Shown here one piece after another: positions 1-64,000 of a stretch of DNA of 64,000 nt. A program made the position numbers and the translations under genes. The notes beneath the pieces are model-generated. The model was not told where the DNA came from. It saw only the letters and a list, made by a program, of their open reading frames with translations, and did not search any database. Source of the DNA: Rhodophyticola porphyridii (GTDB taxonomy: Bacteria; Pseudomonadota; Alphaproteobacteria; Rhodobacterales; Rhodobacteraceae); assembly GCF_003688285.1 (NCBI RefSeq), contig NZ_RCNT01000001.1, positions 124,001-188,000 of the forward strand. Direction: 5' to 3'. Positions within the stretch are counted from its first letter, which is position 1. Each line of letters begins with the position of its first letter.

Positions 1-1
1 T

Positions 2-1384
2 GCCTGGCTTGGCCTGAAGGGCGACACCAATCTGCCGCCGGTGACGCGGGCGCTGACAGCGCTTGGCCCGGCCTACATCAAATTCGGCCAGATCCTATCT
101 ACCAGGCCCGACGTGGTGGGCGGGGAACTGGCGACGCAATTGCGGGTTTTGCAGGACAAGCTGCCGCCATTTCCGACCGAACGCGCCAAGCAGGTCGTGG
201 CGCGGGAACTGGAAATGCCCGTCGCGCAGATGTTTTCCGAGTTTTCCGAACCGGTCGCGGCGGCCTCCATCGCGCAGGTCCATCGGGCGCGCCTCGTGGG
301 GACCGGGCAGGAGGTGGCTGTCAAGGTGCTGCGCCCGAACATCGAGCGTGCCTTCCGCAAGGATATCGACGCCTTCTATTTGATTGCCTGGCTGGTGGAG
401 ACCTTGTCCCCCAACTCGCGGCGGTTGCGACCCAATGACGTTGTCGCGCATTTCGAAGGGGTTGTCCTGCGCGAGCTGGATCTGCGGATCGAAGCGGCGG
501 CGGCCGGCGAGTTCGCCGCAAACACGGCCCGGGACGAGGGCTTCACCGTGCCGCCGGTGGAGTGGTTTCTGTGCTCCCGTCAGGTGCTGACGCTTGGCTG
601 GGCCAAGGGCATTCCCTATGGCGACACCGAGGCGGTAATCGCCGCCGGGCATGATCGAAAAGCGATTGCCTCGCGAACCTTGCAAATGTTCCTGACCCAT
701 GCGCTGCGCGACGGGTTTTTCCATGCGGATATGCATCAGGGCAATCTGAAGGTCGGGCCGACGGGCGATATCGTGGCACTTGATTTCGGCATCATGGGTC
801 GGCTCGATGAATATACCCGCCGGGTCTATGCGGAGATCCTGATGGGTTTCATTCGCAAGGATTATCGCCGCGTGGCCGAGGTGCATTTCGAGGCCGGATA
901 TGTCCCCTCGGATCGCGATATCGACGAGTTCGCGCAGGCGCTCCGCAGCGTCGGAGAGCCGATTTTCGGGATGGATGCCAGCCGTATCTCCATGGCGCGG
1001 TTGCTGGCCTATCTGTTCGATGTGACAGAGCAGTTCGGCATGGAAACGCGGACCGAGCTGATCCTGCTGCAACGCACCATGGTGGTGGTCGAGGGGGTGG
1101 CGCGATCCCTTGATCCGAATATCAACATCTGGGACGTGGCGCGCCCGGTGGTGGAAGATTACATCACCCGCAACATAGGCCCGAAGGCGCTGGTCTCGGA
1201 TTTGCTGAAAACTGCGCGCGTGTTGTCGCGCTTCGGCCCGCGCCTGCCGCAACTGGCTGAGGCGGCGCTGCTGGCGCAAAACGCCCCGCGACCGGACCCC
1301 GCGCCGTCCCGCTGGCCGGACCGGGCGCTGTTCGCGGCGATAGGCCTCCTGGCGGGCGCGGGATTGCTGGCGCTGCTGTCGTAG
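2..1384 (+). CDS. ubiB: UbiB-family (ABC1/AarF) atypical kinase, 5' end outside the window
   Basis: Predicted membrane-associated atypical protein kinase/ATPase required for ubiquinone biosynthesis. The reading frame is open from base 2, and the first visible residues (AWLGLKGDTN) already lie inside the protein, so the gene starts upstream. The family KxGQ motif (KFGQ) is near the start. The ATP-binding lysine lies in VAVKVLRPN, the catalytic loop reads HADMHQGN (the family usually has HxDPHPGN), and the metal-binding DFG is in ALDFGIMG. The C-terminus has a hydrophobic helix ending in LLALLS, typical of UbiB membrane anchoring. It converges on the flagellar flgD gene and is probably the last gene of a ubi operon lying to the left. 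Family assignment is firm; the exact role is by homology. Confidence 0.93.
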   Translation, partial: AWLGLKGDTNLPPVTRALTALGPAYIKFGQILSTRPDVVGGELATQLRVLQDKLPPFPTERAKQVVARELEMPVAQMFSEFSEPVAAASIAQVHRARLVGTGQEVAVKVLRPNIERAFRKDIDAFYLIAWLVETLSPNSRRLRPNDVVAHFEGVVLRELDLRIEAAAAGEFAANTARDEGFTVPPVEWFLCSRQVLTLGWAKGIPYGDTEAVIAAGHDRKAIASRTLQMFLTHALRDGFFHADMHQGNLKVGPTGDIVALDFGIMGRLDEYTRRVYAEILMGFIRKDYRRVAEVHFEAGYVPSDRDIDEFAQALRSVGEPIFGMDASRISMARLLAYLFDVTEQFGMETRTELILLQRTMVVVEGVARSLDPNINIWDVARPVVEDYITRNIGPKALVSDLLKTARVLSRFGPRLPQLAEAALLAQNAPRPDPAPSRWPDRALFAAIGLLAGAGLLALLS

Positions 1385-1412
1385 CGGAGCGGCTGGGACG
1401 CGGTCGTAGGCT

Positions 1413-1430
1413 GGCCGGTGTTTCCCGGCC
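1413..1430. terminator. Possible short bidirectional terminator between ubiB and flgD
   Basis: A GGCCGG/CCGGCC hairpin with a 6-nt loop lies in the 48-bp gap between two convergent genes and is followed by CTTTA. The stem is short and the T-run poor, so this is a weak call supported mainly by position. Confidence 0.3.
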
Positions 1431-1432
1431 CT

Positions 1433-2098
1433 TTACGGATTGCGGATGCCCTGGACCAGATCGGCCGGGATGCTGATCCCGCCAGACATGTTCAGCCATG
1501 TTTGCTCATCTCGAATCATGGCCTCCTCCACACGGGCATAGGCTTGCGCGGGGCGCTCTTCCAGCAGGGTGTCATCGGCAAACGCTTCGGTGGTGAAGCT
1601 GTAGATACCCTCGGGCAGCGGGCCGCCGTCGGGGCCAACCCCGGCCCAGGTGAAGGGATCATCGCTGATGGTGAGGTTCAGGCGCTGCACTTCGCTGCCC
1701 GCCTCGTTCCGTACCACCAGTTCCATCCGGTCGGCAAGGTCGTGCGGCGGGGCGGCGAGGGTGATGGGGCTGCCGGTGAACGCCACCGGCATCTCCGCGC
1801 GTGCGTCCATCCCGACCCAGCCGCTGAGTTGGCCCATGCTCATCATCGTCATTCCGGTTTGCAGATCGCCCAGAAGCTCGTTGGTGCGAACCTGTTGTTC
1901 GACGCCCGAGAAGGTGGCGAGCTGCGTGGCGAAATCCGTGGATTCCATAGGATTCAGCGGATCCTGGTTTTCCATCTGTGTGGTCAGCATGGTCAGAAAT
2001 GTCTGAAAATCCGAATTGATCATGGATCCGGTTTCAGGCTCGGCAGAGCTGAGCGGCGGTGTGTTGGCGCGTTGTTGTGCGGTCTGGATGACATCCAT
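1433..2098 (-). CDS. flgD: Flagellar hook capping protein FlgD
   Basis: Scaffold protein that caps the growing hook and guides FlgE assembly. It is 221 residues long. The conserved N-terminal FlgD signature is present: DFQTFLTMLTTQMENQDPLN, followed by ESTDFATQLATFSGVEQQ. The C-terminal half is the Ig/tudor-like region (SPITLAAPPHDLADRMELVV...). It lies 15 bp downstream of fliK on the same strand, so hook-length control and hook capping are co-transcribed. FlgD is needed only during assembly and is exported through the flagellar type III apparatus; no Sec signal is seen, as expected. Confidence 0.95.
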   Translation of the reverse strand: MDVIQTAQQRANTPPLSSAEPETGSMINSDFQTFLTMLTTQMENQDPLNPMESTDFATQLATFSGVEQQVRTNELLGDLQTGMTMMSMGQLSGWVGMDARAEMPVAFTGSPITLAAPPHDLADRMELVVRNEAGSEVQRLNLTISDDPFTWAGVGPDGGPLPEGIYSFTTEAFADDTLLEERPAQAYARVEEAMIRDEQTWLNMSGGISIPADLVQGIRNP

Positions 2099-2113
2099 GG
2101 CGCGATCTCCTTT

Positions 2114-4081
2114 CTAAAGGCGCAGGTCCAGCGCACCGTCATGGGCGTGCGGGCCGGGCCCGGGTTGCGGGCCGGTTGCGGCGGAGGGCTCACCGAATCC
2201 GGCCGTGCGGTTGGGTTTGTGTTCCGTTTTCGAACTGTTTCCGTTCTGCTGGCCCTGAAAGCTGAACGCCGTGCCGCCAAGACCTGCATCGGAGAATTCG
2301 CGGGCCAGAAGGTCCGCATGCCGCCGCATCAGGTCGAGCGTTTCGGGCCGGTCGGCCGTGATTGCCAGCACCAGTGCCCCGTCCACATGGCTGAAAACCA
2401 TGCGCACACGGCCCAGTTCCGGCGGGTCGAGGGCGATCTCGATCGGCTGATCGGGCATTCGGGCGCCGGGCTGTGCCTGCATCGCCGAGGCCATCTGAGC
2501 GGCCGCGCTTTGCGCGGTGGCGGCCTGAGGTGCGGATGGGCCGAGCGGAGTAAGCTGCACCGGCATTCCTGTGCCCGTACCGCTTGCTGCAAGCTCCGGT
2601 ATCGCGGCAAGCTCAAGAGGCATTTCATCGGGCGGGAGACCGGTTTGGAAAACGCCGATAGGCAATGGCGGATTGATACCGGACGGACCTGCCGGCAGGA
2701 CCGATGCCGGTGACATTGGTGGCGTGAAGGCTTGCGTGACCGGCGTAGTCGACGGCGCCCGCACATCGACCTCTGCAAGGATACGCCCGGCGCCTGCGGT
2801 GACCTCTTCGCGCAGATGCAGCGGCGTGATGTGGGTTGCGACCGGGTGCTCCGCCACTGGCAGCCGGTTGGAAACTGGTGTCGCAAACGGGCTCATGGCG
2901 TTTTGTAGTGTGGATGCCACCGGCCGTTGTCCTGACGGTTTCGGTTCGGGCTGAACACCCCGGTCAGGCCCCTTAGTGGCCAGGGTGGGCTCCGATCCGG
3001 CAGGTTTTCGATCAGGCGTCTGCTCAGTCGCGGCGGGCGCGGTTTGACGCAGCACCGGAGCAGGATCGGAGATGGCCGATTGTGACACCCTCTCTGCGAT
3101 GTTCGGCATTTGGCCGGAGATATTTTTCACCTCGGTTGGAGGAGCTGGCGCAATGCCCGCCTCGCGCGTCCGGGGAGGCTGAGCCTCCGATGTGCCTTCT
3201 TCTAGAGGAACAGTCTCTGTTTTCGCTGGCTGGGACATGTTGAGTGGCGTCTGCGGCGCGGGCCGGAGATCTGTTTGCGCGGGCCGGATCTCCTCTCCTG
3301 CCGCTGAACCAATCTGTGTCTGGCGCGTGCCCGCCGGTGTTGCAGACTCGTTGGGCGCGTTCGGTGTCGATGCGCTCGGGTACTGAGGTTCGGCCGGTTC
3401 CGGTAACGCCAACTTATTTGTCGGCGATTTGGATATGGCGGCAGGGCCCCGGGTGGCCAGATCGCCGGCCACCTGACCCGAGGGTGATGGTTTCGGCAGA
3501 TCGACGGGGGTGGGAATGCTGCGGTCTTGCGCTGCTGGCGGCCCCGCCATTGCCCGCTTTTCAACACGGGTCGCAGCATCAGATTTCGCAGGTAGAACGG
3601 CTGCGGCGCGTACATCAGGATTTGGTCGGTCGGCGCGTATGGTGGCAGCCGGCTGCGTCTGACTGGCGGGAACGCCATGGAGGGTGGCGCTGGCTATCGT
3701 ATCTGCGGGCGGCTCTGCCGGTAGCTCATCCTGGCCGATGACAGCGCGCCATGCCTCCGCCGGCTGCGTCATGTCTCGCAACGGGCGCTCCACCGTTTCC
3801 TGAATGATGGGAATTGGGGGGGCCTCCAGTTCCTCCTGACCAATCTCGGTGGCTTGGCCCCGCATCGGCAAACCGGGCGCGGAACCGATTGTCTTGCGGG
3901 CGGTCCCGGACAGCTGAATCGGCCAGATTTCATCCTCCTGGCCCGGAGCCGGGATAGCCAACTGACCGTTCTTTATCAGATCGGCAAATCTCTCACCCTG
4001 ACCATCGGCGGTTTCCGGAGTGACCGTACCACGTGACCCAGGGGGCGCGGGCGGGGCCGGGAAGATTTGAGACGGTTGCAT
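2114..4081 (-). CDS. fliK: Flagellar hook-length control protein FliK
   Basis: 655 residues. The first ~480 residues are a Pro/Ala/Glu/Thr-rich, low-complexity, probably disordered ruler region. The C-terminal ~130 residues are the conserved Flg_hook domain, recognisable by PIEIALDPPELGRVRMVF, then HVDGALVLAITADRPETLDLMRRHADLLAREFSDAGL. In the family this domain contacts FlhB and switches export from hook to filament substrates once the hook is complete. Gene order fliK-flgD supports the call. Upstream there is a TTAC-N7-TTAC element shared with the divergent flgJ-like gene. Confidence 0.9.
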   Translation of the reverse strand: MQPSQIFPAPPAPPGSRGTVTPETADGQGERFADLIKNGQLAIPAPGQEDEIWPIQLSGTARKTIGSAPGLPMRGQATEIGQEELEAPPIPIIQETVERPLRDMTQPAEAWRAVIGQDELPAEPPADTIASATLHGVPASQTQPAATIRADRPNPDVRAAAVLPAKSDAATRVEKRAMAGPPAAQDRSIPTPVDLPKPSPSGQVAGDLATRGPAAISKSPTNKLALPEPAEPQYPSASTPNAPNESATPAGTRQTQIGSAAGEEIRPAQTDLRPAPQTPLNMSQPAKTETVPLEEGTSEAQPPRTREAGIAPAPPTEVKNISGQMPNIAERVSQSAISDPAPVLRQTAPAATEQTPDRKPAGSEPTLATKGPDRGVQPEPKPSGQRPVASTLQNAMSPFATPVSNRLPVAEHPVATHITPLHLREEVTAGAGRILAEVDVRAPSTTPVTQAFTPPMSPASVLPAGPSGINPPLPIGVFQTGLPPDEMPLELAAIPELAASGTGTGMPVQLTPLGPSAPQAATAQSAAAQMASAMQAQPGARMPDQPIEIALDPPELGRVRMVFSHVDGALVLAITADRPETLDLMRRHADLLAREFSDAGLGGTAFSFQGQQNGNSSKTEHKPNRTAGFGEPSAATGPQPGPGPHAHDGALDLRL

Positions 4082-4134
4082 GTTCTATGCTGTCCGATAA
4101 TGAGATCGACTGCCCGCAACATCCCTCGTCCGCG

Positions 4135-4149
4135 TTACCAATTCTTTAC
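4135..4149. promoter_or_regulatory. CtrA-like box TTAC-N7-TTAC between fliK and flgJ-like gene
   Basis: Two TTAC half sites separated by exactly seven bases (TTAC CAATTCT TTAC) lie in the 117-bp gap between the divergent fliK and flgJ-like genes. The CtrA consensus in alphaproteobacteria is TTAA-N7-TTAA. The same spacing recurs at other flagellar operon starts in this window, which is the main reason to list it. Confidence 0.45.
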
Positions 4150-4198
4150 CCGCAGCGGTCATGCTTGATCCGAAGTGTTTCGAATTGAGCGTATTCCC

Positions 4199-4510
4199 AT
4201 GAGCGTAGCCCCGACCCCTTCCGTGACGTCGCAGCCGCAAACGGCTTCGTCCCCGATGCCCCCCGACGCCGAGGCGCGGTTGCGTCAGGCTGCGGTTGAT
4301 CTGGAAGCCAGCTTTCTCGCCGAAATGCTCAAACAGGCCAAGTTCGGCGAAGCCCGCGGCGCGTTCGGCGGCGGCGCGGGGGAGGAGCAGTTCGCCTCTT
4401 TCCTGCGGCTCGAGCATGCGCGACAGATGGCGGCAAGCGGTGGGATCGGTCTGGCAGAAAATCTCTTCCGTTCGCTGGCCGCGCGTCATCAGGGGGGCGG
4501 CTCGTCATGA
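4199..4510 (+). CDS. flgJ: FlgJ-like rod-binding protein (N-terminal domain only)
   Basis: 103 residues from the ATG at 4199; an in-frame GTG lies 24 bp upstream but is less likely. The core DLEASFLAEMLKQAKFG...FASFLRLEHARQMAASGGIGLAENLFRSL matches the rod-capping domain of FlgJ (Rod-binding family), which promotes rod polymerisation in the periplasm. The muramidase half found in enterobacterial FlgJ is absent, as usual in alphaproteobacteria. A separate lytic transglycosylase at 18746-19486 probably supplies that activity. It overlaps the next gene by 4 bp (ATGA). Confidence 0.8.
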   Translation: MSVAPTPSVTSQPQTASSPMPPDAEARLRQAAVDLEASFLAEMLKQAKFGEARGAFGGGAGEEQFASFLRLEHARQMAASGGIGLAENLFRSLAARHQGGGSS

Positions 4511-4854
4511 CACTTGCCCATCGCAGCCGGTCCTTGATGACATTGCTGACCCGACAGGGCGAAGATCTGCGTAACGGCGATCTGGCCGGGCTTGCCAGAT
4601 CCACTCCGGCCTTGGCGCAGGCTCTTGAGCAACTGAGGCGGACCCCGCCTGCAGAGACGGACGAAGAGGCGTTGCAGAGCTTGCGCCGCGCGGCCCGGCA
4701 CAATGCCGAGCTCCTGGGGGCCGCCCTGCGCGGCGTGAAGGCCGCACGCGCGATGCTGGCGCAGAAACCGGACGTGAGTTTTACCGGTTACGATGCATCC
4801 GGACGCACGGCGCAGATAGGGGCCGCGCGGCCGAGCCTGGAACGCCGCAGATAG
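4507..4854 (+). CDS. flgN: FlgN-like flagellar export chaperone
   Basis: 115-residue, mostly helical protein translationally coupled to the flgJ-like gene. Its C-terminus has FTGYDASGRTAQIG, a YxxxGR-type motif common at the end of FlgN-family chaperones for the hook-filament junction proteins FlgK and FlgL, followed by a basic tail. The N-terminal half is a long amphipathic helical region (LMTLLTRQGEDLRNGDLAGL...). The family assignment rests on size, the C-terminal motif and the neighbourhood, so it is less certain than the structural genes. Confidence 0.65.
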   Translation: MTLAHRSRSLMTLLTRQGEDLRNGDLAGLARSTPALAQALEQLRRTPPAETDEEALQSLRRAARHNAELLGAALRGVKAARAMLAQKPDVSFTGYDASGRTAQIGAARPSLERRR

Positions 4855-4904
4855 GCTCGTTCACATGTCGTTCATCTAAAATCCAAGACAAAGAACCTGA
4901 AACT

Positions 4905-4919
4905 TTAGGAGCTTGTTAG
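4905..4919. promoter_or_regulatory. CtrA-like box TTAG-N7-TTAG upstream of flagellin
   Basis: In the 222-bp gap before fliC, TTAG GAGCTTG TTAG keeps the TTAN-N7-TTAN spacing seen at other flagellar operon starts in the window. It lies about 160 bp upstream of the flagellin ATG. The rest of the gap shows a good ribosome binding site (AAGGAAGGG, 7 bases before the ATG) but no convincing sigma-54 or sigma-28 promoter. Confidence 0.35.
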
Positions 4920-5076
4920 AGCTTTGCCGCGAGTGTCGCGCCTGCACCAAGTGGTGGCGTGACCCGGCCTACGGTCAGGTTGCAAGCGTCAGAAAGACGT
5001 TCCGAATTGCCCGTTCGGGCATTGGATAATCCAGGCGCAGAACAGGTGCCATGAACGCAAAAAGGAAGGGCAAAAC

Positions 5077-6642
5077 ATGTCCAGTATTCTGACGAATAAC
5101 AGTGCAATGGTTGCATTGCAGACACTCAAGTCTGTGAATGCGAACCTGCAAAAAGTGCAGGGCGAAATCTCCACCGGAAAGTCCATCGCCTCGGCCAGGG
5201 ACAACTCCGCGGTCTGGTCGATCTCCAAGGTGATGGAATCGGATGTGAAGGGGTTCAAGGCAATCTCTGAAAGCCTCAGCCTTGGTGAATCGACTGTCTC
5301 CGTGGCGCGCAGTGCATCGGAAACCGTCACCGACCTGTTGACCGAAATCAAAGGCAAGATCGTCGCCGCGCAGGAACAGAACGTGGATCGTGACAAGATC
5401 CAGACCGATATCAAGGCGCTGCGGGATCAGATCAACTCTGTGGTGAGCGCGGCCCAGTTCAACGGCCTCAACCTCGTCAAGGGCACCGATGACGTAAACA
5501 TCCTGTCATCGCTGGACCGCACGGGCACAAGCACGGTGAATGCGTCCAACATCACCATCAGTCGCCAAGACCTGGGGACGGGCGCAGGGACTAACGGCGT
5601 CGGCAGCGGGGGCACGGACCTGTCTGGCCAGATTCTCGATGCCGCCGGCGGCTCGACCTATGCGGGCGGCACCCTTTCGGCAACGGGCAACACCGCCGTG
5701 ATCGAGTTCGCCCAGACCACGGGCTGGGATGCGAACGATTCGACCACGATCAGCGTAGCGGGCCTCAGCGTTGGCTATACCTCTGCCGCTGCCGACCAGA
5801 CCGAGACCAATGTCCGTGACGCGTTGCTGAGCAGTCTGCAGGCTCTCGATCTCGATGGGGTCAGCTTCTCCTCCAACAGCACCAACCAGATCGTGGTGAC
5901 GTCGACCCGACCGTTCGAAGCTTTGGACATCGCAATCACCGACTCGGTCTCGGGCGGTGACGGCAACACGTATATCCAGGCGATCAACGGCGCGACGACC
6001 GGGAACACGACAACCGAAACCGGTTCGATCGATCAGCGTGCCGAAGAGATCTTCTTCACCGCAGGCGCAAGTGTTGCCGAAGGCAACAGCTATCAGGCGT
6101 CGATCGGTGGCACGGCGTATTTCTATACTGCCGGCAAGGGGGAGACCTTTGAGGACGTGGCTCGCGGGCTGAAAACTGCGATCGACAGCGCAGGCATCGA
6201 AGGCATCTCCACCCAGGTCGCCATCGACAGCTCCACGGGGCAGGCCAGTCTGAAGATCGACAACAGCGGTTCGGACCTCTCCCTCGCGACGGCCGCCATG
6301 GATGGCGGCACGGCCTCTGGTGGTCTGTTTGGTCTCGACTCCATTGATGTGACCAGCAATGCCGGCGCGGACGCCGCGCTGGACAACATCGAAACGATGA
6401 TCCAGACGTCGATCGATGCGGCTGCGTCATTCGGCTCCGCTCAGGGCCGGATCGAAACCCAGTCGGATTTTGTCGGCAAGCTGATCGACTCGCTGAAATC
6501 CGGTATCGGTACGCTGGTTGATGCGGATATGGAGGAGGCCTCGGCCCGGTTGCAGGCATTGCAGGTGCAACAGCAGCTGGCAACGCAGTCGCTGTCCATC
6601 GCCAACCAGGCACCGCAGAGTATCCTGTCGCTCTTCCGGTAA
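5077..6642 (+). CDS. fliC: Flagellin
   Basis: Filament subunit of 521 residues. The N-terminal D0/D1 region (SSILTNNSAMVALQTLKSVN, then ISTGKSIASARDNSAVWSIS) and the C-terminal D1/D0 region (ARLQALQVQQQLATQSLSIANQAPQSILSLFR) are textbook flagellin and form the coiled core of the filament. Residues ~150-420 are a Gly/Ser/Thr/Ala-rich insert forming the surface-exposed D2/D3 domains, which makes this a larger flagellin than the ~270-residue Caulobacter type. It is first in an operon with flaF, flbT and a DUF1217 gene, which in alphaproteobacteria tune flagellin export and mRNA stability. Its ribosome binding site is strong. Confidence 0.96.
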   Translation: MSSILTNNSAMVALQTLKSVNANLQKVQGEISTGKSIASARDNSAVWSISKVMESDVKGFKAISESLSLGESTVSVARSASETVTDLLTEIKGKIVAAQEQNVDRDKIQTDIKALRDQINSVVSAAQFNGLNLVKGTDDVNILSSLDRTGTSTVNASNITISRQDLGTGAGTNGVGSGGTDLSGQILDAAGGSTYAGGTLSATGNTAVIEFAQTTGWDANDSTTISVAGLSVGYTSAAADQTETNVRDALLSSLQALDLDGVSFSSNSTNQIVVTSTRPFEALDIAITDSVSGGDGNTYIQAINGATTGNTTTETGSIDQRAEEIFFTAGASVAEGNSYQASIGGTAYFYTAGKGETFEDVARGLKTAIDSAGIEGISTQVAIDSSTGQASLKIDNSGSDLSLATAAMDGGTASGGLFGLDSIDVTSNAGADAALDNIETMIQTSIDAAASFGSAQGRIETQSDFVGKLIDSLKSGIGTLVDADMEEASARLQALQVQQQLATQSLSIANQAPQSILSLFR

Positions 6643-6648
6643 AGTCAG

Positions 6649-6680
6649 GATCGCCGGGGTCCATCGCGGCCCCGGCGATC
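6649..6680 (+). terminator. Perfect 11-bp hairpin after fliC
   Basis: GATCGCCGGGG at 6649-6659 pairs perfectly with CCCCGGCGATC at 6670-6680 around a 10-nt loop. It sits 7 bp after the fliC stop and 45 bp before flaF. There is no following T-run, so it may be an RNA-processing or mRNA-stabilising element that keeps flagellin mRNA high relative to flaF-flbT rather than a simple terminator. Confidence 0.6.
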
Positions 6681-6725
6681 TCCAACGGTTAACGATGTCC
6701 CATACCCCCGGAAGGAACCTCGCTC

Positions 6726-7100
6726 GTGAACACAACCTATATGGCCAGATCCGCCTACGCTCAGCCTGCCTCGCCGGTACGCACAGATCGCGGTACCGAA
6801 TACGCCGTTTTCGAAAAAATCACGGCACGTATGGTCCAGGCCGAAAACTCCCCGCGCGGAGTTGGCCAGAAAGCTGCGGCGATCCATGATAACCGCCAGC
6901 TCTGGGCGCTGCTCGCAGGCGACGTGGCAACAGAGGGAAACGCGCTGCCACCGGCACTGAGAGCGCAGATATTCTACCTCTGCGAATTCACGATGATCCA
7001 TAGTCGCAAGGTTCTGAAAGAGGGGGCCTCGCTGGCTCCACTGATCGATATCAACACTGCCATGATGCGCGGGTTGAGAGGCGAGGCGGAAGCGGCATGA
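6726..7100 (+). CDS. flaF: Flagellar biosynthesis regulator FlaF
   Basis: 124-residue cytosolic protein of the FlaF family. It is needed in alphaproteobacteria for flagellin synthesis and secretion and acts in opposition to FlbT. Conserved features include the N-terminal MARSAYAQ segment, then TEYAVFEKITARMV, DNRQLWALLAGDVA, LRAQIFYLCEFTM and INTAMMRGL. It starts with GTG at 6726, preceded by GGAAGGAA. Its end overlaps flbT by 4 bp (ATGA), so the two are translationally coupled. Confidence 0.93.
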   Translation: MNTTYMARSAYAQPASPVRTDRGTEYAVFEKITARMVQAENSPRGVGQKAAAIHDNRQLWALLAGDVATEGNALPPALRAQIFYLCEFTMIHSRKVLKEGASLAPLIDINTAMMRGLRGEAEAA

Positions 7101-7501
7101 GCGGTCTTGTCCTGAAGTTGAGCCCGAAAGAACGGGTCCTGATCAATGGTGCGGTTGTTGAAAACGGTGACCGGAGATCGCGGTTGTCCATCATGACGCC
7201 GAACGCCCATATCCTCCGTCTTCGCGATGCGATTCATCCCGAGGAGGTCAACACACCCGTTCGAAGGGTTTGCTACATCGCGCAGTTGGTGCTGTCCGGA
7301 GATGCGGATTTTGAAGACGCCAAGCTGCAGATCCTGCGCGGAATGGAACAGCTGAGCCAGGTCTTCACGGATGCTGACAGTCGTGCCCAGCTGGCCGCCG
7401 CCACCGATCATCTGGTGAATGGCCAGACATATCAGGCCCTGAAGGCGCTGCGCACCTTGCTGCCACGGGAAGATCGATATCTTGCCGCCGGTCCCACATG
7501 A
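7097..7501 (+). CDS. flbT: Flagellin mRNA regulator FlbT
   Basis: 134 residues. In Caulobacter, FlbT is a post-transcriptional repressor that binds the 5' untranslated region of flagellin mRNA when hook assembly is incomplete. The family start MSGLVLKLSPKERVLINGAVVENGDRRSRL is complete, and AHILRLRDAI and YIAQLVLSGD are typical. It is sandwiched by 4-bp overlaps with flaF and the following DUF1217 gene. Whether it represses or activates in this organism cannot be read from the sequence. Confidence 0.93.
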   Translation: MSGLVLKLSPKERVLINGAVVENGDRRSRLSIMTPNAHILRLRDAIHPEEVNTPVRRVCYIAQLVLSGDADFEDAKLQILRGMEQLSQVFTDADSRAQLAAATDHLVNGQTYQALKALRTLLPREDRYLAAGPT

Positions 7502-8295
7502 CCTTTCAGCCTTTCGTGCCATTTGCCGGCTATTCCGGTTGGACGTTCCTGAGCCGTACGCTGCCGGAGCAAACGGCGGCCTTCGCGGCATCGCCCGCTC
7601 TTGACCGGGACATGACGTACTTTCGGGAAAACATTGGCGCGGTCAAAAGCGCCGATGACCTCGTTGGTGATTTCCGGCTGCTGCGTGTGGCGCTTGGCGC
7701 CTTCGGCCTTCAGGACGACATGCCGAACAAGGCCTTCATTCGTACGGTTCTGGCCGAAGGTGTCAGCGAGGGCGATGCATTGGCGAACCGTTTGGCGGAT
7801 AAGAGATACCGCGCCTTTTCGGAAGCATTCGGCTTCGGGACCTCTTTGCCGCCCAAATCCGGGACGCCCGGATTTGCCGACCGGATTCTGGCGAGATTCG
7901 AGCGGCAGGAGTTCGAAAGGGCCATCGGAACCCAGAACGAGGATATGCGCTTGGCGCTTACAGCGACGCGAGAGTTGCCCGAGATTGCAGAGCGAGATCT
8001 TACCAACGATGCGGCGTGGTTTACCATCATGGGCAATCCACCCCTGCGCAAGATTTTCGAGACCGCGTTTGGCTTGCCATCCGGCGTTGGCGGGATCGAT
8101 CTCGACCGGCAGTTGAAGACCTTCGAAGAACGGAGTGAGCAGGTTCTGGGCCGTTCCGACGTGGCGCAGTTTCGTGAACCCGAACAGGTCGAAGAGCTGA
8201 TCCAGGCGTATCTGACCCGATCACAGCTCAACAGCTTTGCCAGCGTCAATTCGCCCGCCTCCATCGCGCTCACATTGCTGCAAGGGGCGGTTTGA
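7498..8295 (+). CDS. DUF1217-family flagellar-locus protein
   Basis: 265 residues. The sequence GYSGWTFLSRTLPEQTAAFAASPALDRDMTYFRENIG, followed by LRVALGAFGLQDDMPNKAFI and LADKRYRAFSEAFGFG, matches the DUF1217 family found next to flaF/flbT in many alphaproteobacteria. The family has been linked to motility by location, but its molecular role is unknown. No signal peptide or membrane segment is seen; the protein looks helical and cytosolic or flagellar-exported. It overlaps flbT by 4 bp and is last in the fliC operon. About 150 bp of apparently empty sequence separates it from convergent fliI. Confidence 0.85.
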   Translation: MTFQPFVPFAGYSGWTFLSRTLPEQTAAFAASPALDRDMTYFRENIGAVKSADDLVGDFRLLRVALGAFGLQDDMPNKAFIRTVLAEGVSEGDALANRLADKRYRAFSEAFGFGTSLPPKSGTPGFADRILARFERQEFERAIGTQNEDMRLALTATRELPEIAERDLTNDAAWFTIMGNPPLRKIFETAFGLPSGVGGIDLDRQLKTFEERSEQVLGRSDVAQFREPEQVEELIQAYLTRSQLNSFASVNSPASIALTLLQGAV

Positions 8296-8447
8296 ATTGG
8301 CTGAGTCGCTTGGATAGGCTTTGCTCTGGCGCTCTCGTTGCCGTTGATTTGAGGGCACAGAATGCCGCGGGCCCTCCTGCGATGATGATGCGTGTGATGG
8401 GTGATCGCCTTATCGGGTTCGGCCTGCTCTTTCGAGTCTTGTCTTGG

Positions 8448-9770
8448 TCAGCCGGCAGGAGAAACTTCCGGCTCCAAGATACTTTGTAGCATTGCGAAGG
8501 CTTCCGTGGCGCCGCCCGGGCTGTCTGAGGCGAGAAAGGCGTCCAACGCGGGCCAGAGCCTGACCGCGGTATCGGTCACCGGGTCGTGCCCTTCGGCATA
8601 AAGACCGGCCTGAAGCATCAATTCGGTCTTGTCATATGCTCCCAGATAACGGCGTACCAACGCGATGAGCCGGTTTTCCTCCTCGGTCGCGACGCCTGGA
8701 AGCGAACGGGAGACCGAGCGCAGCAGACTGACCGCCGGATAGCGCCCGCGTTCCGCGATTTTCCGGTCCAGCACGACATGTCCGTCAAGTACGCCGCGCA
8801 TGACATCCGCGACAGGTTCCTCCATATCCGACCCGGCAACGAGAACCGAAAGGATTGCCGTTATGTCGCCCTGGCCCTCCGCCCCGGGACCGGCACGTTC
8901 GCACAGCGACATGATCTGCTGCGCCATGGAAGGTGGAAAACCTCGTAGGCTGGAGGCCTCACCCGTGGCCGCGGCGACTTCCCGCTGCGCTTCGGCAAAA
9001 CGGGTGATGCTGTCGGCCAGCATCAGCACATGCGCGCCCTGGTCCCGGAAGTATTCCGCCACGGTCATCATTGTATGGGCCGCCCGGGCGCGGGTCAGAG
9101 CCGAGCGATCCGACGTCGCCGCGACCACCACGGACCGTGCCAGACCTTCGGCACCCAGAGTATCCTCCAAAAAATCCCGCACCTCGCGGCCACGTTCGCC
9201 GATCATCCCGATCACCACCACATCGGCGCCGACGCCAAGGGCCAGCCGCGACAAAAGACGCGACTTGCCCACGCCGGAGCCTGCGAAAAGCCCGATCCGC
9301 TGACCTTGAGCGAGGGGCAAAACTGTATCGAACACGGCCAGCCCCGTATCCAGCCGCCGGCCCAGCCCACGACGTGCGGTGGGTGAGGGGGGCGGGGCGT
9401 GCAGGGCCCGGGCTGTTGTTCCGGGGAAGAGCGGCCTGCCATCGATCGGTCTGCCATCCGGATCTATCACGCGCCCGATCCAATGCCTGCCCGGCGCGAT
9501 CAGGCGTGGCCCCAGATGGCGGGCAGGCGCGCCCAGGCGCAGGCCCGCGGTGGTGCCCTCGGCCATCACCAGACATCCGGCGGGATCGACCCGGACGACC
9601 TCCCCGCTCAGCCCGTCGCCCAGGTCGATCACATCTCCCAGCGCCGCAACGCGATTCAAACCGACCACTTGCAGCGCGTTCGTCGACACCTCCACCACCT
9701 TGCCGACGGAGTAACACGGTCGCACCTGCTGGATGCGCGCGACGAGCGGTTCGAAGACATCTTGGGGCAT
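8448..9770 (-). CDS. fliI: Flagellum-specific export ATPase FliI
   Basis: 440 residues from the ATG at 9770. A longer frame continues upstream, but the family-typical N-terminus begins here. It is the hexameric ATPase of the flagellar type III export apparatus, related to F1-beta. Walker A is GSGVGKS, the catalytic glutamate region is GMIGERGREVRDFLED, and Walker B is HVLMLADSITRFAEAQ. The C-terminus (RYLGAYDKTELMLQAGLYAEGHDP) is typical. It is transcribed away from flgB with an 89-bp shared promoter gap. The fliH partner is far off at 26011. Confidence 0.95.
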   Translation of the reverse strand: MPQDVFEPLVARIQQVRPCYSVGKVVEVSTNALQVVGLNRVAALGDVIDLGDGLSGEVVRVDPAGCLVMAEGTTAGLRLGAPARHLGPRLIAPGRHWIGRVIDPDGRPIDGRPLFPGTTARALHAPPPSPTARRGLGRRLDTGLAVFDTVLPLAQGQRIGLFAGSGVGKSRLLSRLALGVGADVVVIGMIGERGREVRDFLEDTLGAEGLARSVVVAATSDRSALTRARAAHTMMTVAEYFRDQGAHVLMLADSITRFAEAQREVAAATGEASSLRGFPPSMAQQIMSLCERAGPGAEGQGDITAILSVLVAGSDMEEPVADVMRGVLDGHVVLDRKIAERGRYPAVSLLRSVSRSLPGVATEEENRLIALVRRYLGAYDKTELMLQAGLYAEGHDPVTDTAVRLWPALDAFLASDSPGGATEAFAMLQSILEPEVSPAG

Positions 9771-9822
9771 GGATTTTCCTTGGGGCTTGGGCCTGCACTT
9801 ACCGTTTCTAAAGGAATCACGG

Positions 9823-9838
9823 TTAAGCCTTGGTGTAA
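9823..9838. promoter_or_regulatory. Imperfect CtrA-like element in the fliI/flgB gap (N8 spacing)
   Basis: TTAA GCCTTGGT GTAA (and its complement TTAC-N8-TTAA) lies in the 89-bp gap between the divergent fliI and flgB operons. The half sites resemble the CtrA box, but the spacer is eight bases, not seven, so this is weaker than the other boxes in the window. Confidence 0.25.
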
Positions 9839-9859
9839 GCGCACGAGGGAGAAGCCCCG

Positions 9860-10213
9860 ATGTTCGACAATCTTGAGATCTTTGGCCTGGCCGAGGCCCG
9901 GGCCCGTCACGCGGCGGCCCGGCAAGCCGTGACTGCAACGAACGTGGCCAATGCGGACACGCCCGGCTACCGCGCACAGGATATCGCCGCCTTCGAGGAT
10001 GCGTTTCGCCGTGGCGGCGGCGGTGCGGCAGAGGCTGCGCGAAATATGGATTTCACGACATTCGATGCCGCAGGGCCGCCCTCGCCCAACGGCAATACGG
10101 TCTCGCTCGAAGCGGAGATGCTCCGCTCGGTCGAGGCGCAGCGTGCCCACAGCCGGGCGCTGACGGTCTATCAATCCGCCCTGAGCGTTCTTCGGACGTC
10201 TCTGGGCCGCTAG
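9860..10213 (+). CDS. flgB: Flagellar proximal rod protein FlgB
   Basis: 117 residues, the usual FlgB size being ~115-140. The N-terminal motif ARHAAARQAVTATNVANADTPGYRAQDI is the rod/hook-family signature (ANxDTPGYxA), and the C-terminus pairs as a coiled helix (EAEMLRSVEAQRAHSRALTVYQSALSVLRTSLGR). It is the first gene of an eight- or nine-gene rightward operon (flgB-flgC-fliE-fliQ-flgF-flgG-flgA-flgH-fliL2). It is exported by the flagellar type III system to build the proximal rod in the periplasm. Confidence 0.95.
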   Translation: MFDNLEIFGLAEARARHAAARQAVTATNVANADTPGYRAQDIAAFEDAFRRGGGGAAEAARNMDFTTFDAAGPPSPNGNTVSLEAEMLRSVEAQRAHSRALTVYQSALSVLRTSLGR

Positions 10214-10231
10214 CAGTAATCGGAGAAGCCG

Positions 10232-10624
10232 ATGACGGATTTCAGTACAGCATTGTCCGTGGCAGCAAGCGGGATGCGCAGCCAGACCCACCGATTGCAG
10301 CATCTTTCGGAGAACATCGCAAATGCGGACACGCCGGGATACCGCCGTAAGCTGATCAGCTTCCAGGCGGATCGCAGCATGGGTCAGGTCTCCGGCGCGG
10401 TCGCCCCGGGGCCTGTGCGGCTGGATCAGACGGCGTTGCCGGAGATTTACGACCCCAGTCATCCGATGGCCGATGAAAGCGGACATTATGCCGGGTCCAA
10501 CGTGGATCTGGTGATCGAGCTTGCGGACGCCCGGGAGGCGCAGCGCAGCTATGAAGCCAACCTGAAGATCTTCGATCAGGTCCGGCAGATGTCATCGTCG
10601 CTGAACGATCTGCTTCGGCGTTGA
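10232..10624 (+). CDS. flgC: Flagellar proximal rod protein FlgC
   Basis: 130 residues. The N-terminus ALSVAASGMRSQTHRLQHLSENIANADTPGYRRKLI and the C-terminus SNVDLVIELADAREAQRSYEANLKIFDQVRQMSSSLNDLLRR are the conserved helical ends of FlgC, which form the coiled coil of the proximal rod. It lies 18 bp after flgB and 18 bp before fliE. Confidence 0.96.
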   Translation: MTDFSTALSVAASGMRSQTHRLQHLSENIANADTPGYRRKLISFQADRSMGQVSGAVAPGPVRLDQTALPEIYDPSHPMADESGHYAGSNVDLVIELADAREAQRSYEANLKIFDQVRQMSSSLNDLLRR

Positions 10625-10642
10625 AGGTAGGGAAAACTCGAG

Positions 10643-10945
10643 ATGGATGTACGCAGCTCACTTGCCGCTCAGGGTTATGGTCTCGCTCAAGGCGCGACGC
10701 GGCCGGCTCCTGGCGCCAGCCCGTCGCGGAGCGATGCGGGCGAGGCGTTTTCGGAGGCGATCCGGAGCTTCACCGACACGGTGCAAAATGGCGAGCGGAT
10801 GGCCCAGGCCGCGCTGACGACCGGTGCCGATCCGCATTCTCTGGTCACCGCGCTGGCCCAGACAGAACTGGCGGTTCAGACCGCCGTTACCGTGCGCGAC
10901 CGTGTGGTCGAGGCATATCAGGAGATACTGAGGATGCCCGTCTGA
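10643..10945 (+). CDS. fliE: MS-ring/rod adaptor FliE
   Basis: 100 residues. The conserved C-terminal half (GADPHSLVTALAQTELAVQTAVTVRDRVVEAYQEILRMPV) ends in the FliE signature EAYQEIxRMxV. FliE joins the FliF ring to the first rod subunits and is among the first proteins exported. Its TGA overlaps the fliQ ATG by one base (TGATG), so translation is coupled. Confidence 0.95.
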   Translation: MDVRSSLAAQGYGLAQGATRPAPGASPSRSDAGEAFSEAIRSFTDTVQNGERMAQAALTTGADPHSLVTALAQTELAVQTAVTVRDRVVEAYQEILRMPV

Positions 10946-11211
10946 TGGAAGATGTTGTCTTTTACGATACCTTGCGGCAGGGCCTGTGGATCTCCGTCGT
11001 TATCTCCACGCCAATCCTGTTCGTAGCCCTGTTGAGCGGTGTTGTCGTGGGTCTGTTTCAGGCGCTGACATCGATCCAGGAAATGACCCTCACCTTCGTG
11101 CCCAAGCTGGCCGCAATCGTCGCGGTGTTCTGGGTTTCGATGGGATTCATGACCGAGAGCCTGAGCTCTTACTTCGCTGATCGCCTCGTCCCGCTGATCG
11201 AGGCGATGTGA
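10945..11211 (+). CDS. fliQ: Flagellar export gate protein FliQ
   Basis: 88 residues, the normal FliQ length. Two membrane helices are evident (GLWISVVISTPILFVALLSGVVVGLFQAL and FVPKLAAIVAVFWVSMGFMTESL), joined by the conserved TSIQEMTLTFVPKL loop. With FliP and FliR it forms the export-gate core inside the MS ring. The start is the ATG overlapping the fliE stop; longer in-frame extensions would run through fliE and are rejected. Confidence 0.96.
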   Translation: MEDVVFYDTLRQGLWISVVISTPILFVALLSGVVVGLFQALTSIQEMTLTFVPKLAAIVAVFWVSMGFMTESLSSYFADRLVPLIEAM

Positions 11212-11933
11212 TGGACAATGCGACTTACGCCACGCTGACCCGCCAGTCGGGTCTCTTGCGGGAAATGCAGACCGTCGCGAACAACATCGCGAATATCTCG
11301 ACCACCGGGTTCCGTGGCGAAGGCGTCGTCTTTGCGGAACATGTGGCCGCTTTGGGCGCCGATCACGAAAGTCTTTCCATGGCTTCGGCCGTCGGGCGCC
11401 ATATCCGGCTGGAGCAGGGCGCCCTGACACAGACCGGCGGTAGCCTGGATTTCGCGATCGAAGGCGACGGGTTCTTCCTGATACAGACCGCCGAGGGTGA
11501 GGCGCTGACGCGCGCAGGGCATTTCATGCCGAATGGTCAAGGGGAACTGGTCAACCCCGATGGGCAGCTTCTGTTGGATGCCGGGGGCGCGCCGGTGTTC
11601 ATTCCCCCTGATGCGCGGAGCATAACGCTCGCCACGGATGGCACGCTCAGCGCGGATGGTCAGCCGCTGACGGTCATCGGCCTGTGGCAGCCTGTTGATC
11701 CGAATGACCTACGGCATCAGACCGGTGTTCAATTCGTCGCCGATGGCGGTGTGGGACCGGCGCCGCCCGCGACGTTGTTGCAGGGCTTTCTTGAGGAAAG
11801 CAATGTCAACCCGGTCGGCCAGATCACCCGCATGATCGAGGTCCAGCGCTCCTATGAGCTGGGCCAGAGCTTTCTCGACAAGGAAGACGAGCGAATGCGC
11901 TCCTTCCTGCGCACGGTCGGTGCGCGATCATGA
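11211..11933 (+). CDS. flgF: Flagellar proximal rod protein FlgF
   Basis: 240 residues from the ATG that overlaps the fliQ stop by one base; a GTG one codon earlier is the alternative. The N-terminus MDNATYATLTRQSGLLREMQTVANNIANISTTGFRGE and the mid-protein GDGFFLIQTAEGEALTRAGHF are hook/rod-family motifs. The C-terminus EESNVNPVGQITRMIEVQRSYELGQSFLDKEDERMRSFLRTVG is the conserved outer helix. It sits directly before flgG, as in most flagellar loci. Confidence 0.94.
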   Translation: MDNATYATLTRQSGLLREMQTVANNIANISTTGFRGEGVVFAEHVAALGADHESLSMASAVGRHIRLEQGALTQTGGSLDFAIEGDGFFLIQTAEGEALTRAGHFMPNGQGELVNPDGQLLLDAGGAPVFIPPDARSITLATDGTLSADGQPLTVIGLWQPVDPNDLRHQTGVQFVADGGVGPAPPATLLQGFLEESNVNPVGQITRMIEVQRSYELGQSFLDKEDERMRSFLRTVGARS

Positions 11934-11952
11934 TATCCAAGGAGTTGCCGAT

Positions 11953-12738
11953 ATGAGAGCCCTGAACATCGCCGCGACTGGCATGAGCGCACAGCAGATG
12001 CGCGTCGAGGTCATCTCGAACAACCTCGCGAACATGAACACCACGGGCTACAACGCCCGGCGTGCCGAGTTTTCCGATCTGCATTACCAGCAGATGACCC
12101 GCGCGGGCAGCATAAATGCCGCCGATGGCACCGTGGTACCGGCAGGGGTGCAGCTTGGTCTGGGGGTGCGGCCGGCGGCGGTGTCAGTGAATGTGGCCCA
12201 GGGCAGCCTGTCGCAGACAAGCGGCGATCTGGATGTGGCCATCGAAGGGCTGGGGTATCTTGAGGTGACGCTCCCCTCAGGCCTTCCAGCCTATACGCGG
12301 GATGGCGGGCTGAACCGCACCGGCGACGGGCTGATCGTCACCTCCGACGGCTACACCGTGGCGCCCGGCATCACCATTCCGAATGATGCGCGCAGCATTT
12401 CGATCAATGCCGACGGAGAGGTCTATGCCTATTTCTCCGACCGCGTGGAGCCGGAGGTGCTGGGCCAGTTCACGCTGGCGGGCTTTGCCAACCAGCGCGG
12501 GCTGGAGGCGATCGGCTCCAACCTCTTTGTGGAGACGGCGGCCTCGGGCCCGGCCCTTGTTGGTCAACCCGGGCAGGATGGCCTCGGCTTGCTCCGGCAG
12601 GGGTATCTGGAGGACAGTTCGGTCGATGCGGTTCGCGAGATTACCGACCTCATCGAGGCGCAGCGCGGTTATGAGCTGAATGCCAAGGTGATCACCGCGG
12701 CAGATCAGATGCTCAGCGCCACAACGCAGATCCGCTGA
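11953..12738 (+). CDS. flgG: Flagellar distal rod protein FlgG
   Basis: 261 residues from the ATG at 11953, which follows an AAGGAG ribosome binding site; this is the usual FlgG length of ~262. The N-terminus MRALNIAATGMSAQQMRVEVISNNLANMNTTGYNARRAEFSDL and the C-terminus DSSVDAVREITDLIEAQRGYELNAKVITAADQMLSATTQIR are diagnostic. It forms the distal drive shaft that passes through the P and L rings. flgA starts 1 bp after the stop. Confidence 0.97.
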   Translation: MRALNIAATGMSAQQMRVEVISNNLANMNTTGYNARRAEFSDLHYQQMTRAGSINAADGTVVPAGVQLGLGVRPAAVSVNVAQGSLSQTSGDLDVAIEGLGYLEVTLPSGLPAYTRDGGLNRTGDGLIVTSDGYTVAPGITIPNDARSISINADGEVYAYFSDRVEPEVLGQFTLAGFANQRGLEAIGSNLFVETAASGPALVGQPGQDGLGLLRQGYLEDSSVDAVREITDLIEAQRGYELNAKVITAADQMLSATTQIR

Positions 12739-12739
12739 G

Positions 12740-13168
12740 ATGATACGGTTTCTTCTGATCCTGTTTCTGCTTGGCCTTACCGGGCAGGTCTGGTCCCAGA
12801 CGCTCGTGGCCAATGGCACGATCCGCAGCCAGGCTATCATCGGCCCCGCAGACGTGCGGCTGGCCGAAGGCAATGTGCCCGGCGCGATAACCGACCCGGT
12901 TTCCGCAATCGGGATGGAGGCGCGTGTCAATCTTTATCCGGGCCGCCCGATCCGCCCTTCGGATCTGCGGGCGCCCGCCGTTGTGGACAGAAACGAGATC
13001 GTCACGCTGCAATATAATCAAAACGGCCTGCTGATCGTCACCGAAGGCCGCGCGCTGGAACGCGGCGGCGTAGGGGACCGCCTGCGGATCCTCAATCTTG
13101 CCTCGCGCAACACGATCACGGGCACCGTCCTGTCACCCGGTCTGGTCGGGGTCGGACATCTTCAATGA
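12740..13168 (+). CDS. flgA: P-ring assembly chaperone FlgA
   Basis: 142 residues with a Sec signal peptide (MIRFLLILFLLGLTGQVWSQ). It is a short, SAF-domain-type FlgA, shown by GMEARVNLYPGRPIRPSDLRAPAVVDRNEIVTLQYNQNGLLIVTEGRALERGGVGDRLRILNLASRNTITGTV. It acts in the periplasm to help FlgI assemble the P ring. It overlaps flgH by 4 bp. The N-terminal wing of longer FlgA proteins is missing, as is common in alphaproteobacteria. Confidence 0.93.
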   Translation: MIRFLLILFLLGLTGQVWSQTLVANGTIRSQAIIGPADVRLAEGNVPGAITDPVSAIGMEARVNLYPGRPIRPSDLRAPAVVDRNEIVTLQYNQNGLLIVTEGRALERGGVGDRLRILNLASRNTITGTVLSPGLVGVGHLQ

Positions 13169-13926
13169 GGAGTACAGTCATGCCCCTGCCGTTTGCCCGT
13201 CTGGGTCTTCCCGTTCTGCTTGGTCTAATGCTGATCGTGGCCGGATGCGCACGGTTGGAGAATGTCGGCCGTGCCCCGGCGCTGAGTTCCCCGACCGGCG
13301 GCAACGAGATTCTGGCGATGACCTCGGCTCCGTTTCCTGTCGGCACGCCGTCTCTGGATCCACTGGACCGCGCTTCGCTCTGGACTGCCGGGCGGCGTTC
13401 CCTGCTGGGCGACCGGCGTGCCGGAACGCGGGGGGATATCGTGACCGTGGTGATCGAGATCGACGAAAGCGCCGAGATTTCCAACAGTACCGCCCGCTCG
13501 CGGAACGGCTCCGAGCAGATGTCGCTGCCATCGCTTTTCGGCATCCCGCAACGGCTTGACGAGCGGCTGCCAGATGGGGCGAGCATGGCCGACGCGGTCA
13601 GCACAAACTCCTCCAGCAGCTCCGGCGGCGACGGCTCCGTGCGCCGGAACGAAGAGCTGACATTGCGGATTGCGGCCACTGTTACGGATGTGCTCCAGAA
13701 CGGGGTGCTGCGGATCGAAGGATCGCAGGAGGTGCGGGTGAACTTCGAGATTCGCGAGTTGCTGATCTCCGGTTTCGTGCGGCCCGAAGACATCTCCCGC
13801 GTGAACGAAATCACCTATGACAAGATTGCCGCAGCGCGGATTTCCTATGGCGGCCGAGGTCAGATCACCGATGTGCAGCAACCGCGCTATGGCCAGCAGG
13901 TTGCCGATATTCTCCTGCCGTTCTGA
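13165..13926 (+). CDS. flgH: Flagellar L-ring lipoprotein FlgH
   Basis: 253 residues. It has a lipoprotein signal with lipobox IVAGC (Cys ~28) and forms the outer-membrane L ring. The FlgH core is recognisable in SLWTAGRRSLLGDRRAGTRGDIVTVVIEIDESAEISNSTARSR and in LRIAATVTDVLQNGVLRIEGSQEVRVNFEIRELLISGFVRPEDISRVNEITYDKIAAARISYGGRGQITDVQQPRYGQQVADILLPF. It overlaps flgA by 4 bp and is followed after 9 bp by a FliL-like gene. Confidence 0.97.
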   Translation: MRSTVMPLPFARLGLPVLLGLMLIVAGCARLENVGRAPALSSPTGGNEILAMTSAPFPVGTPSLDPLDRASLWTAGRRSLLGDRRAGTRGDIVTVVIEIDESAEISNSTARSRNGSEQMSLPSLFGIPQRLDERLPDGASMADAVSTNSSSSSGGDGSVRRNEELTLRIAATVTDVLQNGVLRIEGSQEVRVNFEIRELLISGFVRPEDISRVNEITYDKIAAARISYGGRGQITDVQQPRYGQQVADILLPF

Positions 13927-13935
13927 GGTGCCAAG

Positions 13936-14472
13936 ATGATCCGCATTCTGATCCCGGTCGTTCTACTGGTCGTGGGCCTCGGCGCTGGTATCGCGGTTGG
14001 CGCGATGATGTCCGGCAGCGACGAGACTGCGGGAGAGGACACCCATGCAGAGGATGCCGCCGATGACCACAGTGGCGACGACCATGGCGAAGACGAGAGC
14101 CACGGGGATGACCACGGCGGAGATGACGGCCACGGCGAAAGCTCGACCGAGCTTGAGTATGTACGGCTGAACAACCAGTTCGTGGTGCCGATCGTGCGTC
14201 ATGGCACCGTTCGCTCGATGGTGGTTCTGTCGCTGACGGTCGAGGTTGCACCGGGCCAGAACGAAGCGGTTTTCCAGCGGGAACCACGGCTGCGGGACGC
14301 GTTCCTGCGCGTCATGTTCGCCCATGCGAATGCCGGCGGATTTGATGGCAGCTTTACCGAAGCCGCAGCCATGATGCCGCTTCGCGAAGGGTTGCGCGAG
14401 GCGGCGGTCGGGGTTCTGGGCGACATTGCAAGCGATGTTCTGATTGTGGATATCGTCCGTCAGGATGCGTGA
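13936..14472 (+). CDS. FliL-like protein with His/Asp-rich periplasmic linker (second FliL of the locus)
   Basis: 178 residues. It has one N-terminal membrane helix (MIRILIPVVLLVVGLGAGIAVGAMM), then ~45 residues extremely rich in His, Asp, Glu and Gly (repeated DDH and GDDHG), then a FliL-type periplasmic domain (EYVRLNNQFVVPIVRHGTVRSMVVLSLTVEVAPG...LRDAFLRVMFAHANAG...LREAAVGVLGDIASDVLIVDIVRQDA). FliL proteins ring the stator and support torque. A canonical FliL lies at 23715-24224, so this is a paralogue. The acidic-His linker could bind divalent metals, an inference from composition only. It converges on the next gene with a 13-bp overlap. Confidence 0.75.
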   Translation: MIRILIPVVLLVVGLGAGIAVGAMMSGSDETAGEDTHAEDAADDHSGDDHGEDESHGDDHGGDDGHGESSTELEYVRLNNQFVVPIVRHGTVRSMVVLSLTVEVAPGQNEAVFQREPRLRDAFLRVMFAHANAGGFDGSFTEAAAMMPLREGLREAAVGVLGDIASDVLIVDIVRQDA

Positions 14473-14804
14473 CTGATCAGCTCCTGAAGCGCCTGTCTGC
14501 GCCCTTCTGCCTGCTGGGCCAGCCTCAGTTTCTCCAGCCTGACGGCCTGTTTCGCCGCGAGTTTCTGCATCAATGTGATGCGGCGCAGGCTGTGATGCTT
14601 CTGGAGATTTGCGAGGACCGCGCCGCTGGCCGGGTCGACGGGCGCGGCGAGAGTCCTGGCATGCGCGTCCTTCAGCTTCTGCAGTTCGGCTTCCAGCTCA
14701 GAACACGTCTTGGTTGCCGCGGAAAGCTCCAGGCAGGCCCGGTCCGCCAGAACCTCCGCGATCTGCAAAAGCCCGATCAGCTTGGGATTGGCCGCGTGTC
14801 TCAA
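14460..14804 (-). CDS. Small coiled-coil protein at the end of the flhB operon, possible FliJ analogue
   Basis: 114 residues, almost entirely helical and coiled-coil-like (ELSAATKTCSELEAELQKLKDAHARTLA, HSLRRITLMQKLAAKQAVRLEKLRLAQQAEGRRQALQELI), with a basic and Gln-rich C-terminus. It overlaps the flhB stop by 4 bp (ATGA) and is the last gene of the long leftward fliL-flhB operon. FliJ, the coiled-coil stalk of the export ATPase, is otherwise missing here and has the same size and character, so a FliJ role is plausible. No diagnostic FliJ motif was recognised. Confidence 0.6.
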   Translation of the reverse strand: MRHAANPKLIGLLQIAEVLADRACLELSAATKTCSELEAELQKLKDAHARTLAAPVDPASGAVLANLQKHHSLRRITLMQKLAAKQAVRLEKLRLAQQAEGRRQALQELISHAS

Positions 14805-15889
14805 GACATCACCGAGCGCGCCTTGCTGCGCATCGTATCGGCAAAACGGATGGCGACCGCGACGGCGCGGAAATGGCCGGGCGTAATCGGCGCGCCGATC
14901 TCGATTGTGGCATGCAGTGCCCGCGCCGTTGGCGGGTCATGGAAAATCGGCACGCCGTTCTCAGCCGCGCGCTCCCGGATCCTTGCGGCGATTTCGTCGA
15001 CACCTTTCGCCACGCAGACCGGCACCGTGCCCTTGCCCCGTTCCCATTTCAACGCCACCGCATAATGCGTGGGGTTCACAACCACGACATCGGCATCCGG
15101 GACGTCCTGCAGCATCTGGTTCATGGCCAGATCATAGCCGCGTTGACGGCGCTGCTGCTTCATATGCGGGTCGCCCTCGCTCTGCTTGGTCTCATCAACC
15201 AGTTCCTGTCGGCTCATCCGGTTCTTCTTCTGATGCTCGCCCCATTGCCAGAGATAGTCGACGGCGCCCATCACCAGCGCGATGATGAAAACAAAGGCCA
15301 GAAATTCCATGACCAGCTGGCCGAGAGCGCCGATCACCTGCCCGTCGGAGGCATAGATCGAGGTCAAGATCTTGTCGGATCGCACCCACAGGAAGGCTCC
15401 CAGAAGGATCGAATAGATCGCCAGCTTGGCGCTGGATTTGGCGAACTCGAACAGGCCGTTGGCCCCGAACTTGTTCTTCGCGTTGGCAATCGGGGAAATG
15501 CGCGACAGCTTGGGAGCAAGCTTGCTCGGCGTGAAGAGAATTGCCCGTTGCGCGAACAGCGACGCGATGAGGAGCGCGGCCGGAACCGCGATCAGGGTCA
15601 GAAACCCGACCATGACGACCCAGATCATCCCCCCGCTGAGCGCCTGACCGCCAGGGGCGAGGATCAGCGCTGCAAGCGTATCGGCCTGACCGAACACCAC
15701 CTGGCTCAGATGCCCGATATCCACGCCGGTCGTCTGCCCGAAGAGGGCCGCGCCCAGAAGCATGCCGCCATAGACAACAGCCGTGTTCAGATCGGTGGAG
15801 CGGACAATCTCGCCTTTCTGGCGCGCGTCTTCCAGCTTCTTCGGTGTCGGGTCATATGGTTTGTCGGAGCCTGACTGGTCGTCGCTCAT
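14801..15889 (-). CDS. flhB: Flagellar export switch protein FlhB
   Basis: 362 residues from the ATG at 15889, which overlaps the fliR stop by one base. Four membrane helices lie in the N-terminal ~220 residues. The cytoplasmic domain contains the autocleavage motif NPTHY (VVVVNPTHYAVALKWERGKG), which in the family is cut between Asn and Pro and sets export specificity together with FliK. The N-terminal DPTPKKLEDARQKGEIVRSTDL is also highly typical. Confidence 0.97.
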   Translation of the reverse strand: MSDDQSGSDKPYDPTPKKLEDARQKGEIVRSTDLNTAVVYGGMLLGAALFGQTTGVDIGHLSQVVFGQADTLAALILAPGGQALSGGMIWVVMVGFLTLIAVPAALLIASLFAQRAILFTPSKLAPKLSRISPIANAKNKFGANGLFEFAKSSAKLAIYSILLGAFLWVRSDKILTSIYASDGQVIGALGQLVMEFLAFVFIIALVMGAVDYLWQWGEHQKKNRMSRQELVDETKQSEGDPHMKQQRRQRGYDLAMNQMLQDVPDADVVVVNPTHYAVALKWERGKGTVPVCVAKGVDEIAARIRERAAENGVPIFHDPPTARALHATIEIGAPITPGHFRAVAVAIRFADTMRSKARSVMS

Positions 15890-16665
15890 CACGGAGACCC
15901 GAACGGGTTGGCCAGCCGCGCCTCGAAGACCGCAAACCAGACAGGCAGGATGAAAGGTGTCGTGACCAGCAGCAGCACCAGTCCGCCCCAGGTGATCGCC
16001 GGCGCCCCGACAAACGCGACCATCAACTGCGGCATTGCCTTGTTGATGACACCCAAGGCGACATTATAGAGCAGCGAGGCGATCAGAAACGGCGCAGCAA
16101 GCGAGAAAGCCAGTGAAAAGGTTGCAGCGACCTGAGCCACGATCCAGGCGCCGGTATCGCCGCTGAACGGAAACTCACCTGCCGGCAATACCTGATAGGA
16201 GCGCAGAAAAGCTTCGGCCAGATGCACGTGAAGCCCGGACATGATGGCGAGTGTTAAGCCGGCGAGCATCAGAAGGTTGCTCATCGCGGGCTGCGCCTCC
16301 GGCAGCGCGCCACCCATGATCTGGGACAGGGACGTCGCCTGAGCCGCCATCACACCCGCGATCTGCAAACCGTGGACAACCAGGCGCAGGGCGACGCCGA
16401 TCATCAGCCCGATGGTTGCCTCGGTCAGGAAAAACCGTGTGGGCGGCATGTTGCCGGCAGGCAGCGAAAGAAGATCCGGACCGATGGCGGGAACGAGAAT
16501 CGCGGTGAAGGCAACCGCTGCGGCCAGTCGCACCCGCATGGGAATAAGCGCCTCCCCGAAGGCGGGGAGGGCAAGAAAAGCCGCCCCAACGCGGAGGAAA
16601 ACCGCCGCGGCCACGCCAAGCCAGGCCTGCAGGGCAGGAAATAGCTCCCACAACAGCGGGATCAT
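15889..16665 (-). CDS. fliR: Flagellar export gate protein FliR
   Basis: 258 residues with about six membrane helices. Typical FliR features are FLRVGAAFLALPAFGEALIPMRVRLAAAVAFT near the N-terminus and LPAGEFPFSGDTGAWIVAQVAATFSLAFSLAAPFLIASLLYNVALGVINKAMPQLMVAFVGAP. It packs with FliP and FliQ in the export gate. It overlaps flhA upstream by 4 bp and flhB downstream by 1 bp. Confidence 0.96.
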   Translation of the reverse strand: MIPLLWELFPALQAWLGVAAAVFLRVGAAFLALPAFGEALIPMRVRLAAAVAFTAILVPAIGPDLLSLPAGNMPPTRFFLTEATIGLMIGVALRLVVHGLQIAGVMAAQATSLSQIMGGALPEAQPAMSNLLMLAGLTLAIMSGLHVHLAEAFLRSYQVLPAGEFPFSGDTGAWIVAQVAATFSLAFSLAAPFLIASLLYNVALGVINKAMPQLMVAFVGAPAITWGGLVLLLVTTPFILPVWFAVFEARLANPFGSP

Positions 16666-18749
16666 GGCGCCGCCAGTCCGACAAGGGCCGGTTTCCCGTC
16701 AAGCCCGATTTCCTCGAAGGAGAGGACAGGATTGGTGATGCCCCGCGCCGTCAGCACCGTGCGCAGGAAGCGCCGCCGCAAGGCCGAGGTCACGATTGCC
16801 GCATAGGTGCCGTTTTCGCTGGCCTGAGAGACCTTGTCGCCGACGCTTTTCGCCAGTTTGTTGAACTCCTCGGGCGGCAGGGCGATCTCGGGCAGGCCGC
16901 CATCGCCCGGCAGCTGATGTTGCTGAAACACGTCCTCCCACTGACCGGCCAGCTGGATGAGGGGCAGGCTCCCGTCCGCGCGGCGCAAATCGGCGATCAA
17001 TTGAAATCCGAGCCGCTGGCGCACATGCTCGCAGATCAGGTCGGGTTGCGGCGTAGAGGGGCGGATCTCCGCGATCGCTTCCAGGATCAACGGCAGATTG
17101 CGGATCGATACCTGTTCTGACAACAGCAGCCGCAGGATCGCATGCAGCAGATCAAGCGGCACCTTGTCGGGTACCAGTTCCTCCAGAAGGCGGCGATTTT
17201 CCTCGGATCTTCCGGCATCGCTCAATGTCACGAACGCATCCAGTTGGCGTTGCAGGGCCTTGAAGGTCAAAAGGCGGGAGAGATTGCGCTTGAGGGTCTC
17301 CAGAAGGTGGGTCGCAAGCACCTCGGACGGCGCAACGGCGGTCAGCCCCAGCATCGTCGCCTGCTCTCTGTCCACGGTAGGTATCCATCTGGCCGGTGCG
17401 CCGTAAACGGGCTCCTCCACATCCGTGCCCGGGGGCAGCCCCGCATCGGTTTCGCCTTTCAGGACCAGTACGCCGTTTGTGTCCAGGCGGTCACGCGCAT
17501 GCTCGACGCCGTGAATACGGATCGCATAGGTGCCGGGGGGCAAATCGGCACGATCGGTCAGGCGCATCTCGGGCAGGATCACACCGAACCCCCGCGCCAC
17601 GTGGTCCCGCATATTGCGGATCCGCGCATCGAGCCCGGTGGCCGGATCCAGGGCGAGGCTCACGAGGTCGGGCGCAAACTCTACATGAATATCGTCCAGT
17701 TCGAGGATATCGCCGATCTTCTCCTGCTGCTCGCGGGTATCGGCATCTGCGACGTCGGTCTGGGCCGTCGTTTCCTCGCGTTTCAGGGTCGCGAATTTCA
17801 TGAATGCGGCCGTTCCAAGCGCAATCGATCCGATGACGAAAGGCAGAAACGGCAGACCTGGGACAAGGGCGAACACGCCCATCAGTATCGCCACCGTCGC
17901 CAGCGCCGAGGGATGCCGGCCGAGTTGCCCGAAAAGCGCGATATCCGTGGCACCCGTGGCACCGCCGCGCGCGAGCAGGAGGGCTGAGGCAATCGCAATG
18001 ATGACCGCCGGGATCTGAGACACCAGCCCATCGCCCACGGTCAGAATGGAATAGGTTTCGAAGGCCCGTCCAAGGGGCATGTCGTGAATGACCGTCCCGA
18101 TGATCAGACCCATGACGAGATTCAAGAGCGTGATCAGCAGCCCCGCGATCGCATCGCCCTTGACGAATTTCGAGGCCCCGTCGAGCGAGCCGAAAAACGT
18201 GGTTTCGGCTTGTTCCCGCTCCCGTCGCTCCTTGGCTTCGGTGTGGTCGATGGCGCCGGCCGACATATCGGCATCGATCGCCAATTGCTTGCCGGGCATG
18301 CCATCCAGTGCAAATCTCGCGCCGACCTCGGCCATCCGCGCAGCACCCTTGTTGATGACGATGAAATTCACGATCAGCAGGACCCCGAAAATCACCAGCC
18401 CCATCACCACGCTGCCGCCCATCACGAACATCGCGAACCCCTCGATCACGCCGCCTGCGGCTGAGGTGCCCGTATGTCCCTCCCCGATGATCAGCTTGGT
18501 GGAGGAGACGTTGAGCGACAGGCGCAGCATCAGAGATGCAAGAAGCACCGTCGGGAAGGAGGAGAAATCAAGCGGCCGCTCGACGAATAATGTCACCGTG
18601 AAGATGAGGATCGCGAGTCCGAAGGATGCGGCCAGCCCGACATCCAGCACCCAGGACGGAACCGGCAGGATCATCATCACGATGACCGCCATCAGTGCGA
18701 GCGCGAAGAGTATTGTCGGCTGAAAAAGGGAGCGGAGATTTTCCATCAC
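16662..18749 (-). CDS. flhA: Flagellar export channel protein FlhA
   Basis: 695 residues, the normal FlhA length. The N-terminal half has about eight membrane helices and the strongly conserved FHIPEP-type region (SFPTVLLASLMLRLSLNVSSTKLIIGEGHTG, RMAEVGARFALDGMPGKQLAIDADMSAG, KFVKGDAIAGLLITLLNLVMGLIIG). The C-terminal cytoplasmic half forms the nonameric ring that receives chaperone-substrate complexes. It overlaps the lytic transglycosylase gene upstream and fliR downstream by 4 bp each. Confidence 0.97.
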   Translation of the reverse strand: MMENLRSLFQPTILFALALMAVIVMMILPVPSWVLDVGLAASFGLAILIFTVTLFVERPLDFSSFPTVLLASLMLRLSLNVSSTKLIIGEGHTGTSAAGGVIEGFAMFVMGGSVVMGLVIFGVLLIVNFIVINKGAARMAEVGARFALDGMPGKQLAIDADMSAGAIDHTEAKERREREQAETTFFGSLDGASKFVKGDAIAGLLITLLNLVMGLIIGTVIHDMPLGRAFETYSILTVGDGLVSQIPAVIIAIASALLLARGGATGATDIALFGQLGRHPSALATVAILMGVFALVPGLPFLPFVIGSIALGTAAFMKFATLKREETTAQTDVADADTREQQEKIGDILELDDIHVEFAPDLVSLALDPATGLDARIRNMRDHVARGFGVILPEMRLTDRADLPPGTYAIRIHGVEHARDRLDTNGVLVLKGETDAGLPPGTDVEEPVYGAPARWIPTVDREQATMLGLTAVAPSEVLATHLLETLKRNLSRLLTFKALQRQLDAFVTLSDAGRSEENRRLLEELVPDKVPLDLLHAILRLLLSEQVSIRNLPLILEAIAEIRPSTPQPDLICEHVRQRLGFQLIADLRRADGSLPLIQLAGQWEDVFQQHQLPGDGGLPEIALPPEEFNKLAKSVGDKVSQASENGTYAAIVTSALRRRFLRTVLTARGITNPVLSFEEIGLDGKPALVGLAAP

Positions 18750-19486
18750 ATGTCCTGAAACAGGGCTTGGACGCCGCCGTGCACATGTGGCACCAGCGAG
18801 CCGGGGGTCGCGCCCGGTGTTGACCCCGCTTGCAACAATGGAAACCGGTTTCGCCGGATAGGCTGCGGCGCGGATGGAGCGTCAGCCGGAAATGCTGGGT
18901 CGGAGGTCTGCAAAGCCGCCAGATGCCGGTGGTAGCTGGCCAGATAGCGCGTTGCGTGTTCCGGTGTGCGGGAATGATAGGCCCCGGCAGCCGCATCCCA
19001 CGTCCCGAGCTCAGCATGGAGGTCTGCAAGAAACTCCGCTGCATAGCGCGCGTTTGCAGCCGGATCGAACATGGCGTCAATCGAGGTGAATGCGCGCCCG
19101 TGCCAGCGATGATTGATCTGGAAGCACCCGATATCGAAGCTGGTTGCGCCGGTCGCATGATGCCGAATGGCATAGTTCAGTGCCTCGGACCGGGTGGAGA
19201 ACCACGCCCCCGTTCCCTCCATGTTGACGGTCCACGGCCAGGGCCGGGTTTCTCCGTTCCTGTGCCGTCCGGTTTCCGTTCTCGTGATTGCCATCAACAC
19301 CTGCACCGGGACGCCGGTCTGGTGACTGGCCATCTCCGCCGCGCGGTCGCAGCTTTCATAAGCCTCGGACATGTTCGCCGACCCGATCGCCGGGAGCGGC
19401 GCGAGCAGACCGGTTGCCAGAAGGCACAGCCTCAGAGGTATCGCGAGGATGCGGCGCGCGGGTCGCAAGTCCTGTTCTGGCATCAT
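18746..19486 (-). CDS. Flagellar-locus lytic transglycosylase (SLT domain, SltF-like)
   Basis: 246 residues with an N-terminal signal peptide (IPLRLCLLATGLLAPLPAIGSA). The SLT fold is visible in VPVQVLMAITRTETG (catalytic Glu in TETG), FDIGCFQINHRWHG, DPAANARYAAEFLADLHAELGTWDAAAGAYHSRTPEHATRYL. Such enzymes cut peptidoglycan to let the rod through; in Rhodobacter the flagellum-specific SltF has this role. Its place directly before flhA in the operon supports a flagellar job, since the FlgJ here lacks a muramidase domain. A 64-bp gap separates it from the upstream 705-residue gene. Confidence 0.85.
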   Translation of the reverse strand: MMPEQDLRPARRILAIPLRLCLLATGLLAPLPAIGSANMSEAYESCDRAAEMASHQTGVPVQVLMAITRTETGRHRNGETRPWPWTVNMEGTGAWFSTRSEALNYAIRHHATGATSFDIGCFQINHRWHGRAFTSIDAMFDPAANARYAAEFLADLHAELGTWDAAAGAYHSRTPEHATRYLASYHRHLAALQTSDPAFPADAPSAPQPIRRNRFPLLQAGSTPGATPGSLVPHVHGGVQALFQDM

Positions 19487-19550
19487 CGGTCTCGCAGTTC
19501 TTGCAAGTCAACAGACCTGACCAGACTAGGGTGCAGTGTTTACCAATCCG

Positions 19551-21668
19551 TTAGTCCGGAATCGAAATCGCGGGCGGGCTGTTCAGGATCGTTTCGACAA
19601 GGGTCCGGGTCGCAGAGCTATCGGAGACTGTACGGCTGATGACCGTCAGATCCCGGATTGGCGGTGTGGGCGTCCCGTCTGTGGGCAAGGTTGCGATCAG
19701 TTCCGCGAATTCCGCATGTGGGCCGGCAGGCATTCCGGCAACGGCGGGCCAGTCGCCGCGACGCCATGCCGATGCCAGATCACTCTCGGCCGGAGTGTCC
19801 GCTGACAGGTTTTCAGGCGGATCGATCGGAATCCCGGGAGGCGCAACCCTGAAGACCAGTTCCTGCAAACCGGCCTCCAGAAACCGGCGCGCAATCTCCT
19901 GACGAAGAGGCGCAGTCGCGCGATCCTGATCCCATTGATCCGCGCGCGCCGTCGCCAGCAGGACCAGCCCCGCCAGATCCGGATTTGCAGCCTGTTGCGC
20001 GAAAAGATCCGTGAGTATCTCCTGCTCGACATCGGGATCGGTTGCCAGCGCAGCCAGTTCGAGTGCGCGTCCGAGATTTCCCGCCGCGGCGTGCGCCAGA
20101 AGTGTTTCATGCCAAAGCGTGCCTGGCTCCGGCCTCCCGCCGGTCTCTCGCAGCAAGGCATCCGCGACGGTCAGTCTTTCTGGGTCGACGACACTTCGTT
20201 CTTCGCGGTGCAATGCAAGTAAGCGTCGCATCGCTTCGGGGGCGTTTCGGGTATCGCTGCGCATCACCTCTTCCAGATTCGCTCGTGTCGTCTCCGGATC
20301 GCGTGTTTGCGCCACATCCATATCGACCAGGAATTGCTCCGCGTCGGATAACCGGTCGCCTCGGAGCAGAGCGTTGCGCACCTCTTGGGCAGATGCGGTG
20401 CGATCATCGGCCAGAAACTTGCGTACAAGCCGCGGCCCGAGAATATCGCGCAACCCACGCGGCAGGCCGGCGAATGCGCGCAGCAGAAGACGGGTTTCCT
20501 CCTCGCCGGGAGCCGGCCCGTCCTGACTGTCGAGATAGCGCCACAGAATCTCGGTACTGCTGCAGGCGGCGGTGGTTTCTATCTCGCTGAAGACGGGCCC
20601 TTCGGCATCTGTCAGATAGAGCGCCATGGACGTCAGCGCGGGCGGGGCATTCTGAACCTGATCGAGCCAGAAAACCGCCTCCGCGCCGAAGCCGTGGTAG
20701 ATGTAATATTGTGCAAGATCGATGGCTGCGTCGGGTATCAATTGATCCCGCTCATCATATAACCTGGCCCGAAGCCAGCCGATCTCCTGCTCAAACCCGG
20801 TTCCGCTGGCCCAACTCGAGATATCGAGTTCAGTGCCCGGCGCGCAGGACAGGGGTCGCTCTATCGGCGCGGGATCGTCACGGGCGTGACGGCTCAGATC
20901 GAAGGCGGTTTCTGCCCGCAAGGCGAGGCCCGGTTCAGGCGCCTCGACCGCCTGTTCATCTTCGACCGTCGGATGTGACCCCTCCTCAGCTGCGAGATGG
21001 TCATCAGACGGTGCCGGCTCATCGGGTTCCGCCCTGATCGAAGGCGTCGGATCCGCGGCCGATAGTGGCTGCATCGGAGCGACCTCCAGCAGCCCGGCGG
21101 AAGAGGCCCGCGCCAATTGCTCGGCCAGCAGATTTGCAGCCTGATCGAGCTGATGGTTTTGCTCCGGACCGGTTTGCAGGGGCGACGCTGCATCCTGGGC
21201 GATGTCCAGCGTCATCTGCCGCGCGCCAAAGGGATTTGGGAGGATCGGAAGCTCCGCACCCGTCGGCGTCGATGTGTCTGTCAGCGCAGGGTCTTCCGTT
21301 CCGGCGGTCGGCCCCGGATCGGCATCGACAATATCGACCACGAGGAACCGGTCGCGATACCGGAACAGACGCAACTCGCAATCGCAGGCGAGCGAAAGCG
21401 TGAGTTCATCTGCGAGCGCGATATCGGCAAGGCGGTTGCGGCTGGCCCGGTCGAAAACGCGGGAGAGATCGAGCGCGGGCACATCCGGGGTGAAGGTGAT
21501 CCGGCGGATCTCTCCCTCCCCGCCGACCTCCCAGTCCCGCTGGCTTCCGATCGGCAGGACCAACCGGGTATAGCCGTCATGTTCACCCGACTGAACCGTC
21601 GCCGATTGCCCCCATGCGAGCCCGGCCCCAAACAGCCAGACCGTCAAACTGACGGCTACGCGGATCAT
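19551..21668 (-). CDS. Large periplasmic flagellar-operon protein, possible MotC-like stator accessory
   Basis: 705 residues with a signal peptide (MIRVAVSLTVWLFGAGLAWGQ). Residues ~22-115 are beta-rich and resemble an AMIN-type domain (GYTRLVLPIG...EIRRITFTPDVPALDLSRVF...LTLSLACDCELRLFRYRDRFLVVDIVD). Residues ~120-270 are acidic, Pro-rich linker. The remainder is helical and looks like a TPR/solenoid (FGAEAVFWLDQVQNAPPALTS, AAGNLGRALELAALATDPDVEQEILTDLFAQQAANPDLAGLVLLATA). It overlaps motA by 4 bp, and a MotE-like gene lies upstream. In rhizobia MotE is the chaperone of the periplasmic motor protein MotC, so a MotC-type role is inferred from context, not from recognised similarity. Confidence 0.6.
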   Translation of the reverse strand: MIRVAVSLTVWLFGAGLAWGQSATVQSGEHDGYTRLVLPIGSQRDWEVGGEGEIRRITFTPDVPALDLSRVFDRASRNRLADIALADELTLSLACDCELRLFRYRDRFLVVDIVDADPGPTAGTEDPALTDTSTPTGAELPILPNPFGARQMTLDIAQDAASPLQTGPEQNHQLDQAANLLAEQLARASSAGLLEVAPMQPLSAADPTPSIRAEPDEPAPSDDHLAAEEGSHPTVEDEQAVEAPEPGLALRAETAFDLSRHARDDPAPIERPLSCAPGTELDISSWASGTGFEQEIGWLRARLYDERDQLIPDAAIDLAQYYIYHGFGAEAVFWLDQVQNAPPALTSMALYLTDAEGPVFSEIETTAACSSTEILWRYLDSQDGPAPGEEETRLLLRAFAGLPRGLRDILGPRLVRKFLADDRTASAQEVRNALLRGDRLSDAEQFLVDMDVAQTRDPETTRANLEEVMRSDTRNAPEAMRRLLALHREERSVVDPERLTVADALLRETGGRPEPGTLWHETLLAHAAAGNLGRALELAALATDPDVEQEILTDLFAQQAANPDLAGLVLLATARADQWDQDRATAPLRQEIARRFLEAGLQELVFRVAPPGIPIDPPENLSADTPAESDLASAWRRGDWPAVAGMPAGPHAEFAELIATLPTDGTPTPPIRDLTVISRTVSDSSATRTLVETILNSPPAISIPD

Positions 21669-22537
21669 GCCGCAGCGGCCTGTTTCAAGGACTTAAGAGA
21701 GTCTTCGAGTTCGTTGAAGGACGGGCGAATGTGGCTTGGCGTGTTCTGGCGCCCGACCTCGATGCAGATATTCGTGGCGTGATTGAACAGATTGGCGACC
21801 AGAACCTCGCGGATCAGGACATAGAAGTTCTGATCGTCTTCGACCACGGATTTGAGCCGGGTCGAAAACGGCCCGACAAGGCCGTAGGCAAGAAATACAC
21901 CCAGAAATGTGCCGACCAGTGCCCCGCCGATCATCTTGCCGAGAATCTCGGGCGGCTGGTCGATCGAACTCATTGTCTTGATCACCCCGAGAACCGCCGC
22001 CACGATGCCCAGAGCCGGGAGCCCGTCGGCCACCGATTGCAGGGCGTGGGTCGAATGCATTGCGTGGTGGAGCTTTGACTCGAGCCTTTTTTCCAGGACT
22101 TCTTCTACCTGGTGCGGATCGTCGTAGTTCATCGAAGCCGAGCGCAGGGTATCGCAAATCATGTCGACCGCTTCGCGGTCGGCGAGGATCTTGGGGTAGC
22201 GGCCGAATATCTCGGACGTCTCCGGCGATTCCGTGTGTTCTTCCAGTGCGACGGCATTCTGTCTGCCAAGGCGGATCAGTTCGAACAGCAGACACAGAAG
22301 ATCCCGGTAGTCATCCGGTTTCCAATGCGGCCCTTTGAAGACCTTCTTCATATCCTTCATCGTGTGTTTCACGCCCGAGGTATGGTTCGAAATGACGAAG
22401 GCACCCGCGGCCGCCCCGGCGATCATGGTGAACTCGTAAGGCAGCGATTTGAGGATAATGCCCAGCTTTCCGCCCGCGGCGAGATAGCCGCCGAACACGG
22501 TTACGAAAACGATGAGAATGCCAACAAGGCCGATCAT
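21665..22537 (-). CDS. motA: Flagellar stator protein MotA
   Basis: 290 residues with four membrane helices and the large cytoplasmic loop of MotA (FKGPHWKPDDYRDLLCLLFELIRLGRQNAVALEEHTESPE). The conserved VADGLPALGIVAAVLGVIKTM helix and ILGKMIGGALVGTFLGVFLAYGLVGPF helix form the proton channel with MotB. The partner motB lies 11 kb away at 33384-34220. Size and helix pattern fit proton-type MotA. It is inside the fliL-motE-motA-slt-flhA operon. Confidence 0.97.
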   Translation of the reverse strand: MIGLVGILIVFVTVFGGYLAAGGKLGIILKSLPYEFTMIAGAAAGAFVISNHTSGVKHTMKDMKKVFKGPHWKPDDYRDLLCLLFELIRLGRQNAVALEEHTESPETSEIFGRYPKILADREAVDMICDTLRSASMNYDDPHQVEEVLEKRLESKLHHAMHSTHALQSVADGLPALGIVAAVLGVIKTMSSIDQPPEILGKMIGGALVGTFLGVFLAYGLVGPFSTRLKSVVEDDQNFYVLIREVLVANLFNHATNICIEVGRQNTPSHIRPSFNELEDSLKSLKQAAAA

Positions 22538-22585
22538 GCGGAGGTCCTCGTGAAGGATGTTGAGCGACAGATTGCCGGATAAGGC

Positions 22586-23200
22586 TTAATTTTCAGTGTC
22601 GTCGCCTTCGGCAAATCGCGGTGCGGAGGCGTTGCGTGTGGCCATGAGCACCGAAATGGAATAGGCGGTTTCAGGTGGCATCTCGGCCAGGAGAGCCGCG
22701 CCGGCTTCGGGGCGCATTCGGGCCAGAAATCCTGCGGCGAAACTGGGTTCCATCTGTTCGAACAAGGCCGCTGCGGTTTCGGGGCGCATGGTTTCATAGA
22801 CCTGTGTCAGCCGGCCAAGATCGTTTTCAGCCGCGCTGTCGGACAGGGCGAGAAGCGTTTCCAGTCGCACTTCCAGATCTGCCAGTTCGGCCAGGCGATC
22901 TTCGACCAGGGTTTGCGCGGCGGCAATCGCCTGCTCCCGCCCGTCAAGTTCGGCTTCCCGCTGGTCCAGCATTTCCGCCCGCCCGTGGACCATTGTTAGG
23001 GCCTCGCTGAGTGGTGCGGTTGTCGGGCACATGAGGCCGGTTTCATCGCTCGCCATATCGTGCGTTTCGGTGGCCGACGCCCATGCGATATCCATTGTGC
23101 CGAGGCGAAGGATGCCGGAGGTTACAAAGGCGAGAGCGAGCACGAGCAGGACGCTTCTCTGGCGCCAGCGGCTTCGCCGGAGGATCTTCGCGCCGCTCAT
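22586..23200 (-). CDS. motE: MotE-family periplasmic protein (MgtE_N-like)
   Basis: 204 residues. An N-terminal membrane anchor or uncleaved signal (QRSVLLVLALAFVTSGILRLG) is followed by a coiled coil (HGRAEMLDQREAELDGREQAIAAAQTLVEDRLAELADLEVRLETLLAL). The C-terminal domain has two MgtE-N/FliG-like repeats (LTQVYETMRPETAAALFEQMEPSFAAGFLARMRPEAGAALLAEMPPETAYSIS). This matches the MotE family; in Sinorhizobium MotE is a periplasmic chaperone for MotC. It lies 48 bp upstream of motA and overlaps the preceding 172-residue gene by 4 bp. Confidence 0.82.
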   Translation of the reverse strand: MSGAKILRRSRWRQRSVLLVLALAFVTSGILRLGTMDIAWASATETHDMASDETGLMCPTTAPLSEALTMVHGRAEMLDQREAELDGREQAIAAAQTLVEDRLAELADLEVRLETLLALSDSAAENDLGRLTQVYETMRPETAAALFEQMEPSFAAGFLARMRPEAGAALLAEMPPETAYSISVLMATRNASAPRFAEGDDTEN

Positions 23201-23715
23201 TGCGCGGCCTCGATCTGCCCGGAGCGGCGATGGCGGAACACAGGCTGAGCGCTCTGCTCTTCCGGCTCTGCCGCGGCCCGTCGGCGGGCGAAAAGCGGAG
23301 TTTCGGTTGCGGGTTCTTCGGCCTCAGGGTCCGTGTCCTCTTGGAGGAGTCCGGGGAACTCCTCCTCAGGATGAGGCTCGGAGTCCTCGACAGGCACGGG
23401 ATCACCGGCTGGTTCTGGCGCCGCCACGTCGTGGCAGGCGGCAATCATCAGCTCCAGATCGCTTGCGATCTCGCGCGCCTGGTGTGTCAGATCCTGAAGA
23501 TGGGAGGCGGCGGAGTCAGACTCCGACTTCGCCGCCTCAAGCGCCTTGTTCATATCGTCGACCTGGGCGGACAAGACGGCGATCGCGCCGCCAAGACCCT
23601 TGTCGATACTGCTCAGCCTGGTCAGCCGACGGGACAGAATGAAGCAATAGACTGCCGCGCCAAGGGCGGCGACCACCATGAGAGCATCTGCGAGAAAGGT
23701 CAGAAAAACCGTCAT
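23197..23715 (-). CDS. Single-pass membrane coiled-coil protein of the flagellar operon, function unknown
   Basis: 172 residues. One N-terminal membrane helix (LTFLADALMVVAALGAAVYCFILSRRL) is followed by a cytoplasmic-looking coiled coil (SIDKGLGGAIAVLSAQVDDMNKALEAAKSESDSAASHLQDLTHQAREIASDLELMI) and an acidic, Pro-rich, probably disordered tail ending in basic residues. Similar small membrane proteins occur between fliL and motE in alphaproteobacterial flagellar operons. It overlaps motE by 4 bp and shares one base with the fliL stop. I recognise no domain with a known biochemical function. Confidence 0.7.
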   Translation of the reverse strand: MTVFLTFLADALMVVAALGAAVYCFILSRRLTRLSSIDKGLGGAIAVLSAQVDDMNKALEAAKSESDSAASHLQDLTHQAREIASDLELMIAACHDVAAPEPAGDPVPVEDSEPHPEEEFPGLLQEDTDPEAEEPATETPLFARRRAAAEPEEQSAQPVFRHRRSGQIEAAQ

Positions 23716-24224
23716 CAGTTCACCACGAATTGGGTTATCAGAAGGTCGCGCACCCGCCCGTCTCCGGTCACGACCTGCACCCGGCGCAACATCTGCGCGC
23801 GCAACCGGATCAGGCTGGTCGGTTCGCTCAGTTCCCGCAGGTCGATGACCCGGAGATAGCTGTTGAGCACGTCCAGAACCCGTGGCGACAGGGTCGTGAC
23901 CTCATCTGCATAGGCCGGATCCACTTCCAGTTCGGCGGATACGATAAGATGCTGGCCCGCGGCCTCCGACCCCAGGGAGACGACCAGCGTCTCAAGCGGA
24001 ACAAATGCCACGGGCATGTATTCGGCCGGGCGCTCAGCCTCATCATGGGCCTCCTCGTCATCCGTCTCGGCATGGGAGAACAGGCCGGCAAGCGGCCCTT
24101 GGGTAACCGCCCAGAACCCACCACCCCCTGCTGCGGCGGCCAGAAACAGGCCAATCAACAACGGCATCATCAGGCCCCGCTTTTTCGGCGCCTCGTCAAT
24201 ATCCGGATCTGCTGCGGCGGCCAT
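23715..24224 (-). CDS. fliL: Flagellar basal-body stator-associated protein FliL
   Basis: 169 residues. It has a basic N-terminus, one membrane helix (GLMMPLLIGLFLAAAAGGGGFWAVT), a short acidic linker and the FliL domain (YMPVAFVPLETLVVSLGSEAAGQHLIVSAELEVDPAYADEVTTLSPRVLDVLNSYLRVIDLRELSEPTSLIRLRAQMLRRVQVVTGDGRVRDLLITQFVVN, ending in the family-typical LxTxFVxx). It is first in the long leftward operon to flhB. It diverges from fliF across a 113-bp gap that carries a CtrA-like box. Confidence 0.95.
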   Translation of the reverse strand: MAAAADPDIDEAPKKRGLMMPLLIGLFLAAAAGGGGFWAVTQGPLAGLFSHAETDDEEAHDEAERPAEYMPVAFVPLETLVVSLGSEAAGQHLIVSAELEVDPAYADEVTTLSPRVLDVLNSYLRVIDLRELSEPTSLIRLRAQMLRRVQVVTGDGRVRDLLITQFVVN

Positions 24225-24274
24225 TCTGTGCGGCTCCTGCTGATTTGATCTGGGTTTGTTCTATCCGCTCAGAA

Positions 24275-24289
24275 CTAACCGAATGTTAA
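24275..24289. promoter_or_regulatory. CtrA-like box CTAA-N7-TTAA between fliL and fliF
   Basis: CTAA CCGAATG TTAA matches seven of eight fixed positions of the CtrA consensus TTAA-N7-TTAA. It lies roughly mid-way in the 113-bp gap between the two largest flagellar operons (fliL leftward, fliF rightward), where one box could control both. Confidence 0.6.
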
Positions 24290-24337
24290 TCGCAGCCGGT
24301 CTATCACCGGGGTCGAACGGGCCAGAATGGCGCAAGG

Positions 24338-26014
24338 ATGAGGTTTCAGGTGGAGCAGCTCAGTCTCTATTGGATGACGTTGGAAACACGCCGAAAGGCG
24401 CTTTTCCTGGGCGGGCTGGCGGCCCTTGTGGTGGTCCTGATTATCCTGTCTCGCCTGGCGACGACACCCAGCTATGTTCTGCTGTATTCCGGTCTGGAGC
24501 CAACCGCCGCAGGGGAGGTCATCGCGGCACTGGAAGCGCGCGGGGTCGCCCATTCGATTCGGGGCGACGCCATCTATGTCGATCAGTCGCGGCGCGACGA
24601 ATTGCGGATGTCCCTGGCCGGCGAGGGACTGCCGGCAAATGGCGCGGCCGGATACGAGTTGCTTGATTCGCTTTCCGGTTTCGGGACGACGTCGCAGATG
24701 TTCGATGCCGCGTATTGGCGCGCCAAGGAGGGGGAACTGGCCCGCACCATCCTGGCAAGCCCGCAAATCCGCGCCGCCCGCGTGCATCTCGCCAACCCCG
24801 GCAACGATCCGTTTCAGGACCGCGCCGAGGTCACCGCCTCTGTCGCGGTCCGGCCGGCGGCCGGCGGAATCGGGGCGGGTCATGCTCGCGCTCTGCGATT
24901 TCTGGTCGCCTCCTCCGTGCCGGGCCTTCTTCCGGAAAATGTAACCGTCATCGACGCGGATAGCGGGCAGATAATCGGTGCAAGTGAACTGGATATGCCG
25001 GGCGCCGATGCTGCGAATCGCTCCGAGGAGTTGCGGCGCAATATCGAACGATTGCTGGCGGCGCGTGTGGGCCGCGACAATGCGGTGGTAGAGGTCAGTG
25101 TCGATCTGAACACCGCCCATGAGACGATTGTCGAGCGGCGGATCGATCCTGAAAGCCGGATCATTATCGCCACCGATACCGAGGAAATGTCGAACAGTTC
25201 CAGCGACGCGGCATCGGGTGCGGTCACCGTGGCCTCCAACCTGCCCGATGGCGATGCGGCCGGGGATGGCCAAAGTTCCAGGGCGGAGACAAGCGAAACC
25301 CGTGAGCGCGTGACTTTCGACGTATCCGAAACCCAGCGCGAAATCGAGCTCGAACCCGGTGGCATTCGCCGGATCAGCGTGGCGGTTCTGGTCAATGGTG
25401 TCCCTCGTGTGAATGCCGACGGCCTTGAGGTGATCGAGCCACGCGACCCCGAAGAAATAGACGCGTTGGAGCAACTCGTGCGTTCCGCTATCGGGTATGA
25501 CGCTGAGCGCGGCGATCAGGTGACGATCCGCTCCATGGCATTCGAGGTATTGCCCGCCGGTGAGCTGATCGAGGGCGGTGGCAATGGCCTGCTGGCGCAA
25601 CTCGACATGATGCGGCTTGCCCAGCTGGTCATCCTCGCGGCTGTCGCGCTGGCCATCGCGTTCGGACTGATCCGGCCGATTCTGAGCCGCCCGCCAATGG
25701 TCGCGCCGGAGGGGCCCCGCGGCCTGCCACTGACGCCCGCCCTGTCGCAAGGGGCGCTTGTCCCCACACAATCCGCGATGGACGGCACGACATCGACCCA
25801 GGTGCTTGGATACGATCCGTCGCAATCGCCCTCGGGCAGCTCTGGTTCGGACGGGGCCGCAGCCGATGCCGAAGCGGGCACCCCCGGATTGCCGGCTGTT
25901 TCGACTGCGGTGGCGGATCCCGTGGAACGCTTGCGGCGACTTATCGAAGAACGCGAAGACGAAACCGTCGAAATCCTCCGGGGCTGGATGGAAGAAGACG
26001 AGGAACCCGCATGA
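24338..26014 (+). CDS. fliF: Flagellar MS-ring protein FliF
   Basis: 558 residues. Two membrane helices flank the periplasmic ring-building domains: ALFLGGLAALVVVLIILSRLA near the start and LAQLVILAAVALAIAFGLIRPIL near residue 430. Ring-building motifs include YVLLYSGLEPTAAGEVIAALEARGVAHSIRGDAIYV and ARVHLANPGNDPFQ. The C-terminus (DPVERLRRLIEEREDETVEILRGWMEEDEEPA) is the helical tail that binds FliG-N in other bacteria, so a FliG partner should exist although none is in the window. A GTG 12 bp downstream, better spaced from AGGATGAGG, is an alternative start. It overlaps fliH by 4 bp. Confidence 0.96.
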   Translation: MRFQVEQLSLYWMTLETRRKALFLGGLAALVVVLIILSRLATTPSYVLLYSGLEPTAAGEVIAALEARGVAHSIRGDAIYVDQSRRDELRMSLAGEGLPANGAAGYELLDSLSGFGTTSQMFDAAYWRAKEGELARTILASPQIRAARVHLANPGNDPFQDRAEVTASVAVRPAAGGIGAGHARALRFLVASSVPGLLPENVTVIDADSGQIIGASELDMPGADAANRSEELRRNIERLLAARVGRDNAVVEVSVDLNTAHETIVERRIDPESRIIIATDTEEMSNSSSDAASGAVTVASNLPDGDAAGDGQSSRAETSETRERVTFDVSETQREIELEPGGIRRISVAVLVNGVPRVNADGLEVIEPRDPEEIDALEQLVRSAIGYDAERGDQVTIRSMAFEVLPAGELIEGGGNGLLAQLDMMRLAQLVILAAVALAIAFGLIRPILSRPPMVAPEGPRGLPLTPALSQGALVPTQSAMDGTTSTQVLGYDPSQSPSGSSGSDGAAADAEAGTPGLPAVSTAVADPVERLRRLIEEREDETVEILRGWMEEDEEPA

Positions 26015-26628
26015 GCGCCCGCCGGCTGGACCTGGAGGAGTTCGGGCAACCGTCTGCGCCGGAAAGCGTGGCGCCCGCACCGGCGCATCACGACCTTGAG
26101 GCGATAAAGCTCGATGCGTTCGAGAGCGGTTATCGCGACGGGTGGGACGATTGCCTGAGTGCGGAGCAGCAGGGACGGGCGCAGATCGGTTCCGACCTGA
26201 GCCGAAACCTGAAGGATCTCAGCTTCACGTATCTGGAGGCCCGGAACGATGTTCTGAAAGGTCTTCAGGCACTGCTGGACGGGATCATCGAGCGTCTGGT
26301 GCCGGAGGTCGCGGCCGCCGCCATGGTTCCCATGGTGCGCGCCGAACTGGCATCAATTCTCGGAACGCTGCCGGATGAGACATGTGAAATCCTGGCATCG
26401 CCCGCAGCTTGTCCGGCTTTGGAGGCCCTTGTCGCCGAACACGTGGAGACCGAGATCAGGATCGTCCCCGAGCCTGCCTATTTCGAAGGCCATGTCACCC
26501 TGCGGTTCGGAGCCGAGTTGCGCGAAATCGACTTGGGCGCCGCGACCGAACGGATTGCTCAAGCCATTCGCGATTTCACCCTGAACAGCGACGACGACCT
26601 ACCTCAGCAACACGAGAGATCAGCCTGA
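26011..26628 (+). CDS. fliH: FliH-like export ATPase regulator
   Basis: 205 residues. The central helix with spaced glycines (DAFESGYRDGWDDCLSAEQ) and the C-terminal alpha/beta domain (LVAEHVETEIRIVPEPAYFEGHVTLRFGAELREIDLGAATERIAQAIRDF) fit FliH/HrpE-type stalk proteins that regulate FliI. It lies between fliF and fliN, where fliG-fliH would be expected; the fliG gene is missing. It shares one base with the fliN start. Confidence 0.75.
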   Translation: MSARRLDLEEFGQPSAPESVAPAPAHHDLEAIKLDAFESGYRDGWDDCLSAEQQGRAQIGSDLSRNLKDLSFTYLEARNDVLKGLQALLDGIIERLVPEVAAAAMVPMVRAELASILGTLPDETCEILASPAACPALEALVAEHVETEIRIVPEPAYFEGHVTLRFGAELREIDLGAATERIAQAIRDFTLNSDDDLPQQHERSA

Positions 26629-26906
26629 TGTCCGATCCCACCGCTCTTCCCCCCAAAGGCGCATTGCGCGGCGTGCCCATCGAGATGCGGGTTTGCGTCG
26701 GGCGCGCGCACCCGACAATCGCCGAGCTTCTGTCAATGGAACGCGACACGGTCCTGCCGCTGGATCGGCGAATCGAAGACGAGGTCGAGGTGATTGTCGG
26801 CGACCGGCTGGTGGCGATCGGCGAACTGGTCGAGCTGGATGGCGACAATGTCGGGCAACTCGCCGTCCGTCTGACCAAGGTCGTGGATGCCGGCGATGCT
26901 GCATAA
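26628..26906 (+). CDS. fliN: Flagellar switch protein FliN
   Basis: 92 residues, essentially one SpoA domain: GVPIEMRVCVGRAHPTIAELLSMERDTVLPLDRRIEDEVEVIVGDRLVAIGELVELDGDNVGQLAVRLTKVVD. It is the small C-ring subunit that also docks FliH-FliI. It starts at the ATG overlapping the fliH stop (TGATG) and overlaps fliP by about 20 bp (or 11 bp if fliP starts at 26896). The FliM partner is not visible in this window. Confidence 0.93.
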   Translation: MSDPTALPPKGALRGVPIEMRVCVGRAHPTIAELLSMERDTVLPLDRRIEDEVEVIVGDRLVAIGELVELDGDNVGQLAVRLTKVVDAGDAA

Positions 26907-27624
26907 GCGGCTTTGTCTCGCCTGCTTTGGTCTGCTGGTCATGCTGCTGGCGACCCAGACCGCGCAGGCGCAGGAAATCTCCATCGACATGGGCGATGGC
27001 GGCTCTCTTACCGTCCGTGCGCTTCAGCTGATTGCGCTGATTACCGTGCTCAGCCTTGCGCCCGGCCTTGCGGTGATGATCACGTGTTTTCCTTTCGTGG
27101 TGACGGTTCTTTCCATCCTCCGTCAGGCCATCGGCCTGCAGCAGTCACCCCCCAATATGCTGATCGTCAGCCTGGCCCTGTTTCTGACCTATTTCGTGAT
27201 GGCGCCCGTTTTTCAGGATGCCTACACTCAAGGCATCGCACCCTTGATCGACGGCACCCTGACCCCGGAAAGTGCGATCCCGCTGGCCTATGCGCCGTTT
27301 CGCGCGTTCATGGAGGCGCGCGTCGATCCCGAAACCCTGCGGGGCATGATGGAGTTGCGCAACGCACCGGTCGACGCGTCGCCGGACCCCTCGGTGCTGA
27401 TCCCGTCCTTCATGCTCAGCGAAGTCGAGCGCGCATTCCAGATCGGGTTCCTCATTTTCCTGCCATTTCTGATCATTGATCTGGTCGTCGCCGCGATCCT
27501 CATGTCCATGGGGATGATGATGGTGCCGCCGGCCATTGTCTCGATGCCGTTCAAGCTGGCGTTTTTCGTTGTGGCGGATGGCTGGGCATTGATCACCAGT
27601 GCGCTGGTCCGCAGCTATTTCTGA
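26887..27624 (+). CDS. fliP: Flagellar export gate protein FliP
   Basis: 245 residues. FliP is unusual among gate proteins in having a cleaved signal peptide, and one is visible here (LHKRLCLACFGLLVMLLATQTAQAQ). Conserved features are LQLIALITVLSLAPGLAVMITCFPFVVTVLSILRQAIGLQQSPPNMLIVSLALFLTYFVMAPVF and the C-terminal AFQIGFLIFLPFLIIDLVVAAILMSMGMMMVPPAIVSMPFKLAFFVVADGW. The start at 26887 or at the ATG at 26896 (MLHKR) would both fit; the latter gives a cleaner signal. Confidence 0.97.
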   Translation: MPAMLHKRLCLACFGLLVMLLATQTAQAQEISIDMGDGGSLTVRALQLIALITVLSLAPGLAVMITCFPFVVTVLSILRQAIGLQQSPPNMLIVSLALFLTYFVMAPVFQDAYTQGIAPLIDGTLTPESAIPLAYAPFRAFMEARVDPETLRGMMELRNAPVDASPDPSVLIPSFMLSEVERAFQIGFLIFLPFLIIDLVVAAILMSMGMMMVPPAIVSMPFKLAFFVVADGWALITSALVRSYF

Positions 27625-27636
27625 AGGGACATCACC

Positions 27637-28119
27637 ATGGTGCAGCATCCAGAGCAGCCAAGATCCGGCCCCGCCCCAACCGGCGATCCCAAGTGGAAGG
27701 CCGACAAGGCGAGGGTTCTGCTGGGCCTTCTGGGTCCGGAACGCTTCGAGGCTTTTCGGAAAGGTTCCCCCGATGGGGCAGGCCTGAACATCGACACATC
27801 CGTTCCGACGGACAGCGATGTGACCGCGTGGCAACGCAACCGTCTGATACAGAGGTTTCGCGACAGGGGCCTGCTGGCCGGTGAGGATGCTGATGCGCCC
27901 GTGCGAGCTCATGCTCCCAGAATTGATCCACCATCGGGCGCCCCCGCACTGGTGGCGCGGTTGGCGGATAATCTCGATGACGCAACACTGATGAACGAAC
28001 ATCCGGCAGTGATCGCGCATCTTCTCAAACCGCAAAGTACCGCTCTGCGCGCGCGGGTTCTGCGGCAGCTGCCGGGGGCGCAGGCCCGTGCCGTCATGCG
28101 GGTCTTGAAGGCCCTGTAG
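27637..28119 (+). CDS. Small protein with a C-terminal FliG-middle-domain-like motif
   Basis: 160 residues, 12 bp after fliP and probably co-transcribed. The N-terminal ~110 residues are hydrophilic and unrecognised (KWKADKARVLLGLLGPERFEAF...). The last ~50 residues read LVARLADNLDDATLMNEHPAVIAHLLKPQSTALRARVLRQLPGAQARAVMRVLKAL. This resembles the first helices of the FliG middle domain, with its EHPQ motif (EHPA here) and following AxxLxxLPxxxxxxVxxR pattern. It lacks the rest of FliG, including the torque helix, and so is not a complete FliG. It could be a C-ring or MS-ring accessory. The similarity was judged by eye. Confidence 0.6.
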   Translation: MVQHPEQPRSGPAPTGDPKWKADKARVLLGLLGPERFEAFRKGSPDGAGLNIDTSVPTDSDVTAWQRNRLIQRFRDRGLLAGEDADAPVRAHAPRIDPPSGAPALVARLADNLDDATLMNEHPAVIAHLLKPQSTALRARVLRQLPGAQARAVMRVLKAL

Positions 28120-28360
28120 AGCGGGGAGCGCCTGGAAACAGGCGGACCCTGCCGATCAAACGTTAAAAATACGACTCAGGATATCATGTGGATGGGTCCA
28201 CCCTTCGGGATCGGACCCATTTCATGCTCCGCCGTCGTGAATGTCTCATCCGCCGCCCGGATTCCGGCAAACAGGGGATGATGATTGAGCACAACATCCC
28301 AGGCGATTGCAGCCCGACCAGCCCCGGCGCGGGGTTCCGGCGGCACGTAGCATCCAGATG

Positions 28361-29464
28361 TCAGCGGACGATGAACTCGGCGTGTAACGCGCCGGCCGCC
28401 TGGATGCTGTTCAGAATGTCGATCATGTCCCGGGGCGACACGCCGAGCGCGTTCAGGCCTGCGACAACTTCCGACAGGGACGTGCCGCCGCTGATTTCGG
28501 CAAGCCCTGTTCCGGGCTCTTCGACAAGATCCACGTCAGTCCGGGGAACGATGACGGTTTCGCCTTCTGCGAACGGGTTCGGTTGCACCGCGATCGGGCG
28601 CTCCTCGATCCGCAAGGTCAGGTTCCCCTGCGCAATCGCCACGCGAGAAATCCGTACATCTTCGCCCATCACGATTGTGCCGGAGCGTTGATCGACAACC
28701 ACACGCGCCCGGATTTCCGGCTCGACGAACAGGTTTTCCACCCGGCTGAGTGCGTGGGCGGGAGAGGCCGATCTGGTGGCGGCCACATCAAGGGTGACGG
28801 TGCCCGAATCCAGCATGACGGCAACGCGGCGGCCAAACTCCGCATTGATTGCGCCTTCGATCCTTGCGGCCGTGGTGAAATCGGGCGTTCGAAGGGCGAG
28901 GCGGATATCCCGGAGGGCGGAAAAGTCGAACTCGACCTCGCGCTCGATCCGCGCCCCTGAAGGGACGACGCCGGCGGTGGGCACACCTTGCACCACCCGC
29001 GCGCCGTCCCCTTCCGCCGAAGCGCCGCCGGCGATGACCGTGCCTTGTGCGACCGCATAGATTTCCCCGTCGGCCGCGGTGAGCGGCGTCATGACCAGCG
29101 TCCCTCCCAGAAGGCTGTCGGCATCGCCGATGGCCGATACTGTGATATCGATCTGACTGCCAGCACGGGAAAACGGCGGCAAGCTTGCCGTGACGAAGAC
29201 CGCCGCCACATTCTGTGGCCGGAATTGCTCTCCGGAGACATTGACACCCAGGCGTTCCAGGATGTTGGTCATGATTTCTTCGGTGAACGGGGCGTTACGA
29301 ATTCCATCTCCTGTACCGTTCAACCCCACCACGAGACCATAGCCGATCAGGTCATTGCCGCGGACCCCGTCGAACTCCACAAGGTCGCGGATACGGATGG
29401 GAGAGGCCGTGACCTGAGCCGCCATCAGCATCAACAGAATTGCGGAAGCAAGCATGCGCATCAT
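28361..29464 (-). CDS. flgI: Flagellar P-ring protein FlgI
   Basis: 367 residues, the usual FlgI size. It has a signal peptide (MMRMLASAILLMLMAAQVTAS) followed by PIRIRDLVEFDGVRGNDLIGYGLVVGLNGTGDG, the family hallmark. The C-terminus GTSLSEVVAGLNALGVSPRDMIDILNSIQAAGALHAEFIV is also typical. It forms the periplasmic P ring around the rod. It is last of the flgE-flgK-flgL-flgI operon and overlaps flgL by 4 bp. The 241 bp downstream, before the convergent small gene at 27637, shows nothing I can support. Confidence 0.97.
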   Translation of the reverse strand: MMRMLASAILLMLMAAQVTASPIRIRDLVEFDGVRGNDLIGYGLVVGLNGTGDGIRNAPFTEEIMTNILERLGVNVSGEQFRPQNVAAVFVTASLPPFSRAGSQIDITVSAIGDADSLLGGTLVMTPLTAADGEIYAVAQGTVIAGGASAEGDGARVVQGVPTAGVVPSGARIEREVEFDFSALRDIRLALRTPDFTTAARIEGAINAEFGRRVAVMLDSGTVTLDVAATRSASPAHALSRVENLFVEPEIRARVVVDQRSGTIVMGEDVRISRVAIAQGNLTLRIEERPIAVQPNPFAEGETVIVPRTDVDLVEEPGTGLAEISGGTSLSEVVAGLNALGVSPRDMIDILNSIQAAGALHAEFIVR

Positions 29465-30471
29465 CTCAGGAACTCCGTGAGGTTAAGACGCGCCATGCGC
29501 GAGGTAAGGACGAAAAGGCTTTCCAATTGCATTTGCACCGCTTCCAGTTCGGTCGCGGTCGTATAGGGGTCCGAACTAACCAGGCGGTTGTGCTCGATCG
29601 ACAATGCCGTCTCCGTCGCCGAATTCCGAACGCGGGCGGTTTCGATCCGGGCTTCGGCGGCGCCGAGTTCCGCCCGGATTTTCGACAATCCGCCCTGGCT
29701 GCCGATCATGCGTGTCGCAGCCGCTTCGAGAAGCGTGCGCCGCGATGCCTCATCCGCGGGACCCAGATCGTTGCCGACAAGCGCACTCAGCGCGAAAGCG
29801 GCCAATGCTCCGCGAAGCTCCGGGGCAAGCGCCGACACATCTGCATCGATCACGTCGCCATCTCCAACCGTAAAGCCGGCCGAGGAAGACGTGCCCCCCT
29901 GATAGGCGGTCGTTTCGAACCCGCCACCCGGAGCCAGAAACCAATCCTCCACAATCGCGATCATGTCCTGTGCCGTGGCGGCGCCGGCCACCAACGGACC
30001 CAGGTTCGACAGCATTTCCTTGCCGCTGATCAACGGGATCTGGTCCGGCCTGTCGCCGCTGAACAAGCTGCGTCCCGCAATCCTGCCGTTCAGCGCGTTC
30101 ACGACAAGATCAAGCCTGGCGCCGCTATCCACTGCGAGAATGTCGAGATTGCTCGACGATCCCGCACCGGCGGCCGCCAGCAGGGTAGGACCCGTTTCGT
30201 CAAGCTGTGTCTGGACCGTCTGCAGCGCGTCTTGCATGACGGATGTATGAAGCGCCGCCTCGTCGGCGGCGGCCTTGTAGACCAACCCGAGGCGGAGCCC
30301 ACGTTCAACCGCGGCAAGACCCGCAAAATCGCCACCCAACGCCTTGCCCAGATCGGATTTCCGGCCGCTGCTGAGCTCGGAGGTAAGCCGCAACATTTCC
30401 GTTTTCACCTTGGCGCTTCGTTGATACATGTGAAATGTCTGCGCTCTGTCGCCCGTTGAGATCCAGCTCAT
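29461..30471 (-). CDS. flgL: Hook-filament junction protein FlgL
   Basis: 336 residues. The N-terminus SWISTGDRAQTFHMYQRSAKVKTEMLRLTSELSSGRKSDL and the C-terminus SATETALSIEHNRLVSSDPYTTATELEAVQMQLESLFVLTSRMARLNLTEFL are flagellin-like helical ends characteristic of FlgL. It is the second junction protein between hook and filament. The start lies 2 bp after flgK and the end overlaps flgI. Confidence 0.92.
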   Translation of the reverse strand: MSWISTGDRAQTFHMYQRSAKVKTEMLRLTSELSSGRKSDLGKALGGDFAGLAAVERGLRLGLVYKAAADEAALHTSVMQDALQTVQTQLDETGPTLLAAAGAGSSSNLDILAVDSGARLDLVVNALNGRIAGRSLFSGDRPDQIPLISGKEMLSNLGPLVAGAATAQDMIAIVEDWFLAPGGGFETTAYQGGTSSSAGFTVGDGDVIDADVSALAPELRGALAAFALSALVGNDLGPADEASRRTLLEAAATRMIGSQGGLSKIRAELGAAEARIETARVRNSATETALSIEHNRLVSSDPYTTATELEAVQMQLESLFVLTSRMARLNLTEFLR

Positions 30472-30473
30472 CT

Positions 30474-31931
30474 TCAGATCCTCAGCAACTGGTCAAGCAG
30501 CTCTTCGACCGTTTGAACAATCCGGGCATTGGCCGCGTAGGCCTGTTCGATCAGGAGCAGCTCCTGCATCTCCCGGTCAGTATCGACGCCGGTGCCCAGT
30601 TCGGCCTCGCGCAGCGTGCCGTGCCGGGACGCGGCAAAGATCTCATCGTTCTCCGCCGATTGCCGGGCCAGGCCAGCCATCGACAGGAAATCCGCGGCAA
30701 GTGTGCCAAGGTTGCGGCCGGCCCCGGAGAATCCTCCCGATTGGGTCGGGGTCACGGACTGAAGAGCGGTCAGCATGTCCTGCAGCAAACCGGCCTGACC
30801 GGCGGGACCTTCCGCCGTTGCGCCCAGCCCGTCGCGAAGCCGCCAGACTGCGCCGCCCTGTGCGGGATCGACCTGTGCGTTCACGCGAATCCGCCCCGAC
30901 AGGCCGATCTCATTTGCCGCGGCCACCAGATTTCCGGCGTCGGTAAACAGCCCCGGGTCTCCGCTTGCCAGTGTGGGATCCAATGCGGGGTCATCCATGC
31001 GACTGGCAAGATCGCGCGCGACGGCATCAAGTTGCGCCTGCGCCGTGATTGCAAGGTCATCCCGGACCGTGAACCGCGCCGCAAGACCGCCGCCCTGCAA
31101 TGCGGGAAAGGAGCCGCTCATCTCGACGGGTCGCCCATTCAGGCTGAGGCCAGACAATCCCGCATTGGCGAGCGTCAGATCCGCCGCCATCACCGTTGCG
31201 CCATCGAAGCTGAAGGTTGCGGGCCGCCCGTCCAGCAAGGTCAAACCATCGGCGCTGTAAAGCGATACCTGCCCGGTGTTGTCCCGCAATTCGCGCACCG
31301 GGATCAGCGGCGTAATTCCGTCAATCAATGCCTGTTGCTGGTCGAAGAGCGCCGAGCTGTCCCGCCCTGCGCCCTGATTTCGGCGGATCTCGATATTGAT
31401 CTCATGAATGTCTGCGAGCGTGCTGTTCAGATAGGCGACGTCGCGGGCGATGCCCTTGTCGGCGTCCAGCCTTGCGGATTGCACGGTTTCCGAAAGCGTG
31501 TTGAGCTTGCCGGCAAGCCGCTCCGCGGCATCGAGAACGCCTGCCAGTCTGGTCTGGCTCTCCGGGCGATTGGCCGCATTAACGAGGCTCGCCTCGAAGT
31601 TCGCGATATTTGCGTTGAGGCTGAACGGGTCGTCCGGAGATCCGATCGCCGCCTCGACCCGGCGGGTGAAATCTGCCTGGGTTGCCGCTTGCCCCAGGGA
31701 AGCATCCGCGTCGCGGCGCGCACTGATCAATACCGTGTCGACCTGGCGGTCGACACCGACGATCCGGACGCCGGTGCCCTGCCCGCCCAGAACCGCCGCC
31801 GAGGTTACCAATCGTCGCACACCGTACCCGTCCGTGGACGCGTTCGCCACATTTGACGATACGATCTGCGCCGCACGGCTGGTTGCGGTCAGTCCCGACA
31901 GGGCGTTGGAAAGTGCGGTTGAGATACTCAT
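30474..31931 (-). CDS. flgK: Hook-filament junction protein FlgK
   Basis: 485 residues, typical for FlgK. The N-terminus MSISTALSNALSGLTATSRAAQIVSSNVANASTDGYGVRRLV is the hook-associated signature, and the C-terminus TDREMQELLLIEQAYAANARIVQTVEELLDQLLRI is the conserved last helix pair. It follows flgE by 26 bp. The FlgN-like gene at 4507-4854 is the likely export chaperone. Confidence 0.95.
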   Translation of the reverse strand: MSISTALSNALSGLTATSRAAQIVSSNVANASTDGYGVRRLVTSAAVLGGQGTGVRIVGVDRQVDTVLISARRDADASLGQAATQADFTRRVEAAIGSPDDPFSLNANIANFEASLVNAANRPESQTRLAGVLDAAERLAGKLNTLSETVQSARLDADKGIARDVAYLNSTLADIHEINIEIRRNQGAGRDSSALFDQQQALIDGITPLIPVRELRDNTGQVSLYSADGLTLLDGRPATFSFDGATVMAADLTLANAGLSGLSLNGRPVEMSGSFPALQGGGLAARFTVRDDLAITAQAQLDAVARDLASRMDDPALDPTLASGDPGLFTDAGNLVAAANEIGLSGRIRVNAQVDPAQGGAVWRLRDGLGATAEGPAGQAGLLQDMLTALQSVTPTQSGGFSGAGRNLGTLAADFLSMAGLARQSAENDEIFAASRHGTLREAELGTGVDTDREMQELLLIEQAYAANARIVQTVEELLDQLLRI

Positions 31932-31957
31932 GGCGGTACTTTCGGATCAAACCTGCA

Positions 31958-33262
31958 TCAACGTTTGATGTTGGTCGTTTCCTGGAGCATCTCATCGACC
32001 GTTTGTATCACCTTCGCGTTCGAGGAATAGGCGCGCTGTGTCTGGATCAACTGGGTCAATTCCCCGGCGACATCCGTCGCGGATTCCTCACGTGAAAAGC
32101 CGATCACATCGCCCGTTGGCCCGTCGCCCGCATCCCACAGGAAGAATGGGCCGCTTTCCGGAGAGACCTGATAGGCTTGGCTGTTCAGTGATATGAGCTT
32201 GTTCGGGTTCGGGACATCGACCAGAGGAATCTGATAAATCGTGCGGGTGAAGCCACTGTTGTAAATCGCGTTCACGTGACCATCCGCGTCGACTTCAACG
32301 GAGTCCAGATTACCGACAGGAGAGCCGTTTTTGACGACCGGCGCTCGGGCGAAAGTATCCGACAACTGCGTAAGGCCCGATGGGTCCCCGATGCCGCCGA
32401 TGGAAAGCTCGATCGGGCCGCCGACCACATCAACCGACAAGGTGCCGTTCACCGGGTCATAGGCACCGCCTGCGGCGCCTGGGACAAGTGTGGCGGAGAG
32501 AAGGTTGCCGCCATTGCCCCGTGTGTCATCGAAGGTCAGGGTGTATTCGCCAATCGGCGTTGCGCCGGTGGCGGAGTCGCGGATGGTCATCGTCCATTCA
32601 TGGGAGGTGCCGCTGGCCGGTACGGTCGGGGTAAAGGAGATCTCGATGCTTTTGGATGTCCCCAGATTGTCGTAGTATTCCGCCGTCATGTTCAGCGGGT
32701 CACCTGACGCGCCGGCCTCGGTCGCTGTGGCGGGCAGGTTCACGCTGAGTTGCATTCGTGTCGTCGGGTCGCCGGAGAACTGGTTCGAGTTGATTTGAAT
32801 CGGTTCCAGACCTTCGAAGGAGTCGCGCGGGAAACCCGCGATCACACCATCGGCATCGGCGGGCCATCCCATCAGAACCAGTCCGGAATCGGTTCGCAGG
32901 AACCCCTCGGCATCCGGTCGAAACGATCCGGTCGTGGTCAGCATCGTCGGAGTATCTCCCTGATCCAGCGCAGTGATCGATGTCACCGGCAGCATCCCAC
33001 GTCCGCCGATCGCCAGATCGGTCGGGTTGTCGGTGGTGATCAGGGTGCCGCGCTGGTCGATCATCCGGCCTGTCGTGACGCGCACACCGCCCGCGGAATA
33101 ACTGCCCTGACCCTGGCTGATGACCATGGACTGAAAATCCGCGACTTCGCGTTTGTATCCGTAGGTGCCCGAGTTCGCGATGTTGTCGGCGATCGTTGCC
33201 AGACGGCTGGCATTTACGTTCAGGCCGGCCACGCCGGCATTCAGGGAGGATGAGATGGTCAT
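31958..33262 (-). CDS. flgE: Flagellar hook protein FlgE
   Basis: 434 residues from the ATG at 33262, which begins the conserved MTISSSLNAGVAGLNVNASRLATIADNIANSGTYGYKREVADFQSMV; an in-frame extension upstream is not supported. The C-terminus (GFSREESATDVAGELTQLIQTQRAYSSNAKVIQTVDEMLQETTNIK) is the FlgE/FlgG-type last helix. It is the hook subunit and first gene of a leftward operon. A CtrA-like box lies ~60 bp upstream. Confidence 0.95.
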   Translation of the reverse strand: MTISSSLNAGVAGLNVNASRLATIADNIANSGTYGYKREVADFQSMVISQGQGSYSAGGVRVTTGRMIDQRGTLITTDNPTDLAIGGRGMLPVTSITALDQGDTPTMLTTTGSFRPDAEGFLRTDSGLVLMGWPADADGVIAGFPRDSFEGLEPIQINSNQFSGDPTTRMQLSVNLPATATEAGASGDPLNMTAEYYDNLGTSKSIEISFTPTVPASGTSHEWTMTIRDSATGATPIGEYTLTFDDTRGNGGNLLSATLVPGAAGGAYDPVNGTLSVDVVGGPIELSIGGIGDPSGLTQLSDTFARAPVVKNGSPVGNLDSVEVDADGHVNAIYNSGFTRTIYQIPLVDVPNPNKLISLNSQAYQVSPESGPFFLWDAGDGPTGDVIGFSREESATDVAGELTQLIQTQRAYSSNAKVIQTVDEMLQETTNIKR

Positions 33263-33318
33263 CAAATGCGCCTTTCTGCTGCACGTCTCGATTTGCAGGC
33301 AGCTTTGACAGAGGCGGC

Positions 33319-33333
33319 TTAAGGACAGGCTAA
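33319..33333. promoter_or_regulatory. CtrA-like box (TTAA-N7-CTAA; TTAG-N7-TTAA on the other strand) upstream of flgE
   Basis: TTAA GGACAGG CTAA sits about 60 bp upstream of the flgE start, in the gap between motB and flgE. Seven of eight fixed bases match the CtrA consensus, and the spacer is exactly seven. Confidence 0.55.
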
Positions 33334-33383
33334 CAGATAAAATCCGAGCTAGTTTTCGCAGCCCTGCCGTCAGGACCGGTTGC

Positions 33384-34220
33384 TCAGATCCGGTTGCGTA
33401 GCAAGATAATCTCGATCCGGTCATTGCGTACCGACATCGGGTCGTCATCTACCGGGCGTCTGTCCGCATGGCCTGTGATCCGTTGAAGCCTTGTTGCCGG
33501 CAAGCCTGCGTCTTCCAGCAGAACGCGGACCCTATGGGCATGGGCGGTGGACTGCATCCAGCGGCTTTCCTCGACCACGGTGATCGGTTCGGACCGGACA
33601 TGTCCGATGATCGCCACGCGATTGGTGACGGTATCGAAAAGCTCCACCATAACCCCGGCAAGAGCGACCAGCCAATCTGCGGGCGCACCCGTTTCTTCAT
33701 CGAAGAGCGGCGCGCCGGGGCGGGCAAAAACCTCGATGATCAGCCCCTCGTCGGAAAGCCGGGTCTGGACATGGCGCAGGGCCAGATCCGTCACCATGCT
33801 GTCGCCGCCGCCGGCCATCAGGGCGTCTTCCAATGCGGCCAGTATCGCCTCTTCCTCTTCTTCGGTGTGCCCCACGCCGGTCATTCCCATACTTTGCCGC
33901 CCTTCGGTCGGTCGGCGGTCGGTGGCACCGGTTCCGTTTTGCGCCTCGACCCGCTCGGAAAACACGCTTTCGCCGCCGAAAGCACCGTCGCCGCCGCCGG
34001 AAATCCGCGCAATCGGCACCGTCGGGCTGAAGTAATCCGCAAGTCCCTTGCGCTGTTGTTCCGTTGTGGCGTTGAGCAGCCACATCAACAGGAAAAACGC
34101 CATCATCGCTGTCACGAAATCTGCATAGGCGACCTTCCAGGCACCGCCATGATGCCCATCTCCGCCGACTACTTTCTTGCGTTTGATGATGATCGGACGG
34201 GCGTCGTTCTGGCCGGACAT
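33384..34220 (-). CDS. motB: Flagellar stator protein MotB
   Basis: 278 residues. A short basic cytoplasmic N-terminus is followed by the single membrane helix with the proton-carrying aspartate (AWKVAYADFVTAMMAFFLLMWLL). Then come the plug/linker (ATTEQQRKGLADYFSPT) and a C-terminal OmpA-like peptidoglycan-binding domain ending RVLLEDAGLPATRLQRITGHADRRPVDDDPMSVRNDRIEIILLR. The long linker rich in Gly/Glu is alphaproteobacterial in style. It pairs with MotA at 21665-22537. It is monocistronic or weakly linked to flgE (122-bp gap). Confidence 0.96.
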   Translation of the reverse strand: MSGQNDARPIIIKRKKVVGGDGHHGGAWKVAYADFVTAMMAFFLLMWLLNATTEQQRKGLADYFSPTVPIARISGGGDGAFGGESVFSERVEAQNGTGATDRRPTEGRQSMGMTGVGHTEEEEEAILAALEDALMAGGGDSMVTDLALRHVQTRLSDEGLIIEVFARPGAPLFDEETGAPADWLVALAGVMVELFDTVTNRVAIIGHVRSEPITVVEESRWMQSTAHAHRVRVLLEDAGLPATRLQRITGHADRRPVDDDPMSVRNDRIEIILLRNRI

Positions 34221-34266
34221 TTCAGATACTCATGCTGCGGTTTCCCGGTATGGATAGGGACAAAAT

Positions 34267-34281
34267 CTAAAAACTCCCTAA
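34267..34281. promoter_or_regulatory. CtrA-like box (TTAG-N7-TTAG on the minus strand) upstream of motB
   Basis: CTAA AAACTCC CTAA on the plus strand, read on the motB strand as TTAG-N7-TTAG, lies ~47 bp upstream of the motB start. It is the fifth TTAN-N7-TTAN element found before a flagellar transcription unit in this window. Confidence 0.4.
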
Positions 34282-34290
34282 AGGGTCTTT

Positions 34291-35432
34291 GACCTCTCTG
34301 TTCAGATGATTTGGAAGATATCTGTTGTGATGTCTGCGATGTCGGTGTCGAGGAAGGTGATTGTGACGCCGCTGTCGGCGAGCAGCAGATCGGTGCCCTG
34401 CCGGGTCAGGTCGGCAAGCACGGCGCCCGCATCGGCATAGCTGAACCCGTCCAGGATCACCCAGTCCCACGCCTCCAGATCCACCACCTCATGGGTCCCG
34501 CCATCGCCGGCGTCGAAGACGAAACTGTCCGCCCCGAACCCGCCGAAGACCGCATTGGCGCCGCCGCCCCCCTCCAGCCGGTCGCCGGGGAAGGTGGCGC
34601 GCATCCAGGCGCTGAGATCGGGTCCCGTATTGTCCCGGAATTCGGCGCTCTCGGCGAACCCGCGCACCACCTCCTCCCGGCTGAGCGTGCCGTCATCCAG
34701 AAGCCCGCGCCAGCCCTGCAGCCCGGCCGGATCGGGCGCCCGGCCCAGCACGTTTTCATACATCAGCGTGACGAATTCGGCATTGTCCGTCGCGCCGTAC
34801 CGCCCCTGGAACTCGGACGAGTTGACGAAGCCCGACACCACCTCCAGATAAGGCCGCCCACCGGCCAGCTCCCCGACCCAGGCCAGCAGGCCGCCCGGAT
34901 CGGGCGCCCGGTCCAGCGTCGCCTGATACAGCCGGAACACCTCGTCGGCCCAGTTGGCCCGGTACCCCGCCTGGCTGAACTCCAGCGCCCCGGCGGCGGT
35001 GTTGCCCATGAACTCCTGGCTTTCGGAGAACCCGAACACCACCTCCGCCCGGCTGAGCGCACCGCTGTCGAGCTGGTCGCGCCAGGCCTGCAGCCCCGCC
35101 GGATCGGGCGCCCGGCCCAGCACGTTCTCATACATCAGCGTGACGAACTCGGTCGTGTCCGTCGCGCCGTACCGCCCCTGGAACTCCGGGGAGCCCATGA
35201 ACCCCTCGATCACCTGCAGAAGGCTTGCCTGCCCGTCGCGCAGCGTCTCCGTCCAGCCCCGATGCCCGGCCGCATCCGGCGCCCGGTCCAGCGTCGCCTG
35301 ATACAGCCGGAACACCTGCGCCGAGACCGGGTCAAACCCCACATCCACATCGTCCCCGTTCAGAACGTCATCCCCAAAACCCCCGAACAAACTGTCCGAA
35401 CCAGACCCGCCAACAAGCAGGTCAGAGCCGGC
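34291..35432 (-). repeat. Inverted repeat copy A (1142 bp), 3' end of the M10 protease gene
   Basis: Near-identical to 47341-48482 in the opposite orientation. Equal length, no gaps, and five mismatches seen on base-by-base reading (a C/G at a silent site, GGT versus AGC giving Gly to Ser, and two silent third-position changes). The repeat begins inside an RTX nonapeptide run, covers the DUF4214 region and the stop codon, and continues 11 bp past the stop (to ...AGAGGTC), after which the copies diverge abruptly. Confidence 0.95.
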
Positions 35433-36827
35433 GCCCCCATCAATCTGGTTGGCGATGCCATTTCCGAGGACGTAGTCCGACCCGCTGCCCGCGTTGAGGT
35501 TCTCGATCAGCGTATCGCGGGCGATCACCAGATTGCCGGTCAGGCCATAGATATCCGATATGCCCTGCGCCCGCATATCGATCGTCTGATCGGCAGGGTC
35601 GTCACTGAAGTCGAACAGATCGGTGCCGCCCGCGTCGTAGATGGTCAGGGCAAACGCCTGATCGCCGTAGTGGTTCGCCGGATCCTGGCCGTTATGGACC
35701 GCATCCATCAGGAGCTGCATGTACCCGGTTTGAGTATGGCCGCGCCCGTAGACCGTATCGCCGGCGGATGCCGCGCTTTGCGCATCCGGGGCGCCGTACA
35801 GATCCTGTATCGCAAGAATGTCGGCGAGCATCGGGGTGACAAGCGCCGCCCGGCTGGCATTGACTGTCGTATTCTCATCTTGCGAGAAATACGACATCAC
35901 CGACAGCTGATAGCTGTCATTGATGAAATCGTTGTCGATCCCGAAAACCGCCGAGCCGTTGTAACCGCCCTGATGCCCGAGACCAAGCGCGTGGCCGACC
36001 TCGTGAATATAGGTCTGGAAGGAGTAATCGTCGATCTGGGTGCCGTAGGTCTGCAACCAGGCGGTGGAGACGTTCACCCAGGCGAAAGTGGTCACATCTC
36101 CTGTCGCCTGATAGTTGGCAAATGCACCGGACTGGTCATCGTCGAAATCGATCATCGCGTCCGTGACGCTGAACACCTCGACGAATCTGAGATCGGCCAC
36201 CGCTTCCCAGGCTTCCAGCGCCCATTCGGCCAGGCGCCGGCCATCGGCCGTCAATTCGTTGAGATAAACGGTGATCTCGTTGCTTTGGCTGGTGTCGAAC
36301 GCGTGGCGGGCCCCGCCGAATTGCTGCCAGAAACCATCTGTCAGGAAGCTGGCAAGTTCATCCGGGGAGCCTGCCGGCGCGTCCGACGCGGTATTGACCG
36401 TGACCTCGTAGGCGCCGGTCCCCGCATCGGCATAGGCGCCGAGATCGAGGTAGAAGGTGCCCGAACTGCCCGGCGCATAGATGATCCTGGAGTCCAGGTT
36501 GGTTCGCGGGACGATATCGTCGTTATCGGCCACCTGAACGCCGCTGGCATCGCGCAGACGCAGGTAGGGATCGGCAAGCTCCGCGCCCCCCACCCCGGTC
36601 AGGTCGATTTCGTAGGTTACATTCGCCTCCAGCTGCACCGCGACCCAGTCGCGATCCCCGAAGGAAGAGATCTGGCCGGCGAAGACATCCCCCAACGAGA
36701 TCGAATAGGCGGTGTTCTGGCCAGCCGCGGCATCGGCCCCCTCCGTCACACGGGCCTGGGTTCCGGTCGCCGTGCCATAGGGGCAGCTATCGTCATAGGG
36801 GCGGAAGGAGGTACAGATCATACACAT
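34302..36827 (-). CDS. Secreted M10 (serralysin-type) metalloprotease with RTX and DUF4214 repeats
   Basis: 841 residues from the ATG at 36827, preceded by AGGACC. The N-terminus is Cys-containing (MCMICTSFRPYDDSC) with no Sec signal, as expected for type I secretion. A PPC-like beta domain (~residues 40-140) precedes the catalytic domain. Zinc ligands are H275, H279 and H285 in HEVGHALGLGH, with catalytic E276 and the Met-turn SVMSYF. An RTX block (GGAGSDLLVGGSGSDSLFGGFGDD) starts the C-terminal 376 residues, followed by two tandem ~115-residue units each carrying two DUF4214-like halves (FRLYQATLDRAPD and EFVTLMYENVLGRAPDPAGL). The C-terminus is almost identical to that of the gene at 45739. 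No type I exporter gene is in the window. Confidence 0.9.
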   Translation of the reverse strand: MCMICTSFRPYDDSCPYGTATGTQARVTEGADAAAGQNTAYSISLGDVFAGQISSFGDRDWVAVQLEANVTYEIDLTGVGGAELADPYLRLRDASGVQVADNDDIVPRTNLDSRIIYAPGSSGTFYLDLGAYADAGTGAYEVTVNTASDAPAGSPDELASFLTDGFWQQFGGARHAFDTSQSNEITVYLNELTADGRRLAEWALEAWEAVADLRFVEVFSVTDAMIDFDDDQSGAFANYQATGDVTTFAWVNVSTAWLQTYGTQIDDYSFQTYIHEVGHALGLGHQGGYNGSAVFGIDNDFINDSYQLSVMSYFSQDENTTVNASRAALVTPMLADILAIQDLYGAPDAQSAASAGDTVYGRGHTQTGYMQLLMDAVHNGQDPANHYGDQAFALTIYDAGGTDLFDFSDDPADQTIDMRAQGISDIYGLTGNLVIARDTLIENLNAGSGSDYVLGNGIANQIDGGAGSDLLVGGSGSDSLFGGFGDDVLNGDDVDVGFDPVSAQVFRLYQATLDRAPDAAGHRGWTETLRDGQASLLQVIEGFMGSPEFQGRYGATDTTEFVTLMYENVLGRAPDPAGLQAWRDQLDSGALSRAEVVFGFSESQEFMGNTAAGALEFSQAGYRANWADEVFRLYQATLDRAPDPGGLLAWVGELAGGRPYLEVVSGFVNSSEFQGRYGATDNAEFVTLMYENVLGRAPDPAGLQGWRGLLDDGTLSREEVVRGFAESAEFRDNTGPDLSAWMRATFPGDRLEGGGGANAVFGGFGADSFVFDAGDGGTHEVVDLEAWDWVILDGFSYADAGAVLADLTRQGTDLLLADSGVTITFLDTDIADITTDIFQII

Positions 36828-36837
36828 CAAACAGGTC

Positions 36838-37302
36838 CTATTCGGAAGGTGCCGGGCTGAAAGGCAGCGGGGCACTGCGCACAAGCCCGTCGGCGAAACG
36901 TTGGTGAAGTGCCGGCGACAACGTGGTGTCCAGCAGTCCGAACCGGATCCGTGGCCCTCGCCCCTTCGCCGCGGCGCTGCGCCATTCCAGATGCGCGACA
37001 ATCAGGTCTGGACGCAGATCATGGATCGTCATCACGAAGGCCAGATCGGCGGGATCGTCGCCGAAACTCAGACCGTGGGCTTGGGAGAGCGCCATCTGCA
37101 CGGCCCCGCAGAGCCCCGGCACCTGCCCGTCCATGTCGGGCACCGCCACGTCACAGCGAAGCGTGGCCGAAACCGGTGGCTGATCGGCGAAGATGGGGGC
37201 GGTGGCGGCAGAGACCACGGCAAGTCCTCCAAGTATCTGATTCAGTTTTCGCGGCCGACGCGTTTTGCGGGCGGCACCTGTGTTGCGACTGATCGGTTTC
37301 AC
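36838..37302 (-). CDS. Small secreted protein upstream of the M10 protease, function unknown
   Basis: 154 residues from a GTG with a GGGAG site six bases upstream; a TTG at 37380 would add 26 residues. It has a basic N-terminus and a probable signal peptide (NQILGGLAVVSAATAPIFADQ). The mature part contains two Cys (TLRCDVAVPDMDGQVPGLCGAVQMAL) and SFGDDPADLAFVMTIHDLRPDLIVAHLEWRSA. It ends 10 bp before the protease start and is surely co-transcribed. Proteases of this type often have a periplasmic inhibitor partner, but no known inhibitor family was recognised, so that role is only a guess. Confidence 0.7.
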   Translation of the reverse strand: MKPISRNTGAARKTRRPRKLNQILGGLAVVSAATAPIFADQPPVSATLRCDVAVPDMDGQVPGLCGAVQMALSQAHGLSFGDDPADLAFVMTIHDLRPDLIVAHLEWRSAAAKGRGPRIRFGLLDTTLSPALHQRFADGLVRSAPLPFSPAPSE

Positions 37303-37443
37303 CTCGGGCTCCCGGTGGTCAAGGCTTGCCGGCCGTTCTGGCAAATGGCGCCGATCCGGGCTCAACCTGCCTGATTTCAATTAGAAAAAGAAAAAGAAAA
37401 ATCCGTTAATGCGAGGCAAATTTGAACGGATTATCCCGGCCGG

Positions 37444-38385
37444 CTAAACTCGCGCGATCAGGGAGAGCAGGCTCAGGATCCCCGCCGCCGGCCGGCCCTG
37501 GCGAAACACGCCCGCCCGGCGCAGGCTGCGAAACCGGGGCAGGCCGCCCTGGCCGGACGTGGCCAGAACCTCGCCCAGACGGTCCGCCGCATCCGGGGTC
37601 AGATGGGGCGTCACCCGTGACAGGGCGGCAGCGTTTTGCCGGACCCATGAGCCATAGGTGCCATTGGCGATCAGCCGCAAGCGCCGCGCGGAGGCCCGGG
37701 TGCCGCGATGGCTGCCCAACAGATTTGCGTGATGCTGACGGTAATAGAGGCACGGCGTCTCGTCGAAAACGATCTCTCCGCCGATCCCCGTCAGCAACTG
37801 GTACAGCCACCAGTCGTGGAACGGCACGTCGGGTCTTGGCGGCATGGTTGCGCGGATGGCGCGCATTGCCGCGGCATTCAGCATGATCGTGTTGCCCGCG
37901 ATGATGTTCTGAACCAGCGCGTTGGCGAAGGAGGGCCGGAGCCCCGCGCGGTTCTGCATGCGCCGTGGGCTGAGGTCGGCATCCGTCTGAATGGTGTTGG
38001 CGGCATAGAGAACGGGCCGGGCGTCGGGGCGCCGGTTCATCAGGTCCAGACCCCGCGCCAGCCGATGCGGCATCCAGACATCATCCTGATCCGACAGGGC
38101 AACCGGCCCGTCCGGCAGATCGGGGTGCTGCAGCAATGACAGGAAATTCGCGGCCATACCGGCGCCCGGCCCCTGCATCATGCGAACCTCGCGCTGCCCG
38201 GCCGGTCCGCGTTCGAACCGGCGCAGAATCGCGGTGGTCTCGTCGGTGGAGCCGTCATCGCTGACCCAGAGACGCCAATCCGCATGGCTTTGGGCGGTGT
38301 AGGAGGCCAGCTGCGCGCCCAGATGACGGGCGCCGTTGAAGGTAGTCAGAAGGATCGTGACGGTCTGGGGTGAGCGATTGGCCAT
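37444..38385 (-). CDS. Family 2 glycosyltransferase
   Basis: 313 residues. GT-A fold features are VTILLTTFNGARHLGAQLASYTAQSHADWRLWVSDDGSTDETTAIL at the N-terminus and PVALSDQDDVWMPHRLARGLDLM, with the SDQDD metal/sugar-nucleotide motif seen in rhamnosyl- and other polysaccharide GT2 enzymes. It is expected to be cytosolic at the membrane, adding a sugar to a surface glycan. It lies 7 bp downstream of the ABC exporter permease gene on the same strand. The sugar donor cannot be told from sequence. Confidence 0.88.
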   Translation of the reverse strand: MANRSPQTVTILLTTFNGARHLGAQLASYTAQSHADWRLWVSDDGSTDETTAILRRFERGPAGQREVRMMQGPGAGMAANFLSLLQHPDLPDGPVALSDQDDVWMPHRLARGLDLMNRRPDARPVLYAANTIQTDADLSPRRMQNRAGLRPSFANALVQNIIAGNTIMLNAAAMRAIRATMPPRPDVPFHDWWLYQLLTGIGGEIVFDETPCLYYRQHHANLLGSHRGTRASARRLRLIANGTYGSWVRQNAAALSRVTPHLTPDAADRLGEVLATSGQGGLPRFRSLRRAGVFRQGRPAAGILSLLSLIARV

Positions 38386-38392
38386 AAGCAGG

Positions 38393-39214
38393 TCAGAAAT
38401 TCAGGATATCGCGGTGGTAGCGCCGCAGGAAGACAAGTCCGGCCGCCGTCAGGAACAGACTGAGGCCGAAGACATATACCATCGAAACGTAGGAGGCGTC
38501 GTAGCTGCTGTAGAAACCGGTCCGGACATAACCCACGACGTGAACCAGCGGATTGTACCAGAGATAGGAGCGGTATGGTTCGGGAATGGATTCAAACGTG
38601 AAGAAGATGCAGGAGATAATGAAAAGCGGGCGATTGAAAATACCCCAAACCACCTGCCAGACCGGGAAAAGGGAGACCAGGAAACAGTTCATCGTGCCAA
38701 CGCCGATGGCAAGGCTGGCCATCATCAGGAACCCCATGGCGATCCGGTCGATCTCCACTACCGTGCCGGTATCCCAGATGGTCAGGATCCCGAAAAACAG
38801 GATGTAGGCGACGAGCAGCTCAGTCATCAGATTGAGGATGAACCGGGCGATCATGGCGTCGACATAGGTCACGCTCGGGTATGAGAGCAGTGCGCGGGAA
38901 TAGTTGAGAGATTGTGCCAGCTTCGCGCTGAGCCCGCTATAGGCGAGAAACGGGATCATCCCCGTGGCATAGAACATCGCGAAGTTGGAGCCCATCGGCG
39001 GCGCTTCGAACGCGACCGAAAAGACCAGAACCAGAAGACCGATACCTGCCGCGGGTTCAAGCACCGCCCAGATATACCCCCCCGGAGACCTGCCATAGGT
39101 GACGCTCATCTCGCGCAGGATCAGCGCGGCGACCGCGCGCCCCGTGGCAAATCTGCGGCCGCTTCTCACCGGCCTGAGACGCCGGGGGCGGTTGGTGTCG
39201 GGCACGCTCGTCAT
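38393..39214 (-). CDS. kpsM: ABC-2 polysaccharide export permease (KpsM/Wzm type)
   Basis: 273 residues with six predicted membrane helices and an amphipathic N-terminus (VAALILREMSVTYGRSPGGYIWAVLEPAAGIGLLVLVFSVAF), typical of capsule exporters. WYNPLVHVVGYVRTGFY near the C-terminus is a classic KpsM/BexB motif. The matching ATPase and co-polymerase genes are at 48483-50565, more than 9 kb away on the same strand, which is unusual since kpsM normally adjoins kpsT. The gene symbol is used for the family. Confidence 0.88.
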   Translation of the reverse strand: MTSVPDTNRPRRLRPVRSGRRFATGRAVAALILREMSVTYGRSPGGYIWAVLEPAAGIGLLVLVFSVAFEAPPMGSNFAMFYATGMIPFLAYSGLSAKLAQSLNYSRALLSYPSVTYVDAMIARFILNLMTELLVAYILFFGILTIWDTGTVVEIDRIAMGFLMMASLAIGVGTMNCFLVSLFPVWQVVWGIFNRPLFIISCIFFTFESIPEPYRSYLWYNPLVHVVGYVRTGFYSSYDASYVSMVYVFGLSLFLTAAGLVFLRRYHRDILNF

Positions 39215-39259
39215 GCCGTATCCGTCATGCCGGCAAGCCCACGTGCAGGTCCGATGGTA

Positions 39260-40672
39260 CTAGCGGCGTGCATATCGGTCCTCGTAGCGCACGATATCAT
39301 CTTCGCCGAGATAGCTGCCCGTCTGCACCTCGATCAGGACCATCGGCCTCGGTCCGGGGTTCTCCAGCCGGTGGCGCGCGCCCACGGGAATGTAGATCGA
39401 CTGATTTTCGCCGAGACTGCGGACGGCATCATCGACCGTTACCCTCGCCTCTCCCTCGACGATGACCCAATGCTCCGAGCGATGTTCGTGGGACTGCAAC
39501 GACAGCGCCGCCCCCGCATGCACATGTATGCGTTTGACGTGAAACCGGTCGCTCAGGATCAATGTCTCGAACCAGCCCCATGGCCGGTAATCGACGGGAA
39601 GCTGCACCGCCTGCTTCGCCTCCCGCGCCTTCAGCGTATCGACGGCCTTTTTCACATTCTGCGACTGGGACATATCGGCCACCATCACCGCGTCGTGCAT
39701 GGCCACGGCGACGATGTTCTTCAGCCCGATCCCGACCAGCTCGATTTCTGGACTCTCGGAGCGCAGGAGCGAACCTTCGCAATCCATTGCGGTTGCGTTC
39801 TCCGAGACCGCATTGCCGGCGCCATCCCGCGGGCTCTGCTGCCAGACCGCCTGCCAGCTGCCCAGATCGGACCAGGCGCCTTCAAACCTCACGACAGAGA
39901 CATCCCGCGCTTGCTCCATGATCGCATAGTCGATCGAGATGTCCGGCATCTGCTGCCAGACCTCCGGGTCGATCCGGACAAAGCCAAGATCGTCCCGGGC
40001 ATCTCGCAACGCCTTCTCGGCCAGTGCGAGAATCTCCGGTGCGTGGGTCCGGTAGGCCTCGATCATGCGGTTGGCCTTGGCGAGGAACACGCCCGCATTC
40101 CACATGTTCCGGCTGTCAGCCAGCAACCGGCGGGCGGTGTCCGTATCGGGTTTCTCGATGAACCGCTCCAGCGCGAAGACACCGGGCGACGTTTCGGTAC
40201 TCCGTTCCAGCCAGCCGAACCCCGTTTCCGGACGATCTGGCGCGATGCCGAAGGTCACGATCTGGCCGGCTTCCGCGGCGGGCCGGCCTCTGGTCACCGC
40301 CTCGCGGAACAGATCCGGGTCGGCCACCGCGTGGTCGCTCGGCACGATCAGGATCAGATCGTCGGGCGCCGTCCGCGCCACATGCAGCGTGGCGATGATG
40401 GCGGCGGGCGCGGTGTTCCTGCCCTCGGGCTCGATCAGGATCGAGCCCGGAGCGACAAGGCACTCATCCAGCTGCTCGGCCACGATGAAGCGGAAGGCAT
40501 TGCCCGTCACCACGACCGGATCGGCAAATCCCTCGCCCACGAAGCGGAGGGCGGAGGCCTGAAACAGGCTTTCCTGCCCCACGAGATCGGCGAACTGTTT
40601 CGGAAAGCTTTTGCGGGACAAGGGCCAAAGCCGGGTTCCCGATCCACCACAGAGCAGTATTGGAGTGATCAT
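39260..40672 (-). CDS. manC: Mannose-1-phosphate guanylyltransferase/mannose-6-phosphate isomerase
   Basis: 470 residues, the usual size for the bifunctional type II enzyme. The pyrophosphorylase signature LLCGGSGTRLWPLSRKSFPKQF is at the N-terminus, and FIEKPDTDTARRLL contains the sugar-binding FxEKP motif. The C-terminal cupin isomerase domain has YRPWGWFETLILSDRFHVKRIHVHAGAALSLQSHEHRSEHWVIVEGEARVTVDD. It makes GDP-mannose from mannose-1-phosphate and interconverts Man-6-P and Fru-6-P. It feeds gmd at 44479 and the glycosyltransferases around it. Confidence 0.95.
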   Translation of the reverse strand: MITPILLCGGSGTRLWPLSRKSFPKQFADLVGQESLFQASALRFVGEGFADPVVVTGNAFRFIVAEQLDECLVAPGSILIEPEGRNTAPAAIIATLHVARTAPDDLILIVPSDHAVADPDLFREAVTRGRPAAEAGQIVTFGIAPDRPETGFGWLERSTETSPGVFALERFIEKPDTDTARRLLADSRNMWNAGVFLAKANRMIEAYRTHAPEILALAEKALRDARDDLGFVRIDPEVWQQMPDISIDYAIMEQARDVSVVRFEGAWSDLGSWQAVWQQSPRDGAGNAVSENATAMDCEGSLLRSESPEIELVGIGLKNIVAVAMHDAVMVADMSQSQNVKKAVDTLKAREAKQAVQLPVDYRPWGWFETLILSDRFHVKRIHVHAGAALSLQSHEHRSEHWVIVEGEARVTVDDAVRSLGENQSIYIPVGARHRLENPGPRPMVLIEVQTGSYLGEDDIVRYEDRYARR

Positions 40673-40684
40673 GCGCGTCCGTGC

Positions 40685-41608
40685 CTACGAGCCGATGCCA
40701 TCTTGTGCCAAGGTGACAGGATTGGCCCATAATTGCACCCCGTCGATTTGGATGGTCGGATCCCCGCCGACGGGCGGCGCGATAGCCGGGCGTTCCATCT
40801 CCAGATGCCAGCCCTGCTCCAGAAAGCGGCTGAAGAGCCGACCCTCGATCACACGGCTATGGGTGCCGATCAGAACACGTTTCACATAAGCCGAGATGTC
40901 GGCAAAACATCCGTCCACATAATCGAACTCGGCCCCCTGAATGTCGATATGGAGCAGATCGACCATATCCTCCTCGACGATCTCGGAGAGCGGAATGCTG
41001 GGCAGCTCGCGATAGCGCGCGCCCTGCCGGATCTTGGCCAGTCTCTCGGGGCTTGGATCGAAGATCGCGGCGCCGCCCCAGTCGGTTCCGTCCTCCTCGG
41101 GGATCGGAAAGATCGCAGTTCCCGGCCTTGGCCCGGCCACCCCGTGGATCAAACGGTAATCGGACGCCGTGAACCCGTTCAGCCGCAGCGTCTTTTCGGC
41201 GCTTGCCAGATGATAGCGATCCGCCTCGATGCCGATCAGATCGAGATCGAGCCCGCGCCTGCGCGCGGCCACGCCCATATTGGCGATCCAGCAGCCCCAA
41301 CCGCATCCCAGCTCGACAATCCGGTAGGTTCCGCGTGCCAGCGCCACGCTGCGCAAGGCCGCGGCCCATTCCGCGATATCGGCGTGCCAGTTGCCCGGAT
41401 GCGGCACCGGCTCGACCATGCCGGCCATCGGGGTGAGGATCGGCGGAAAGACATCCGGGGCGATCCGCGTGCCCAGAAAATTGCGCACGATGCCCGGCTC
41501 GGAGGCCTGACCAGCCTCGTGAAACCGCTCCAGAAGAGCTTCGGCATCGAAGTCGCAGAAATAGGCGAACAACGCCTGCTGGATCCGGTCTTGTGGCTGA
41601 AGGGACAT
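40685..41608 (-). CDS. FkbM-family SAM-dependent methyltransferase
   Basis: 307 residues. The SAM-binding motif I is YRIVELGCGWGCWIANMG, and the acidic end of beta-2 is LDLIGIEADRYH. The FkbM-type C-terminal motif VDLLHIDIQGAEFDYVDGCFADISAYVKRVLIGTHSRVIEGRL is clear. Such enzymes O-methylate sugars or polyketides; in this setting a methyl group on the exported glycan is likely. It is 12 bp upstream of manC and 49 bp downstream of the large glycosyltransferase. Confidence 0.85.
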   Translation of the reverse strand: MSLQPQDRIQQALFAYFCDFDAEALLERFHEAGQASEPGIVRNFLGTRIAPDVFPPILTPMAGMVEPVPHPGNWHADIAEWAAALRSVALARGTYRIVELGCGWGCWIANMGVAARRRGLDLDLIGIEADRYHLASAEKTLRLNGFTASDYRLIHGVAGPRPGTAIFPIPEEDGTDWGGAAIFDPSPERLAKIRQGARYRELPSIPLSEIVEEDMVDLLHIDIQGAEFDYVDGCFADISAYVKRVLIGTHSRVIEGRLFSRFLEQGWHLEMERPAIAPPVGGDPTIQIDGVQLWANPVTLAQDGIGS

Positions 41609-41657
41609 TGCTGCGGCTTTCTGGCGGAGCGGCCGAAGCCACCCCGGAGGTTTGGCG

Positions 41658-44285
41658 TTAGAGCGTCTTCAGGATTTCCTGCAAGCGCGCCTCGTAGCGT
41701 CTGGCGATCGCATCGGCGGAGAAGTTCTGCCGGACATTGGCGAAGGCAGCCTCCACCTTCGCGGCCCGCTCCCGGGGATTGCGGTAAAGGGCGATTAGCT
41801 GGGCGGCGGCATCGTCGATATCCGGATCCGCCCATTTCTGGCCGGCCCTGACGAAGATGTAATCCCCCTCCACGAGATAGCTGTCTTTGTAATCCACCAG
41901 CCATGCCGTCTGCTCCGAGCAGAAATCCATGTTCCCGGAATAACCCGTGCAGACCACCGGCACCTTCAGGTTCATCGCCTCGATCATGCCGAAGCCCCAG
42001 CCCTCGGATTTGTGCAGCGAGATATAGCAGTCGCTGGCGGCCTTGAGATCGACCAGCGCCTCGTAGGTGAGCGTTTCGTTGATCACGTGAATGCGGGGGT
42101 CGGCGGCGATCATGGCGTCGGCACGTTTCCAGATCCGTTCCTGCATCGGGTCCGAAACATGGTCGCGATTCTGTGTCTTGATGATCAGATGCGCGGTGTC
42201 GATCCCCCGGAAGGCCTTCTGAAACGCCGCCAGCACGCCAAGCGGGTTCTTCCGCTGCACGAAGGAAAACGAATCGAAGGCCACGAGGGAGAGGAACGCG
42301 TCGTCCGGCAGCTGCAACTGCTGCACCAGATTTCGGCGGGCCGCATCCTTGTCGACCGCGCTCAACTCCTCGAAACACATCCCCACATTGACGACCGGCT
42401 GCGCGGTTTCGGGCCGATAGATGCTGACACCGAACTCGGTGGAAACCCAGATCTCGTCCAGCAGTTCCATGCCCAGGTAATGGCACAGAGCGGGCGTATC
42501 GAGTTCCCAGTAGAAATAGCCGATATTGTAGCTGTCGGAAAACACGTCCGGCCCGTAAGCAAACGCCAGAGGAATGGATTCCGCATTCAGATGCAGCAGG
42601 TTGATCCGGGCTTTCTTCCAGTCTGACATCTTGCCGACCTTGCTGAACCCTTCGGGCGCGGGGTTGTCCAGCCCGAAATCCACGCAATTCACGCGCAGTC
42701 CGGTGCGGCTCATGATCTCCGCGGAAAGGCGTGTGGCTTGCCCGAGCCCGGATGCCTTTTCAAACGGCCCGATCAGTTGCACATCCACCCTCTCCGCGTC
42801 GGCCGCAATCGGCAGGGCCGCGGCGTGCAGCCTGTCACCCGTTTCCGTCCGGGCAAGGAACTGATGGCTTTGCAGGTCGTATCCGCGAAGACGGATCAGG
42901 GCCGCGAACATGTCATGGGAGATCGAAACCGGATCATCCTGCAGGGTCATGGCCTGATAGAAGGTCTCGAAGATCGACGGGGTCTCGCCCTGTCGCGCGA
43001 AGATCCTCCTGAGGGATCCGGCCGGGACGTATCTCAGCAGATCGGGGCGGCTGGCGCTGCACAGCACCATGCACAAGGTAAAGAGTTTTCTGTCCTCCTC
43101 CTCCGTCGGGTCGAGGAATTGGAAACTTGACCTGTCCTCCTGAAGGCGGACCATGAAATTGGAAAGCGGGAAGGCGTCGTCCTTGCGGGCCGTGGGCACC
43201 ATCCGCAACAGGTCGGCATGACGCGCGGGCACCAGGCAATCCTCGACAGAGAGGCGCGGCGCCTCTTTTTCCGCCCACCAATAGAGCAGGTCGAGGAAGG
43301 CCGCGCTGTCGGACAGATCCAGCGACTTCAGCTTGGTGCCATCATCCACGATACGCCACCACATCGCCCGGGTCAGGGTGTGTTTCTGGCCCCCGATGAC
43401 GAAAGGCGCGTTCAGGTAGTCGATCACGTCATGGGGAAGCGGCGTGCGCAAGCCGCGGCGTATGGTGCCGTAGCCGGTAAGGTACCAATGCAGGAAATGA
43501 TCGCGATCTTCCGGCGTGCCGTCGGTATCGAAGTCCCGGTTCTTGTGCAGGCGATGTTTCACGTAGTCGAGATAGGCGGGCAGGCGTGTGTCCGTATCCG
43601 GTGCCGCGTCGCTCTCGGGGATCAGGCGGCCTTTGTCGAAGAGCAGGGCGTGTTTACCGAGTTTCGGCCAGGTGACCGGCCGGTCCACCCGGGCAAGCAG
43701 TTTCGCCATCAGCGTCAGCTCATCGCTCAGCAACATCCGGCAATGGTCGATCATCGGGCTGTTTCGATCGAGGCCCCCGAAAAGCGGTTTGGGCAGCGTA
43801 TAGGTCCCGATCTCGAACTGCGGGTCGTCAAGAACCCGGACGCTCACCTGATATCCGAAGCGTTTCGCGAGGGCATAGGCCGCGTCGTCCACCGGCAACT
43901 CGAAGCCACAGTAGCCATCCCCGATCCCGGCCTCCTTCACATCGGATCTCGGTTTGCTCGCCAGTTGGCGGATCAAGGCGCGATCACCAATGAACAGACC
44001 CACCATGGGCCGGCTCTCCCTGGCATTGGTCCGTACAACCCAGCCATGCAGTTTGCCGGCGGAGAAATAGTCGATATTGCCGGAATAGGGCGGCTGCCGC
44101 TCCGTCGGCGCGGGGGTCGCGCCGGGCAGGCTCCGCACCGAAGATACCGGCATGCGATCCTCTTCGCGCGCGCGGCTTGCTTCGCGGGCCCGGGGAACGG
44201 CAACAGATCCGATCGAGCCAAGTTCCGGAGTGCCCTGTTTCGGGGTTCCAGATCCGTTGGCCGCGCCGCGTTTCTCAAATCCCAT
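41658..44285 (-). CDS. Large multidomain glycosyltransferase (GT4-type C-terminus, unnamed GW/AGIGDG domain at N-terminus)
   Basis: 875 residues from the ATG at 44285, which has GAGGGG nine bases upstream; 34 more in-frame residues upstream are doubtful. Residues ~65-135 form an accessory beta domain (GNIDYFSAGKLHGWVVRTNARES...RSDVKEAGIGDGYCGFELPV) seen in many alphaproteobacterial glycosyltransferases. A middle region (~150-490) is unrecognised. The C-terminal ~370 residues are a GT-B glycosyltransferase with INLLHLNAES, YFYWELDTP, EIWVSTEFGVSIY, DSFSFVQRKNPLGVLAAFQKAF and the donor-binding YISLHKSEGWGFGMIEAMNLKVPVVCTGYSGNMDF. Confidence 0.85.
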   Translation of the reverse strand: MGFEKRGAANGSGTPKQGTPELGSIGSVAVPRAREASRAREEDRMPVSSVRSLPGATPAPTERQPPYSGNIDYFSAGKLHGWVVRTNARESRPMVGLFIGDRALIRQLASKPRSDVKEAGIGDGYCGFELPVDDAAYALAKRFGYQVSVRVLDDPQFEIGTYTLPKPLFGGLDRNSPMIDHCRMLLSDELTLMAKLLARVDRPVTWPKLGKHALLFDKGRLIPESDAAPDTDTRLPAYLDYVKHRLHKNRDFDTDGTPEDRDHFLHWYLTGYGTIRRGLRTPLPHDVIDYLNAPFVIGGQKHTLTRAMWWRIVDDGTKLKSLDLSDSAAFLDLLYWWAEKEAPRLSVEDCLVPARHADLLRMVPTARKDDAFPLSNFMVRLQEDRSSFQFLDPTEEEDRKLFTLCMVLCSASRPDLLRYVPAGSLRRIFARQGETPSIFETFYQAMTLQDDPVSISHDMFAALIRLRGYDLQSHQFLARTETGDRLHAAALPIAADAERVDVQLIGPFEKASGLGQATRLSAEIMSRTGLRVNCVDFGLDNPAPEGFSKVGKMSDWKKARINLLHLNAESIPLAFAYGPDVFSDSYNIGYFYWELDTPALCHYLGMELLDEIWVSTEFGVSIYRPETAQPVVNVGMCFEELSAVDKDAARRNLVQQLQLPDDAFLSLVAFDSFSFVQRKNPLGVLAAFQKAFRGIDTAHLIIKTQNRDHVSDPMQERIWKRADAMIAADPRIHVINETLTYEALVDLKAASDCYISLHKSEGWGFGMIEAMNLKVPVVCTGYSGNMDFCSEQTAWLVDYKDSYLVEGDYIFVRAGQKWADPDIDDAAAQLIALYRNPRERAAKVEAAFANVRQNFSADAIARRYEARLQEILKTL

Positions 44286-44478
44286 TTGCGCAAGACCCCT
44301 CTGTGATCGATCGCCGAACCCCCGGCCCGGGCAATTGCCCGGGCAGCCTGCACATCCGCGAAGGCCCTGAGTCACAAGACATGTCACGGGGATGCCAAAA
44401 AATGGTTAACGGATCGGAATATCCTGAAGAGAGCCCGCCAGAATCGGCTGATATCAGCGCGGCGGGCCGGAGCTGGCC

Positions 44479-45492
44479 CTAACCCAGAGCGTCATAATCC
44501 GCCTTTGCCATCATCTCCGCCAGGGTACGTACATCAACCTTGGGCGACCAGCCGAGTTTCTGCCGCGCCTTGGTGGCATCGCCGATCAGCAGATCCACCT
44601 CCGCCGGGCGAAACCATTCCGCACTGACCTGGACGACGCGCCTGCCGGTCTTGCGGTCGGTTGCCGTCTCCTCGACGCCCTCGCCGTGCCACTCAAGATC
44701 CATGCCGAGCGGGGCCGCCGCGAAGGCCACGAAATCGCGGATCGCAGTCGTCACACCGGTGGCCAGAACGTAATCGTCGGCCTTATCTTGTTGCAGCATC
44801 CGCCACATGCCGTCGACATAATCCCCGGCAAATCCCCAGTCGCGCTGCGCATTGAGATTGCCCAGAACGACCGGCGCGCTGTCGCCACGCGCAATCCGGG
44901 CCAGCCCCATGGTAATCTTGCGGGTCACGAAATCTTTTCCTCGCAAGGGGGATTCATGATTGAACAGAATGCCCGATGACGCGTGAAGCCCGAAGGATTC
45001 CCGATAATTCACCGTGATATGATGGCCGTACACCTTGGAAACGCCGTAAGGTGAGCGCGGGTAGAGACGCGTTGTCTCACTTTGCGGAACTTCCTGCACC
45101 AGTCCGAACATCTCCGATGTCGACGCCTGATAGAACCGGGTTTCAGGCGCGATCGTGCGCAAGGTGTCAAGGATCCGGACCACGCCCTGCCCGTTCACAT
45201 CCGCGGAGTAGACCGGCACATCCCAGGACGCGCCCACGAAGCTGAGTGCGGCGAGATTATAGAACTCATCCACCCGAACATCCCGCAAGGTACGGAAGAT
45301 GTTGTTCATGTCGCTGAGGTCGAATTCATGCATATGGACCGCGTCGGCGACGCCCAGCCTGGCGAGACGGGACTTCTGTTCATGAGAAATCCAGCGCGCG
45401 CCACCATGGACCTCGTAACCCTTGTCGAGCAGAAGCTTCGCGAGATAGGCGCCGTCCTGACCGGTGATGCCGGTGATAAAGGCCTTCTTCAT
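44479..45492 (-). CDS. gmd: GDP-mannose 4,6-dehydratase
   Basis: 337 residues from the ATG at 45492, slightly shorter than the E. coli enzyme (~373). The NAD(P)-binding motif is TGITGQDGAYLAKLLLDKGYEVHG. The catalytic triad is in YQASTSEMFG (Ser/Thr-Glu) and YGVSKVYGHHITVNYRE (Tyr-x3-Lys). NHESPLRGKDFVTRKI is a Gmd hallmark. It makes GDP-4-keto-6-deoxy-mannose, precursor of fucose, rhamnose or perosamine; no second-step reductase or aminotransferase is in the window. It diverges from the beta-propeller RTX gene. Confidence 0.95.
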   Translation of the reverse strand: MKKAFITGITGQDGAYLAKLLLDKGYEVHGGARWISHEQKSRLARLGVADAVHMHEFDLSDMNNIFRTLRDVRVDEFYNLAALSFVGASWDVPVYSADVNGQGVVRILDTLRTIAPETRFYQASTSEMFGLVQEVPQSETTRLYPRSPYGVSKVYGHHITVNYRESFGLHASSGILFNHESPLRGKDFVTRKITMGLARIARGDSAPVVLGNLNAQRDWGFAGDYVDGMWRMLQQDKADDYVLATGVTTAIRDFVAFAAAPLGMDLEWHGEGVEETATDRKTGRRVVQVSAEWFRPAEVDLLIGDATKARQKLGWSPKVDVRTLAEMMAKADYDALG

Positions 45493-45738
45493 CTGATCGT
45501 TCCCGCCTGTCTGGAGCTGCCGCCGGGCCGGGGCAGAAGGGTGATAGTCTACCGGGCCCGGTTTTCGCAACCATGAATGGGCGCGCGCGTATCCGGGCGG
45601 TTCGTGAATGAGACCGGAAAACTGCAAGTCTAAGCGAATGTCCCAACTCTGCCACAATGCTCTGACCAGACGTTAATCCTCCCGAGGCATGGTCCCCCGG
45701 AATGCGTGGGGGCGCAGATTTGCGAGGGGGAGTCAGGG

Positions 45739-48471
45739 GTGGCTCAACTATCCTATGTCGCGACGATGTCGCACGCCGTGCCCGAAGTGGTAACGGCGAT
45801 CACCGATCTGGATCTCTTCGTGACGTCCAGCGGTCAGGCGGCATTATACGCCACCAGCCGGTCCGGCGAGGCGATCACGGTTTTCGGGCTGGGCCCCGAC
45901 GGGTCGGCACAGTTGATCGATACCCAGTATCTTTCCGAGGATACGATCTCGCTCGAGCTGATGGAATTCGGCGGTTCGCTGCGCGCGGTTACCCTCGGGC
46001 CCGCGATGGATGGGCCGATAAGCTTCCAGATCGCGGCGGACGGAACCATCGGCGGCGTGCCGCAAACCCTCTCCAGCATGGCGGCCAGCGAAGGCTTTTC
46101 CGATCTCGTGCTGACGGAAAGCGCCAGCGGCACCTATGTCTACGCTGGAGACAAGGCCGAAGGCACGATAAAGGCCTATGCGGTTCAGCCCGATGGCGAG
46201 CTCGTTCAGCAAACCCAGCAGGACGTGCCGGGAGGAGCTTCCCGCCTGATGGCCGCCCAGGCCGGGTCCGAGAAATACCTGATTGCCGTGACCGGCGATG
46301 GCAACCAGGTGGTCAGCTACGAAGTCGTCGCGGGCGGGGCGTTGCAGATCCGGGGTCGCGCCGGGGCCGCCGACGGGCTCGGCGTGGCCGGGATCAGCGC
46401 CCTTTCACAGGCGACGATGCCCGATGGCGAATACATCGTTCTGGCGTCCCAGGGCAGTTCGTCGCTGAGCGTCCTGCGGCTCAACACCGACGGGTCCCTG
46501 GTGCCGGTCGACCATGTTCTGGACGATCTGAGCTCCCGGTTCCAGTCCGTGACCAGCCTGGAACTTGTCACATTGGGAGATCAGGTCTTCGTCATGGCCG
46601 GTGGCGCCGATGACGGGATGTCGCTTTTCCAGCTTCTGCCCGGCGGGCGGTTGGTGCATCACGCCACCATGGCGGCCAGCTTTGCGGCCAGCCTGGAGAA
46701 TGTCAGCAGCATCGCCGCCACGACCCGGAACGGCACGCTCGAAATCTTCGCGGCCAGCCATACCGAAACCGGTATCACCCATCTGAGCTATGATCCCGGG
46801 ACCGTCTCAGACACCTTACTCGGCAGCGAGGGCGGTGATGAGATCAACGGGACGGCCGCGGGCGAAGTGATCTCAGGCGGGCATGGCAATGACACTCTGA
46901 ACGGCGGTGCCGGCAACGATATCCTGATGGACGGGACGGGCGCCGACCGGTTGACAGGCGGCGCCGGGCGGGACGTCTTTGTCATGGCGGCCGACGGGAT
47001 CGACGATACGATCACGGATTTCGACCCGGCTGAGGATGTGCTCGATCTCTCCGCCTATCAGATGTTCCGCAATCTGGATCAGATCACGTTCCAGACCACC
47101 GCGGACGGCTGCATCCTGACCTTCCGCAACGAGGTGTTGCGGGTGATCAGTGTCGATCAGCGTCCGCTCGACGCGGCCGATATCCTGGTGCCCGACCTGA
47201 TCAACCTGTCCCGCCTTCCGGTCGGCAATCTGGGGGGCGAAACCGTCTTCGCCGGCAGCGTCGAGGCCGATTTCCTCAACGGCAACGGCGTGTCGAATTA
47301 CATGGACGGTGCCGGCGGCGATGATCTGATATTCGGCATGGCCGGCTCTGACCTGCTTGTTGGCGGGTCTGGTTCGGACAGTTTGTTCGGGGGTTTTGGG
47401 GATGACGTTCTGAACGGGGACGATGTGGATGTGGGGTTTGACCCGGTCTCGGCGCAGGTGTTCCGGCTGTATCAGGCGACGCTGGACCGGGCGCCGGATG
47501 CGGCCGGGCATCGGGGCTGGACGGAGACGCTGCGCGACGGGCAGGCAAGCCTTCTGCAGGTGATCGAGGGGTTCATGGGCTCCCCGGAGTTCCAGGGGCG
47601 GTACGGCGCGACGGACACGACCGAGTTCGTCACGCTGATGTATGAGAACGTGCTGGGCCGGGCGCCCGATCCGGCGGGGCTGCAGGCCTGGCGCGACCAG
47701 CTCGACAGCGGTGCGCTCAGCCGGGCGGAGGTGGTGTTCGGGTTCTCCGAAAGCCAGGAGTTCATGGGCAACACCGCCGCCGGGGCGCTGGAGTTCAGCC
47801 AGGCGGGGTACCGGGCCAACTGGGCCGACGAGGTGTTCCGGCTGTATCAGGCGACGCTGGACCGGGCGCCGGATCCGGGCGGCCTGCTGGCCTGGGTCGG
47901 GGAGCTGGCCAGCGGGCGGCCTTATCTGGAGGTGGTGTCGGGCTTCGTCAACTCGTCCGAGTTCCAGGGGCGGTACGGCGCGACGGACAATGCCGAATTC
48001 GTCACGCTGATGTATGAAAACGTGCTGGGCCGGGCGCCCGATCCGGCCGGGCTGCAGGGCTGGCGCGGGCTTCTGGATGACGGCACGCTCAGCCGGGAGG
48101 AGGTGGTGCGCGGGTTCGCCGAGAGCGCCGAATTCCGGGACAATACGGGGCCCGATCTCAGCGCCTGGATGCGCGCCACCTTCCCCGGCGACCGGCTGGA
48201 GGGGGGCGGCGGCGCCAATGCGGTCTTTGGCGGGTTCGGGGCGGACAGTTTCGTCTTCGACGCCGGCGATGGCGGGACCCATGAGGTGGTGGATCTGGAG
48301 GCGTGGGACTGGGTGATCCTGGACGGGTTCAGCTATGCCGATGCGGGCGCCGTGCTTGCCGACCTGACCCGGCAGGGCACCGATCTGCTGCTCGCCGACA
48401 GCGGCGTCACAATCACCTTCCTCGACACCGACATCGCAGACATCACAACAGATATCTTCCAAATCATCTGA
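45739..48471 (+). CDS. Secreted beta-propeller/RTX protein with DUF4214 C-terminus
   Basis: 910 residues from a GTG at 45739 with GAGGGGG eight bases upstream; a GTG at 45706 adds 11 residues. No Sec signal is seen. Residues ~15-350 form propeller-like repeats (ALYATSRSGEAITVFGLGPDG, TYVYAGDKAEGTIKAYAVQPDGEL, YIVLASQGSSSLSVLRLNTDGSL). A first RTX block follows (GGHGNDTLNGGAGNDILMDGTGADRLTGGAGRDVF), then DFDPAEDVLDLSAY and a second RTX block. The last 376 residues are nearly identical to those of the M10 protease at 34302. It is likely exported by a type I system and Ca-dependent. The propeller's ligand is unknown. Confidence 0.88.
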   Translation: MAQLSYVATMSHAVPEVVTAITDLDLFVTSSGQAALYATSRSGEAITVFGLGPDGSAQLIDTQYLSEDTISLELMEFGGSLRAVTLGPAMDGPISFQIAADGTIGGVPQTLSSMAASEGFSDLVLTESASGTYVYAGDKAEGTIKAYAVQPDGELVQQTQQDVPGGASRLMAAQAGSEKYLIAVTGDGNQVVSYEVVAGGALQIRGRAGAADGLGVAGISALSQATMPDGEYIVLASQGSSSLSVLRLNTDGSLVPVDHVLDDLSSRFQSVTSLELVTLGDQVFVMAGGADDGMSLFQLLPGGRLVHHATMAASFAASLENVSSIAATTRNGTLEIFAASHTETGITHLSYDPGTVSDTLLGSEGGDEINGTAAGEVISGGHGNDTLNGGAGNDILMDGTGADRLTGGAGRDVFVMAADGIDDTITDFDPAEDVLDLSAYQMFRNLDQITFQTTADGCILTFRNEVLRVISVDQRPLDAADILVPDLINLSRLPVGNLGGETVFAGSVEADFLNGNGVSNYMDGAGGDDLIFGMAGSDLLVGGSGSDSLFGGFGDDVLNGDDVDVGFDPVSAQVFRLYQATLDRAPDAAGHRGWTETLRDGQASLLQVIEGFMGSPEFQGRYGATDTTEFVTLMYENVLGRAPDPAGLQAWRDQLDSGALSRAEVVFGFSESQEFMGNTAAGALEFSQAGYRANWADEVFRLYQATLDRAPDPGGLLAWVGELASGRPYLEVVSGFVNSSEFQGRYGATDNAEFVTLMYENVLGRAPDPAGLQGWRGLLDDGTLSREEVVRGFAESAEFRDNTGPDLSAWMRATFPGDRLEGGGGANAVFGGFGADSFVFDAGDGGTHEVVDLEAWDWVILDGFSYADAGAVLADLTRQGTDLLLADSGVTITFLDTDIADITTDIFQII

Positions 48472-48482
48472 ACAGAGAGGTC
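47341..48482 (+). repeat. Inverted repeat copy B (1142 bp), 3' end of the beta-propeller RTX gene
   Basis: Partner of 34291-35432, inverted and with five mismatches by eye. The left edge falls inside an RTX nonapeptide (GCCGGCTCTG...). The right edge extends 11 bp past the stop codon and ends at base 48482, directly next to the last base of the kpsT stop codon at 48483. The two repeats bracket 11,908 bp containing the protease N-terminus, kpsM, manC, gmd and three transferase genes. Confidence 0.95.
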
Positions 48483-49169
48483 TCAGGAATTCCCGACCAT
48501 GTTGGGAATGTTGAGGTTGCGCAAGTGGTGGTCGATCGCCTCGTCCACATCCTCGTAAACCGTGATCTTTCCGTGCTCCAGGACGATGCCGATATCGCAA
48601 AGCTCGCGGATCTGCGGCATGTTGTGACTGACAACGAAAGACCCGGCCTGTTCCATCCGACGGCGGAACATCGCGCTGCTTTTCTTGCGAAACGCCGCAT
48701 CGCCCACGGCGGTGACCTCATCCACCAGATAGGTGTCAAATCCGATCCCCATCGAAACGCCGAAGGACAACCGCGCTTTCATGCCCGAGGAATATCCGCG
48801 CAACGGCTGCCTGTAACTCGCCCCCAACTCGCAGAACTCCTCCACGAAATCCGACAACTCTTCGGTGTCGACGCCGTAGATGCGGGCGACGAAGCGCACG
48901 TTCTGCGACCCGGTCAGATCCGGATGAAAGGACCCGGCAAAGCCGACCGGCCAGGAGATGCTTCCCGTGGAGAGAATCTCACCTGAAGTGGGCTCCAGGG
49001 TCCCCGCGATCATCTTCAGCAAGGTGGATTTTCCGGCGCCGTTCCGGCCCAGAAGCGCGACCGAAAGCTGCGACGGCACGGTCAGGCTGAGATCATCGAT
49101 CACCCGGTTTCGGAAGCCGGCCCGGGCGAACTCCTTGGTCACATTGCGGAATTCGATCAAGGCGCCCAC
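48483..49169 (-). CDS. kpsT: Polysaccharide export ABC ATPase (KpsT/Wzt type)
   Basis: 228 residues. Walker A is GRNGAGKS, the signature is YSSGMKARLSFG, and Walker B is FDTYLVDEVTAVGD with the downstream SHN histidine (FVVSHNMPQIRELCD). The capsule-export variant features (ISWPVGFAGSFHPDLTGSQNVRFVARIYG) are clear. It powers export of a lipid-linked polysaccharide through the KpsM-like permease at 38393-39214. It is 1 bp downstream of the co-polymerase gene. Its stop codon abuts the repeat edge. Confidence 0.94.
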   Translation of the reverse strand: MGALIEFRNVTKEFARAGFRNRVIDDLSLTVPSQLSVALLGRNGAGKSTLLKMIAGTLEPTSGEILSTGSISWPVGFAGSFHPDLTGSQNVRFVARIYGVDTEELSDFVEEFCELGASYRQPLRGYSSGMKARLSFGVSMGIGFDTYLVDEVTAVGDAAFRKKSSAMFRRRMEQAGSFVVSHNMPQIRELCDIGIVLEHGKITVYEDVDEAIDHHLRNLNIPNMVGNS

Positions 49170-49170
49170 C

Positions 49171-50565
49171 CTAGCGCCGGTCGCGCAGGCTGTAGGCCAC
49201 CAGCACCACCACTGCCCACATCAGGAAGGCAAAGAGAGTGATCATCGACAGCAGCACGACCCGTTCGGGGTAGCGCGATGCCTCGGACAGGGTGGGGCGG
49301 ACATGGGCGGCCAGATAACGGCTCTGCCGCCGGGCTTCGTTCCGGGCGGAATCGAACGCGGCCAGCGCGGCGGTATAGGCCTGCGCGGCGAATTCCTGAT
49401 CCGTAGCCAGCCGCTCGTATTCCCCGACCAGATCGGCGAACGCGCTATCGCCGGCCGCACTGGTGCCCAGAACGGCGCGCTCCTGAGCGATACGGTTCTC
49501 GATCACCGACACGCGCCGCTCCACCTGCACAATTCGCGGATCGCTTTCCCGGGTTGTCTCGCGCAGAATATCGAGCTCGATCAGCGCTTCGGCCAGCTGC
49601 GCCTGCAATGTGTTGAGCAGACCCATCTGACCTTGGGTGTCGATCGTCGGATCTACGATCTGGGTCCGGTTGCGAAATGCGGTCAGCGCCACGCGCGCGC
49701 CGGTCAGCCGTTCCTCGGCCTGGGCGAGTTCATCGCGGGCATAGCCTATGGCGTCTTCGCGGGCGACCGCCGAAAGCGCGTTGATCATCGCGCTGCTCTG
49801 TTCGAATACCTCCTGCGCGATCCGCTGCGCATCGACGGGGTCATAGGCCAGGACGCGCAGGTCGATCAGGCCTGTGCCGCTGTCGTAATAGATCCGTACC
49901 TTGCGCGCCCAATGATCCACCAGATCCTCGATCGTGCCGGGCGGCTGAAAGGCGAAAACCGGATCTTCTTCGGGGCTGACCCGGGACCAGATCGCGCGCA
50001 GGTCGAGCCGGTCGTCGACCAGCCGCACCAGTTCCTGACCTTGCAGGAACTCGTAAAGGATATCGGTGTCGGACGAACTCGATCCCGACAGGTCAGTGAT
50101 ACCGCCCAGAATTTCGATGGCTGAGCTGGCCTCTTCGGTGCGCACCGAAAAGCCCACGAAAGACGCGTATTGGTCGGCCGCACGGGTCCAGAGATACCAG
50201 GCGGAGAGAGCGGCCGGGGCGACCACCATGATCATGAAGGACAAGGCCACCAGCCAATGACGCCGCTGCGTTCGCATGGGCCGGGCCGCGGGGGCGACGG
50301 GTATCGAGGGCGAGCCAGATTTGGCCTTGCCGCCCGGTTTCGGGCCGTGCCCTGCCGCTGCGGGTTTCGGTGGTGGCGTCACCTCCCTTTGCTGCTCTGC
50401 CGCCTTGCGGATGCGGGCAAGAGGCTGCGTTTTCTGCCATGCCTCCACGGTTCGTTCAGCTTCCCCGGCGACCGTCTGCGGGTCCGATGCCTTGTCGGCA
50501 GGCGGTATCCGGGCCGCGCGTTTGGATGGAATGCTGTCTGCCAAATCTGGGTCCACCCTGATCAA
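49171..50565 (-). CDS. kpsE: Capsule export inner-membrane co-polymerase (KpsE/Wzc-like without kinase)
   Basis: 464 residues. It has a cytoplasmic Pro/Lys-rich N-terminus (~105 residues), a membrane helix (WLVALSFMIMVVAPAALSAWYLW), a large periplasmic domain with long coiled coils (AIGYARDELAQAEERLTGARVALTAFRNRTQIVDP..., SDPRIVQVERRVSVIENRIAQERAVL), and a C-terminal membrane helix (VVLLSMITLFAFLMWAVVVLVAYSL). This is the polysaccharide co-polymerase topology of KpsE/BexC/CtrB, linking the ABC transporter to the outer-membrane channel. It pairs with kpsT, 1 bp downstream. No Wza-type outer-membrane gene is in the window. Confidence 0.9.
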   Translation of the reverse strand: MIRVDPDLADSIPSKRAARIPPADKASDPQTVAGEAERTVEAWQKTQPLARIRKAAEQQREVTPPPKPAAAGHGPKPGGKAKSGSPSIPVAPAARPMRTQRRHWLVALSFMIMVVAPAALSAWYLWTRAADQYASFVGFSVRTEEASSAIEILGGITDLSGSSSSDTDILYEFLQGQELVRLVDDRLDLRAIWSRVSPEEDPVFAFQPPGTIEDLVDHWARKVRIYYDSGTGLIDLRVLAYDPVDAQRIAQEVFEQSSAMINALSAVAREDAIGYARDELAQAEERLTGARVALTAFRNRTQIVDPTIDTQGQMGLLNTLQAQLAEALIELDILRETTRESDPRIVQVERRVSVIENRIAQERAVLGTSAAGDSAFADLVGEYERLATDQEFAAQAYTAALAAFDSARNEARRQSRYLAAHVRPTLSEASRYPERVVLLSMITLFAFLMWAVVVLVAYSLRDRR

Positions 50566-50664
50566 TGGAGAGTGCGGAAACGCGGCCGCCCGCGCCCGAA
50601 TGCTATGCCTTGCGCCGGTTCAGGCTCCCTCGCCACGCCCCGCGTTCGCGCCGAGGCTAGGGCA

Positions 50665-52890
50665 TCAAGGGTCAACAGATGGTAAATTTTTGACGTTTTC
50701 TATGATAACCTGCGTGAGATTATCCTCAATTGCGAAGCCGATCGGGTGGCCGTTTTCCGCCTGCGCCACGGCCTCACCCTGTGCGCCGATGTCGAAGGCC
50801 AGAACTGGCAGCCCGGTTGCCAGCGCCTCGTGGGTGGTGAAAGAAAAGGTTTCCGGCCAGACCGAGGGGATCAGCCAGCAGGTCACCCCATAATGGCGAG
50901 CATGCTCTGCGATGTCCTCGCGGCGATAGGGGCCATGAAGAGGCACCGACCGGGGCAGGCCGAATGACGGGTCAAGCGTTCCGATCAGGACCATCGAGAT
51001 GCGCGGGTGCCGTTCCAGTTCCCGGGCCAGATCGCAGATCAGCGCGGCGCCTTTCTGCGGCGCGATATTGCCGAGGATGCCGATGACGATTTTCCGCGCA
51101 TCCCGGGGCACCGGCACCCGGCCTGTCGCAGTTGGCGCCGGATGCGGTGCGACGGATATCTTGTCCGACAGGTCGGGATAGGCGGCCGCCACCTGCGCGC
51201 GGCTGTCGTTCGAGTAGACGACGAGCTTGCCGGCGGCGCTGAGCGTTCGATACCACGCGCGCTGCCAATCGGCGAGGCTGACTAGCTTACCGTCCGCTCG
51301 GGTCGTGCTGTGGGCCGCGTCGCGGCGGCTGGCGGTGACGGGACCGCGATAATGTCCGTCCTGATCCAGCAGGCAGTAGGATGGGGAGACCGGGAAAAAG
51401 TCGTGGAACCGGATCTCGATATCCGCGTCGTTCACCGCAAGATCTTGTATAAGATCAGGCAGGGCCATTGGATCCGTATCGCCCACGGCGCAGGAATAGA
51501 TGATCCGCCGGCGCCGCACCGGTTCCAGCAGCCGGTGAACAAGTGCGAGGTCCGAGGTCGTGCCCATGATCCGGCCCCGATCCGTATGAAGCTCCACCTG
51601 CATCCGCGCGGGTCCGCCAAAGCGCAGCACGATCGCGGCGCATCCTCGGCTCAGCACATCGGCAAGCTCGCCGCGAAGATGCGCCTCCGCTCCGCCGCCG
51701 AGGGAATGGGCAAGATAGATCGGCACCGCCACCTCCGCGCGCGCGGCGGCCCATCCGATCGCAAGCGCCAATCGCCCGGACAGAAGCGGATCATGTCTCA
51801 GAAACGCCTGTACCTCGGCATCGAATTGCGGGTAACGGCAGGACAGGACCGCCGCGTTCTTCGCCAATTGGGCGGCTTTCTCCCCGGTCCCGAAGCTGGC
51901 GCCGCCGCGATGTTCGACGAACAGGCCGGGCAGGCCCACATGCCTGCCGCCCATTTCCATGGCCTTGCGGCACCAGTCCACCTCTTCGCCGTAGCCCCGG
52001 CCGAAGCCGGTGTCGAGTTGCGGCTGATCCCGCAGAAACCGGTGGTTGAGCGCCATGCAGAAGCCGACGCCGGTTGGAATGTCCACCGTGGCAAGGGGCG
52101 ACAGGCCCTGCGCAACCGCATCGATCCGGTCGGCTTCGCCGGGGCGCAGATCGCGCCGCTGGCACATGAGGGGGACTGACAGGATTTCCGCGTCATTCGA
52201 CATCGGCGTCACGCTGGCAATATCGGGCGCGTCAAGCAGGGGGGCTACGATCCGGCTGGCCCAGCTCACCGGCAGGAGACTGTCCGAATTCAGCAGGATC
52301 ACCGGATGATCGCCCCCCCGGATCTCCTCCAGCGCACGGTTGACGCTGCCGACAAACCCCAGGTTCTCGCTGTTTTCCAGAAGGGTGACCTGAGGGGCCC
52401 ACGCCGTGGCCCAATCCCGCAGGAATGGCCGCACCCGTGCATCGGTGGAGCCGTCTTCTACCGCGATCAGATGCCAGGGCAGATCTGTATGTCGCTCAAC
52501 CCGGTCAAGGCATTCCTGCAAGATCTCGAACGCGTTGAAGACCGGAAGCAGGATCGTCACCGGTGTCGCCGCGCGCGCCGCATCTGGCGGAGGTTTGTGA
52601 AAAACGGATATGTCGAGCGGATGGGCCAGGTCTACCGGGGTCAGACCCAGCCTGGCCTTGACTTCGGCCTTCCATTCCGGCGCGCCGGTCAGATACCAGC
52701 GCAAGGTCGGCAGTGTCGCGCCCATCGCATCGCGAAGGAAGCGCAGAAACAGGCGGCGTTCCGAAGGCGGGGGCGGAGCGACGGCCGGTGCCGGATTCCA
52801 GACCGTGCCTGTCTCGCCGGATCTGATCGCGGCGATGTCTCTGTGATGCGCCGCATAACGCGCGTATAATCCACGGAGCCGGCTGAGCAC
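50665..52890 (-). CDS. Two-domain glycosyltransferase (GT2 + GT4)
   Basis: 741 residues from a GTG at 52890 with AAGGA six bases upstream; a longer reading frame to 53076 would overlap oxyR and is disfavoured. Residues ~105-350 are a GT-A family 2 domain (VTILLPVFNAFEILQECLDRVERHTD, AVEDGSTD, ILLNSDSLLP, TGVGFCMALNHRFL, GYGEEVDWCRKA). Residues ~390-735 are a GT-B domain (AHSLGGGAEAHL, KLVVYSNDSRAQVAAAYPDLSDKISVAPHPA, VIGILGNIAPQKGAALICDLA, WLIPSVWPETFSFTTHEALATGLPVLAFDIGAQGEAV). It probably adds two sugars to the exported polysaccharide. It lies about 100 bp upstream of kpsE on the same strand. Confidence 0.88.
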   Translation of the reverse strand: MLSRLRGLYARYAAHHRDIAAIRSGETGTVWNPAPAVAPPPPSERRLFLRFLRDAMGATLPTLRWYLTGAPEWKAEVKARLGLTPVDLAHPLDISVFHKPPPDAARAATPVTILLPVFNAFEILQECLDRVERHTDLPWHLIAVEDGSTDARVRPFLRDWATAWAPQVTLLENSENLGFVGSVNRALEEIRGGDHPVILLNSDSLLPVSWASRIVAPLLDAPDIASVTPMSNDAEILSVPLMCQRRDLRPGEADRIDAVAQGLSPLATVDIPTGVGFCMALNHRFLRDQPQLDTGFGRGYGEEVDWCRKAMEMGGRHVGLPGLFVEHRGGASFGTGEKAAQLAKNAAVLSCRYPQFDAEVQAFLRHDPLLSGRLALAIGWAAARAEVAVPIYLAHSLGGGAEAHLRGELADVLSRGCAAIVLRFGGPARMQVELHTDRGRIMGTTSDLALVHRLLEPVRRRRIIYSCAVGDTDPMALPDLIQDLAVNDADIEIRFHDFFPVSPSYCLLDQDGHYRGPVTASRRDAAHSTTRADGKLVSLADWQRAWYRTLSAAGKLVVYSNDSRAQVAAAYPDLSDKISVAPHPAPTATGRVPVPRDARKIVIGILGNIAPQKGAALICDLARELERHPRISMVLIGTLDPSFGLPRSVPLHGPYRREDIAEHARHYGVTCWLIPSVWPETFSFTTHEALATGLPVLAFDIGAQGEAVAQAENGHPIGFAIEDNLTQVIIENVKNLPSVDP

Positions 52891-53014
52891 ATGACATCCT
52901 TGGTAAGCGGCCCGCAAACGGGCGATACGATGCCAGATGTATTGGCCTGTCCGACACCTGTCCACTATCGCGGCAATGCGGTGACACCGCACAGCGGATG
53001 CGTGCCACCTGGGC

Positions 53015-53938
53015 TCAGTGACGGCGTGCGGCGTCGTTCCGCCGGGATTGCAGGGCCTCGGCGGCATCCCGGACAATCTCCGAGATATGGGTCAACTGCT
53101 CCGCCAGCGGGCTGGTCCTGCGCCAGATCATTCCGACGGTCCGCGATGGCTGCGGCCCCCGCAACCGGCTTGTCGCGACCGGAGCCGAGCGCGTTTCCAC
53201 GGCCACCGCCATGTCAGGGATCAGGGTCACGCCGATGCCCGCCCCGACCATCTGCACCAGCGTCGAAAGGGAGCTGCCATCCAGCCCGTCACGGGGCTGC
53301 GACGACTGGATGTTGCAGAAGGAAAGCGCCTGATCGCGGAAACAGTGCCCCTCTTCCAGCAAAAGCAGCCGCATATCGCGCAGGGCCTCGCCGCTTGGCA
53401 CGGGCGCGTCGGCATCGCCGATGGGGCGGACAAGCACCATGTCCTCCTCGAACAGCGGCACCTCGGTGAGCGACGGTTCCGATATGGGCAGGGCGACGAT
53501 GGCCGTGTCGAGCTTGCCGTCCTCCAGCTCCTCGATCAGCCTGGGCGTGATGGTCTCCCGGATGTTCACATCCAGACCGGCATAATTCCTGGTGAGCGCC
53601 CCGATCAGTTCGGGCAAGAGATAGGGAGCAATTGTCGGGATGACGCCAATCCGCAGACGCCCCGAAAGCCGGTCGCCTGAGGCGCGGGCCAGATCCTCCA
53701 GTTCGTCGATGGATTGCAGGATCTTCCGGACACGCTGCGCAAATTCTTCTCCCAGCCCGGTCAGCTGCACATGTCTGGGTCCGCGTTCGAAGAGCTTTGC
53801 GCCAAGGCTTTCCTCAAGCTCCCTGATCTGCACCGACAGGGCCGGCTGCGAGATGGCGCAGGCATCCGCCGCACGTCCGAAATGACCGTGGCGGGACAGG
53901 GATTCGAAGTAGCGGAGTTGGCGCAGGGTCAGGTTCAT
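53015..53938 (-). CDS. oxyR: Peroxide-sensing LysR-type regulator OxyR
   Basis: 307 residues. An N-terminal winged HTH (LRQLRYFESLSRHGHFGRAADACAISQPALSVQIRELEESLGAKLFER) is followed by a periplasmic-binding-like sensor domain. The two redox cysteines are C199 and C208 in EEGHCFRDQALSFC, at exactly the E. coli OxyR positions, so disulfide sensing of H2O2 is expected. It diverges from katG, the typical target. An OxyR-like operator lies two bases upstream of its ATG. Confidence 0.94.
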   Translation of the reverse strand: MNLTLRQLRYFESLSRHGHFGRAADACAISQPALSVQIRELEESLGAKLFERGPRHVQLTGLGEEFAQRVRKILQSIDELEDLARASGDRLSGRLRIGVIPTIAPYLLPELIGALTRNYAGLDVNIRETITPRLIEELEDGKLDTAIVALPISEPSLTEVPLFEEDMVLVRPIGDADAPVPSGEALRDMRLLLLEEGHCFRDQALSFCNIQSSQPRDGLDGSSLSTLVQMVGAGIGVTLIPDMAVAVETRSAPVATSRLRGPQPSRTVGMIWRRTSPLAEQLTHISEIVRDAAEALQSRRNDAARRH

Positions 53939-53939
53939 T

Positions 53940-53976
53940 ATAATGTATGGTTATTGAGATGATTAGAAAATGCAAC
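53940..53976. promoter_or_regulatory. Candidate OxyR operator
   Basis: Four tetramers at exact 7-base spacing, ATAA-N7-TTAT-N7-ATTA-N7-CAAC, follow the layout of the E. coli OxyR site (ATAG-N7-CTAT-N7-ATAG-N7-CTAT). The first pair is a perfect inverted repeat and also fits the LysR T-N11-A rule. The site touches the oxyR start and lies ~280 bp from the katG ATG. The remainder of the 316-bp oxyR-katG gap (53977-54254) holds no gene I can support. Confidence 0.55.
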
Positions 53977-54251
53977 TTAATCCAATCGAAAACATTTGCT
54001 ACCCTGTGCCGGAGAAGGAGGGGTGCGATGACGGGTCTAGGCCGGCTTGATGGCTTTTTCAGGGCGTGGGCCATGCGCGAATCAGGAAAACCGGGCCCGT
54101 TCCTTCCCCGGCCTGACCGCAGGCGCATGGTTCGCAAACAGACCTTGCGGCGCGCGGACCTGCCGGGCTAGCCATTGGGCCGGATCGCCCTCGATACGAA
54201 CACGCGCTCACCCAAATCGCTTTCTAGCATCAACAGCCAGGATCGGAATGA

Positions 54252-56462
<2,211 letters not shown>

Positions 56463-56479
56463 GATATCCATGAAACAGG

Positions 56480-56518
56480 CCCGGGCGTGGCCATCGAAAC
56501 GCGGCGCCCGGGTCTTTT
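56480..56518 (+). terminator. Rho-independent terminator after katG
   Basis: CCCGGGCG at 56480-56487 pairs with CGCCCGGG at 56505-56512 and is followed by TCTTTT. It starts 18 bp after the katG stop codon. Confidence 0.7.
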
Positions 56519-56590
56519 CCGACATACCGATCCCTTTCGGCCTGTCCCGATCCTGGGACGTCGGAGCCCGGCCCCGTCAGGCCGCCGCCC

Positions 56591-57460
56591 TTACGGATCG
56601 CGTCCAAGAAAGCCGATCACCCTGTCCAGAACATCGCGCCATCCGGGGTCGTTTGAAAGAGCAACCATGTATAGGCTTGCTCTGACCTCTCGCCTTCCGC
56701 ATGAGATGTGGCGCTGGCCTTCCAAAGACCCAGAATCCTGAGTGTGTGGCGCAAGGCCCACGATTGTAGCGGCCTCACCTTTGGTCAGTGACCCAAGCTC
56801 TGGAATGTAAGCCAGACATGCCGCAGCCGTCTTTGGACCGACGCCGATAACGGACATCAGCAAATCGGACTTCCGCCGAAACTCGGCTGTCGAAACAACC
56901 AGCTTTGCGATCTCGTTTTCCAAGTCGTCAACCACCTTGATCATGGCGCGGACGTTCCGCTTCGATAGGCGTTCAGCCGCTTTGATCTGTGGATGGTCCA
57001 CCCGGTTCTGTTCCTTGCGGATCATTTGAGCCAAATCATCCCGCCGAAGCCGCAAGTCACACAGCTCAACCGTTTCCCTACTGGGAGGCTGCCAAAGGCG
57101 CAGGTCTTAGGAGTTTGCTGCGAACAGTGCCAGCATCCGGGCATCGATCGCATCCGTGTTCGTCGACAGTCCAAGATATTGCGCAAAGTTCCTGGTCTGT
57201 GTGCCGTGAGCGCAGTGAACAGGCAGCTCCAAATCAAAACAGCGCTCAAGTACGGAGCGCTCATAGCCACCCGACGCCTCGCAGATAACGGAAGTCGTTC
57301 GGTCTTTGCTTGCAGGCTTGAGAAGGCGCTTGATCGCTGTGACGGTTTTCAGGATTGTGATCTGCTGATCCTCGGGCAGCCTGTGAACCGTCAGGCTGGC
57401 CTTGGAAACTTCTAATGCAATGATGTTGGTGCGATCCACCTCGCTGAATTTGCCGTTCAT
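56591..57460 (-). pseudogene. IS110-family transposase, interrupted by an in-frame stop and 3'-truncated
   Basis: The N-terminal part (57460 to 57110) carries IIALEVSKASLTVHRL, VICEASGGYERSVLERCF and TQTRNFAQYLGLSTNTDAIDARMLALFAA, the DEDD/RuvC-like half of IS110 transposases. A TAA at 57107-57109 interrupts the same reading frame. The frame then continues (DLRLWQPPSRETVELCDLRLRRDDLAQMIRKEQNR...) into the C-terminal Transposase_20 half (LLMSVIGVGPKTAAACLAYIPELGSLTKGEAATIVGLAPHTQDSGSLEGQRHI). Similarity ends around RASLYMVALS (~56654), short of the normal C-terminus, and runs into unrelated sequence. No terminal inverted repeats were identified. It is almost certainly inactive. Confidence 0.88.
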
Positions 57461-57787
57461 GTTTTGTCGTTAAACTTGATTATGCTCGGCGGCGAAGGCC
57501 CTTCTACCGTTCGGACGGCCGGACAGATGTGACGGGTGGCTAGATGTTTTGCGGCCTCAGATCGGGTCATTCCTCGGGGAGGTTCGCCCGCCACCAGCTC
57601 CCCCGATGGCCATCAAGGAAACCGACCGCCTTCATTCTCTCAAAGAGGGAGATGAGGGCAATGTCTCACACATAATCTCGCAGGCAGCCCTGCCTTTGCC
57701 ATCGACCGCACCAAGGCAGTAAATCACCCGCGCGCCAGCGATTTCCACCCGTCCCCGAATGCCTTCGGGCTGGCTTGATCGGAAAAG
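57461..57787. other. Gene-free gap between the IS110 remnant and tRNA-Thr
   Basis: 327 bp with no gene I can support. Short reading frames here have no recognisable domains; they may include decayed insertion-sequence flank. No integrase or clear attachment-site duplication of the tRNA 3' end was seen. Confidence 0.5.
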
Positions 57788-57863
57788 TGGTGCCGCTGAA
57801 GGGACTCGAACCCCCGACCCCATCATTACGAATGACGTGCTCTACCAGCTGAGCTACAGCGGC
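57788..57863 (-). tRNA. tRNA-Thr, anticodon CGU
   Basis: 76 nt including an encoded 3' CCA. The acceptor stem GCCGCTG pairs with CAGCGGC. The D arm (GCTC AGCTGGTA GAGC) and anticodon stem CGTCA/TGATG are complete, and the anticodon loop TTCGTAA gives anticodon CGT, which reads ACG. The T loop TTCGAGT is canonical. It lies between the IS110 remnant and hemY. Confidence 0.96.
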
Positions 57864-57905
57864 GCCCGGCGCGCTCTTAGCAAGCTTGCCCGGCGATGGA
57901 TAGCC

Positions 57906-59417
57906 CTAATTTCGAGCGGTCGCCTCCACATCGCCGGCCTCCTCGGACGGCACGGTTTCGCCGGCATCGCCGGTCGCGATGGCATCGGGATCATCGACAA
58001 GATCTGCGTCCGGCACCTCAGCTTCATGGCTACGGTCGTCCAATGCGCCGACGATGAGAGGCAGCATCTGCGTCGGGCCGGTCAGCGCCGCGTCGCTTTG
58101 CGGTGCGGCCTCCCAGCTCAGCGTGTCGAAGCTGTCGCAATGCGCGCAGACGGGCTGCCAGTCGGCATGGATATGGCCGCAGGCGGAACAGAGCCATTGC
58201 GGCCCGCGGGACGCGGTCACCGCTTTTGCCAGCCAGGCCCGGACCAGTTGATCCTCTCCGCCTTCACCCCGCTCGATCGCGGCCATGATGGTGAGTGATC
58301 GGGCGCTCGGGCTTGTCTCGGCCAGATCACCCAGGGCGGCGCGGGCACCGTGGAAATCCTCGGCGGCGATGTGCAACTCCGCCTTCAGGAGCCGGGTTTC
58401 CTCGTCATTCACATGGCGGCTGGTCAGCACGGAAAACCGGCGCATCCGTTCGGAGGGGTTCTCGTTCGGCTCGATCGCGGCGAAGGCGGCGGCCAGATCG
58501 GGGTGCGGCTTGGCATCCCACGCCTTGCGGATGATCTTTGTGGCCACTTTGGGTTTGCCCTCGTCGATCGCCATCCGCGCGGCCATCACGGCGGCGGGCA
58601 CCAGATCGGGGGACATCTTGTTGGCCTCGGCCGCGTCGCGCCGCGCGATTTCAACCTTGCCCTCGGCCAGCGCCTCGCGCGCATGGGCAAGCGCCAGAAC
58701 CGCATCGCGGCGCTTGTGCACGTCCCGCGGGAGATTGCCGGCCTTCAGCTTCGCCGACAGGGTCGCGCGCGCCCCGCGCCAGTCCTCATGCTGAGCCTGC
58801 AACTGCAACAGCGTGTCCTGCACCTCTTCATGCTGCGGTCTCAATGCAAGGGCCTTTTCGGCGAGTTTCAGTGCGGTTTCCGTGTCGCCCGCATCGAGTT
58901 TCTGCTTCATCAGCCCGCGCACACCCACGAACCGGGTCCGGCTGTCCCTGACCAGCTCTTTCAGGGTATTCGTCGCCAGCACCCGGTCGCCGACCATCTC
59001 GGCACCCTGCGCGATCAGCAGATTTGTGATCTCCGGCCGGTGAAGATAGCCCTCGGCGCGCTGCGCCTTGCGGATCGCAAGCCGGCCTTCGCCGGCGGCC
59101 AGTGCCAGCATGCCATCGGCCAGCGCCTGAAAGCCTTTCTGCTCGCTGCGCCGGTTGAAATAGCGCGAAATCGCCGTCTCGTCGCCGTTCAGGAACCGCA
59201 GCGTCGCCACCAGCAATCCGGCCAGACGGAAAACCAGCCAGATGGCCAGCAGCAGAACCAGCGCCACAACAACCGACGCCAGCGGCGTCAACGCGAATTC
59301 ACGCCCCGCGAAGGTGATCAGCACCACGTCGCCGGATTCCAGCAGATAGATTGCGCCCAGAGCCACGGCGGCGACAATGCCGACGAAGAGCACGATTTTG
59401 AGCAGGGACCATAACAT
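57906..59417 (-). CDS. hemY: HemY-family membrane TPR protein with C-terminal zinc ribbon
   Basis: 503 residues. Two N-terminal membrane helices (LKIVLFVGIVAAVALGAIYLLE and SVVVALVLLLAIWLVFRLAGLL) precede the HemY N-domain (FLNGDETAISRYFNRRSEQKGFQALADGMLALAAGEGRLAIRKAQRAEG) and TPR-like helices. A rubredoxin-like Cys4 ribbon, CSACGHIHADWQPVCAHCDSFDTLSW, is near residue 425, then an acidic tail. This HemY is the accessory protein of unclear function near hemD, not protoporphyrinogen oxidase. It is 11 bp downstream of the mic60-like gene. Confidence 0.9.
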   Translation of the reverse strand: MLWSLLKIVLFVGIVAAVALGAIYLLESGDVVLITFAGREFALTPLASVVVALVLLLAIWLVFRLAGLLVATLRFLNGDETAISRYFNRRSEQKGFQALADGMLALAAGEGRLAIRKAQRAEGYLHRPEITNLLIAQGAEMVGDRVLATNTLKELVRDSRTRFVGVRGLMKQKLDAGDTETALKLAEKALALRPQHEEVQDTLLQLQAQHEDWRGARATLSAKLKAGNLPRDVHKRRDAVLALAHAREALAEGKVEIARRDAAEANKMSPDLVPAAVMAARMAIDEGKPKVATKIIRKAWDAKPHPDLAAAFAAIEPNENPSERMRRFSVLTSRHVNDEETRLLKAELHIAAEDFHGARAALGDLAETSPSARSLTIMAAIERGEGGEDQLVRAWLAKAVTASRGPQWLCSACGHIHADWQPVCAHCDSFDTLSWEAAPQSDAALTGPTQMLPLIVGALDDRSHEAEVPDADLVDDPDAIATGDAGETVPSEEAGDVEATARN

Positions 59418-59428
59418 CGCGCCGCCCC

Positions 59429-60847
59429 CTAATTCGCGCCGTCAAGCGCTACGGCGAACCCGTCGAGCGCGTCGGTCGCATCCAGCCGGGTCTGCGCGTC
59501 GCTGATCCAGATTGCCATCTGGTCACGGGCAGCTTCCGGCAGCTCGCCGATTTCCATCAAGGCCGTTGCCAGATCGCCCGAGGCAACCGCAGCCTCGGCC
59601 CGGGACAGCCGTGCATCCGGGTCGTCGCCCTCGCGCGGTTCCAGAGATCGCCCGCCGACCTGGCCGCGCAGAAACGCGCCGACCCTGTCCGCGGTGGACT
59701 CGCCTGCGGTCTCACGCAGGGCCACCGGCAGTGCGGCCCGCGCCACGGCGGGGAAACTTGCCTGCAACTCCTCCAGCGTCGGTACGCCGGTTTCCGCGAT
59801 CACGGCCAGCCGGTCCGGCACCTCGAGATCGGCATTTGCCGCCACATCGGCCAGCGCGTCCGAAAACGGGTTGCCGGCCGCCACCGCGATCCGCAGCTGG
59901 CTGAGAGCCGCCTGTGCCGTGGCCGTGCCGACGCGCCGCTCGGCACGTTCCTCGGCAGTGGCGATTCTGGCCTCCGCCTCTGCGGCCGCGTTTGCGACCT
60001 GTTCGGCCATCGCCAGATTGGCGGCCTGCTGTTCGGCCAAGCTGGCCTGCAGATCGGCCATCGCCGCTGCCATCGCGGCATCGTCGATCGTGCCCTCGCC
60101 GGTCAGCACCGGGCGCGCCTCCAGCGCCGCGATTCGATCGGTCAGGTCCTGAATGGTCGCGGTGACGTCTGAAATCGCCGTCTCAAGAGGGGACAGATCG
60201 ATCTCTTGCGGGGCGGCAGGTTCGGGCAGCGCGGCCAGCTGGCTTTCGATTCCGTCCGCACGATCGGCCAACGCCGCCAGATCTTGGGCCAGATCTTGGG
60301 ATTGCGCCTCCAGTGCCGCGCCCAGTTCCGCGATGGCCGGGTCCTCACCCGGTTGCTGTGTCGGCAGAAAGCCGAGATAGGCGGCCCCATAGCCCAGTGC
60401 GGCGGCAAGAACACCGCCCAGAAGCAGCGGAACGAAGCCGGGCCCCCGCTGTTCGACGATCGTCTGCGGCGGCGTCGCATTGCTCATCAGCGTGGCCATG
60501 GGTGTGGGCTCGGGCGCGGGGTCGGGCCTGCGCTCGTCCTCTGTCGCCTCCGGCTGAGGGGGCTCCCCGGCCGCGGTCGCGTCTGTCTTGCTGTCATCGG
60601 ATTGCGGGGCGTCGCCCGTATCGGAGCTTTGCCTGTCGAGGAGCAGCGGCGACATATCGCTGTCCCCCGCGACCGTGTCTTCGCCCCCGGGGGCCGTCGC
60701 TTCGGGGTCCGCCGGTCCGGGGCTGGTCTCTTCGGGGGCGGTTTCCTCCCGTCCCGTGGTCTCGTCCCGGGTGGCGGCGATATCATGCTGCGTGTCTTCC
60801 CCGGCTACAGTGTCGTCCGATCGCTTTGAGGTCTTTCTTGCCACCAT
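59429..60847 (-). CDS. Alphaproteobacterial Mic60 (mitofilin) homologue
   Basis: 472 residues. An acidic Pro/Thr/Glu-rich cytoplasmic N-terminus (~135 residues) is followed by one membrane helix (FVPLLLGGVLAAALGYGAAYLGFL) and a long coiled coil (~160-310). The C-terminal mitofilin-type region is ALPVALRETAGESTADRVGAFLRGQVGGRSLEPREGDDPDARLSRAEAAVASGDLATALMEIGELPEAARDQMAIWI. In mitochondria and purple bacteria Mic60 shapes inner-membrane folds, and the bacterial gene is linked to hem genes, as here. The assignment rests on architecture, the C-terminal pattern and context. Confidence 0.85.
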   Translation of the reverse strand: MVARKTSKRSDDTVAGEDTQHDIAATRDETTGREETAPEETSPGPADPEATAPGGEDTVAGDSDMSPLLLDRQSSDTGDAPQSDDSKTDATAAGEPPQPEATEDERRPDPAPEPTPMATLMSNATPPQTIVEQRGPGFVPLLLGGVLAAALGYGAAYLGFLPTQQPGEDPAIAELGAALEAQSQDLAQDLAALADRADGIESQLAALPEPAAPQEIDLSPLETAISDVTATIQDLTDRIAALEARPVLTGEGTIDDAAMAAAMADLQASLAEQQAANLAMAEQVANAAAEAEARIATAEERAERRVGTATAQAALSQLRIAVAAGNPFSDALADVAANADLEVPDRLAVIAETGVPTLEELQASFPAVARAALPVALRETAGESTADRVGAFLRGQVGGRSLEPREGDDPDARLSRAEAAVASGDLATALMEIGELPEAARDQMAIWISDAQTRLDATDALDGFAVALDGAN

Positions 60848-60966
60848 GCCATCCCTTCAACTGTACTTCATGGGCCGCCCGGGTCGCAGCTATCGCGCGC
60901 CCGAGCAACGCCTGACCGGGCACCCGAGTCAGCTTAGACCAGCGTTGCATGCCCCTCAAGGCGCGG

Positions 60967-61671
60967 CTAGAGGGAAATATGCCTCGTAATTGCCGCAGTT
61001 AGCGCATCGGCGTTCGGCTCATCGGCCAGCAACGCGTATGCCTGCAAATCGGGCGGCAAAGCCTCACGCACAGCCGCGCTCAGACAGGGCAGTGTCAGAG
61101 CCGCGGGCCGCGCCGCGCCAAGCGCCTCGGCGAAGATCGCCGCGCTGCGGGGCGAAAACAAGGGCGCGATCACCGGGCGGCTGCCAGCCGCGACACTCAG
61201 AAACGCGTCATCCGGCGGGCATCTCACCTGATCGTAGATGGCCAGCCCGCCGGCACCGAGGCCTGCTGTGCGCAATCTGTCGACCACGTCGCCCCGCACA
61301 TGGCGCCCGTGAAGATGCAGCAGCCGTCCAGCGGGCCGTTCCGCCAGAACCATTGCCACCAGATCGCCGGCCGCGCCCTTCGCGGATCTGGCGGCAAGGC
61401 CCATCGCGCGCGCCACCTCGGCGGTGCGGTCCCCGACGCAGAAGGCGGAGATATCACGCCGCGGCGATATCTCCGCAAACACCCGCACGCCGTTTTCCGA
61501 GGTGAAAATCACCGCCTCAAGCCCGGCATCATCCAGAACCACATCCAGAGGCACGATCTTCTGAAGGGGCGCGATTACCGTGTCCAGCCTGCCCGCGAAA
61601 CGCGCCGCAAACTGCCGCGATTGCGGCGCGGGGCGGGTCAGGAGCAGAACGGGGTCGGCATTGTCAGGCAT
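60967..61671 (-). CDS. hemD: Uroporphyrinogen-III synthase
   Basis: 234 residues from the ATG at 61671 ([22 protein letters not shown]). An in-frame ATG at 61698 would add nine residues and crowd the divergent tsaD promoter. HemD is poorly conserved, but [66 protein letters not shown] and [16 protein letters not shown] fit the two-domain family. It closes and inverts ring D of hydroxymethylbilane in haem synthesis. It is followed by mic60 and hemY on the same strand. Confidence 0.9.
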
Positions 61672-61716
61672 AGGCCCGAGTGTTACCTGCGATCCCACGT
61701 CCTAGCAACGAAGCCG

Positions 61717-62799
61717 ATGATGACCGTGCCCCTGACCCTTCTTGGCCTTGAAAGCAGCTGCGATGACACCGCGGCGGCGATCCTGCGCGATGACGGCACC
61801 TCGCATATCCTTGCGTCCGTCGTATCGGGCCAGACCGATCTGCATGCGGAGTTCGGCGGGGTGGTGCCCGAGATCGCGGCCCGCGCCCATGCCGAACGGC
61901 TCGATCTGGTGGTGGAGGAGGCGCTGGACCACGCCGGCCTGACCCTTGCGGAGATCGACGCCATCGCCGTGACCGCGGGGCCGGGGCTGATCGGCGGGGT
62001 TCTGTCCGGCGTCATGGCGGCCAAGGGACTTGCCTTCGCGCTTGGCAAACCCCTGATCGGGGTGAACCATCTGGCCGGGCATGCGCTGACCCCGCGGCTG
62101 ACCCACGGGCTTGCCTATCCGTATCTGATGCTGCTCGTCTCGGGCGGACATTGCCAGTTTCTGCGCGTGGACGGATCGGACGCCTTCACCCGGCTTGGCG
62201 GCACGATCGACGACGCGCCGGGGGAGGCCTTCGACAAGGTCGCCCGCATTCTCGGTCTGCCGCAGCCGGGCGGGCCATCGGTCGAAGCCGAGGCGCTGGG
62301 TGGCGACCCGGCCCGGTTCGCACTGCCCCGTCCGCTACTCGACCGGCCGGGCGCCGATCTGTCGTTTTCCGGGCTCAAGACCGCGGTCCTGCGTGCCCGC
62401 GATGCGGTGATCGCGAAGAAATCCGGCCTGACGGCGCAGGACCGTGCCGATCTCTGCGCCAGCTTTCAGGCAGCCGTCCGAGACGTTCTGGCCGAGAAAT
62501 CCCGCCGGGCGCTCTACGGTCAGACCGGGCTAAGCGGGTTTGCGGTGGCCGGCGGGGTTGCGGCCAACCAGACCCTGCGCGCCGCGCTGGAAGAGGTCGC
62601 GGCCGGGCAGGATCTGCCCTTCGTCGCGCCGCCGCTTGCCCTTTGCACCGACAATGCCGCGATGATCGCCTATGCGGGGCTGGAGGCGTTTCGGTGCGGG
62701 CAGCGCGACGGCATGGACCTGTCCGCCCGCCCCCGTTGGCCGCTGGACCTGATCAGCCCGGCTCTGATCGGCTCGGGCCGTAAAGGGGCCAAGGCATGA
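61717..62799 (+). CDS. tsaD: tRNA N6-adenosine threonylcarbamoyltransferase subunit TsaD
   Basis: 360 residues from the ATG at 61717 (or 61720). It forms t6A at position 37 of ANN-decoding tRNAs with TsaB/TsaE. Metal-binding histidines are in HAERLD and in [10 protein letters not shown]. The ASKHA nucleotide-binding segments are [29 protein letters not shown] and [30 protein letters not shown] is also conserved. It diverges from hemD and overlaps gpsA by 4 bp. Confidence 0.97.
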
Positions 62800-63752
62800 C
62801 GCCCACACCCATCGATATCGCGGGCGCGGGGGCGTTCGGCACCGCTCTGGCCATCACCCTTGGCAATGCCGGCCATCCGGTGCGACTCTGGGCCCGTGAC
62901 GGGGCCGCGGCCATCGACGCGGCGCGCGAAAACACCCGTCGCCTGCCCGGCTACACATTGCCGCCGACAGTCCGTGTGACCGGGGATCTCGCAGAGCTGA
63001 CCGCGCCGATCCTGATCCTCGCCATCCCGACCCAGAAGATGGATGAGTTTCTGGGCAGAAGCGCGCCCTTCCGGGCCAAGGCTCTGGTTTCGACCGCCAA
63101 AGGCATCCACCGTGCCACCGGGCTTGGCCCGACGGCGCTGATCGCCCGGCACCGGGGCGCGGATACGGCCATTGCCCAACTCACCGGGCCCAGCTTTGCC
63201 GAGGATCTGGCCCGCGGGCTGCCAACGGCCCTGACTCTGGCCTGCACGGATGCCGATATGGCCCGGGATCTGCAACATGCTCTCTCAACACCCGCGCTGC
63301 GCCTCTATATCACCAGCGATGTGATCGGGGCCGAACTTGGCGGCGCACTGAAAAACGTCATCGCCATCGCGGCCGGCGCCGTGATGGGGGCCGGGCTTGG
63401 GGAAAGCGCGCGGGCTGCGCTGATGGCTCGCGGCTTTGCCGAGATGCGCCGTGTGGCCCGCGCCGCCGGCGCGCTGGACGAAACGCTTTCCGGGCTTTCC
63501 GGGCTCGGCGATCTGGTTCTGACCTGCACCTCCGCGAAATCCCGCAACACGGCCTTCGGCATGGCCCTGGCCGAGGGCCGCAGCCCCGATCCCGCCGTCA
63601 CGGTGGAGGGGCTCGCCACCGCGGAGGAACTGGCCGCGCGCCCGGAACTGGACACGCCCATTGCCGATGCGGTCGCGGCCCTTGCCACGGGCGCGCTGAC
63701 GCTTGATGCTGTCATCGACATGCTTCTGCGCCGCCCCCTGAAACCGGAGTAG
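62796..63752 (+). CDS. gpsA: Glycerol-3-phosphate dehydrogenase [NAD(P)+]
   Basis: 318 residues. The dinucleotide-binding loop is [25 protein letters not shown]. The catalytic lysine region is [38 protein letters not shown], and [21 protein letters not shown] is a GpsA hallmark. It reduces dihydroxyacetone phosphate to sn-glycerol-3-phosphate for phospholipid synthesis. It is translationally coupled to tsaD (ATGA overlap). Confidence 0.97.
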
Positions 63753-63757
63753 CCCCC

Positions 63758-64000
63758 ATGACATACTGGCTTTTCAAATCCGAACCCTCCACCTGGTCAT
63801 GGGACCAGCAGGTCGCCCGGGGCGATGCCGGAGAGGAATGGGACGGTGTCCGCAACTATCAGGCGCGGAACTTCATGCAGGAGATGAAAGTCGGCGACCG
63901 GGGCTTTTTCTACCATTCGCAGAAAGATAAGGAGATCGTGGGGATCGTGGAAGTGATTGCCGAGGCGCATCCCGACAGCACGACCGATGACGAGCGGTGG
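63758..64000 (+). CDS. EVE-domain protein, 3' end outside the window
   Basis: 81 residues are visible. MTYWLFKSEPSTWSWDQQVARGDAGEEWDGVRNYQARNFMQEMKVGDRGFFYHSQKDKEIVGIVEVIAEAHPD is the start of an EVE (PUA-like) domain, thought to bind modified bases in nucleic acid. The bacterial proteins of this type are ~140 residues, so about 60 are missing. It starts 5 bp after gpsA and is probably in the same operon. Confidence 0.93.
   Translation, partial: MTYWLFKSEPSTWSWDQQVARGDAGEEWDGVRNYQARNFMQEMKVGDRGFFYHSQKDKEIVGIVEVIAEAHPDSTTDDERW

Follow-up and report, generated by a model that had tools for sequence, protein, structure and literature searches.

A short FliG-like protein encoded behind fliP in Rhodophyticola porphyridii, probably a miniaturised FliG paralogue

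Which protein closes the fliF-fliH-fliN-fliP run of Rhodophyticola porphyridii, and why does it look like a piece of FliG? FliG is built of three domains that work together, and these are covered by the families FliG_N (PF14842), FliG_M (PF14841), and FliG_C (PF01706). In the 64,000-nucleotide stretch of the genome that was analyzed (hereafter the window), a gene for a protein of 160 residues lies behind fliP, and a first-pass annotation had noted in it a C-terminus like the start of the FliG middle domain. We consider it likely that this gene is a miniaturised fliG paralogue which sits at a fliG site and is still functional, the working fliG being elsewhere in the genome. That the short protein originated from a FliG is very likely.

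According to the available sections of two accounts of the Rhodobacterales (PMC11974857, PMC12363192), the fla1 cluster consists of fliFHNP facing motBflgEKLI, and in Phaeobacter inhibens fliG lies far outside this cluster and is required for motility (Tomasch and others). The same sections call the fla1 inserts of D. shibae and C. sphaeroides non-flagellar and describe no such gene between fliP and flgI; the word fliM occurs in them once per paper, in the reference list. In the portion of the literature that was accessible, we found no report of a truncated FliG behind fliP, or of a joint loss of the FliG motif EHPQ and the FliM residues GG.

Gene neighbourhood and rotor genes of the genome

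The reading frame of the short protein is translated without an inner stop, and its ATG lies 12 bases downstream of the fliP stop (Table 1). Scanning for promoters and terminators around the gene gave nothing exceeding chance. Among the neighbours named in the first-pass annotation, fliF, fliN, and fliP were confirmed by Pfam matches, whereas fliH was recovered weakly and by NCBIfam only. The C-terminal tail of FliF, which had been described as FliG-binding-like, is itself present (DPVERLRRLIEEREDETVEILRGWMEEDEEPA), and FliF tails of such type bind FliG. The convergent gene that bounds the slot, which we take to be flgI, was found by tblastn in 9 of 12 relatives.

Table 1. Positions in the window of the short-protein gene, its parts, and its neighbours
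Feature	Position	Strand	Basis or remark
fliF	24338..26014	+	PF01514, PF08345
fliH-like	26011..26628	+	NCBIfam E 3e-4, weak, below cut-off; no Pfam match
fliN	26628..26906	+	PF01052; start inferred inside longer listed ORF 26409-26906
fliP	26887..27624	+	PF00813, TIGR01103
fliP stop, ribosome-binding-site-like AAGGGA (27624-27629), and start codon	27622..27640	+	
Short protein, 160 residues, putative shrunken FliG	27637..28119	+	closes fliF-fliH-fliN-fliP run
Helices aligning with first helix of FliG_N (KADKARVLLGLLGPE vs AEKAAVVLVALGPE), residues 18-43	27688..27765	+	hhalign; model helices 18-32 and 34-43
Further N-terminal helix, residues 60-76	27814..27864	+	alignment A3; model helix 60-76
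First half of FliG middle (armadillo) domain, residues 102-160	27940..28116	+	FliG_M match, hhalign, fold match
EHPA motif, counterpart of FliG EHPQ, residues 121-124	27997..28008	+	
flgI (presumed)	28361..29464	-	convergent; bounds the slot (fliP > slot < flgI)

Other genes of the window touch the same organelle. On the reverse strand, gene order suggests that an MgtE_N protein (22586-23200) is CP3, a DUF6468 protein (23197-23715) is CP2, and a 705-residue protein (19551-21668) is CP4; CP2, CP3, and CP4 are required for motility in P. inhibens. Also on the reverse strand and beside flagellar genes, a large reading frame (34302-37001) contains internal repeats and the zinc-protease pattern HEVGHALGLGH, and its product is presumably serralysin-like.

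The first-pass annotation had further claimed that the locus lacks fliG and fliM. This holds for the locus: FliG_C has no match anywhere in the 64-kb window, and the sole match of the FliM/FliN C-terminal domain there is fliN. For the genome as a whole the claim is false, as both genes were found on contig C12. The genome has one complete FliG, a protein of 356 residues in which FliG_N, FliG_M, and FliG_C each exceed their cut-offs (FliG_C at C12:354864-355196). A FliM-like protein of 362 residues is encoded on the same contig (locus L009:781-1869; FliM/FliN C-terminal domain at C12:298918-299118), although a search of the genome with the FliM family PF02154 returned zero matches. Absence of FliM was rejected despite this miss. 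Specifically, a profile of 21 FliM-like proteins, that of this genome being the first, matched solved FliM structures with a best E of 7.4e-23, while PF02154 matched 10 of the 21 individually. The AlphaFold2 model of the FliM-like protein had a mean pLDDT of 77.7. Because another contig encodes FliG in full as well as a divergent FliM, and FliN is encoded too, the C-ring is not reduced, and the suggestion that the short protein is part of a reduced one was dropped. The equivalent of this divergent FliM may be the FliM of the Rhodobacterales fla1 flagellum.

Kinship with FliG

The C-terminal part of the short protein is homologous to FliG_M. Positions 8-45 of the 76 positions of this family match residues 118-155 (E 4e-4, 20.9 bits, cut-off 25), and at E up to 10 the family matches all eight members of alignment A2, the 160-residue protein included, with a best E of 1.7e-5. 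The FliG-M-like C-terminus described beforehand is thereby borne out. Neither FliG_N nor the torque domain FliG_C had a Pfam match in the 160-residue protein, NCBIfam had none, and phmmer with this protein alone returned nothing from the PDB at E up to 10. When a profile of 17 proteins was compared with all PDB sequences, the top match was Aquifex FliG (3hjl, residues 4-164), which covered profile positions 10-157 at E 6.9e-5 (best single stretch E 4.7e-4). Ranks 2 and 3 were also FliG (E 0.06-0.07), and ribosomal L6 proteins followed from E 0.21. The profile searches that the annotation had proposed as a check on FliG or MgtE_N similarity thus favoured FliG, both in A2 and in the PDB.

The profile also found matches in 21 of 385 alphaproteobacterial genomes, own included. 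In the 20 non-own genomes there were 21 matches, all within frames of 337-368 residues; 20 of them cover most of the profile and one covers positions 65-158. Eleven of these loci were re-checked: ten had the profile match, and nine of those ten also had an MFTF pattern like that of FliG_C (locus L233 has the match without MFTF, and L230 has an inner stop and no match). The best matches outside the short-protein group are FliGs, with the same order along the protein.

Profile-profile alignments were made with hhalign, whose E-values refer to one single comparison. The main target comprised ten full FliGs encoded in the slot behind fliP (slot FliGs) plus the fragment of genome G093. The C-terminal parts of the short proteins aligned with it over 48 ungapped columns (E 4.5e-7, probability 92.6%). 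For the N-terminal parts E was 2.3e-3 and the probability 12.5%, or 40.2% against the N-terminal FliG parts alone, and the alignment placed KADKARVLLGLLGPE of the short protein opposite AEKAAVVLVALGPE of FliG. Values were weaker for FliGs encoded outside the slot (6.6e-6 C-terminal, 1.4e-2 N-terminal) and for those of other flagellar types (8.3e-6 and 0.082). Column shuffles reached the real score against slot FliGs in 0 of 100 cases for the C-terminal and 1 of 100 for the N-terminal parts; in an earlier run of 60 shuffles the counts were 0 and 0 for slot FliGs and 0 and 1 for other FliGs. In each of two runs one value above 130 was counted as reaching the real score. On these alignments, homology of the N-terminal part to FliG is supported but weaker. 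Since this part seems FliG-like too, if on weaker evidence, the protein looks like a shrunken FliG, not like some unrelated protein that ends in FliG-M-like residues.

Armadillo-type helices are also found in MotE and in MgtE_N proteins, so a protein of that type that does not derive from FliG had to be considered. MgtE rows do occur in the Foldseek and VIA-align fold lists, and MgtE_N (PF03448) matches three of the eight A2 members weakly (best E 0.0083). In the 160-residue protein itself, however, PF03448 had no match at E up to 10; FliG_M is the stronger family and matches all eight members, and whole-profile searches give FliG first. An MgtE_N protein encoded in the window itself (22586-23200) aligned unconvincingly with the profile (hhalign E 0.5). 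Identity with MotE was therefore rejected, and we regard any origin of this kind as most improbable. The controls compared with the whole profile, namely that MgtE_N protein, the fliH-like protein, the DUF6468 protein, FliN, a protein presumed to be FliL, and the FliM alignment, gave hhalign E-values of 0.07-0.83.

The AlphaFold2 model of the short protein had a mean pLDDT of 67, with block means of 84-90 over residues 121-160 and 46-76 elsewhere (51-67 over 101-120). The seven best Foldseek matches were FliG entries or C-ring chains as long as FliG, with the C-ring alone named in some titles; the best E was 0.12, and none reached 0.001. Ranks 1-11 of VIA-align were likewise FliG entries or C-ring chains with the length of FliG. 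They were headed by C-ring chain 8wiw_3 (Z 8.5, rmsd 13.3 over 132 residues), and H. pylori FliG matched at 1.7 A over 57 residues (Z 6.4). Tight matches were confined to residues 92-160, and the Z values of 5.8-8.5 are modest, such values being common for helical models according to the warning of the tool. Prediction of the protein alone, as the annotation had proposed, thus ranked FliG chains first, but with Foldseek E-values of at least 0.12.

Across the 17 rows of alignment A3, residues P99, E121, P123, A124, L145, G147, and R151 are invariant, and the motif reads EHPA in 16 rows and ENPA in one. The pattern WQRNRLIQR in the helix of residues 60-76 is common to part of the homologues. Judging by the alignment, the conserved portion of the short protein is its C-terminal part. 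The EHPA motif may merely cap a helix. Likeness to FliG consists of an N-terminal helix (the weaker match) followed, as in FliG, by the initial half of the middle domain, EHP included; the difference is one of extent, with 160 residues against about 350, an incomplete FliG_N, half of FliG_M, and no FliG_C. The short protein would have retained a compressed N-terminal part of two or three helices, the first resembling helix 1 of FliG_N, and, after a variable linker, the first half of the armadillo domain with EHPA. The remainder of the armadillo domain and the entire torque domain are missing.

The slot behind fliP in related genomes

A single-sequence search found the gene in 3 of 149 family genomes, one of the three being the genome studied here; one named relative is Boseongicola sp. 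H5, whose copy is 92% identical to the 160-residue protein. Six of the seven genomes of the genus have it, own included (the copy of G154 is a fragment at a contig end). The seventh, G152, probably has no flagellum because neither FliG_C nor the FliM/FliN C-terminal domains were found in it. With a profile of eight relatives, 54 of 394 family genomes gave a match with E no higher than 0.1, and the best 12 (E 1.3e-5 or better, own included) were counted as short proteins. Among the other 42 rows, 18 were inspected (L062-L079), and 17 of these, all but L079, were identified as FliG through tblastn or from the reading frame. All 12 short-protein loci lie directly behind fliP, and the converging flgI is visible in nine and outside the fetched DNA in three. 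Carriers belong to this genus and 11 others. A search of the plasmid collection at E 0.01 gave no relative.

Four states of the slot were seen across related genera: a full-length FliG, a 200-residue FliG N+M form (one genome), the short protein, or nothing detected. The slot was inspected in 90 of the 122 family genomes with FliP (30 loci and 60 more), using tblastn with the proteins of the window, the profile of eight, and inspection of the frames listed. Of these 90, eight had a full FliG right behind fliP, one the fragment of G093, three the short protein, and 78 nothing detected; two further cases of a full FliG in that position, G281 and G168, came from the profile search. Diverged fragments may be missed among the 78, because that of G093 surfaced by frame reading only. 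The short protein thus occupies what in related genera is the slot of a full fliG.

The slot FliG of G093 (L081:1356-1958) matches FliG_N with 46.8 bits and FliG_M with 65.5 bits, and has no FliG_C match. There is no space for a C domain, because its stop is followed by a convergent neighbour on the opposite strand, detected 618 bases behind fliP. One relative therefore carries a two-domain FliG in this slot. Beside it, G093 has a complete FliG elsewhere, with EHAQ in place of EHPQ.

FliG_C was sought in 40 chosen genomes and was present in 39. In all ten slot-full genomes the slot copy is the only FliG_C, and all 29 flagellated genomes without a full slot FliG have a complete FliG elsewhere. 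The short protein therefore differs from a slot FliG in coexisting with a complete one. G242 alone has two copies of FliG_C. On contigs C11, C25, C7, and C33 it encodes these two proteins plus four copies of the FliM/FliN C-terminal domain, and it probably has a second flagellar system; the short protein lies next to one of the two systems.

In a FliP+FliN tree of the 39 genomes, those with a full slot FliG plus G093 were split from the rest with support 1.0, and 13 of the 16 short-protein genomes formed a clade (support 0.994). The other three, G176, G242, and G315, attach outside that clade with support of 0.32, 0.78, and 0.07. In an unrooted tree of FliG, the sequences from G176 and G093 fall between the slot FliGs and the remainder. 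From these positions we infer a probably early origin of the short protein, followed by frequent loss. A tree of 60 residues placed the short proteins as one clade on a long branch beside all fla1 FliGs, and an attempt to place them inside either the slot or the relocated FliGs failed. Because the clade lies outside the slot FliGs, the main argument for descent from the slot copy is position.

Selection and possible roles at the rotor

Compared with its counterpart in G153, the gene of the window differs by 24 synonymous and 14 nonsynonymous changes (dN/dS 0.19). Synonymous and nonsynonymous changes number 6 and 0 in residues 104-160, 4 and 0 in residues 19-45, and 10 and 9 in the linker: both ends of the protein are under constraint in this pair. 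For the pair G000/G151, in which dS is near saturation, dN/dS was 0.19 over the whole gene and 0.06 in residues 104-160; G151/G150 gave 0.31 and 0.17. For G149/G150 the values were 0.52 and 0.54, with few changes. As controls, FliN ranged from 0.05 to 0.33 in four pairs, and fliP gave 0.00 in one pair only.

These values bear on whether the gene is a decaying, functionless remnant of fliG that is open by chance. Its fast evolution, its variable linker, its absence from most genomes searched, and the 0.52 of one pair would fit such a remnant. Against this stand the constraint at both ends in the pair of the window and a frame that is open in all 16 complete rows of A3, from 12 genera (the TGA of G383 is a terminal stop). 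Given the dN/dS values, we consider a dead remnant improbable, though conceivable in some lineages. Whatever the gene does is dispensable in much of the family, because the slot held nothing detectable in 78 of the 90 fliP loci.

If the short protein is a functional FliG derivative, as we favour, the absence of the torque domain implies that it is not a motor subunit of the usual kind. Since selection preserves its ends, and since it is encoded with fliF, fliH, fliN, and fliP, we tentatively propose an accessory role at the rotor, in the FliG-FliM layer, in assembly or switching. The armadillo half-domain would be presented to a rotor protein, FliG or FliM. An accessory was also among the suggestions of the first-pass annotation, and it is a reasonable one for a role deduced from anatomy. 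Somewhat unlikely, by comparison, is a competitor or chaperone that binds FliF, or the armadillo surfaces of freshly synthesised FliG, and thereby blocks premature ring formation or sets the C-ring number. The FliG_N-like first helix, the half middle domain without a torque domain, and the company of fliF would suit it; the FliG_N fold is, however, incomplete. Spirochaetes possess a FliG1/FliG2 pair in which the second paralogue is full-length. The present case likewise involves a second FliG paralogue, but one reduced to a fragment. Taken with the two-domain form that a relative has in this slot, a fragment that is under selection and lacks the torque domain provides a natural deletion series.

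The motif kept by the short protein has changed in the working rotor. In the available parts of two papers, EHPQ of FliG and GGXG of FliM are a coevolving contact that is treated as central (PMC4642947, PMC7355467). We read FliG in all 39 flagellated genomes and FliM in 21 of them (loci L009 and L209-L228), the genomes having been chosen and not drawn at random. EHPQ is kept in 10 of 10 slot FliGs and in 6 of 6 FliGs of other flagellar types. It occurs in 0 of 29 fla1 FliGs outside the slot, in 28 of which the residue after E is S, T, or A (the other being that of G093). Where the short protein is present, all 16 FliGs read have E followed by S or T. The position of the GGXG loop in FliM was read from a MAFFT alignment of divergent proteins. 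Of the 10 slot-full genomes, 9 have GG there, the exception being G101 with TGAHG; of the 11 others (five with the short protein, five with an empty slot, and G093), none has it.

One could therefore imagine a FliG split in this lineage, in which the relocated full-length FliG has lost the EHPQ contact, together with GGXG of FliM, and the short protein supplies the missing EHP element in trans, on or in the C-ring. EHPQ is lacking from all 16 working FliGs while EHPA is kept in 16 of 17 short proteins, as such a split would predict. Yet the empty-slot genomes lack EHPQ as well (0 of 12) and have no short protein, and in the five short-protein genomes whose FliM was read, the GG that EHPQ would contact is absent. 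The short protein thus retains EHPA while FliM of the same genomes is without GG, and we judge the split distinctly unlikely, preferring a miniaturised paralogue with an accessory role.

FliG EHPQ and FliM GG are missing together where a complete fliG is not behind fliP. This joint absence, with EHPQ lacking in 29 of the 39 FliGs and GG in 11 of the 21 FliMs, suggests motors that run without that FliG-FliM contact, whose necessity becomes directly testable.
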